DNA from: Gemmatimonadaceae bacterium
GTDB taxonomy: Bacteria; Gemmatimonadota; Gemmatimonadetes; Gemmatimonadales; Gemmatimonadaceae
DNA: 32,641 bases
Direction: 5' to 3'
Assembly (NCBI GenBank): GCA_025930755.1
Contig: JAICOJ010000029.1
Coordinates: 1-32,641 of the forward strand
In this document: positions 1-32,641 of the stretch, one piece after another
Layout of the letters: each line of letters begins with the position of its first letter
Position numbering within the stretch: position 1 is the stretch's first letter
Translations under genes and position numbers: made by a program
The notes under the pieces: generated by a model
What the model saw: only the letters and a program-made list of their open reading frames with translations
What the model was told of the DNA's origin: nothing
Database searches by the model: none

Positions 1-887
1 AGTCCGGCACGCAATCCCCGATTCGACACCGAATAATCCTCGAGGCTCAGCCGCTGCTCGAGCCTGGTGTTCGCCACCCAGTCGTTGTAGTTGCCATACC
101 CGGGGGACCCGGGCGCGACATTGGTGATGCGCTCGAGCTCGCGACGCGCCTCGCGTTCGGTCGGCCGCACGATCGCGTACGCGGCCATGCCGAAGTGCAG
201 CGGCGGGAGCCCGGCCTCGTCACGACGCCTCGCCAGCTCGGCGATCCTCGGGGCGATGCGCTCCGGCGGATCGCCGTGCATCACGTACGCGTCGCACGTG
301 CGCGCGATGAGCGCCTTGGCCGCGTCGGACTCCCCGCCGGCATAGACCGGAGGCCGCGGCCGCCTAACGGGCTTCGGCTCGGCGATCGTCTCCTCGATGT
401 GGAAGAACCGTCCGCGGTAGCTGAACGTCGGCTCCCGCCACACGCCATCGACGACCGCGAGCCACTCGGCGGTGCGCGCATAGCGGTCATCGTGCTCGTC
501 GAACGACACCCCGTAGCGACGGGCCTCGTCGCGCCACCACGACGAGACGACGTTGAGCGCCACTCGGCCGCCCGAGATCCGATCGATGTTCGCCGCCTGC
601 TTGGCGAGGATGGCCGGATGGTGAAAGGTCGGGCGCACCGCGATCATCAGCTCGAGACGATCCGTCACGGCGGCGAGCGCGGCCGCGGTCGACCAGGCAT
701 CGAGCGAGGGCGCGGTGATCCCCTTGATGTCGTTGAGAAACAGCTCGGCGATGAGCGTCAGGTCGTAGCCGATCTGCTCGCTGCGCTGCGCGAGGCGACG
801 TACGTAGTCCCACGTCGGCGCCATCCCTTCGTCCGGGACGTTGCGCAGCCACCCGCCGAAGACGGGGAGCCAGTAGCCGTAGCGCAT
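1..887 (-). CDS. LLM-class flavin-dependent monooxygenase (SsuD/SfnG-like), 3' end cut by window edge
   Basis: The reading frame is open from the ATG at 887 to the window edge (295 codons), so the C-terminus is missing. The start reads MRYGYWLPVFGGWLRN. A central stretch, RISGGRVALNVVSSWWRDEA, followed by a segment around YGVSFDEHDDRYARTAEWL and then TFSYRGRFFHIEE, is typical of the alkanesulfonate / dimethylsulfone monooxygenase branch of the bacterial luciferase-like TIM-barrel family. Family members use FMNH2 and O2 to cleave C-S bonds in organosulfur compounds, supplied by a separate flavin reductase; none is visible here. The ATG overlaps the stop codon of the upstream ATP-grasp gene by one base (TGATG), so the two are probably translationally coupled. 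With the SAM-II-type riboswitch upstream, a role in sulfur scavenging is inferred. The exact substrate cannot be read from the sequence. Confidence 0.88.
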   Translation of the reverse strand, partial: MRYGYWLPVFGGWLRNVPDEGMAPTWDYVRRLAQRSEQIGYDLTLIAELFLNDIKGITAPSLDAWSTAAALAAVTDRLELMIAVRPTFHHPAILAKQAANIDRISGGRVALNVVSSWWRDEARRYGVSFDEHDDRYARTAEWLAVVDGVWREPTFSYRGRFFHIEETIAEPKPVRRPRPPVYAGGESDAAKALIARTCDAYVMHGDPPERIAPRIAELARRRDEAGLPPLHFGMAAYAIVRPTEREARRELERITNVAPGSPGYGNYNDWVANTRLEQRLSLEDYSVSNRGLRAG

Positions 888-1873
888 CACGCGACCTTCG
901 CGTGCGCGAGACCGGCCCGCTGCTCCAGATAGTCGACGAACGCCAGCCAGGGATCGAAGCCGACGACGTTGGGTGCATCGGCGACGAAGTTCGAGAGCGC
1001 GTTGATGTCGTAGAAGTAATGGCGCCCGTCGCGATCATCCACGAGGAACTCGATCCCGCCGACGTCGAGGCGCGCCGCGCGCGCGATGTGCTCCACCTGC
1101 GCAACGATCTCCGCCGGCGGCCTCGCCGCCTCGACGCGAAGCCCCGTGCGAGGCGCGTCGACGGCGCACGCGCCACGCACGAGCTCGACCCCCTCGGTCG
1201 TCTGGCACGCGTCCGCCGGACAGAGATCGAAGGACCCCGAGGCCGGATAGACGTTGATCGCATACAGGTACGATCCGCCCAGCGTCTCGACGCGCGTGAT
1301 GTGGCCGTCGCGCAGCGGCGCGCACTCCTGCACCAGCGCCGTTCCGTCGACACCGAGCTCGACGCGTCCCTGCTTCACCGCCTCGGTGAGCGCCGCGGTC
1401 GTCTCGTAGCGCACGATCCCGGCACCACTCCCGCCGACGTTCGCCTTGATGAGCAGTGGGGCGCGCAGCGTCGCGGCGACTGCCGGGGCCTGCGCCGGGT
1501 TGTTGATGACACGCGCGCGCGGGTACGGCAGGCCGAGCTCTTCGAGCAGATCGAGCTGCCGCGCCTTCGACAGCTCGAGACTGTAGACGTCCGCGCCGTT
1601 CACGACCGGGACGCCGAGGAGCTCGAGATGGCGCAGCCAGTGCAGCGTGTAGAAGAGGCTGTGCGCGTGTCCTCGGAGATACGCCGAGGGGCTCGCTCGA
1701 TTCACCACCAGCGAGTACGGAACGCCGCGCTCGGCGGGATCGAAGGCGTGGGACGCGGCATCGATCCGCTCGTAGGGCAGCCCCCGCCGGTCGAGCTCGG
1801 CAAAGAGCGGAGCGAACCAGTGCGGGTGCTCGTGAAAGATGCCGATCGGATGATGTGGAGCGTGCGCGGCCAT
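887..1873 (-). CDS. ATP-grasp domain protein (RimK-like carboxylate-amine ligase fold)
   Basis: A 328-residue protein. The N-terminal third (about 1-105) looks like the pre-ATP-grasp domain. A glycine-rich ATP loop, LLIKANVGGSGAGIVR, lies near residue 145, and the C-terminal metal-binding segment is YFYDINALSNF near 295. These features fit the ATP-grasp superfamily of RimK or glutathione-synthetase type, which joins a carboxylate to an amine or thiol through an acyl phosphate. The substrate is unknown. The start ATG has a GAGGAG ribosome site about 8 bases upstream. It is the first gene after the riboswitch and terminator-like hairpin, and it overlaps the LLM monooxygenase by one base, so the two should be made together. 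A ligase in a likely SAM-controlled operon suggests sulfur-amino-acid or thiol chemistry, but that is inference. Confidence 0.85.
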   Translation of the reverse strand: MAAHAPHHPIGIFHEHPHWFAPLFAELDRRGLPYERIDAASHAFDPAERGVPYSLVVNRASPSAYLRGHAHSLFYTLHWLRHLELLGVPVVNGADVYSLELSKARQLDLLEELGLPYPRARVINNPAQAPAVAATLRAPLLIKANVGGSGAGIVRYETTAALTEAVKQGRVELGVDGTALVQECAPLRDGHITRVETLGGSYLYAINVYPASGSFDLCPADACQTTEGVELVRGACAVDAPRTGLRVEAARPPAEIVAQVEHIARAARLDVGGIEFLVDDRDGRHYFYDINALSNFVADAPNVVGFDPWLAFVDYLEQRAGLAHAKVA

Positions 1874-1925
1874 GGGTGCTTCTCCTCGACGAGTGGCCGC
1901 CGGCGGCCGACGATGGAGTCGACCG

Positions 1926-1962
1926 AAAAACGAAAGCGCCCGAGCGGAAGTTCCGCCCGGGC
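1926..1962 (-). terminator. Intrinsic terminator-like hairpin between riboswitch and ATP-grasp gene
   Basis: On the minus-strand RNA, GCCCGGGCGG (1962-1953) pairs with CCGCUCGGGC (1947-1938) to give a 10-bp stem with one G-U pair and a short AACUU loop. An interrupted U-rich run (CUUUCGUUUUU) follows, ending at 1926. The hairpin begins about 5 bases after the riboswitch core and about 50 bases before the ATP-grasp start. That placement suggests SAM-dependent attenuation of the operon, though the riboswitch could equally act on its own. Confidence 0.7.
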
Positions 1963-1966
1963 TGTT

Positions 1967-2021
1967 CGCTTTTTAGCACCTTGTTTTACGTGGCGGCAAT
2001 AGGCGGCAAATGACCACGGGA
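1967..2021 (-). promoter_or_regulatory. SAM-II-type (SAM-alpha) riboswitch
   Basis: Read on the minus strand, the element has a P1 5' strand CGUGGU (2018-2013), then CAUUUG, a loop containing UAUUGCC, a closing strand GCCACG, a linker UAAAACAAGGU and the 3' core GCUAAAAAGCG (1977-1967). This follows the SAM-II layout closely: a stem, an AUUU segment, UAUUGC in the loop, the returning stem, an A-rich linker and a GCUAAAAAG tail that forms the pseudoknot. One departure is C2012 where the sequence I remember has G (UGAUUU). The element sits about 12-14 bases after the expected start of transcription. SAM-II is best known upstream of methionine and SAM genes in Alphaproteobacteria; the related SAM-V class shares the core and cannot be excluded by eye. 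Confidence 0.85.
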
Positions 2022-2038
2022 GTTCAGTTGTCTCCGTT

Positions 2039-2068
2039 ACTATAGCCCGGCCCTGGCCTCCGGGTCAA
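2039..2068 (-). promoter_or_regulatory. Sigma70-like promoter of the riboswitch operon
   Basis: On the minus strand, TTGACC (2068-2063) and TATAGT (2044-2039) are separated by 18 bases. Each matches the -35 or -10 consensus at five of six positions. Transcription would start near 2032, just ahead of the riboswitch. The position relative to the riboswitch strengthens both calls. Confidence 0.7.
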
Positions 2069-2097
2069 GCGGCGTTTCAACGGCAGAGATGACAGGG

Positions 2098-2124
2098 TTC
2101 AGAATACAGAATACGGATTCAGAG
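2098..2124. repeat. Short heptad-type tandem repeat between operon promoter and kinase gene
   Basis: Two perfect copies of the 7-mer CAGAATA are followed by degenerate copies (CGGATTC, AGAG). I see no inverted partner arm, so this may be a remnant of the foldback repeats found in other spacers of the window. It lies between the upstream promoter region of the riboswitch operon and the end of the histidine kinase gene. The rest of the spacer up to 2183 shows nothing recognisable. Confidence 0.45.
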
Positions 2125-2183
2125 CTTGGCGGGACGCATCGGCTCGCTCCTCACCGTCCTGCCTGGCCGCTGGGGCCCGACGA

Positions 2184-3998
2184 TCACCCCGCGCGCGGGA
2201 GCCGCACGATGAACGTCGCCCCTTCCCCGAACGTGCTTTCCACCAGCACGTCGCCGCCGCTCGCGCGCGCGAGCGTCCGGCTGATCGCGAGGCCGAGGCC
2301 CACGCCATCCCTGCCCGTCGGGCGCTCGTCGAGCTGGCGAAACGGCTCGAAGACTCTGCTTTGCATCTCGGGCGGAATTCCGGGACCCGAGTCCTTCACG
2401 CGCAGGTTCACGACGTCCGGTCCCGGGATCTCGGCCGACAAGGTCACGCATCCTCCCGATGGCGTGAACTTTACCGCGTTCGCCAGGATGTTGATGAGGA
2501 TCTGCTGAATGCGATCGGGGTCGCCCTGCACCGCCGCGTGGTCCTCGGCTGACACCGTCACCGAGATCCCCTTCATGGTCGCCTGAGGCATCACCGCGTC
2601 CACGGCGTTTCGAAGCGCCTCGACCGCCACAATGCGCCTGATCTCCCGTGGTCGAGACGCCGACGTCAGGGCGGAGAAGCGAAGCAGGTCATCCACCAGA
2701 TGCAGAAGGTGACGCTGATTCCCCGCGATTCGCGCCAGATCGTGCTGCTGCGAGTCGGAGAGGTCGCCGCGAATTCCCATCTGGAGGAGCTGCACGTAGC
2801 CGCCGATCGCGTTGAGGGGCGTGCGAAGGTCGTGACTCACCGAGGCGAGCAGCTCCGCCTTTTCGCGATCGGCGGATTCGGCCGCCTGCCGTGCCAGCTG
2901 CTCCGCCTCGAGCAGGCGCGCGCGCTCGAGCGCCTGCGCGCACTGCTGCGCGACGATCGCGGTGAGATTCCGGTCCTCGGGAGTGAAGCGCCGCGGTCGG
3001 GCGAAGGCGACGCCCATGGAGCCGATGGTGCGCGACTCGATCACCAGCGGGACCACGATCAGTGAATGCTGGCCGGACGCCTCGAGCATGCCGGCGAGCG
3101 CGGGATAGCGCGCCGTCCACTCGTCAGGCGACTCGATCGTGATCGGCGCGCCCGTGCGCACGACTTCGGCGAGCGGGGCATCGGCGTCGACGGGAAACCG
3201 GGCCCACTCGTCGCGGTACTCGCCCGGCATCGCGCGCGCGTCGAGGATCTCGAGCGACCGGCCATCGCCGGCGAGACGCGCAATCACGGTACCCGCCGCG
3301 CCGAACATGGCCGTCGTGTGCTCGATGACCGACTTGGCCACGTCGAACGGCGTCGCCGATACCGAGAGCGCCGACGTCAGCTCCTGGAGTCGGTCGGCTC
3401 GCTGGCGCAGCTGACGCAGGCTGCGAATGAGCCGGCGGCGATCGAGCGCGAACGCGAGCGGACCCGCGATCGACCGGAGGCGCTCGACCTCCTCGCGAAG
3501 AAACCGGGTCCGGCTGCGCGTCCCGACCGAGAACGTCCCCACCAGCCGATCGCCCACCAGAAGCGGCTCGCAGATGTAGGCGGTGATGCCGAGCGATCGA
3601 ATGAGCGCAACCATCGGATCGGAGGCGGACTGCACGTCCTCCCGCACGATCTCGGCACGCTGCATCGCGACGTTGCCGCACACCGCCTGGCCGAACTCCA
3701 GCCACTCGAGCGATTCCTCTTGCTCGGGGGAGACGCCGGCCACGAAGTTGAGCCGAAGCCGGGTCGCGTCGTCGACGACCAGGTAATTGAAGCAGCAGTC
3801 GAGACGGAGCTCGACACGCAGGAGGTCGTAGACGGCGGTGATGATCTCACGCGGATCGTCCCGCGTGAGCATCGCCGTCATGGCGTCGGAGAGCGTCGTT
3901 AGGCGCCGGACCTTCTCCACGAGCGCCGCGTAGCCGCTCGTCCCTTCCACCGCCGCCCGGGCTTCGGTTGCCAGCTGCGGGTCAGACACCTGCCGCAT
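2184..3998 (-). CDS. Soluble sensor histidine kinase, GAF-GAF-HisKA-HATPase
   Basis: A 604-residue protein with no signal peptide or membrane segment. Two GAF-like sensor domains are visible (about 30-190 and 205-365); the first contains a Cys-Cys pair at 68-69. A HisKA dimerisation domain has the phospho-acceptor His389 in SVSHDLRTPLN. The HATPase_c domain shows the N box (ILINILANAVKF, about 500-511), G1 box DSGPGI (536-541), F box VFEPFRQLD and G2 box GVGLGLAIS (565-573). It should autophosphorylate in response to a cytoplasmic signal and pass the phosphate to a response regulator. No regulator gene is nearby, so it is an orphan kinase. The start at 3998 lacks a clear ribosome site, so the true start could be slightly downstream. 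Signal and target are unknown. Confidence 0.93.
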   Translation of the reverse strand: MRQVSDPQLATEARAAVEGTSGYAALVEKVRRLTTLSDAMTAMLTRDDPREIITAVYDLLRVELRLDCCFNYLVVDDATRLRLNFVAGVSPEQEESLEWLEFGQAVCGNVAMQRAEIVREDVQSASDPMVALIRSLGITAYICEPLLVGDRLVGTFSVGTRSRTRFLREEVERLRSIAGPLAFALDRRRLIRSLRQLRQRADRLQELTSALSVSATPFDVAKSVIEHTTAMFGAAGTVIARLAGDGRSLEILDARAMPGEYRDEWARFPVDADAPLAEVVRTGAPITIESPDEWTARYPALAGMLEASGQHSLIVVPLVIESRTIGSMGVAFARPRRFTPEDRNLTAIVAQQCAQALERARLLEAEQLARQAAESADREKAELLASVSHDLRTPLNAIGGYVQLLQMGIRGDLSDSQQHDLARIAGNQRHLLHLVDDLLRFSALTSASRPREIRRIVAVEALRNAVDAVMPQATMKGISVTVSAEDHAAVQGDPDRIQQILINILANAVKFTPSGGCVTLSAEIPGPDVVNLRVKDSGPGIPPEMQSRVFEPFRQLDERPTGRDGVGLGLAISRTLARASGGDVLVESTFGEGATFIVRLPRAG

Positions 3999-4104
3999 CC
4001 ATCCGCATTCAGCTTCTCACCAGATCGTGTGGGGGCGTCGTCGCCACCGCAAATGCCGCTTGAACTTGGCGAGAGGCACGCGCGGTCGCAATCGGGTGGA
4101 TGCC

Positions 4105-4422
4105 CTACGTCACGGCCCCCGTCGCCAGGATCACGTCGTAATGCGTCACGAACGGCTCGCGCTCCAGGAGGTAGTCGTCGTCCTCGTCGTAGTAGCGCGC
4201 CCGGGCGTACTCCTCTCCGGCGAAGCGCTGGATGGCTTCGACGGAGTCCCAGAGCGAGGTCAGCACGAAGTGCGTGACGCCATCCATGGTACGCCGGAGG
4301 ACAATCAGGCCGCGGTTGCCCGGAGTCGCGGCGATGTCCGCCAGTCCCGTGCGATGGAGAAACGCTTCGTAGGCGTCCGCCTTCGAGGCGGGAACCCGCC
4401 CGTGCCAGGTGCGCGCGATCAT
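4105..4422 (-). CDS. ABM-superfamily (antibiotic biosynthesis monooxygenase-like) small protein
   Basis: A 105-residue protein starting MIARTWHGRVPASKADAYEA. The pattern VLTSLWDSVEAIQRFAGEEY followed by a C-terminal FVTHYDV strand is characteristic of the dimeric alpha/beta-barrel ABM superfamily, whose members include small cofactor-free monooxygenases and heme-degrading enzymes. No residues pin down a substrate. The ATG lies inside the end of the arginase-fold gene (ATGA overlap, 4 bases), so translation is coupled to it. It is the last gene of a two-gene leftward unit. The frame could be read upstream into the neighbouring gene, but the ABM homology begins exactly at this ATG. Confidence 0.85.
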   Translation of the reverse strand: MIARTWHGRVPASKADAYEAFLHRTGLADIAATPGNRGLIVLRRTMDGVTHFVLTSLWDSVEAIQRFAGEEYARARYYDEDDDYLLEREPFVTHYDVILATGAVT

Positions 4423-5384
4423 CCGTGGCTCCGCGCGAGGACTTCCCAGAACCCCGGGGGCCGTGCGGTCGAGGGCGGGCTCTCGCCCAGAACCCGCTCG
4501 AGAAGGCCAGCCAGCCTCGCGGCGCTGGACCGATCGGGATCCAGCGCCGGATCGTAAATCGTCAGCTCGAGACCAAGCGCTGCCGGATGTCGCGCGAGCG
4601 GCGCGAGGAGGTCGCCGAGCTCGGCGAGCGTGAGCCCGCCAGGCTCCGGTGAGTCGACTGCCGGTAACACCGTCGGATCGAGCACATCGGCGTCGACGTG
4701 AATCCAGAATCCGTCGACCTTCGGCGCCAGACGGTCGATCGTCGCGCTCGCCGCCGCTCCGGCCCCGCCGGCGCGAACCGCGGCGTGGGCGAGATCCAGC
4801 ACCGGGGACGCGCGGAGCACGTCGCCGCCATACCACGGCTCGTCCCAGTCGTCGCGCCGCCCGATGACGACGACGTCCTCCCCTCGCACCAGTGGAGCCT
4901 CTCCATCGAGACGCGCGAGAACCGTGTCGCCCCGACCCACGGCGAGCGCGAGACACATGCTGGCGGCCGACCCGGTGCGCGAGGACTCGGGCGTCGCGAA
5001 ATCGGCGTGCGCGTCGACGTACACGAGGCCCACCCGGGAGCAGCCGCCACGCCGGACGCCGAGCAAGCCACCCAGCACGACGCTGCAGTCACCGCCGAGG
5101 AGGAGCGTGAACGCGTGGGCGGCGGTGGCGTCGGCGACGCGACCCGCGATCTCTCGCGAGTACGCCGCGACCCCGTCCTCATTGCGCGGGCGATGCGGCG
5201 GCCGAACGAAGTCGCGGTACGGTGGCGGAACGACGTCGCCGAGGTCGCGCGCCCCGATGCGGTTGACGAGCCCCTGCTGACGGAGCGTGTTCGGCGCGAG
5301 GTCGAGCCGGCGAGCCGTCCCGTCATCGTACGGGCGGATGCCGATGCTCGACGGGGCACCAACGATGGCGATGGGACGATCCAT
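4419..5384 (-). CDS. Arginase/ureohydrolase-fold protein with altered metal-site residues
   Basis: A 321-residue protein of arginase-family length. Metal-ligand motifs appear in order: GGDCS (97-101), DAHAD (124-128), DADVLDP (231-237) and ELTIYDPALD with Glu273. Classical arginases and agmatinases have GGDHS, so the first ligand is Cys100 rather than His. The segment that normally carries the active-site His after DAHAD reads GSAASM here. The fold is clear, but arginine, agmatine or formimidoylglutamate hydrolysis should not be assumed. A GGAG ribosome site lies about 6 bases before the ATG. It is the first gene of a pair with the ABM protein and is divergent from the CGNR zinc-finger regulator across a 120-bp spacer with operator-like repeats. 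Confidence 0.85.
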   Translation of the reverse strand: MDRPIAIVGAPSSIGIRPYDDGTARRLDLAPNTLRQQGLVNRIGARDLGDVVPPPYRDFVRPPHRPRNEDGVAAYSREIAGRVADATAAHAFTLLLGGDCSVVLGGLLGVRRGGCSRVGLVYVDAHADFATPESSRTGSAASMCLALAVGRGDTVLARLDGEAPLVRGEDVVVIGRRDDWDEPWYGGDVLRASPVLDLAHAAVRAGGAGAAASATIDRLAPKVDGFWIHVDADVLDPTVLPAVDSPEPGGLTLAELGDLLAPLARHPAALGLELTIYDPALDPDRSSAARLAGLLERVLGESPPSTARPPGFWEVLARSHG

Positions 5385-5405
5385 GGTGAGCTCCGTGGAA
5401 GGCGC

Positions 5406-5476
5406 GTATTACCAGTCAATGCCGTATTGATGGTGATAATTTCTGTCTTACCTGTCAAGAGCATAATGCTGGTAAT
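5406..5476. promoter_or_regulatory. Divergent control region with operator-like repeats
   Basis: This AT-richer spacer separates the arginase-fold gene (left) from the CGNR regulator gene (right). Two direct copies of a 14-mer occur: GTATTACCAGTCAA (5406-5419) and GTCTTACCTGTCAA (5445-5458), 12 of 14 identical and 39 bases apart. The core ATTACCAG (5408-5415) returns inverted as CTGGTAAT (5469-5476). A perfect 11-bp palindrome, AGCATAATGCT, lies at 5460-5470. On the minus strand each direct copy begins TTGAC, like a -35 box. Rightward, GATAAT (5435-5440) and CATAAT (5462-5467) resemble -10 boxes. No complete promoter can be fixed by eye. The neighbouring CGNR protein is an obvious candidate to bind here, but that is inference. 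Confidence 0.55.
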
Positions 5477-5504
5477 GCGCGCCGGCCGGCTGTAGATTGG
5501 CCTC

Positions 5505-6110
5505 ATGCCCGGGCACCGGTTCGAGCTCATCGGCGGGGATCCCGTCCTGGACTTCGTGAACACCGTCCACGACTGGACGGCGGCCAAGCCGCGCGACTAC
5601 GTGCCGACCTTCTCCGATGCGCTGCGCTTTGGGGAGGCCGTCGGCGTGCTCACGCCCGCCGAGGCCCGGAGGCTGAGCGCGCTCCCGCCGGGAACGGAGC
5701 TTCGACGGCTTCGCGAGCTGCGCACCCGGCTCGAGCGCGTCCTTCGCGCCGTCCAGGCCGGCCGGTCGCCCACGGCGGACGACCTCGAGCAGCTCGCCGA
5801 TGACGCGGCCGATGGGGCGCGCGCGGCGCGGTTGCGGGCCGAGAAGGGGCATCTGAAGCGCGTCATCGATGCCGACGCCGCGGGCGTTGCGGCCCTGCGC
5901 CTACGCCTCGTCGACGGGATGATCGCGCTGCTGACGTCCGAGCGCCTGTCGCGCGTCAGCCGGTGCCCCAGCTGCGGCTGGTTCTTCGTCGACGCTACGA
6001 AGAACCGGTCACGTCGATGGTGCAGCATGGCGATGTGCGGCAGCGCCGTGAAAGCGCGCAATTACTACTGGCGCACAAAAAAACGTCGCGAAAAAAAGAT
6101 CGCGCGCTAG
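5505..6110 (+). CDS. ABATE/CGNR zinc-finger putative transcription regulator
   Basis: A 201-residue protein. Residues 1-125 match the ABATE-type N-terminal domain (FELIGGDPVLDFVNTVHDW near the start). The C-terminus carries a CGNR-type zinc finger, CPSCGWFFVDATKNRSRRWC followed by SMAMCGSAVKARNYYWR. The metal Cys residues are kept, but the signature CGNR reads CGSA. A strongly basic tail (KKRREKKIAR) follows. The family is predicted to bind DNA and regulate stress or metabolic genes. It is divergent from the arginase-fold/ABM pair and may control it and itself through the repeats in the shared spacer. There is no strong ribosome site before the ATG. Confidence 0.88.
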   Translation: MPGHRFELIGGDPVLDFVNTVHDWTAAKPRDYVPTFSDALRFGEAVGVLTPAEARRLSALPPGTELRRLRELRTRLERVLRAVQAGRSPTADDLEQLADDAADGARAARLRAEKGHLKRVIDADAAGVAALRLRLVDGMIALLTSERLSRVSRCPSCGWFFVDATKNRSRRWCSMAMCGSAVKARNYYWRTKKRREKKIAR

Positions 6111-6157
6111 ATTAGCCGCGCCGCATGGCGTCCAGGCCACCCTCCTCCCTCCCTGCC

Positions 6158-7516
6158 ATGACCGACGCGATCACGAGTGCCAACCAGTGGCTGAACGGCA
6201 TCGTCTGGGGCCCGCCGATGCTCATCCTCCTGATGGGCACCGGTCTGCTGCTGACGATTCTCACGGGCGCCGTTCAGTTCCGCCATCTGGGAACCGCGCT
6301 GCGTGAGGTGCTCGGCAGGCTGGGATCGAAGGGCGGCGGCGAAGGGAGCGTCACGCCCTTCCAGGCCGTCTCGACCGCGCTCGCGTCCACCGTCGGTGTC
6401 GGCAACATCGCCGGCGTCGCGACGGCCATATTCCTCGGCGGCCCGGGGGCGCTCTTCTGGCTCTGGATCTCCGGCTTGCTGGGGATGGCCACGAAGTACG
6501 CCGAGATCGTCATCGCCCTGCACTACCGCGAGAAGGATGCATCGGGGACGATGCGCGGTGGCGCGATGTACACACTCAAGAAGATCGGCCTGCCGTGGCT
6601 CGGGGTCATCTTCGCCGCGCTCACCGCGGTGGCGGCGTTCGGCATCGGGAACATGGTGCAGGCGAATTCCGTCGCGGAAAGTCTGAGAGCGAGTCTCGGC
6701 ATCGAGCCGTGGATCGTCGGGATCATACTGGTCGTGGTCTCGGGCGCGGTGATTCTCGGCGGCATCACACGGATCGCGGCGTTCGCGCAGGTGCTCGTCC
6801 CGTTCATGTGCATCCTGTACCTGGTGGGCGGGCTCGTGATCATCATCATGCACGCCGGTGCGCTGCCGGAGGCATTCGGCCTGGTGTTCCGCGGCGCGTT
6901 CAGCGGCACGGCGGCCGCAGGCGGCTTCGCCGGTGCCACGATCATGATGGCGCTGCGCTTCGGCGTCGCGCGCGGGCTCTTCTCGAATGAAGCCGGCCTC
7001 GGCAGCGCACCGATGGTGCACGCGGCGGCGAACACCGATCATCCCGTTCGACAGGGGATGTACGGCATCTTCGAGGTGTTCGTCGACACGCTGCTCGTCT
7101 GCACGACGACGGGCCTGGTGATCCTCGTGACCGGAGTCTGGGATAGCGGGGCAACGGGCGCCGAGCTGAGCCTTCGCGCGTTCGAGACCGGCCTCCCCGG
7201 CACGTGGGGCGATCTGATCGTCACCACCGGCCTCGTGCTGTTCGCCTTCTCGACGATCATTGGCTGGAGCTACTACGGCGAGACGGGGATCGTGTACCTG
7301 TTAGGCGCGCGCGCCGCGCTTCCGTATCGCCTGCTGTGGCTCGTCTTCATCTATCTCGGCGCCACGGGCTCGCTTCACCTCGTGTGGGGGGTCGCCGACA
7401 CGCTGAACGGGCTGATGGCCATTCCGAACCTCATCTCCGTGCTCATCTCGATTCCCCTCCTGATGCGACTGCAACGCGAGTTCTTCGCCAACCGCTCGCC
7501 GGAGGGTCCGCGGTGA
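6158..7516 (+). CDS. AGCS-family sodium:alanine/glycine symporter
   Basis: An integral inner-membrane protein of 452 residues with about ten hydrophobic segments. The family signatures are clear: LNGIVWGPPMLILLMGTGL near the start, a GGPGALFWLWISGLLGMATKYAE motif split over residues 98-120, GLFSNEAGLGSAPMVHAAAN in the middle and FSTIIGWSYYGETG in the C-terminal third. AGCS carriers bring in alanine or glycine with Na+. I chose the ATG at 6158 because family members begin shortly before the LNGIVWG segment. An in-frame ATG at 6125 would add 11 Pro/Ser-rich residues; neither has a good ribosome site. It follows the CGNR regulator by less than 50 bases and could share its transcript. Confidence 0.95.
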   Translation: MTDAITSANQWLNGIVWGPPMLILLMGTGLLLTILTGAVQFRHLGTALREVLGRLGSKGGGEGSVTPFQAVSTALASTVGVGNIAGVATAIFLGGPGALFWLWISGLLGMATKYAEIVIALHYREKDASGTMRGGAMYTLKKIGLPWLGVIFAALTAVAAFGIGNMVQANSVAESLRASLGIEPWIVGIILVVVSGAVILGGITRIAAFAQVLVPFMCILYLVGGLVIIIMHAGALPEAFGLVFRGAFSGTAAAGGFAGATIMMALRFGVARGLFSNEAGLGSAPMVHAAANTDHPVRQGMYGIFEVFVDTLLVCTTTGLVILVTGVWDSGATGAELSLRAFETGLPGTWGDLIVTTGLVLFAFSTIIGWSYYGETGIVYLLGARAALPYRLLWLVFIYLGATGSLHLVWGVADTLNGLMAIPNLISVLISIPLLMRLQREFFANRSPEGPR

Positions 7517-7679
7517 GCTTCGCCAGCGGATCTTCGAGGAGATCGCCGCCAGCGATCTTCGCGGACTGATCTTCACCTGTGTGTGGGCGTTCGATGACCA
7601 ATCGGACGCGGTGGCCTCGGGCTGGCCCTTGTTCCCGGGGAGGGATAGGTTCGCCTTTCCCAATTCGATCCGAGGGTCC

Positions 7680-8159
7680 ATGCGTATCGTACTCCTGAGC
7701 TGCTGCGTCGCCGGCCTCCTCGCCTGTGCAACCAACGACCGTGATGACGTGGCCACGGACACTGCGGCGGGGGCGACGGACACGGCGCCCGCCGTCAGCG
7801 CCATCTCGTTGGCGGATGTCGCGGGCACATGGAATGTGACGGCGAAACCGGAAACCGGCACTGATACGTCCACCACGCGATACACGATGACGGCGACCGC
7901 GGACACCAGTGGATGGACCATTGCCTTTCCCGGTCGGGCACAAACCGTGGCAGTGCGCGTCGTCGCCGTGCAGGGTGACAGCATCGTGACCGAGGCGGGC
8001 CCTTTCCCGAGCGTTCGGCGGCAGAGCGTTCAGGTCACCACGCGCAACGTCCTGCGCAGGGAGGGCGAGCGCCTCGTCGGGTCGACGCGCGCGCGCTATC
8101 AGACGACCGGCTCGGACACGGTACTCGTGCTTCGGACCGAAGCGACACGCGCGCCGTAA
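7680..8159 (+). CDS. Predicted lipoprotein of unknown function
   Basis: A 159-residue protein starting MRIVLLSCCVAGLLACATND, a lipoprotein signal with lipobox LLAC and acylated Cys16. A Thr/Ala/Asp-rich linker of about 25 residues follows. The remaining domain (about 45-155) is built of alternating polar and hydrophobic strands, including AGTWNVTAKPETG and DTVLVLRTEATRAP, suggesting a small beta-barrel or sandwich. No family is recognised. The start is set by the signal peptide; the frame extends 33 codons upstream but that part lacks protein-like character. The preceding 160 bases hold three GATCTTC words (7530-7575) but no gene. Confidence 0.75.
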   Translation: MRIVLLSCCVAGLLACATNDRDDVATDTAAGATDTAPAVSAISLADVAGTWNVTAKPETGTDTSTTRYTMTATADTSGWTIAFPGRAQTVAVRVVAVQGDSIVTEAGPFPSVRRQSVQVTTRNVLRREGERLVGSTRARYQTTGSDTVLVLRTEATRAP

Positions 8160-8207
8160 CCCGCGAGACGCGCCGCACGAGGGCTCCACTCTCACCCGGA
8201 GATGGCG

Positions 8208-8768
8208 ATGGTTCCTCTGACATCGTTGCTGGTGCCGGTGCTGCTGTCCGCCGTGATCGTGTTTCTCGTCAGCGCGATCATGAACGCGGTGCTGACCTAC
8301 CACTTCAACGACGTAACGAAGGTGCCGGACGAAGATGGGGTGATGGCGGCCCTGCGGCGCTTCAACATTCCACCCGGCGACTACATGATCCCGCGGGCGC
8401 CGTCCATGAAGGCGATGAAGGAGCCCGCGTTCAAGGAGAAGATGAATCAGGGGCCGGTGGCACTCATGACGGTCCTGCCACCCGGCCCATTCCACATGGG
8501 AAAGAGCCTCGTGCAGTGGTTCATCTACTGCGCGGTCATCGCCTTCTTCGCCGGCTACGTCGCCAGCCGTACGCTCGGACCGGGCGCGCCGTATCTCGGC
8601 GTCTTCCGCATCATAGGGACCGTCGCCTTCATCGGATTCGTCGGCGGGCTCTGGCAGGACTCGATCTGGTGGAACCGGAAGTGGAGCACGACGGTCAAGC
8701 ACACGGTCGACGGCCTCGTCTACGCGCTGTTGACTGCCGGGACGTTCGGGTGGCTGTGGCCGCGATGA
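8208..8768 (+). CDS. Four-helix integral membrane protein of unknown function
   Basis: A 186-residue protein. Hydrophobic helices are visible at about 6-26, 102-120, 125-145 and 165-183. Between the first two lies a conserved-looking soluble stretch with several Met, Pro and Lys residues (FNIPPGDYMIPRAPSMKAMK). Trp-rich segments (GLWQDSIWWNRKWSTTVKH) flank the last helix. I do not recognise a named family with certainty. An ATG at 8202 is in frame, but CCGGAG at 8196-8201 is correctly spaced (6 bases) only for the ATG at 8208. It sits 48 bases after a lipoprotein gene and may be cotranscribed. Confidence 0.8.
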   Translation: MVPLTSLLVPVLLSAVIVFLVSAIMNAVLTYHFNDVTKVPDEDGVMAALRRFNIPPGDYMIPRAPSMKAMKEPAFKEKMNQGPVALMTVLPPGPFHMGKSLVQWFIYCAVIAFFAGYVASRTLGPGAPYLGVFRIIGTVAFIGFVGGLWQDSIWWNRKWSTTVKHTVDGLVYALLTAGTFGWLWPR

Positions 8769-8790
8769 CGGACTGACGCGGAGGAAATGA

Positions 8791-8876
8791 CGAGCGAGGA
8801 TTGCGGAACGAGGACGGTCATTGGGCCGAGCGGGTCCGCTTCCTCGTTCCTCGTTCCCTTTTCCTCGTTCCTCGTT
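8791..8876. repeat. Heptad-repeat foldback element (CGAGGAA/TTCCTCG type)
   Basis: The right arm has two perfect 16-bp copies of TTCCTCGTTCCTCGTT (8840-8855 and 8861-8876), each made of TTCCTCG heptads, with a 21-base repeat distance. The left arm (8791-8817) holds complementary units, including GGAACGAGGA (8805-8814), which pairs exactly with TCCTCGTTCC at 8841-8850 and 8862-8871. The single-stranded form could make a long, slipping hairpin. It fills the spacer between two plus-strand genes. Confidence 0.75.
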
Positions 8877-8932
8877 GACGTTGGCAGTGCTCTTGCTTCC
8901 CGTGGCTCCCCGCCTCGAGGGGAGCTCACGCC

Positions 8933-10210
8933 ATGCGCAAGGTCATCGCGTTCTGCCTAACCGTCGCTCTCGCCGCCTGCGACGACCCGGTCCGGCCATC
9001 CTCCAGCGGTGAGCGCACGCCGAATCTCGCAACGATTGCGACGGAGCCGGACGCGATCGCCATCTCGGCGGGCATTCAGCGGCTGCACCTGCCGTATGGC
9101 ACGATGATCGACCCCGTCTTCGCCTCGTCCGATCCCGCCTCGCCTGATTTCACCCGTCTCGTGAGCTACACACGCGCGGGCGACGCGGCCATCTGGACCG
9201 GGCACTATCTGGCCGCGGAAGCGTTTCGCTATGACGTCACCCGGTCTCGTGAGGCGCTGCGCAATGTCCGAACGACCATCGATGGAATCGCGGGCCTGGT
9301 GGAGGTGACCGGCACCGGTCTGCTCGCGCGCTTCTACATGCCGAGGACGTCGCCGTACGTCGCCGACATCACTGCCGGGGAGCAGAAGCACACGCGACGC
9401 GAAGGCACGATCGACGGACAGAGCTACTACTGGTGGGGAAATACCTCTCGCGACCAGTACTCCGGGGTCTTCTTCGGTCTCGGCGTCGCGTACGACCTGG
9501 TCGGCGATGGCACCACGCGGCGACACATCAGGCGCGTCGTCACACGCATGCTGGATTTCCTTCTGCGCAACGGCTGGAACGTCGTCATGCCGGATGGCCA
9601 GATCAGCACGACGTTCATCGGTCGCGCCGACCAGCAGCTCAGCCTGCTTCAGGTCGGCCGGCGGGTCCACCCCGAGCGGTTCACCGCCGTCTACCTCGCC
9701 CATCGCACCGCACTGGCCGCCGAGGTGCCCCTTCCCATCACCGGTGAGTGCTTCGATCCGCACAACAGCTACTTCAAGTTCAACCTGGATCACATCAACC
9801 TCTTCAACCTCATCCGGCTCGAGGAGCCCCTTTCCCCCGCGCTGCCGTTCTACATGCAGGCCTTCACGACGCTCCGCGAATGCACGGGCAGCCACCAGAA
9901 CGCGCACTTCAACATGATCGACCGTGGTGTCCGAGGTCCGGCGGCCACTCGCGACGCCGAGACGGACGTCCTGCTCGACCTCTGGCTCGAGCGGCCACGC
10001 CGAGACTACTTTGTCGACGTACGCAGCCAGTACCCGGAATGTGAGGACAATCGCTCCTGCACGCCGGTGCGCGTTGACCAGCGCGTCAATACCGACTTCC
10101 TCTGGCAACGGAGTCCGTTTCAGACCTATGGCGGAGGCCAGGGCCTCATCGAGACGGCGGGGATCGACTACATCCTCCCGTACTGGATGTCGCGGTGGTA
10201 CGCTCGGTAG
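8933..10210 (+). CDS. Predicted lipoprotein, possible (alpha/alpha) barrel, unknown function
   Basis: A 425-residue protein with a lipoprotein signal (MRKVIAFCLTVALAACDD, Cys16). A GGGGAG ribosome site precedes the ATG. The mature part is alpha-helix-rich with regular spacing of aromatic stretches, such as SYYWWGNTSRDQYSGVFFG, FNLDHINLFNLIRL and QNAHFNMIDRG. This resembles the six-hairpin (alpha/alpha-toroid) fold of many glycoside hydrolases and lyases, but no catalytic motif is identified. Five Cys residues remain after the lipid Cys region, including pairs near the C-terminus (PECEDNRSC). It should face the periplasm or outer surface. The function is not assigned. Confidence 0.75.
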   Translation: MRKVIAFCLTVALAACDDPVRPSSSGERTPNLATIATEPDAIAISAGIQRLHLPYGTMIDPVFASSDPASPDFTRLVSYTRAGDAAIWTGHYLAAEAFRYDVTRSREALRNVRTTIDGIAGLVEVTGTGLLARFYMPRTSPYVADITAGEQKHTRREGTIDGQSYYWWGNTSRDQYSGVFFGLGVAYDLVGDGTTRRHIRRVVTRMLDFLLRNGWNVVMPDGQISTTFIGRADQQLSLLQVGRRVHPERFTAVYLAHRTALAAEVPLPITGECFDPHNSYFKFNLDHINLFNLIRLEEPLSPALPFYMQAFTTLRECTGSHQNAHFNMIDRGVRGPAATRDAETDVLLDLWLERPRRDYFVDVRSQYPECEDNRSCTPVRVDQRVNTDFLWQRSPFQTYGGGQGLIETAGIDYILPYWMSRWYAR

Positions 10211-10217
10211 CACACGC

Positions 10218-10952
10218 CTGACGAGGTGCCTCGGGGCGTTGCTGCTGGGAGCGAGCGCGTGCGGGGCTCCGGCTGGCGATCGCGCCAGCGGAGACACGAG
10301 GGCCGGCGCGGACTCGTCGGTCGTCATCGAGGGTGACTTCTCCGTCTCACACACGCCCTGTCCCGCGGGCGCGTCCTATACCCTCGGCGACACGGTCCAA
10401 TGGGCGACGATGATCGAGGAGGGAAAGCGCGTCGTCCTTCGCGCGAACGGTGCGATCATCGACACGGTCGAGGTACTGTTCGGCGTCCACCACATCGGCC
10501 GGGATTCCCTTCTCTTCTTCCCGGTGCGGGCGTACGACGCCGATTCCGTCGAGCGGGCGTCGGTGCCGGCGACGCCGGCGTGGCCAACTGATCACGTGCT
10601 CTGCACGCCCGCCGGGCGGCGGACGCTGAGCGAGCTCGTGCCGTACTTCAACTCGGGGTTCTCATCACCCGCCGTCATCGATTCCGCCGTTCACTACTGG
10701 GGGATGAGGCCGGAGGGGAGCCAGGGAAGCTATCGCCTCTACGCCATGCGCTACTGGCCGCGGGGCGGACGCCTGGATTCGCTCTTCCTTCGCGACGAAT
10801 CTCCCGCCACCGACTACCGCTACTTCTACGGGCCACCGTTCGAGGAGGGCGGCGCCATCGTCTACGATGGCGGTGACGCCCGCGCGCTCATCGACCCCGC
10901 GACCTGGCGAGTGATCACTGTCGAGCCGCGGCGCCAGTCGATGACGCCCTAG
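10218..10952 (+). CDS. Predicted lipoprotein with likely non-ATG start, unknown function
   Basis: The frame ending at 10952 encodes an evident secreted protein. Its lipoprotein signal reads LTRCLGALLLGASACGAP, followed by a Gly/Asp/Ser linker and a domain beginning VVIEGDFSVSHTPCPAG. No ATG or GTG lies in frame near the signal peptide. The codons that fit are CTG at 10218 (a 244-residue product with a normal-length signal) and TTG at 10239, which would leave only seven residues before the Cys. I chose CTG. Upstream in-frame ATGs lie inside the preceding gene and give implausible protein. It begins 8 bases after the preceding lipoprotein gene, so translation may be coupled. The function is unknown. 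Confidence 0.6.
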   Translation: MTRCLGALLLGASACGAPAGDRASGDTRAGADSSVVIEGDFSVSHTPCPAGASYTLGDTVQWATMIEEGKRVVLRANGAIIDTVEVLFGVHHIGRDSLLFFPVRAYDADSVERASVPATPAWPTDHVLCTPAGRRTLSELVPYFNSGFSSPAVIDSAVHYWGMRPEGSQGSYRLYAMRYWPRGGRLDSLFLRDESPATDYRYFYGPPFEEGGAIVYDGGDARALIDPATWRVITVEPRRQSMTP

Positions 10953-10956
10953 GACC

Positions 10957-11355
10957 ATGCCCATTCGCGTCGTTCGCCTTGGAGGTCCTCGCGCACCGGG
11001 GGAGGGCACCCGGCTGGGAACCGTTAGGCGCCCGCCGCGCGGCGTGCGGAAGGGACAATTCGCCTCGCGGGATTACTTCGACGTCTGGCTTCCGGAGCTT
11101 GCGCCGAGCGCCGAGGTCGTGTCCTGGGCGCTGTCGGAGCCATGGACGGACGCGCGGTGGCGGCGGTACGCTCGACGATATCACCGGGAAATGCGCGAGC
11201 CGCGCGCGCGCCACCTCATCGAGCTCCTCGCCGCGCTCTCGCACCAGGCGAGCTTCTCGGTGGGGTGTTACTGTGAGGATCCCTCACGCTGTCATCGCAG
11301 TCTGCTGCGCACCCTGCTCGCCGATGCCGGCGGGGCGATCGGGGAAGTGACGTGA
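10957..11355 (+). CDS. DUF488 family protein
   Basis: A 132-residue protein with the DUF488 pattern: RDYFDVWLPELAPS near residue 40, W and Y landmarks in the middle (RWRRYARRYHREM) and the C-terminal signature GCYCEDPSRCHRSLL with two Cys and a His. The biochemical role of the family is not established. It starts four bases after the stop of the upstream lipoprotein gene and overlaps the next gene by four bases (GTGA), so it lies in a compact plus-strand run. The CGTTAGGC octamer occurs inside it at 11022. Confidence 0.88.
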   Translation: MPIRVVRLGGPRAPGEGTRLGTVRRPPRGVRKGQFASRDYFDVWLPELAPSAEVVSWALSEPWTDARWRRYARRYHREMREPRARHLIELLAALSHQASFSVGCYCEDPSRCHRSLLRTLLADAGGAIGEVT

Positions 11356-11789
11356 CGTCCCCTGCCGCGCTCGAACGGCGAACGACACGCGCCATGCACC
11401 TGGCGCGAACCCCCTGGGTGTTCGATCCGCTCGTGGGCATGGCCGTGGGCCTTCCGATCCTCGGGGTCGGCAGCCGCATCGCCATGCGCATCATCGCTCA
11501 CGCCACGAACGTCGCCCCGAGCTTCTCACTCGGTGGCACGATGACGGTCGTGTCTCTTGGCGTGGCGAGCGGCGCGGCTGGAGGGATGATCTACGCGGTG
11601 CTGTATCGCGCCTGGCGCGACCGCCCGACCCTGCGAGGCGTGATCTTCGGAGTCATTCTCATCCTGCTGACGCTGCGCGGCGCAAGCCCGTTCACGCCCC
11701 TGACGCTCGGCCTCTTCCTGCCACTCACGCTGCTCTACGGAGCGCTGCTGCACTTCGTGCACCGGCTTCGGTTTGGCGACGAGCCTTGA
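11352..11789 (+). CDS. Small integral membrane protein, unknown function
   Basis: A 145-residue protein beginning with GTG in a GTGA overlap with the DUF488 stop codon. Hydrophobic helices are visible at about 25-45, 58-80, 97-110 and 115-135, separated by short Arg-rich loops. This suggests a four-helix inner-membrane protein with a positively charged N-terminus in the cytoplasm. No family signature is recognised. The overlap with DUF488 implies coupled synthesis; whether the two proteins work together is not known. Confidence 0.8.
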   Translation: MTSPAALERRTTRAMHLARTPWVFDPLVGMAVGLPILGVGSRIAMRIIAHATNVAPSFSLGGTMTVVSLGVASGAAGGMIYAVLYRAWRDRPTLRGVIFGVILILLTLRGASPFTPLTLGLFLPLTLLYGALLHFVHRLRFGDEP

Positions 11790-11795
11790 AGGCGG

Positions 11796-11925
11796 TGCAC
11801 AGAGGCGCATAGAGACAGGCACAGAGACACACCGAGGACTTCAACAGCACGTGCTTTGTGACAAGCATTGGCCGTTGACGTTGCTCCGTATGTCTCTGTG
11901 CGATGTCTCTGTGTGTCTCTGTGCT
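11796..11925. repeat. Foldback repeat of CACAGAGACA type at a convergent gene junction
   Basis: The left arm (11796-11837) carries imperfect copies of CACAGAGACA. The right arm (11889-11925) carries three copies of TGTCTCTGTG. The 13-mer GCACAGAGACACA (11819-11831) pairs exactly with TGTGTCTCTGTGC (11912-11924). The element lies between the end of a plus-strand membrane-protein gene and the end of the minus-strand MCO gene, a position suited to a bidirectional terminator. Confidence 0.75.
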
Positions 11926-11962
11926 ACCGCTCTCAACGGCCCCGTTGCGCGAACGACGCGAT

Positions 11963-13858
11963 TTACCTGACGAGGAACGGCATGGTCGCGAGCACCAGCC
12001 CGTTCCCGGAGCGAACCTCCAGGCGCATCGCGCCCGGCTCGCGCGGGGTGAGCTCGAAGTCGAAAGTCTCACCGATGGTGATGGGCTGCCGAGCGACGGT
12101 CGTGACCCGCCGCTCATCGGGCAGGTCGGCGCCATCCTTGGCCAGCGCGCGCCAGTGCACGAGCGCGGTATCGCGTCGAACCTCGACGCGAATTCCCGGA
12201 CGGGAGATGGTGATGTTGATCAGCCGGATGCGATGCGCCACACCAGCGCGGAGCTGGACTTCCGCGGGGGCCAGCTGCCCGTTGAGCAGCACCGACCGCC
12301 GTATCACCTCCGGAGTCCGCGGCGTGCTGATGAGCACGGGAATGTCCGTCGACGCGTCGTAGGGACGGTCGGGGTCCACGACCAGCAGCGCTCCCGAGAG
12401 CCCCGCCGGCTGCTGTCGCGGCTCGTCGACGTGCGTGTGATAGATGAATGTCCCGGACCTCGGCGGTGTGAATCGCGCCTCGAAGGAATCGCGTGGCGCG
12501 ATCACGGGCGAGAGGCGGCGATTTTCGCCGCTGAAGCCGGCAACGCCATCGAAGTAGCTGTCGAGCTCGATGCCGTGCCAATGCACGGCGGTCGGCTCGG
12601 GGCCTCGATTGACGACCATGATTGCGACCGGCTCGTCGCGGCGCAGCACGATGGGCGGGCCGCTGCGCCTCGTCGTGTCTACGGGCGATTCCCCGCTCCC
12701 TTCGTGCAGAGTGAACGCGTAGTACGGCAATTCGGTCGTCCCGCCACCGGGACGGACGAGCAGCCGCAGACGACGGCGTCCGTCATTGCTGGCCGACTCC
12801 GAGGGGGCATCCCCGTGCGGCTCCACCGACACCCCGACGACCAGACCGCTCATCCCCTCGATGGCGTGATTGCCGACGTGAGCCGCATGCGCACGAGGCA
12901 CCTGCTCCGCTTTTCTGGTACCTAACGGGCCGCGAAGGGCGAAGTGTGTCGTGAAGTGACAGTGAAAGAGCCAGTTTCCGGGGCGTTCCGGAATCCACGA
13001 AATCGTCGCGGTCGAGCCCACGCGCACCCGCTCCGTCACCACTCGATCCCGACTGACCTCGGCATAGGTCGTATCGCCGATCCCGTCCCCGCGGCTGTCG
13101 ACGCGGAAATAGAACCCGTGGAGATGCATCGGGTGAATTTCCGGGGACGCGTTGATCAACCGCATCCGCACGGTGTCGCCGACCTTGTGCGTCAGGCGCG
13201 TCGTATGCGGCCACGAGCGTCCGTTGATCACGAGGAGGAGCCGCTGCTGCGCCGTCGCGAGCCCTTCCGCCCCCGGGCGGTCTGCCCACTCCCCGAACAC
13301 CATGATGTGATCCCGTGGCGCAGGCTTGCCCGGCGGGTCGACAATGATCGCGCCCGAGAGCTGCGCATCCTCCGCCGTGCGCGCACCGAACTGCCGGCCC
13401 ATCGTCGTCGCCCAATAGTAGTAGGCGCCGGGCGCATCGAGACGGAAGCGCACTTCGCGCGTTTCACGCGGCGCAACTTTCACCACCGCGGGAGTTGCCC
13501 CCGCGGCGACCGGCCGGGACACCAGACCGTGCACGGTGAGCGCGCTGTCCGGGAGCGAGTTGGTGATGGAGGCGACGACCTCGGTGCCCGCGGGAACCCG
13601 AATCAGCGGGCCAGGGATCTGGAGCGGCCGGCCGACCTCGCCGAACGCCAGCATCTCGGCACTGGGACCGTCCGCCCCGTGCGGATACCACTGTCCGGCA
13701 CGCGTCTCGAGCCGCACGCGGAGCACTCCATTCTCCAGCGTGCCCGCCGCCCGCTCATTGTCGTGGGTCTGAATCCGCTCCGGCGGCGTGCCACGCCTAA
13801 CGGCTGCCGCCGAAGTCAGGATCGCCAGCGCCAGAATGACGAGTGAGGTCCGCCGCAT
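11963..13858 (-). CDS. Secreted multicopper oxidase with permuted copper-motif order
   Basis: A 631-residue protein with a signal peptide (MRRTSLVILALAILTSAAA). Four cupredoxin-like domains are inferred. The first is degenerate at the copper positions (VHG at 109-111, YYYWATT near 147). The second carries HPMHLHG (His242, 245, 247) and WLFHCHFTTHF (His299, Cys300, His301, His305). The third carries VHWHG (His426, 428) and YHTH (His474, 476). The fourth is degenerate. All ligands for a type 1 site and a trinuclear centre are present, but HWHG/HTH follow HPxHLHG/HCHxxxH instead of preceding them. The start at 13858 has a GGAGGG ribosome site; an in-frame ATG at 13897 would precede the signal peptide. 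It lies 35 bases after the TonB receptor gene, probably in one operon. The substrate could be a phenol, Cu(I), Fe(II) or Mn(II). Confidence 0.92.
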   Translation of the reverse strand: MRRTSLVILALAILTSAAAVRRGTPPERIQTHDNERAAGTLENGVLRVRLETRAGQWYPHGADGPSAEMLAFGEVGRPLQIPGPLIRVPAGTEVVASITNSLPDSALTVHGLVSRPVAAGATPAVVKVAPRETREVRFRLDAPGAYYYWATTMGRQFGARTAEDAQLSGAIIVDPPGKPAPRDHIMVFGEWADRPGAEGLATAQQRLLLVINGRSWPHTTRLTHKVGDTVRMRLINASPEIHPMHLHGFYFRVDSRGDGIGDTTYAEVSRDRVVTERVRVGSTATISWIPERPGNWLFHCHFTTHFALRGPLGTRKAEQVPRAHAAHVGNHAIEGMSGLVVGVSVEPHGDAPSESASNDGRRRLRLLVRPGGGTTELPYYAFTLHEGSGESPVDTTRRSGPPIVLRRDEPVAIMVVNRGPEPTAVHWHGIELDSYFDGVAGFSGENRRLSPVIAPRDSFEARFTPPRSGTFIYHTHVDEPRQQPAGLSGALLVVDPDRPYDASTDIPVLISTPRTPEVIRRSVLLNGQLAPAEVQLRAGVAHRIRLINITISRPGIRVEVRRDTALVHWRALAKDGADLPDERRVTTVARQPITIGETFDFELTPREPGAMRLEVRSGNGLVLATMPFLVR

Positions 13859-13893
13859 CGCGCCCTCCGGAAAGTGTCCTGCCCCGTGGTGCT

Positions 13894-16713
13894 TCACCGC
13901 CCGAAGTCGACGTCGACCCGGGTGTACACGAAGCGCCCATTATACCCGAACGGCGACGCCGGGGGGTAGGGGAAGATGTCGAAGCCGTTGTTGTACGACA
14001 TGCGGTCCGGGTAGGTATCGAAGAGATTTCGCGCCCCAACCGCGATCTTGAAGATGCGCGCAGCGGTATAGCCGAGCTCGAGATCGAACAGGCCTTTCGC
14101 GCTGTACGTCGCGACGTCGTCGCCACTGTAGCTGTAGAGGGACGATGTGTACTTGCCGTAATACGAGTATCGCGCGAGGGCATTCCAGGCGCGGTACCGG
14201 TAGCGCCCGCTGACGATGCTCCGCCATTTCGGGCGCTCCTGCGTCATCGCCAGCAACCCTCCCTCGTCGAACCGCCCGATCAGCTCCTCGTCGGTCCCCT
14301 GAAGCTCCGGCGGCAACGGAATGCAGCACTCGTTCGGGATCGTGGTCTTCGTGTAGTTGAACGCGGCGTTCAGCCCGAGCTCACCGGCCGTCGTCGGCAG
14401 ACGATAATCCATGGTGAGATCGATCCCGCGGGTCCTCGTGTCGATCGCGTTCGTGAAATACTGCGCCGCCTCCGCGCGCGAGCCGATGCCGCGCAGAATC
14501 GCCGCCACGCTGTCGGTATCGAGGAAGCCGGTGAGAACGATCCGATCGTCGACGTTGACGAGGAAGAAATCGGCGGTGAAGGTCAGATTCTCGGTTGGCG
14601 AGAGTGCCGCCCCGGCACTGAAGTTTCGCGAGGACTCCGCCTCGAGGTCGCGTGCACCCAGTGCGCGCGCCTCGCGCGAGCTCACGGGGAAGATGCCGAC
14701 CTCGAAGGGGATGGGAGCGCCGGTAATCTCGTCGGCCTTGAAATTCGTGACGACGCTCGAGTAGAAGCTCTGGTTCAGCGACGGAGCGCGGAAGCCGGTG
14801 CTGACGGCGGAGCGCAGCGTCAGCCTCGACGATGGCTGAAACCGCATCGCGAGCTTGCCGGTGACCTTCGACCCGAAGTCACTGTAGTTCTCGAAGCGGG
14901 CGGCGACGTTCGCCAGCAGCCGCGGCACCAGATCCCCCTCCAGGTCGACGTACGCCCCGATGTTGCTGCGGTCGGCATCAGCCGCATCGTCGGGACGGAA
15001 TCCGGGAAAGACCTGTGAGCCCGACGGCGCGATGCTGAGATCGGCAGCCGGATGGAATCCGTTGATGTACGACGCCGGCTCACCGGCGATGATCTCGTAG
15101 TTTTCTCGGCGATAGGCGGCTCCGATCGCGATGTGAACCGGGGAAGCCAGGCCGACGTCGAATTCGCGGTTGAGATCGACACTGAAGATCCCTTCCGACA
15201 GGCGCAGCTCACCGGCGAAGAAGCTCGTCTGGTTCGGGATACCGGGGTCGTCGGATGTGCCGAGGAGCCCGTCCTGTCCCGGGGCGCACGGCGAGTCGAG
15301 GCACGGACCCAACGATGTGTTGAGCGTGTTCTCGAGATGGTACTCGAATGCATTGTGGCCGTACGTGATGCCGAAGTCGTAGCCCCAGCCTGCGCCCATC
15401 CCACGCGCGCCGACGACGGCGGAGAGGTCCACGACATCCGGCGCGAACCTCGGGAGGAAGCCGTTCGGATAGATCTGCGTCCAGTTCCGCTCGCTCGACG
15501 GCGGACGGAAGTACCCGAAGCCCGTTCCCTCGCGCCGGCTATATCCGCCAAACCCATACAGCCCCGCGGCACCGGCCGAGCCGAGTGGCAGCCGCAGCGT
15601 CGCGAAGGTCATCAGGTCCTTCGACGCCCCGTCACCCCAGTGGTGGTTCGGCATCGGAATGGGGTTGTTCTTGGTGACGAGGTCGCCGTTGATCACCTCA
15701 TCGGCATCGCCACCGAACATGGGCTCGGAGTCCGGCCCGGCGCGGTTCGTCGGGTCGCGGTCGCGGTACTCCGCGAACAGACTGACCGAGCCTCCGCCGA
15801 GCGGGACGCCCCAGCCGCCGTTGACGTCGATCGTGCGGCCATCCCGCGGGAAGCTCGGACGATCGCCATCGATGGGCAGTGCCGCCGGGTTGTCCTCGCT
15901 GGTCATGTACTCGCCGAGATCGACGCTGAAGAAGGGAGCGAACGCTCCTTCCTTCAGGACCACGTTCACGACGCCGGCGATCGCGTCCGAACCGTACTGC
16001 GCCGCCGCGCCGTCGCGCAGCACCTCGAGTCGCTCGATCGCACTGGCGGGAAACGCGTTCATGTCGACCCCGCTGGAGCCTGCTCCCTGCCCCGCACCGT
16101 AATAATGAATGAGCGCGGTGTGGTGCCGGCGCTTGCCGTTGAGCAGCACCAGCGTATGGTCGGGACTCAGCCCGCGCATCGTGAACGGCCTGACGATCTC
16201 CGACGCGTCGGAGACGCTCTGGCGAGGGAAGTTCACCGACGGGGCGAGCTGAGCGAGAATCTGCGCCGTCTCGGTCGTACCCTGGGAGCGAATCATCTCC
16301 GGCGTGAAGACGTCGACGGGAACCGCGAGCTCGTCGGCGGCGGTATGCGTCGCGCGTGACCCCACGACGATCGGCGCGAGGGTGTTGGCGACGTTGCGAA
16401 GGGTAAAGTCCTGCTGGACGGTTCCACCCGCGACGACGACCACGCGCGCCGCCGGGGCGATGTCGACGTAGCCGATGCGTCGCACGCGGACGATCGCCGT
16501 CCCCGGCGGAACGGCGCTGAGAACGTACTCGCCGGACGCGCTGGTCATGACACGCAATGCGGTCGCTTCGACCCAGACCACGGCGTCCGCGATGGCTGCT
16601 CCGGTTGTATCGGCCACACGGCCGCGAATCGTGCCCCCTTGCGCCAGTGCTGCGACAGGCACGAGCACGCTCATCGCAATCGCCAACACCGCCAGCTTGA
16701 GGACGCCCTGCAT
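13894..16713 (-). CDS. TonB-dependent outer-membrane receptor with carboxypeptidase-like N-domain
   Basis: A 939-residue protein with a signal peptide ending ALAQ (about 24/25). A carboxypeptidase-regulatory-like beta-sandwich (about 27-105) comes next. A TonB-box-like TLAPIVVGS (111-119) precedes the plug (about 125-255), which contains TMRGLSPDHTLVLLNGKRR and ERLEVLRDGAAAQYGSDAIA, and the rest is a large beta-barrel. The ATG at 16713 has AGGAGG six bases upstream and is followed directly by the signal peptide; the longer frame to 17082 runs through a repeat and is not coding. It is the first gene of a likely operon with the multicopper oxidase, so import of a metal chelate or a substrate for that oxidase is plausible. 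The ligand is not known. Confidence 0.95.
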   Translation of the reverse strand: MQGVLKLAVLAIAMSVLVPVAALAQGGTIRGRVADTTGAAIADAVVWVEATALRVMTSASGEYVLSAVPPGTAIVRVRRIGYVDIAPAARVVVVAGGTVQQDFTLRNVANTLAPIVVGSRATHTAADELAVPVDVFTPEMIRSQGTTETAQILAQLAPSVNFPRQSVSDASEIVRPFTMRGLSPDHTLVLLNGKRRHHTALIHYYGAGQGAGSSGVDMNAFPASAIERLEVLRDGAAAQYGSDAIAGVVNVVLKEGAFAPFFSVDLGEYMTSEDNPAALPIDGDRPSFPRDGRTIDVNGGWGVPLGGGSVSLFAEYRDRDPTNRAGPDSEPMFGGDADEVINGDLVTKNNPIPMPNHHWGDGASKDLMTFATLRLPLGSAGAAGLYGFGGYSRREGTGFGYFRPPSSERNWTQIYPNGFLPRFAPDVVDLSAVVGARGMGAGWGYDFGITYGHNAFEYHLENTLNTSLGPCLDSPCAPGQDGLLGTSDDPGIPNQTSFFAGELRLSEGIFSVDLNREFDVGLASPVHIAIGAAYRRENYEIIAGEPASYINGFHPAADLSIAPSGSQVFPGFRPDDAADADRSNIGAYVDLEGDLVPRLLANVAARFENYSDFGSKVTGKLAMRFQPSSRLTLRSAVSTGFRAPSLNQSFYSSVVTNFKADEITGAPIPFEVGIFPVSSREARALGARDLEAESSRNFSAGAALSPTENLTFTADFFLVNVDDRIVLTGFLDTDSVAAILRGIGSRAEAAQYFTNAIDTRTRGIDLTMDYRLPTTAGELGLNAAFNYTKTTIPNECCIPLPPELQGTDEELIGRFDEGGLLAMTQERPKWRSIVSGRYRYRAWNALARYSYYGKYTSSLYSYSGDDVATYSAKGLFDLELGYTAARIFKIAVGARNLFDTYPDRMSYNNGFDIFPYPPASPFGYNGRFVYTRVDVDFGR

Positions 16714-16753
16714 AGTGCCTCCTGTAGGACCCGTGGTGGACTGCGCTGGACAT

Positions 16754-16782
16754 GGCATACGGTCGCCAGTGCCAAGCGTCAA
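16754..16782 (-). promoter_or_regulatory. Possible sigma70-like promoter for the TonB receptor/MCO operon
   Basis: On the minus strand, TTGACG (16782-16777) and TATGCC (16759-16754) are 17 bases apart. The -35 box is good, but the -10 box matches only in its first half. The predicted transcript would have a leader of about 35 bases before the ATG at 16713. The remaining bases up to the foldback repeat at 16820 show nothing else. Confidence 0.4.
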
Positions 16783-16819
16783 GCGTGGGGCCCTGGCTCG
16801 CATCGCCGGAGGTAAGGGA

Positions 16820-17088
16820 CCGCAGGTGGCCGCAGAAACTGCAACGTCAAGAGCGCGCACACGGATTCCCGCGGATTTGGAACGGCAACACTGCACGGAT
16901 ACGGCAACTGCAAGACTGTTTGGAACAGCCCGTAGGGAAAGTACACGACGGCACGCTGAGCCTCGTCCGCACATAGGTGTTGCAGTTCCCAAAGCATTGC
17001 AGTTGCAGTATCCGTGGCGTTTTTGCCGTTCAATCCGCGGGAATCCGCGTGCGCGCTCTTGACGTGCAGTTTCTGCGGCCACCTGCGG
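16820..17088. repeat. Long inverted repeat (arms about 95 bp) between divergent genes
   Basis: The left arm (16820 to about 16914) and right arm (about 16989 to 17088) are near-perfect inverted copies with a central section of about 75 bases. The outer 24 bases (16820-16843 and 17065-17088) pair without mismatch. Further in, GTCAAGAGCGCGCAC and GGATTCCCGCGGATT are shared, with occasional mismatches and one-base gaps. There is no transposase or terminal duplication. The arms contain ACGGAT and GCGGATT words that recur within each arm. It lies in the 447-base gap between the TonB receptor start and the next plus-strand gene. No gene is seen in this gap. Confidence 0.85.
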
Positions 17089-17160
17089 TTCCTACACCTG
17101 CCGTCCCTGACACGGAATCCGTAGTATCATGTGACCGAGAAGCCTCGGAGACCACGACTG

Positions 17161-17541
17161 ATGCCTGGCCGGCGCCGCTTTTCCCCCAAGATTCTCGCCG
17201 CCATTCGCGACGGGCAGATCCTCGGCATCCGCGCCGGGACGGGACCGCATCGCATCATCGGCATCTGGGCGGTCGTCGTCCAACAGCGCGTCTTCGTCAG
17301 ATCGTGGAGCCTGAAGCCACGGAGCTGGTTTCGCACGTTTCAGGAGGAGCCGCGCGGCATCGTCGCCGTCGACGGTCGCGAGATTCCGGTTCGCGCGGTC
17401 TTCACGAAGAGTGAGCGCCTCAAGGACGCCGTGTCGCGCGCATATCTCGAGAAGTACCACACTCCCGGCTCGTTGAAGTACGCGCGCGATCTCGGCCGCG
17501 CCAAGTCGCGTGCGACGACGACGGAGCTCGTCCCGCTCTAA
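17161..17541 (+). CDS. DUF2255-like protein
   Basis: A 126-residue basic protein. The pattern of a hydrophobic strand ending in VRSWSLKPRSWFRTF, then GIVAVDGREIPVRAVF, and a final helical KDAVSRAYLEKYHTPGSLKY resembles DUF2255 proteins, a small family of unknown function. The ATG at 17161 is preferred. A GTG at 17131 is in frame and would add ten residues (TEKPRRPRL after the start), without a ribosome site. The CDS begins about 70 bases after the long inverted repeat. The function is unknown. Confidence 0.7.
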   Translation: MPGRRRFSPKILAAIRDGQILGIRAGTGPHRIIGIWAVVVQQRVFVRSWSLKPRSWFRTFQEEPRGIVAVDGREIPVRAVFTKSERLKDAVSRAYLEKYHTPGSLKYARDLGRAKSRATTTELVPL

Positions 17542-17719
17542 GCCGGCCGAAACGTGAGCGATTCCCTGAGGGCGGTGGCCGAGCGGGCCGCCGCGACCAT
17601 GTGATGGAAGGGCGAGTCACGCTGTTCCGCTTCCACCGCACGTTCCTCGAGGGCAATCCCGAGCTCGAGGCGGACGCCGCGCCGCTGGAGTCGATACGCG
17701 CCTGAGCTTTCGCAAGGCG

Positions 17720-18193
17720 ATGGCGCGAGACGCGCGGGCGGTGGCTGCCTTGCGCACCGCCACGGCGCGCGATCTGACGGCACGATTCGGACGGGGCCAC
17801 TGGTCGAGCGAGACGACGGAGCGAGGCACCCGGTACGACATGCGTATCTCCCAGGTGTGGCTGGCGCGGAGCGGACGCGCCGCCGTCGCCACCTTTGCGC
17901 TCGGCACGCGAAAACCCTGGGCGATCGACCGTTCCAGATTTACGGCGTGCGAGCGTCCCCTTTATCTCACCAGCATGGCAGTGCGCCCCGATTATCAGGG
18001 GCGCGGCGTCGGCCGGCGGTGCGTCGAGGAGATCATCCGCATCGCTCGCGCGTGGCCCGCCGATGCCGTGCGCCTCGACGCCTATGATGGGCCCGCCGGG
18101 GCGGGCGACTTCTACGCGCGGACGGGATTCCAGCACGTCGGCAGGGTGGTCTACAAGGGGAACCCCCTGGTCTATTACGAGCTCGTGTTGTAA
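17720..18193 (+). CDS. GNAT-family N-acetyltransferase
   Basis: A 157-residue protein with the GNAT core: strand LYLTSMAVRPDYQ, the acetyl-CoA-binding loop QGRGVGRRCVEEI (motif A) and the C-terminal GAGDFYARTGFQHVGRV motif B region. It should transfer an acetyl group from acetyl-CoA to an amine; the acceptor is unknown. The start is uncertain. Upstream in-frame codons (LSFRKA before the chosen Met) look like a normal GNAT N-terminus, so translation may begin at a CTG at 17702 or another non-ATG codon. The 178-base gap before it (17542-17719) has only a 33-codon open frame that I do not call. Confidence 0.88.
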   Translation: MARDARAVAALRTATARDLTARFGRGHWSSETTERGTRYDMRISQVWLARSGRAAVATFALGTRKPWAIDRSRFTACERPLYLTSMAVRPDYQGRGVGRRCVEEIIRIARAWPADAVRLDAYDGPAGAGDFYARTGFQHVGRVVYKGNPLVYYELVL

Positions 18194-18480
18194 TTCGAGG
18201 ATGTCGCGGTTTCGAGGTCATTGAGGGTGTCGAGGGATCCAGGAAGGGCAACGACGTTCCCTCGATCGCATCGGCAACGGCAATCTTGCCGCAGAGAACG
18301 CGGAGAGTGCAGAGGACCGCACCCGCTGGAGTCCTTGTGAGAAGCCGCTGTGTTGACGTTTCTCTCCGCCCTCCGCGTTCTCCGCGGTAAGATTGCCGTT
18401 GCGGTTGCCGTCGCCTTGCGACTGCACTCACCAATTCAGACGCAGCTCACTAGATCCCCTCGACTACCTCGACTCCCCGG
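18194..18480. repeat. Nested foldback element: 9-nt repeat outer arms and a 32-bp inner inverted repeat
   Basis: The inner arms are 18274-18305 and 18371-18402; they pair over 32 bases with two mismatches and contain GAGAACGCGGAG and its complement. The outer left arm (about 18194-18240) is made of 9-base units of the type TCGAGGNNN (TCGAGGATG, TCGAGGTCA, TCGAGGGAT). The outer right arm (about 18453-18476) has the complementary CCTCGAC units. The whole spacer between the GNAT gene and the next plus-strand gene is taken up by this element. Confidence 0.75.
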
Positions 18481-18489
18481 ATCTCAGCC

Positions 18490-18891
18490 ATGGTCACCGA
18501 TCGGCCTCACGACGGGCACACCGTCTTCGACGTGTTCGCGGCGCGCGCGCGCAGGCGCACGGAGACGTCACTCGTCGACCAGGCAGGGGTATGCGCCGCC
18601 AGCGCATTGATCATCCTGGTGTTCTTCGCCTCGTGGTGGCCGGCTGCCGCCGCGCTCGGGGCGGGGGCGAGCTACGCGGCGTGGGGTCTGCTCGACCGCC
18701 GGGCGGGGTCGCGGCTGGCGACTCCTGCGCTACGCGTCCTGGCTGTCGCGGCCGCGATCTTCGCGATCACGGCGGTTGTCGGCGTCGGGCTCGCCGCATT
18801 CACGGGGGATGGACGAAGCCCGTATGGCACGTGCTACGACGCGACCGGTCGGGCATTCGCCTGTGACGCACGCGGCGAGCGTCGCTGGTGA
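18490..18891 (+). CDS. Small membrane protein, unknown function
   Basis: A 133-residue protein. A charged N-terminus (FDVFAARARRRTETSLVDQ) is followed by hydrophobic helices at about 32-48, 50-68 and 80-105. A C-terminal tail follows with two Cys residues (GTCYDATGRAFACDARG), which probably lies outside the cytoplasm. No family is recognised. Its stop codon overlaps the GTG start of the next lipoprotein gene (GTGA), so the two are coupled. Confidence 0.75.
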   Translation: MVTDRPHDGHTVFDVFAARARRRTETSLVDQAGVCAASALIILVFFASWWPAAAALGAGASYAAWGLLDRRAGSRLATPALRVLAVAAAIFAITAVVGVGLAAFTGDGRSPYGTCYDATGRAFACDARGERRW

Positions 18892-20012
18892 GGCTGCTAG
18901 CGCTGGGGTGCGTCGCGCTGCTCACCGGTGCCTGCACATCTTCGACGCCCGCTCCCGCGGGAGTGCTCCTCGGCCTCACCTCGGGACGTACGCTCTGGAT
19001 CGCCTGGCCTAACGACACCGCTCGCTTGATCACCGAGACGCCCCATCTCGTGATTCCGCGGGACGACGGCATGTGGTGGGCGGGGGTGGCCAGGCGATGC
19101 ACGTTGGGCGAAGGTGGCGGCGGCTGGGTCGAGGACACCGTGTTCGTCTTCCTCGAGGAAGCAGTCTTCGTGGCTCCGCCGGGCGAAGACGCCCACGTGA
19201 CTCTGAGCGGCATGCCATGCGACCAGGCGGAACGAGGCGTGCTCGCGGCGCGAGCGGAAGCGCCATCGACCCCGTCGGAGACCGAGGCAGCCGATGAGTC
19301 TCCCCCGAGCCGCGAGGAGCTGTACTGCTCCAACCACACGCGAAGGATCACCTACGCGTCGCCGACCACGCTATCGCTCGAGATTCGCCACATCGGTACG
19401 GAGTTCTGCAGCCCGGCCTCGTACGCCACATCCGGTGCAAACCGTGTAAGACGACTGGACTCGAATGAGCGCATCATGCTCCGTCCGCTCCTCGACTCCG
19501 CGGCGCTCGCACCCCTTCTGGCCCGCTTCAACGATTCTGTTGGCTGCGGCTACGTGGCGGAGGATCCGGCGGCGGAGGTGGACTCGGCGTGGGCGATCGG
19601 GCGACACGAAGGACGATGGGTGGCGCGGCTGTGGGTCGAAGGGCCTAACGTCTGTCGCGGTGGGCAGGACACGGAGGGCGGTCCGCCGCTTCCCGCCTCG
19701 TTCACCGGCGATTCCACGCCCCCCATCGCCTGGACGGACGTCGTCCGCCAGCTGCCTAACGTCTTCGACGCCGCCGTCTCGCCCTCCGGGACCCATATCC
19801 TCGCACGGCGGTCGGATTCGCTCATGATCCTTCCCCTGAAAGACGGGAACATCGGCGCGCCGCTTCTGACAATGCACATTGGATATGACGGCGAGCTGTC
19901 GATGATTCGGTGGGCGACGGAGAAGGAGGCAGCGCGATGGACCCGGACACTCCCGACGCTTCAACCTCCGACCGTTCACATTATGCCGGATACCCTGGCG
20001 CCGCCGAGGTGA
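18888..20012 (+). CDS. Predicted lipoprotein, unknown function
   Basis: A 374-residue protein starting with GTG in a 4-base GTGA overlap with the preceding membrane-protein gene. The signal MRLLALGCVALLTGACTSS ends with a lipobox-like LTGAC (Cys16). A Ser/Glu/Ala-rich acidic linker (about 125-145) separates an N-terminal beta-rich part from a C-terminal part with VFDAAVSPSGTHILARRSDS, which looks like a WD40/TolB-type beta-propeller blade. Several Cys residues suggest disulfides. The function is unknown. Three CGTTAGGC/GCCTAACG octamers fall within this gene (19007, 19643, 19754). Confidence 0.78.
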   Translation: MRLLALGCVALLTGACTSSTPAPAGVLLGLTSGRTLWIAWPNDTARLITETPHLVIPRDDGMWWAGVARRCTLGEGGGGWVEDTVFVFLEEAVFVAPPGEDAHVTLSGMPCDQAERGVLAARAEAPSTPSETEAADESPPSREELYCSNHTRRITYASPTTLSLEIRHIGTEFCSPASYATSGANRVRRLDSNERIMLRPLLDSAALAPLLARFNDSVGCGYVAEDPAAEVDSAWAIGRHEGRWVARLWVEGPNVCRGGQDTEGGPPLPASFTGDSTPPIAWTDVVRQLPNVFDAAVSPSGTHILARRSDSLMILPLKDGNIGAPLLTMHIGYDGELSMIRWATEKEAARWTRTLPTLQPPTVHIMPDTLAPPR

Positions 20013-20015
20013 GCG

Positions 20016-20156
20016 ATGGTCAAAGCCCGGAAGTCAGCCTGGAAAACCTGCTCGAGAGGTCACAAGTATCGCGGAGCTCGCTGCGAGATCTGCTGGAAGC
20101 GCAACACCTCGAGGGGAGCCGCCCGGAAGCGGGGCGCCTCGAAACGCGCTCGTTGA
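20016..20156 (+). CDS. 46-residue basic zinc-ribbon-like protein
   Basis: A short reading frame starts with ATG three bases after the lipoprotein stop and ends three bases before the YjbR start. It encodes a very basic protein beginning [20 protein letters not shown] and continuing [10 protein letters not shown]. The pattern C-x3-GH-x6-C-x2-C (Cys12, His16, Cys23, Cys26) is a plausible Zn site. It resembles small zinc-ribbon proteins I know from soil bacteria with KTCxxGH and CxxCW signatures. The tight spacing on both sides and the coherent motif argue for a real gene. The role is unknown; nucleic-acid binding is a reasonable guess from the charge. Confidence 0.75.
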
Positions 20157-20159
20157 GGC

Positions 20160-20528
20160 ATGCCTCCTCGCCCGCTGGCGCGCCTGCGCAAGCTGTGTCT
20201 CGCCCTTCCCGAAGCGCATGAAGTCGAAGCGTGGGGCGAGCCGACCTTTCGCGTGCGAAACAAGATGTTCGCGATGTACGCGAGCGGCGCGAACCACCAC
20301 GGCGGGGGCCGGAACGCCGCGTGGTGCAAGTCCGTGCACGTCAATCAGGAGCTGCTCATCCGCGCTGCCCCGGACCGATTCTTCTCGCCGCCGTACGTGG
20401 GGCCGAGCGGGTGGATCGGTGTGTACCTCGATGACGTCTGCGACTGGACGGAGCTCGGCGACATTCTCCGCGAGGCGTACCGCCTCGCCGCGCCGAAGAA
20501 GCTCGCCCGTGCGTTAGGCTCCGACTAG
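20160..20528 (+). CDS. MmcQ/YjbR family DNA-binding-fold protein
   Basis: A 122-residue protein with the YjbR pattern: LRKLCLALPEAHEVEAWGEPTFRVRNKMFAMY split over residues 9-40, then FFSPPYVGPSGWIGVYLDD and a C-terminal helix LGDILREAYRLAAPKKLARAL. The family has a cyanobacterial MmcQ-like fold (DUF419) of unresolved function. It directly follows the zinc-ribbon gene. Its stop codon shares the palindrome CTAG (20525-20528) with the stop of the convergent MCO gene, so the two genes end within four bases of each other and there is no room for a terminator between them. Confidence 0.9.
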   Translation: MPPRPLARLRKLCLALPEAHEVEAWGEPTFRVRNKMFAMYASGANHHGGGRNAAWCKSVHVNQELLIRAAPDRFFSPPYVGPSGWIGVYLDDVCDWTELGDILREAYRLAAPKKLARALGSD

Positions 20529-22423
20529 TCGCGCACGTAGACCGGAATTCGCGACCGCACCGGAGGAAGTCCGCCGCGACCGAGCGACAGGATCTCCAGG
20601 GTGAGCTCTCGCGCCTCCGACGGAGTGAACTCCACGTCCCACGCCTCGCCCGTTCCCATGACGAGGCGGGCGCCGCGCATGACGGCCTGGTGTGGTGGGA
20701 GCGTCGCTCCGTCCTTCGCCACGGCGCGCCACCGTTGCAGGGCCGTATCCGCGAGCAGGCGGATGACTTTCGTATCATTTGGCGCGATCGCGAGGAAACG
20801 CAGGCGGTAGGTGAGGCCTTGGCGAAGCTCCATCGGCGCACCTGTCGTGTCGCCATTCACGTTTGGCGGTGACTCTGCCAGCGGGCCGCTCGTGCTCAAC
20901 ATGATCACGCGGTCGATCGTGGTGTCGCGCTGGTACCCCGGCTCGACCACGAGCAGCGGCGCGTAGAGGCCGCCGCCCATCTGGGCGATCTCGTGAGCGT
21001 GCGTGTGGTACATGAACGTCCCGGCGCGCGGAGGTGTCATGCGTGCGACGAACGAATCGCCGGGCGCGATGGCGGGTGCGAGGCGCTTCCCGATCCCACT
21101 CCAGTGCCCAACGCCGTCGAAGTAGCTGTCGAGCTCGATCCCGTGCCAATGCACGCTGACGGGCTCGCGCGCCCGATTGATCACCGTGATCGCGGCGGGC
21201 TCGCCGCGCACGAGCGTGATCGTCGATCCCGGGAGCCGAAGGGAATCGGAAGCGGGCTCGCGCTCGCCGTTCTGAAGGACGAAGCCGTACGCGTGACCGG
21301 TGCCGTACACGCTGTCCTTCTGGGTGACGAACAGGCGGAGCGTGCGGCGCGGAGGATCGGGAGGGCGCGCCGGCTCGTTAGGCCTCGGCCGTACGTGGAT
21401 GCCCATCACCAGGCCGGACATCTCATGCTCGGCGTGGCCCGCGTGGCCGCCGTTCGCCCGGGCTGAGGGGAAGAGCGCGGCAGGACGAGAGCGCCCCGAG
21501 ATGTGCTCCACGAGATGGCAGTGGAAGAGCCAGTTTCCCGGCGTGTGCGGAGACCACGTCAGCGCCATCGTCGTCCCGCGCCCCAGGAGCTCGGTCACGA
21601 CCGTTCGACGTGCGCCCTCGGCGAGGAGGGTGTCGCGCACTGCGTTGCCCCGTGAGTCGACGCGATAGTAGAAGCCGTGCAGATGCAGCGGGTGACCGCG
21701 CCGTGTCGTGTTGATGAAGCGCCACTGGACGCTGTCACCGACCGTGTGGGTCAACCGTTCGGTGTGGGGCCAGGCGCGGCCGTTGAACACCAGAACCTCT
21801 TGCCGCCGCTCCACCGGCGTGCCGAACGGCGTCCGGTTGCCGCGCCACAGCCCCATCACGAAGATGCGGTCCTTGGGACGCCGGGTGGCGCCGGCCGTAT
21901 CGACGACGATCGCTCCGCTCAGCTGGCCATCGGCGTATTGCCCGAAGGGAAACGTGTCGCGCGAGGTGCGCGCCGAATAGAAATACGTTCCCACGGCGCC
22001 CGCGCGGATCCTGAACAGCGTGGTGTGCCCGGGGGAGACGTCGACGCTATCGAGCTTCTCGGACGGGCGATGCTGGAGCCCGTACACCCGCAGCGTCTCG
22101 GGAAGCGCGTTCCTCAGCGCGATGTCGATCTCGGTCCCGACCGGTACGCGGACGAGCGGCCCCGGGATCTGGGGGCGCTTCCCTTCCTCCGTGAAGGCAT
22201 AGATCGCGAGCTCGGGGCCGTCCGGGCCCTCGGGACGCCAGACGGCCGGCTGCGCCGTCATTCGCAGCGTGAGAACGCCGTCGCGGAGCGTGCCGGCGGG
22301 CGTGCGATTGTCGTTAGGAATGACGCGAGGAGGGGCGGCCACGTCGGTGACAGTCGACGTCGACAGTAGAGTGACCACTCCGAGCGCCAGAATGTGCAGG
22401 GACTGCGGCATCGCGGGACCCAT
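20525..22423 (-). CDS. Second multicopper oxidase with permuted copper-motif order
   Basis: A 632-residue protein with an N-terminal signal-like helix (SLHILALGVVTLLSTSTVT). It is a clear paralogue of the MCO at 11963-13858, with motifs in the same order: degenerate first domain (VYGLQHR, YFYSART), then HPLHLHG (His244, 247, 249) and WLFHCHLVEH (His301, Cys302, His303, His307), then VHWHG (His425, 427) and YHTH (His473, 475), then a degenerate last domain. A His-rich loop, GGHAGHAEHEMSG, follows the Cys motif; the same place in the paralogue has RAHAAHVGNH. Translation could also begin at the ATG at 22411. Here there is no adjacent TonB receptor; the gene stands alone, divergent from the DUF5655 gene. 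Confidence 0.92.
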   Translation of the reverse strand: MGPAMPQSLHILALGVVTLLSTSTVTDVAAPPRVIPNDNRTPAGTLRDGVLTLRMTAQPAVWRPEGPDGPELAIYAFTEEGKRPQIPGPLVRVPVGTEIDIALRNALPETLRVYGLQHRPSEKLDSVDVSPGHTTLFRIRAGAVGTYFYSARTSRDTFPFGQYADGQLSGAIVVDTAGATRRPKDRIFVMGLWRGNRTPFGTPVERRQEVLVFNGRAWPHTERLTHTVGDSVQWRFINTTRRGHPLHLHGFYYRVDSRGNAVRDTLLAEGARRTVVTELLGRGTTMALTWSPHTPGNWLFHCHLVEHISGRSRPAALFPSARANGGHAGHAEHEMSGLVMGIHVRPRPNEPARPPDPPRRTLRLFVTQKDSVYGTGHAYGFVLQNGEREPASDSLRLPGSTITLVRGEPAAITVINRAREPVSVHWHGIELDSYFDGVGHWSGIGKRLAPAIAPGDSFVARMTPPRAGTFMYHTHAHEIAQMGGGLYAPLLVVEPGYQRDTTIDRVIMLSTSGPLAESPPNVNGDTTGAPMELRQGLTYRLRFLAIAPNDTKVIRLLADTALQRWRAVAKDGATLPPHQAVMRGARLVMGTGEAWDVEFTPSEARELTLEILSLGRGGLPPVRSRIPVYVRD

Positions 22424-22521
22424 GGTGTCGGAGCACAGATGCTATGGCGAACGGGGCGCGGGCACAATACGCAACGACGGCCGCGCGTGGTGCCAGTACG
22501 ATGCCGGACGTATCATCGGGC

Positions 22522-22971
22522 ATGAACCCCTCGCTGTGGCGCTGCGAGCGATGTGGCCGCGCGTTCGCGAACCGCAACCAGTCACACGCCTGTGGCACCC
22601 ACGACCTCGACCATCACTTTGCCGGTAAGCCGCCGGAGATCCGGGCGCTGTTCGATGCGGTGGTCGCGGTGATTCGGGCCATCGGACCGGTGGAGGTCAT
22701 CCCTGAAAAGACGCGCATCGCGTTTCACGTGCGGATGTCATTCGCGCAGATTACGCCACGCCGTGCATGGCTCGACGGCCACGTCGTGCTCGCCCGGCGC
22801 CTCGAGAGCCCGCGCTTTCGCCGCATTCAGACCTTTTCGCCGCGCAACCACCTGCACGCTTTCCGCCTCGAGCGCCCGGAGGACATCGACGCGGAATTTC
22901 GGCACTGGATGGCCGAGGCGTACGCGGTGGGAGAGCAGAAACACCTCGCGAAAGGCCCCGGGCATGGGTAA
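22522..22971 (+). CDS. DUF5655 domain protein with N-terminal zinc-finger-like motif
   Basis: A 149-residue protein. It opens with WRCERCGRAFANRNQSHACG, which looks like a CxxC...H...C zinc knuckle. The body follows the DUF5655 pattern: HHFAGKPPEIRALFDAVV, KTRIAFHVRMSFAQITPR and a C-terminal WMAEAYAVGEQKHL. The domain is of unknown function and is thought to be related to nucleotide or DNA metabolism only by neighbourhood. In-frame ATGs also occur at 22444 and 22501; I chose the one just before the family homology. It is divergent from the second MCO across about 100 bases, where I see no convincing promoter. Confidence 0.85.
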   Translation: MNPSLWRCERCGRAFANRNQSHACGTHDLDHHFAGKPPEIRALFDAVVAVIRAIGPVEVIPEKTRIAFHVRMSFAQITPRRAWLDGHVVLARRLESPRFRRIQTFSPRNHLHAFRLERPEDIDAEFRHWMAEAYAVGEQKHLAKGPGHG

Positions 22972-23020
22972 CGTGCGGTGTTGATGACGGAGGCTCGAAT
23001 GATTCACCGGTTGGTCACCG

Positions 23021-23596
23021 ATGACCGCGATTGACGCGAGGCGGCTTCTGCTCGTCGGGCTCCTGGCCTGCTCGCCCGCAGGACGGGATCGCGTCGACAC
23101 CGCGTCGGCCACCGCGGATACGGCGCGCGATTCGGCGGTGGCTGCCGATACGACGCCGCCGCGATGGGTCGTTCGCGCCGATGGAATCGGTCCCCTTCGC
23201 GTGGGCGTGCCACTCGCCGCTGCCTCGCGGACGTTAGGCGAGACGTTGCGCGTGACGCAGGCCGGCTGCGATCACGTGAATCCCACGACGATGCCCGAGG
23301 GCATCCTGCTGATGGTCATCGACGACACCGTCGCGCGGGTCGAGGTCGGTTCGGCGGGCATTCACACCGCCGAGGGCGCCCAGGTGGGTGACAGCGAGTC
23401 GCGCGTGTTGGAGTTGTACGGCGCCCAGGCTCGGATCGAGCCGCACAAGTACACCTATCCCGACGGCCATTACGTGGTGGTGACGCGGCCTGGCGACACG
23501 CTCCACCGCATCATCTTCGAGACGCTCAAGGGCCGGGTGACCCTCTATCGCGCCGGGCGCGTGCCCGCCGTGCAGCTGGTGGAGGGATGCTCGTGA
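23021..23596 (+). CDS. Predicted lipoprotein or secreted protein, unknown function
   Basis: A 191-residue protein with a lipoprotein-type signal (RRLLLVGLLACSPAG, Cys17) and an Ala/Asp/Thr-rich linker to about residue 48. The globular part starts GIGPLRVGVPLAAASRTLG and contains MVIDDTVARVEV, AQVGDSESRVLELYG and a C-terminal VEGCS, so it may contain a disulfide. The layout of a first strand with VG-x4-A and then IDDTVARVEV occurs in small secreted beta-proteins in Proteobacteria and others, but no function is known. The CGTTAGGC octamer lies at 23232 inside the gene. Confidence 0.8.
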   Translation: MTAIDARRLLLVGLLACSPAGRDRVDTASATADTARDSAVAADTTPPRWVVRADGIGPLRVGVPLAAASRTLGETLRVTQAGCDHVNPTTMPEGILLMVIDDTVARVEVGSAGIHTAEGAQVGDSESRVLELYGAQARIEPHKYTYPDGHYVVVTRPGDTLHRIIFETLKGRVTLYRAGRVPAVQLVEGCS

Positions 23597-23600
23597 CGCC

Positions 23601-23742
23601 GGAGTCGGCGGTCAGGGGTCAGGGATCAGGGGGATGTCAAGGTGAAGGGGTTAGGACACGCGTTGCCGTTCTCTCCTCAAACCCATTCCCTGACACCCCC
23701 CGATCCCTGACTCCTGACTCCTGATCCCTGACTCCTGACTCC
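23601..23742. repeat. Heptad-repeat foldback element (GTCAGGG / TCCTGAC type)
   Basis: The left arm (23601-23639) has GTCAGGG, GTCAGGG, ATCAGGG heptads. The right arm (23686-23742) has ATCCCTG and ACTCCTG heptads in the order 1-2-2-1-2-2, giving a 21-base super-period. About 30 bases of the left arm (23610-23639) pair with the right arm at 23691-23720 with few mismatches and one gap. The right arm runs right up to the ATG at 23744, so it forms the whole leader of the DJ-1/PfpI gene and there is no ribosome site. Confidence 0.8.
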
Positions 23743-23743
23743 C

Positions 23744-24364
23744 ATGTCCAAACACACCGTTCACTGCTACGTCTTCGACACGCTGGCTGACTGGGAGTAC
23801 GGCTTCGCGGTCGCGGGGATCAACAACACCCAGTTTCACCGCGTGCCCAACGAGTGGCAGGTGAGGACCGTTGCGCCGGGACGCGATCCGATCGTCACCT
23901 CCGGCGGCGTGCGCATCGTTCCCGATCTGGCGCTCGACGAGCTGTCACCGGCCGACAGTCGCATGCTCATTTTGCCCGGCGGCGACACGTGGGACGAAGG
24001 CGGAAACACCGAGGCCGTCGAGAAGGCGCGCGCCTTTCTCGCGAGTGGCGTGCCGGTGGCGGCGATCTGCGGCGCGACGGCCGGGCTCGCGCGCGGTGGT
24101 CTTCTCGACGAGCGGCGCCACACGAGCAACGCGCGCGAATACATGATGGCGACGGGATATCGCGGCGGTGCGCTGTACGCGGACGAGCCCGCGGTGACCG
24201 ATGGCGACCTCATCACCGCCGCCTCGATGGCTCCACTCGAGTTCGCGTATCACATTTATCGCCGGCTCGATCTCTACGACCCCGATGTCCTCGAGGCCTG
24301 GTACGGCCTCTTCTCGACGCGGAAGCCGGAGTATTTCGCGGAGCTGATCCGGCTTGTCTCGTAA
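23744..24364 (+). CDS. DJ-1/PfpI family protein (type 1 glutamine amidotransferase-like)
   Basis: A 206-residue protein with the DJ-1/PfpI layout. Glu18 sits in DWEYGF, MLILPGGDTWDEGG (74-87) forms the oxyanion region, and the nucleophile elbow AAICGATAGLA has Cys109, with His126 in the following helix region. The set Glu18/Cys109/His126 is what family members use for hydrolase, chaperone or oxidative-stress roles. Which applies here is unknown. The gene starts immediately after the heptad-repeat foldback element without a normal ribosome site, so its translation may be affected by RNA folding. A perfect 18-bp palindrome lies 16 bases after its stop. Confidence 0.9.
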   Translation: MSKHTVHCYVFDTLADWEYGFAVAGINNTQFHRVPNEWQVRTVAPGRDPIVTSGGVRIVPDLALDELSPADSRMLILPGGDTWDEGGNTEAVEKARAFLASGVPVAAICGATAGLARGGLLDERRHTSNAREYMMATGYRGGALYADEPAVTDGDLITAASMAPLEFAYHIYRRLDLYDPDVLEAWYGLFSTRKPEYFAELIRLVS

Positions 24365-24379
24365 ACGCCCCTGCCGCTC

Positions 24380-24397
24380 GAACGCTCGCGAGCGTTC
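24380..24397. other. Perfect 18-bp palindrome between DJ-1 and acetyltransferase genes
   Basis: GAACGCTCGCGAGCGTTC is a perfect palindrome lying 16 bases after the DJ-1/PfpI stop and 16 bases before the acetyltransferase start. In RNA it would form a short hairpin. No U-run follows, so it is not a standard intrinsic terminator; an operator or mRNA-processing hairpin is possible. Confidence 0.55.
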
Positions 24398-24412
24398 CAT
24401 TCCTCGACGCCC

Positions 24413-24970
24413 ATGAGCGATACCGAACGAGCCAAGATGCTGCGTGGCGAGCTGTACCAGGCCTCGGATCCGGTGCTCGTCGGCGCGCGACAGCGCGCTC
24501 GGCTGCTGTGGATGCGCTTCAACAGCTCCTCACCGGAAAACGCCTCGGAGCGCCTCACGATCCTCATGGACCTCCTGGGCAAGGTCGCGCCGGGCGCGTG
24601 GATCGAGCCACCCTTCTACTGCGACTACGGAACGCAGATCGAGCTCGATGAAGACGTGTTCGTCAATTTTGGCTGCGTCCTGCTCGATCCCGCCCCCATT
24701 CGTATCGGAGCGCAGACACAGCTCGGTCCCTACGTCCAGCTCTATACGGCCGATCACCCTCGTGAGGCAGCGGCGCGTGTGGCAGGCCCGGAACTGGCCA
24801 GGCCCATCACCATCGGCAAGCGCGTGTGGATCGGCGGCGGCGCGATTGTCCTGCCGGGTGTGACGATTGGGGATGACACGACCATCGGGGCGGGGAGCGT
24901 GGTCGCGCGGGACATTCCGCCAGGCGTCGTGGCGGCAGGCAACCCCTGCACGGTGATCCGCACTCTGTAG
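24413..24970 (+). CDS. Maltose/galactoside O-acetyltransferase-type enzyme (left-handed beta-helix)
   Basis: A 185-residue protein of the LacA/NodL/Maa group. An N-terminal helix region (ERAKMLRGELYQASDPVL) is typical. The left-handed beta-helix of hexapeptide repeats covers about 63-185, with DEDVFVNFGCVLLDPAPI, and catalytic His115 in YTADHP. The C-terminal GNPCTVIRTL is the usual end. Family members transfer acetyl from acetyl-CoA to sugar hydroxyls; the acceptor here is unknown. The length matches the family. No ribosome site is evident before the ATG. Confidence 0.93.
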   Translation: MSDTERAKMLRGELYQASDPVLVGARQRARLLWMRFNSSSPENASERLTILMDLLGKVAPGAWIEPPFYCDYGTQIELDEDVFVNFGCVLLDPAPIRIGAQTQLGPYVQLYTADHPREAAARVAGPELARPITIGKRVWIGGGAIVLPGVTIGDDTTIGAGSVVARDIPPGVVAAGNPCTVIRTL

Positions 24971-25024
24971 GAACGGGCACGCGTTCTGCGCGCCATTCAT
25001 AAACGCCCTGCTCGGGAGGATCTC

Positions 25025-26074
25025 ATGAGCCGTCATTCCACACGGTCCAACGCAGGGGATGAGAAACCGCTGAGTGGGCGGGTCGCAGTCGTGGCGGGAG
25101 CGACACGGGGCGCCGGCCGCGGCATCGCGCGCGCGCTGGGCGAAGCGGGCGCCGTCGTGTACTGCACCGGCCGCAGCGTGCGCGGGGAGCCCTCGCCCTA
25201 CGCGCGGCCGGAGACGATCGAGGAAACCGCCGAGTTGATCGTCGCGGCGGGAGGAACGGCGATCGCGATTCGGGTCGACCACACCGATGAGGCACAGGTA
25301 AAAGCGCTGTTCGCGCGCATTCAGCGCGAGCAGAAGCGGCTCGACGTGCTGGTCAACAGTGCCGCCGGCGAAGATCCGCGCATGGGTGGGTGGGAGCAGT
25401 TCTGGAAATCGGACTTGTCGTATCTCTCCGAGGGGTTGCGGCACGCGGTCGTGGCTCACCTCATCACGGCGAAGCACGCCGCGCCGCTCATGATCAAGAA
25501 ACGACGCGGCCTCATCGTCGAAGTGACCGAAGGGGATTCTCTCGTGAGTGGCAGTGGCAACATCATGCGCGATCTCTCGAAGGCGGGACAGAAATCGCTG
25601 GCGATGAGCTTTGCGGACGCACTCCGCACTCACGGAATCGCGGCGGTGGCCATCACCCCCGGCTTTCTACGTTCCGAGATGATGCTCCAGCATTTCGGGG
25701 TGACGGAGGCGACGTGGCGCGACGCCGGGAAGAAGGACCCGCACTTCCTGCAATCCGAATCGCCGCTCTTCGTCGGCCGCGCGGTGGCCGCGCTCGCCCA
25801 GGATCCGGACGTGCTCGCGCGCTCGGGCGACATCTACAGCTCCTGGGAGCTCGGGCGCGACTATGGCTTCGTCGACGCCGACGGCAGCCGTCCTGACTGG
25901 GGGGCACACTTCGCGAAAGTCGTCGTCCCCGAGATGCCCGGCATGCGCGAGGGTGTCGAGCGTCACCTGCAACAGCTCGAGCGTCACGTTCGTCGCGTCA
26001 GGCGATACCTCGGCGACACGAATCCCGATCAGGGGCATCCCACAGAAACGCATGCGACCGCGGGTGTCTCGTGA
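25025..26074 (+). CDS. SDR-family protein with Arg at the catalytic Tyr position
   Basis: A 349-residue protein. The Rossmann nucleotide motif GATRGAGRG lies at 25-33, TGRSVRG and DHTD mark cofactor contacts, and NSAAG at 111-115 replaces NNAG. The catalytic segment reads GNIMRDLSKAGQKSLA: Lys186 is kept, but the Tyr four residues before it is Arg182 (codon CGC, two changes from a Tyr codon). Relatives I recall have YDLAK here. A later AITPGFLRSEMM supports the fold. A C-terminal extension of about 50 residues is charged. It may have a different catalytic group or no oxidoreductase activity. The ribosome site is good (GGGAGG). The gene overlaps the ICMT-like gene by four bases (GTGA). Confidence 0.88.
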   Translation: MSRHSTRSNAGDEKPLSGRVAVVAGATRGAGRGIARALGEAGAVVYCTGRSVRGEPSPYARPETIEETAELIVAAGGTAIAIRVDHTDEAQVKALFARIQREQKRLDVLVNSAAGEDPRMGGWEQFWKSDLSYLSEGLRHAVVAHLITAKHAAPLMIKKRRGLIVEVTEGDSLVSGSGNIMRDLSKAGQKSLAMSFADALRTHGIAAVAITPGFLRSEMMLQHFGVTEATWRDAGKKDPHFLQSESPLFVGRAVAALAQDPDVLARSGDIYSSWELGRDYGFVDADGSRPDWGAHFAKVVVPEMPGMREGVERHLQQLERHVRRVRRYLGDTNPDQGHPTETHATAGVS

Positions 26075-26550
26075 CCGACCCGGCACCAGCCCATCCTGGT
26101 GTTCACTTTCCGCCGCCAACGCTGTTCGTCGTCGGTTTCCTGCTCGCGGTCGCGCTCGACCGCTGGGTGCTCACGCTTCCGCTCGGCGGTATCGATCGGA
26201 CGGCTCTTCTCATCACGGGCTGGATGCTCGTCATTGCGGGAATCCTGCTTCTGATGTGGGCGATGCTGACGTTTGCGCGGGCGCGCACGGCGATCTATCC
26301 CTCGCGACCCGCGCGAACGATCGTGGCCACCGGGCCCTTTCGTTTTTCGCGCAACCCCATGTACGTGGGCTTTTCCGCGGCTTACATCGGGTTGTCCCTG
26401 CTCATGAGCATGGCGTGGCCCCTCGTGGTCCTCCCGCTCGTCCTGCTCTCGCTGTACACCCTCGTCATCCGCCGCGAGGAGCACTACCTCGGCCACGCGT
26501 TCGGAGATGAGTACGCAGCGTACCGGTCGCGCGTGCGTCGGTGGCTCTGA
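26071..26550 (+). CDS. Isoprenylcysteine carboxyl methyltransferase-like integral membrane protein
   Basis: A 159-residue protein with four hydrophobic helices. The C-terminal half has the ICMT/PEMT-type signature: GPFRFSRNPMYVGF followed by EEHYLGHAFGDEYAAYRSRVRRWL. Family proteins use SAM to methylate prenylcysteine or lipid-like acceptors; bacterial members are mostly uncharacterised. It starts with GTG inside the stop of the SDR gene (GTGA), so the pair is translationally coupled. A lipid-type substrate shared by the two is a possibility but not shown. Confidence 0.9.
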   Translation: MTDPAPAHPGVHFPPPTLFVVGFLLAVALDRWVLTLPLGGIDRTALLITGWMLVIAGILLLMWAMLTFARARTAIYPSRPARTIVATGPFRFSRNPMYVGFSAAYIGLSLLMSMAWPLVVLPLVLLSLYTLVIRREEHYLGHAFGDEYAAYRSRVRRWL

Positions 26551-26636
26551 CGGCCCGGGGGCGAACGACCGTCGCGAGACGTTGACGGGTGCGTGACCGC
26601 CTGCGACGTTAGGTAGCGTTTCAACCCAACCATTGA

Positions 26637-27464
26637 ATGCTTCGTCCTTCGTTTACCCGTCGCCCTTTCGGGCTCGCGGTCGTTTTCGCGGGTGCTGTGG
26701 CGGCGGCCTGCGGTGATGGAGTCTCTCTTCCGCGAACGGCACCCGGCTATTACCGCCTCGTGTCCGTCAACGGGCAGTCCCTTCCCTACCTGTCGCCCCC
26801 GAGTATTGGGGCGTTCGTACAGATCACACGTGGCGATCTCGTGCTTCGTCCCAATGGGACCTTCGGCCACGGCATCGGCGGCAGCGTTGGCTTCGGTTTC
26901 GTCGTGGAGGGCACATACCGACTCTCCGCTCGGGAGCTTGTGCTGGAAGGCACGGAGCCGATCGATGATGTCGTCGCGCGTGTGTCCGGAGACTCGATCA
27001 TCTTCACATCGCCTGACTTCGCCGGCCAACCGATGACGTTCACGTATCGCCGAGCGCAGGTGGGGCAGCACACCATGCCGTCAGATCGGTACCGGCTCAG
27101 CTCGATCAATGGCCGCACGGAGGAGCCGCTCGTCGAATACGACACGACGATCGGGAACCAGCGATCGGTCGGCCAGGTCCTCTTCGATTCGCTGATGTTC
27201 AGCGATGGCGTGTTTTTCCGCCGGCATCGGTCCGAGTCGGCGATTGGCTACGTCGATGGCGATGTGAGTACGGTCAGCTCGTCGGAGTGGACGACGTGGG
27301 GAGCGTACGAATCGGGTCCCGGATGGGTCGTGCTCCAGTACTACAGCCCGCCGCCATTCTCGTCGATCGCCCCGCGCGACTCGCTGTCGATCGCGGGTGA
27401 TACGCTGGTGCGTCGCACAGCGTTGATCACAGGCATCAAGGAAGATCGGTACACACGCCCGTAG
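26637..27464 (+). CDS. Predicted lipoprotein with two tandem related domains
   Basis: A 275-residue protein with a signal ending VAAAC (Cys25). The mature part holds two related halves. The first, from about residue 38, begins YYRLVSVNGQSLPY; the second, from about 150, begins YRLSSINGRTEEPL. Each continues with a run of beta strands and GDSIIFTS or GDTLVRRT-type turns near its end. This suggests an internal duplication of a small beta-barrel, possibly lipocalin- or META-like. No family is assigned. The CGTTAGG word lies just upstream at 26607. Confidence 0.75.
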   Translation: MLRPSFTRRPFGLAVVFAGAVAAACGDGVSLPRTAPGYYRLVSVNGQSLPYLSPPSIGAFVQITRGDLVLRPNGTFGHGIGGSVGFGFVVEGTYRLSARELVLEGTEPIDDVVARVSGDSIIFTSPDFAGQPMTFTYRRAQVGQHTMPSDRYRLSSINGRTEEPLVEYDTTIGNQRSVGQVLFDSLMFSDGVFFRRHRSESAIGYVDGDVSTVSSSEWTTWGAYESGPGWVVLQYYSPPPFSSIAPRDSLSIAGDTLVRRTALITGIKEDRYTRP

Positions 27465-27498
27465 AGAGGAGCTGGCCAACGAGAACAGAGGAGGATCG

Positions 27499-28014
27499 AT
27501 GAAGCCTGCATCGTCGGTATCGGGAGTGATCGCACTGTTGCTCTGCATGGCTGCCCCGTTGGCCGCACAGTCCCCGCCAGCGTGCACGCGCGCCGAGCAC
27601 CGGCAATTCGACTTCTGGCTGGGCGAGTGGAACGTGACGCTGCCGAATGGAAGAGCGGCGGGGACGAACAGTATCCAGTCGATCAACGCCGGCTGCGGAC
27701 TGCGCGAGGAATGGAAAGGCGCCGGCGGCTCCACGGGCACGAGCCTGAACGCCTTCGATCCGAGCTCCGGCCGCTGGCATCAGACGTGGGTCGGCAGTGA
27801 TGGAACGGTGCTCTTTCTGGATGGCGGTCTGCGGGACGGCGCCATGGAGCTCTCCGGGGTCACGACCGGGGCCAACGGCGCCAGGACCCTTCACCGAATA
27901 CGGTGGACGCCGTTAGGCGGCACCCCCGCCGGGGTCCGCCAGCTGTGGGAGAGCTCCACCGACGGTGGCAAGACGTGGACGGTGGCCTTCGACGGAAAGT
28001 ACGAGCGGCGGTGA
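27499..28014 (+). CDS. Secreted DUF1579-like protein
   Basis: A 171-residue protein with a signal peptide (MKPASSVSGVIALLLCMAAP, cleaved after LAA or AAQ) and a good GAGGAGG ribosome site. The mature N-terminus, CTRAEHRQFDFWLGEWNVTL, is a strong match to a widespread group of secreted proteins with a DFWxGxW start. The rest is beta-rich (DPSSGRWHQTWVGSDG, LRDGAMELSGVT, FDGKYERR). The role is unknown. It is followed by a foldback repeat at the junction with the convergent minus-strand gene. Confidence 0.82.
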   Translation: MKPASSVSGVIALLLCMAAPLAAQSPPACTRAEHRQFDFWLGEWNVTLPNGRAAGTNSIQSINAGCGLREEWKGAGGSTGTSLNAFDPSSGRWHQTWVGSDGTVLFLDGGLRDGAMELSGVTTGANGARTLHRIRWTPLGGTPAGVRQLWESSTDGGKTWTVAFDGKYERR

Positions 28015-28026
28015 GGGGGGGACGTG

Positions 28027-28135
28027 TCAGGGTCCGCAGGGTCCTCGGGGTCCTCGGGGTCCGCAGGGTGCGAGGTTGCCAGGGTTTCGGACGCCGAGGA
28101 CCCCGAGGACCCCGAGGACCCCGAGGACCCCGCAG
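28027..28135. repeat. 9-nt repeat foldback element (GGGTCCTCG / GAGGACCCC) at a convergent junction
   Basis: The left arm (28027-28068) has consecutive GGGTCCGCA, GGGTCCTCG, GGGTCCTCG, GGGTCCGCA nonamers. The right arm (28092-28134) has four GAGGACCCC nonamers followed by GCAG. The arms are complementary with a central section of about 25 bases. The right arm ends just before the stop of the minus-strand gene, so it could terminate transcription in both directions. Confidence 0.8.
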
Positions 28136-29479
28136 TCAAGGCTCGATACGCGCCACCCGCGCCGCCACACCGGGGCTCGCGCCGTAGGCTACCCACACCA
28201 CTCCGGTGCGCGGGTCGATGTCGAGATGCCTCACGAGCGCACCGCGCGTCGGGAGGTCGTACGCGGTAAACCGCGCCGTTCGAGGATCGAACCGGAACAG
28301 GGCGTCCGCGGCGCCCGTCCCAACCCACACATCGCCCCGCTGGCGGTCGACGCGCACGACGTAGGGCGCGGCATCTCTGACCGGAAGGTCCCACTGCGTG
28401 AACCGCCCCGTGGTGGGATCGAGCCGCGTCAGCTTCCCGCCGGCGTACTCGGGAATCCACAACGTCCCGGCCGCGTCGAAGTCGAACCTGCGCGGCCCGG
28501 AATGTGGTGTCGGCATGTCGAACGTACGGAAGGTGTTGGTCGCGGGATCGTGCCTCACGAGGCGGTTGCCGCCGAGCTCCGAGATCCAGATGGCCCCATC
28601 GGGCGCGATTCGCAGCTCGTATGGGATGGGGCCGCCGTCGACCTTCGCGAGCGCGGGATGGGGAGGAACATCGCGCAGCGTGACAGCGCCGCTGGTGGGA
28701 TCGAGGAACCCGATCTGCTCCGGATCGCGCGTGAAATGGCCGTTGAACCATACGCGACCGGCCGCGTCGACACCGATGCTGTGCGGATACATTCCGATCT
28801 CGTGCACCTTCCACAGGCCGAGCGCCGGATCGCGTCGCGCGATGCGGCGCGGGCCGCCGAGCAGCACCCACCAGGCGCCGCGATCATCGATGACGACCGC
28901 CCGTGGATTGGCGCGCTCCACCGGGATGTCGAACGACTCCAGCGCGCCGCTCGCTGGATCGAGCCGGTACATCCTGTGGGAGAACATCCCCGTGATCACG
29001 ACCTTCCCCTCGTCATCGACGGCGACGTCGTGCGGGAGGTCCTGCGCCATGGGCATCAGGTACTCGCGCACCTTCGGCGAGGCGGGGGGTGATGACGGGG
29101 CGACCGTCGCGAGCGAGGAGTCGGTAATCCAGCGGGCCAGCCACTGCGACGTCGACGCGGGCTCGCGCGCCGCGGAGATGACGGGGAAGCTCGTCCTCGC
29201 CCCCGCGTAGCTCAGCATGCGATGGGTCGCCGAGTCCCATTGCACCGCCGTTCTCGCGCGGCCACCGGGCGCGGCGACCCGAGCGTCGAAGGCGTGGCAG
29301 CCGGTGCAATCGAGGATGAATCGGCGTTTCTCTTCTCCGTCGGGCAGGAGCCCGAGGAGCTGCGATGCGCTGGCCAGCGCGAGATCGGGCGCGGCAGTCG
29401 TCGGCGCGGACTGTGCCGATGCGACCGACGCCAGGAGCGCGAATGGCGGCGCGAAGCGCAAGGCGCGAAGCGTGTTCAT
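28136..29479 (-). CDS. Secreted cytochrome c / NHL-type beta-propeller fusion (streptogramin-lyase-like)
   Basis: A 447-residue protein with a signal peptide ending SASA or SVASAQ. Residues 40-105 carry a c-type heme site (CTGCH, Cys58, Cys61, His62) with Met88 as a possible sixth ligand. The remaining 300 residues are a beta-propeller of about six to seven blades, with recurrent motifs such as PHDVAVDDEGKVVITG, PHSIGVDAAGRVWFNG, PYELRIAPDGAIWISE and RFDFDAAGTLWIPE. These are typical of virginiamycin B lyase-like NHL proteins. Antibiotic lyase activity should not be assumed. The start is set by the signal peptide (an ATG at 29533 would be in frame). It is divergent from the amidohydrolase gene. 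Confidence 0.88.
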   Translation of the reverse strand: MNTLRALRFAPPFALLASVASAQSAPTTAAPDLALASASQLLGLLPDGEEKRRFILDCTGCHAFDARVAAPGGRARTAVQWDSATHRMLSYAGARTSFPVISAAREPASTSQWLARWITDSSLATVAPSSPPASPKVREYLMPMAQDLPHDVAVDDEGKVVITGMFSHRMYRLDPASGALESFDIPVERANPRAVVIDDRGAWWVLLGGPRRIARRDPALGLWKVHEIGMYPHSIGVDAAGRVWFNGHFTRDPEQIGFLDPTSGAVTLRDVPPHPALAKVDGGPIPYELRIAPDGAIWISELGGNRLVRHDPATNTFRTFDMPTPHSGPRRFDFDAAGTLWIPEYAGGKLTRLDPTTGRFTQWDLPVRDAAPYVVRVDRQRGDVWVGTGAADALFRFDPRTARFTAYDLPTRGALVRHLDIDPRTGVVWVAYGASPGVAARVARIEP

Positions 29480-29591
29480 CGGCGGCGGGTTGCGAGTGAG
29501 GGACGTGGGGGCGATAGTATCGGCGCCACCCATCGCCGGCCAGAGTTCTCGGCCAACTCACTCGTAAGAATTCCGTTCGCGTTCTTTCGCC

Positions 29592-31304
29592 ATGAGACGA
29601 CACCAGACCGCGCTGCGCATCGCACTTCTCATCCCCCTTCCGGTGGGCCTGTCGGCGCAGCAGCAGCCGGCCGATCTGATCATCACGAATGCGCGCATCT
29701 ACACCGTCGATGACCGTCGACCGTTCGGCGACGCGATGGTGATCACGGCGGGACGCGTCCGGTTCGTCGGGTCCGATCGCGGGGCGCTCGCGATGCGGGG
29801 TCCGCGAACTCGCGTCATCGATCTCGACGGCCGCACCGTCATCCCGGGGATGGTCGACGCGCACGCTCATCTTCTCGGACTGGGGATGGCGCTGCGCACG
29901 GTGGATCTCCGGGGTACGAGGTCGTACGACGAGGTCATCGCCCGCGTCTCCGCGCGGGCGCGCGGCGTACCCGCTGGTACGTGGATCATCGGCCGCGGAT
30001 GGGACCAGAACGATTGGGGCGATACGCGCTTCCCCTCGCACGAAGCGCTGTCACGCGCCGTACCCGACCATCCGGTATATCTGACCCGCGTCGACGGTCA
30101 CGCGGCGCTGGTGAACGCGCGCGCGATGACCGCGGCGAATCTCACGGCGACGGCCACCGACCCGGAAGGCGGCCGAATCGAGCGGCTCTCGGGCGGCGCG
30201 CCCTCCGGCGTGCTGGTCGATCGCGCGATGGGTCTCGTGCAGCGCGCGATTCCTCCGGCGCCGCGCGAGGAAGTGAGGGCAGCGGTTCTCGCGGCGGTGA
30301 AGGAAGCCAATCGCTGGGGGCTCACGGGAATTCACGATGCGGGCGTCGGCCGGTCGACGATCGACGTCTACGAGGAGCTCGCGCGCGAAGGGCGCTACGA
30401 TCTTCGCAACTACGTCATGATCTCGAGCGACGATGCCACGCTCGATCATTACCTCAAGCGTGGGCCACAGAGCGCCCTGCATGACGGGCGCGTGTGGATC
30501 CGCTCGATCAAGATCAGCGCGGACGGCGCGCTGGGGTCGCGCGGAGCCGCCTTGCTCGAGCCGTACAGCGACTCGCCCGAGCACTCCGGGCTCATCACGA
30601 CCCCGCGTGAGCGCATCGAGCAGGTCGCGGTGCGGGCGCTGCGATCGGGCTTTCAGCTCAACGTGCACGCCATCGGGGATCGCGCCAATCGGACCGTGCT
30701 CGATGCCTTTGAGGCGGCGTTAGGCGCGGTCCCGACGGCCGACCACCGATTCCGCGTCGAGCACGCGCAGATTCTCCACTACGCGGACATTCCCCGCTTC
30801 GCCGAGCTCGACGTCATTCCGTCGATGCAGGCGAGCCACCAGACGAGTGACATGTACTGGGCGGGCAACCGGCTCGGCCCCACGCGCCTCCTCGGTGCCT
30901 ACGCGTGGCGAGCGCTGCTCGAGACGGGGGTGATCATCCCCAATGGGAGCGACTTTCCCGTCGAGCAGGTCAACCCGCTCATTTCGTTCCACGCCTCGGT
31001 GTCGCGACAGGATGAGAACAACTGGCCGACCGGCGGCTGGTTCGCCGAGCAGCGGATGACGCGCGATGAGGCGCTCCGATCCATGACCTTGTGGCCGGCG
31101 ATCGCGGCGTTCCAGGAGGCGGAGCTCGGCTCGCTCGCCCCCGGGAAGCTGGCGGATTTCGTCGTGCTCGATCAGGACATCATGAGCGTGGCGCCCGAGC
31201 GAATCCTCGCCACGCGCGTGCTGGCGACGTACCTGGCGGGACGGCCTGTCTACGAGCGGTCGGCCACGCCGGCCGCGACGCGCGCCGAGGTGGGTGCGCC
31301 ATGA
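29592..31304 (+). CDS. Secreted YtcJ-like metal-dependent amidohydrolase
   Basis: A 570-residue protein with a signal peptide (RIALLIPLPVGLSAQQ). The amidohydrolase family 3 pattern is clear: DAHAHL (His91, His93) at the first metal site, VDGHAALVNARA, IKISADGALGSRGAAL (probable metal-bridging Lys), LNVHAIGDRANRTVLDAF, VEHAQI and NGSDFPVEQVNPL with the catalytic Asp. The C-terminal strand is GKLADFVVLDQDIM. Family members hydrolyse amides, but the substrate range is wide. The signal peptide implies a periplasmic enzyme. It overlaps the next gene by four bases (ATGA). The CGTTAGGC octamer is at 30718. Confidence 0.93.
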   Translation: MRRHQTALRIALLIPLPVGLSAQQQPADLIITNARIYTVDDRRPFGDAMVITAGRVRFVGSDRGALAMRGPRTRVIDLDGRTVIPGMVDAHAHLLGLGMALRTVDLRGTRSYDEVIARVSARARGVPAGTWIIGRGWDQNDWGDTRFPSHEALSRAVPDHPVYLTRVDGHAALVNARAMTAANLTATATDPEGGRIERLSGGAPSGVLVDRAMGLVQRAIPPAPREEVRAAVLAAVKEANRWGLTGIHDAGVGRSTIDVYEELAREGRYDLRNYVMISSDDATLDHYLKRGPQSALHDGRVWIRSIKISADGALGSRGAALLEPYSDSPEHSGLITTPRERIEQVAVRALRSGFQLNVHAIGDRANRTVLDAFEAALGAVPTADHRFRVEHAQILHYADIPRFAELDVIPSMQASHQTSDMYWAGNRLGPTRLLGAYAWRALLETGVIIPNGSDFPVEQVNPLISFHASVSRQDENNWPTGGWFAEQRMTRDEALRSMTLWPAIAAFQEAELGSLAPGKLADFVVLDQDIMSVAPERILATRVLATYLAGRPVYERSATPAATRAEVGAP

Positions 31305-31696
31305 CGCTGCCGAACCGCCCGTCCGCGTCGCTCCGGACGCTTCACCTCATCCGGCTGGCGATCTTCGGCGGAGCGCTGCTGTTCGGGATCATCACGTGGT
31401 GGCTGCGTCGCGAGACCCCACCGCCGATGGACATGGACATGGGTCCATTGCGCTTCGTCGGCTATGCGCTCTGGGTGAGCGTCCTGGTCGCGCTGGCGTT
31501 CTTGCGAGGTCTGTTCGGCAAGGCCACCGACGCGGCACGCCGCACGACGCTTCTCATCATCTCCTGGGCCGCGGCGGAGACGCTGGCGCTCTTCGGCGGC
31601 GTGGTGTGGTATCTCCACGGCGACTCCCGATGGTACGTCGCCGGCATGTGCTTCATGCTCGCCACCTTCATTTTGTTCCCGCTGATGCGCGAGTAG
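31301..31696 (+). CDS. Small four-helix membrane protein, unknown function
   Basis: A 131-residue protein starting ATG in a 4-base ATGA overlap with the amidohydrolase. Hydrophobic helices are seen at about 18-38, 50-68, 80-100 and 108-125. A short MDMDMG motif lies between the first two. No family is recognised. Its stop is one base before the GTG of the cobalamin-binding-protein gene, so it is part of a compact three-gene run. Confidence 0.78.
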   Translation: MTLPNRPSASLRTLHLIRLAIFGGALLFGIITWWLRRETPPPMDMDMGPLRFVGYALWVSVLVALAFLRGLFGKATDAARRTTLLIISWAAAETLALFGGVVWYLHGDSRWYVAGMCFMLATFILFPLMRE

Positions 31697-31697
31697 C

Positions 31698-32612
31698 GTG
31701 CGGGTCGTCTCGCTCCTCCCGTCGGCGACGGAGATCATCGCCGCGCTCGGGGCGCTCGATCAGCTCGTCGGCGTCACGCATGCCTGCGATTATCCGCCGC
31801 AGGTCGGCGGTCTCCCGCGCCTGACGAGCACCCACGTCGATGGCACAGCCGCCCCCGGCGCCATCGATCGGGCGGTTCGTGAGGCGGCGGCGCACGGTGC
31901 GCCACTCTACACGGTGAACGAACCGCTGCTCGCCTCACTGCGACCGGATGTGATCGTGACGCAGGCGCTGTGCGACGTGTGCGCGGTTCGCGAGACGGAC
32001 GTGCGCGCGATGGCCCAGCGCCTTTCCCCTGCCCCATCCATCGTCACTCTCTCCGGAACGTCGATCGACGGCATCGTTGCCGACATCGAGCGGGTCGGCG
32101 CGGCGATCGACGCCCGCGACGAAGCCGAGGAGCTGCTTCCGGGACTCCGTGCACGCCTCCGATCGGTGCACGAGCGTCTGCGCGCTGCGCGCGCGCCGCG
32201 CCCCCGCGTCGCCGTGCTCGAATGGACGGATCCGGTCTACACCGCGGGCCACTGGGTTCCCGAGATGGTCCATCGCGGCGGCGGTATCGACGTGCTTGCA
32301 CGGGCCGGCGACCACTCTCGTGCGATTTCCATGGCTGAGGTCGAGGCGGCGTCGCCACAGATCCTCGTGTTCGCGCCCTGCGGCTACGACCTCGAGCGGG
32401 CGACTCGTGAGGCGCGCTCGGTGCTTGCCCGAGATGAGTGGGACTGGGCGCGGGGCCTCGCCCTGTGGGCGATCGACGCGAACGCGCTGGCGAGCCGGCC
32501 GGGGCCGAGGATCATCGATGGAGTCGAGGTGCTGGCGGGAGTGATGCATCCGGGGCTGTTCGGGACGCCCGCCGCGGATCGGGCCACGCTGATCCGTCGC
32601 GCGGCGGCCTGA
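31698..32612 (+). CDS. BtuF-like cobalamin-binding protein without a signal peptide
   Basis: A 304-residue protein with a GTG start. It has the BtuF/periplasmic-binding-protein type III pattern: VVSLLPSATEIIAALG at the start, VTHACDYPP, TQALCDVCAVRE, WTDPVYTAGHWVPEMVHRGGG and a C-terminal ALASRPGPRIIDGVEVLA. No signal peptide is visible, and no transporter genes follow within the window. In other genomes this cytosolic-looking type is annotated as a cobalamin-binding protein; direct B12 binding is not shown by the sequence. It follows the membrane-protein gene by one base. Confidence 0.88.
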   Translation: MRVVSLLPSATEIIAALGALDQLVGVTHACDYPPQVGGLPRLTSTHVDGTAAPGAIDRAVREAAAHGAPLYTVNEPLLASLRPDVIVTQALCDVCAVRETDVRAMAQRLSPAPSIVTLSGTSIDGIVADIERVGAAIDARDEAEELLPGLRARLRSVHERLRAARAPRPRVAVLEWTDPVYTAGHWVPEMVHRGGGIDVLARAGDHSRAISMAEVEAASPQILVFAPCGYDLERATREARSVLARDEWDWARGLALWAIDANALASRPGPRIIDGVEVLAGVMHPGLFGTPAADRATLIRRAAA

Positions 32613-32617
32613 CAGCA

Positions 32618-32641
32618 TAACCACGGAGGCACGGAGGCACA
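32618..32641. repeat. Start of a CACGGAGG tandem repeat, cut by the window edge
   Basis: After the last stop codon the sequence has ACCACGGAGGCACGGAGG followed by CACA, two copies of CACGGAGG. It resembles the arms of the other foldback repeats in this window. The partner arm would lie outside the window. Confidence 0.5.

Follow-up and report, generated by a model that had tools for sequence, protein, structure and literature searches.

The window, by which we mean the whole stretch of 32,641 nucleotides analysed here, comes from a soil bacterium of the phylum Gemmatimonadota. At its start, on the minus strand, what looks like a SAM-II riboswitch precedes genes for an ATP-grasp ligase and a luciferase-like monooxygenase (LLM). 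The question raised by this locus is how such a riboswitch would control a gene pair of this kind, and which process it would thereby govern.

Leader and operon layout

A sequence-only reading of this DNA had placed a promoter (2039-2068), a SAM-II-type core (1967-2021), a strong hairpin with a U-rich tail (1926-1962) and two overlapping genes, for an ATP-grasp protein and an SsuD/SfnG-like monooxygenase, in one direction. Each of these elements was recovered, and all are collinear on the minus strand from 2068 to 1, in the order promoter, SAM-II aptamer, hairpin with U-rich tail, AGGAGA, ATG at 1873, ATP-grasp gene and LLM gene (Table 1). The promoter (TTGACC-18-TATAGT, 10 of 12 consensus matches) is the only such site within 1-4200, where 0.3 would be expected by chance, and a TTGAC-type -35 box occupies the equivalent place in most of the leaders seen. 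The hairpin has a minimum free energy of -29.6 kcal/mol (z -5.7). Of the 30 ligase leaders, 29 score as having a terminator-like hairpin with a U-rich tail, as do 115 of all 123 leaders and 4 of 60 shuffled sequences. The two ORFs (1873-887 and 887-3, minus strand) overlap by ATGA at 887.

Table 1 Features of the SAM-II leader and its operon in the window.
Feature	Position	Strand	Basis or remark
Sigma-70-like promoter, TTGACC (2068-2063)-18 nt-TATAGT (2044-2039)	2039..2068	-	10/12 consensus matches
SAM-II aptamer	1952..2027	-	Rfam 37.2 bits; model R1 66.7 bits
P1 5' strand, CGUGGU	2013..2018	-	pairs with GCCACG 1994-1989
P1 3' strand, GCCACG	1989..1994	-	pairs with CGUGGU 2018-2013
U10-U12 (2010-2008) and L1 GCCGCC (2007-2002)	2002..2010	-	P2a pseudoknot strand; proposed antiterminator strand
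P2a, CGC pairing with GCG	2005-2003 with 1969-1967	-	L1 pseudoknot
GCUAAA, P2b 3' strand and SAM-pocket nucleotides G42-A47	1972..1977	-	pairs with UUGC 1999-1996
Predicted intrinsic terminator	1926..1962	-	stem 1962-1938, U-rich tail GCTTTCGTTTTT to 1926
Shine-Dalgarno-like AGGAGA	1881..1886	-	7 nt ahead of start codon, outside aptamer
ATP-grasp ligase, LysX/ArgX/RimK-like, 328 aa	887..1873	-	ORF, profile searches, predicted structure
Luciferase-like FMNH2 monooxygenase, SfnG/SsuD type, incomplete	1..887 (ORF 887-3)	-	runs off contig start

Identity of the SAM-II aptamer

The covariance-model search that had been proposed for the SAM-II core was run with Rfam across the whole window. It returned RF00521 (SAM-II, SAM_alpha) at 2027-1952 on the minus strand, with 37.2 bits against a gathering cut-off of 36 (E 4.6e-5), and zero further RNA family matches. 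A clade-specific covariance model, R1, built on 31 sites, of which 30 come from related genomes and one is that of the window, scores the window aptamer at 66.7 bits. P1 and the pseudoknot P2 (P2a, and P2b with UUGC opposite GC-U-AA), by which membership of the SAM-II class is judged, both form, with support from covariation. In 31 distinct rows, almost all from ligase leaders, 99.5% of the P1, P2a and P2b pairs are standard, compared with 16-48% when the partners are slid, and two P1 pairs show changes on both sides. Among 123 leaders, one P2a pair flips, with C-G in 57 of them and G-C in 47.

The window has every one of the 13 conserved nucleotides of the pocket (U10-12, U20, U21, G22, C23, G42, C43, U44 and A45-47), whose list and roles are taken from structure 2QWY (PMC3764141). 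The sole deviation noted is a C at position 8 in place of the usual G8, which is nearly invariant among the best SAM-II matches of the clade; among leaders ahead of the ligase 18 of 30 have C8, and among those ahead of other genes 18 of 93. G8 forms a triple with G42-C23 and is not given as a SAM contact (PMC3764141). Because only two UAU triples are described as fully conserved (PMC3764141), G8 is typical of SAM-II but does not define it, and C8 is not disqualifying. Although 37.2 bits barely exceeds the RF00521 cut-off, the window element is by its sequence a genuine SAM-II riboswitch, and it is predicted to bind SAM.

Switching mechanism

A hairpin so close to the core had been thought unusual, on the premise that SAM-II is mostly a translational switch. 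This premise is wrong, since the literature ties most SAM-II elements to transcription terminators (PMC6061858, PMC2258182, PMC1273637). Many have a terminator between P2 and the ORF (PMC1273637), terminator association is the most frequent arrangement, Proteobacteria included (PMC2258182), and translational SAM-II elements form a minor subset (PMC6061858). Thus, an attenuator near the SAM-II core is the norm and not the exception. The alpha-proteobacterial SAM-II (SAM_alpha, metA motif, RF00521) shares the aptamer sequence, P1 and the P2 pseudoknot with the window element, and likewise has a promoter just upstream and a terminator between P2 and the ORF (PMC1273637). The SAM-II leader of Sinorhizobium meliloti (S. 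meliloti) metZ (sRNA RZ) also has a predicted SAM-induced terminator directly after the aptamer, although ahead of a different gene, and complementarity between L1 and the terminator is not described in the parts of that source consulted (PMC9373788). The leader sequence indicates that the window SAM-II is most likely a transcriptional OFF switch; because the Shine-Dalgarno sequence lies 66 nt downstream of the aptamer, its occlusion by the pseudoknot is unlikely.

A transcriptional switch of this kind could operate through L1. In the window, CCGCCU of L1 (2006-2001) stands opposite GGGCGG of the terminator (1958-1953), giving six contiguous pairs. When SAM is absent, L1 (GCCGCC) would pair with the terminator arm (GGCGG), so that the terminator would be blocked and the operon transcribed; when SAM is present, L1 would be locked in the P2 pseudoknot, the terminator would fold and transcription would end. 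L1 reads GCCGCC in 29 of the 30 ligase leaders, and their terminator arm usually contains GGCGGC and in several leaders is longer than the stem requires. This near invariance means that ligase leaders alone provide no contrast for L1-terminator co-variation. Since L1 varies across SAM-II leaders as a whole, each leader's own L1 was compared with its own terminator region, starting after P2a, in all of them, with a permutation control.

The L1-terminator energy averaged -10.5 kcal/mol for own partners and -9.1 kcal/mol for permuted ones (103 leaders, z -8.2). After similar leaders were collapsed, 43 remained, with a z of -5.1 and no permutation as low, and a fixed column-permuted L1 control that retains relatedness gave a z of 0.05 (sd 0.93). 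The signal weakens to a z of -2.3 (p 0.015) within gene classes, and L1 in reverse falls below the permuted values as well (z -2.4); the signal therefore stems partly from composition and descent. Taken together, the comparisons speak well, though not conclusively, for a second function of L1 as an antiterminator: a terminator and a mutually exclusive antiterminator are both present on comparative grounds (complementarity and co-variation) rather than biochemical ones. Because plain free-energy folding of the leader favours the terminator in any case, switching would have to be kinetic. The RNAalifold consensus for the whole leader is weak, since the antiterminator and P1/P2 exclude each other and are pseudoknotted.

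A further fold was observed at 2018-2003, where the P1 5' strand can form an alternative hairpin with L1 (GUGGU with GCCGC), replacing the P1 3' strand. In several leaders this hairpin is the minimum-energy fold, and it may offer another means of keeping the aptamer in the unbound state.

The ligase and the monooxygenase

The structure model of the ligase (pLDDT 83) matches ArgX, LysX and RimK with Z scores of 25-28 over ~275 residues at ~20% identity. Because of this predicted fold, the enzyme should join a carboxylate to an amine, as enzymes of the LysX/RimK type do. It differs from those families in that it falls below all of their NCBIfam cut-offs (47.6 of 143 bits for TIGR00768 and 26 of 276 bits for TIGR02144, the RimK/LysX models), and unlike the LysX and RimK systems it has no link here to LysW or ribosomal protein S6.

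The window LLM comprises 295 codons, truncated by the contig end, compared with ~350 in relatives. Its nearest structures, both closely related, are PDB 3rao and 8vw6, neither of which comes with a usable functional description, followed by SfnG and SsuD/MsuD, two-component FMNH2 monooxygenases of the same fold family. SfnG is the best NCBIfam model, although the full-length orthologue L068 scores 258 bits with TIGR04021, under the cut-off of 383. By HMMER alignment and in the window protein, the sulfonate-binding residues R225 and H227 of MsuD are replaced by A and Y, which sets the LLM apart from SsuD/MsuD and rules it out as a plain alkanesulfonate monooxygenase. Given the missed SfnG cut-off and these replacements, a simple alkanesulfonate is improbable as its substrate. 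The LLM is also distinguished by its near-constant place beside the ligase. An SsuE-type FMN reductase directly precedes the ligase in six loci, which represent five distinct sites (L037 and L155 being the same); in L037/L155 it has SAM-II on one side and the ligase on the other, and in L033, L074, L091 and L107 it adjoins the ligase. Such a neighbour fits a two-component FMNH2 monooxygenase.

Distribution of SAM-II and of the gene pair

SAM-II is present in 58 of 60 relatives examined. By the first gene downstream, the sites comprise methionine synthase metH (47), ATP-grasp (10), O-acetylhomoserine sulfhydrylase (9), metX (8), threonine synthase (8), panB (4), homoserine dehydrogenase (4), a sulfite-reductase group (3), an aminotransferase (3) and single cases including metK, with names assigned by NCBIfam to one representative of each main class and to metK. 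Most of the targets are methionine and sulfur genes; the ATP-grasp/LLM pair ranks second in frequency, and the other targets include metH, metZ/Y, metX, thrC, hom, panB, sulfite reductase and metK. A genome-wide search with the clade model found a single SAM-II copy in the source genome, ahead of the ATP-grasp/LLM operon, and it may be observed separately that the main SAM-II target of its relatives is metH.

A search from the protein side gave 30 distinct loci at which SAM-II precedes the ligase in the same orientation, and almost all of their leaders retain the pocket and the pseudoknot. The LLM directly follows the ligase in 27 of the 29 testable loci, L069 being truncated and excluded and L076 and L077 being without an LLM. 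When 71 ligases are placed on a tree, 4 changes suffice for the SAM-II label, compared with 23 in shuffles, a pattern that fits a single gain inside Gemmatimonadota followed by a few losses, more basal relatives and Acidobacteriota being without it. The pair itself is widespread, occurring in Gemmatimonadota, Acidobacteriota and Armatimonadota; Deinococcus has a related one. For many cassette orthologues in basal Gemmatimonadota and Acidobacteriota no SAM riboswitch was found, and 20 loci without SAM-II have no other riboswitch near the cassette at the Rfam gathering level. No further gene proved to be conserved next to the cassette, most of the clusters that seemed to suggest one being shadow ORFs, and no conserved sulfur transporter was found there.

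Relative to SAM_alpha of Proteobacteria, the host here is a member of Gemmatimonadota and the ATP-grasp/LLM target lies outside the known regulons, which include metY, metA, metX, metC, hom and metW (PMC4239095). In the openly accessible literature searched, no paper linked a SAM riboswitch to an ATP-grasp gene and no report of SAM-II in Gemmatimonadota was found. The early suggestion that this pair is not a textbook SAM-II target is borne out by a recurrent association (30 leaders) that is unreported in the literature searched.

Several further arrangements were seen in the survey. L002 has two divergent SAM-II elements in one intergenic region, at 1501-1576 (minus strand) and 1784-1857 (plus strand), one facing panB and the other the ATP-grasp cassette. 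SAM-II also lies upstream of panB (ketopantoate hydroxymethyltransferase) in L118, L144, L153 and L002, upstream of thrC (threonine synthase) in L117, L121, L127, L129 and others, and in a single case (L023) upstream of an apparent TonB-dependent receptor; these three targets are missing from the published SAM_alpha target lists consulted. In an Acidobacteriota genome, a strong cobalamin riboswitch (104.9 bits) lies downstream of the cassette (L099, 7820-8024). Elsewhere in the window, an arginase-family gene (4419-5384, minus strand) adjoins a divergent ABATE/CGNR zinc-finger regulator (5505-6110, plus strand; Pfam).

Related pairs occur outside these phyla. Deinococcus plasmids carry a related LLM (58% identity) downstream of a different ATP-grasp protein, which has only distant similarity to the window ligase. 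In Deinococcus peraridilitoris (plasmid, L195), a SAM-I riboswitch (RF00162, 60.6 bits) at 4369-4492 is followed by a terminator-like stretch and then by the ATP-grasp/LLM pair. In Deinococcus deserti (L194, 2876-7023), a D-cysteine desulfhydrase, an Asp/Glu-type racemase, an ATP-grasp ligase and an LLM form one unit. In Spirosoma, two amino acid permeases and an LLM of more distant kinship come after a ligase relative (55%).

Role of the operon and alternative readings

Since two unrelated classes of SAM riboswitch control such pairs and genes for cysteine and amino acid metabolism or transport lie nearby, sulfur supply from an amino-acid-like compound is the likeliest role of the operon. The two enzymes, with FMNH2 from an SsuE-type reductase, would release sulfur from an organosulfur compound that is probably amino-acid-like and conjugated by the ligase; the pathway would run when methionine or SAM is short and be shut off when SAM is plentiful. 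We give a probability of roughly 0.7 to this reading as a whole, that is, to a SAM-II transcriptional OFF switch on an operon that releases sulfur from an organosulfur compound. The sulfur role gains support because an SsuE-type reductase joins the cassette and SAM-I precedes the Deinococcus pair. A SAM-sensing sulfur-acquisition operon with a ligase step, as the sequence-only reading had put it, is strengthened to that extent, while the acquisition and the ligase step themselves are what we infer. In a Bacillus route, S-modified cysteines are first N-acetylated and then cleaved by a flavin monooxygenase; that the ligase takes a capping role like this N-acetylation is speculation by analogy. 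The fully specified version, sulfur salvage in which the ligase caps an organosulfur amino acid and the SfnG-like LLM cleaves it, with independent control by SAM-II and SAM-I and a dual use of L1, is tentative and falls short of even odds.

The riboswitch might instead work as described while the operon makes or modifies a peptide-like metabolite tied to methionine or SAM status, for example through consumption of methionine or a one-carbon unit. Ligases of the LysX/RimK type do form amide bonds, the presence of panB and an aminotransferase among the SAM-II targets implies a regulon that is not purely for sulfur uptake, and no conserved sulfur transporter accompanies the cassette. However, the LLM is closest to the desulfurising SfnG and SsuD, some loci include the SsuE-like reductase, and Deinococcus independently shows control by SAM-I and has a D-cysteine desulfhydrase gene nearby, which together make the peptide-like metabolite an unlikely product.

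Doubt could also fall on the switch. The hairpin is stable unaided and might be a constitutive terminator or a leader-trimming element behind an aptamer that is weak, translational or inactive; at S. meliloti metA, a terminator downstream of SAM-II has no predicted SAM response (PMC9373788). The Shine-Dalgarno sequence far outside the aptamer, the retention of pocket and pseudoknot and the co-variation of L1 with the terminator all argue against this, and we regard it as improbable. Still further down in probability, to the point of being very improbable, is a SAM-II variant whose ligand specificity was altered by the change of G8 to C (and of A9 to U in some relatives). The enrichment of C8 in ligase leaders would suit such a variant, but the direct SAM contacts U11, U21, G22, U44 and A47 are unchanged and G8 takes part only in the triple with G42-C23 (PMC3764141). 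A variant ligand class based on C8 was rejected, because metX, hom and thrC are likewise preceded by leaders with C8 and the pocket is intact.

Significance

The riboswitch and attenuator are real and of a conventional kind; the novelty lies in the host phylum, in the operon targeted and in the evidence pointing to L1 as an antiterminator. The survey, with more than 100 sites, extends SAM-II to a phylum for which no published report was found, and it provides a concrete model of antitermination, open to test, for a riboswitch class in which the mechanism of transcriptional control is poorly established. Earlier riboswitches have likewise exposed unknown pathways. Riboswitch control gives an uncharacterised ligase/monooxygenase pair a metabolic setting, namely sulfur or methionine shortage, and the arrangement suggests an undescribed route for obtaining sulfur that would be off when SAM is sufficient.
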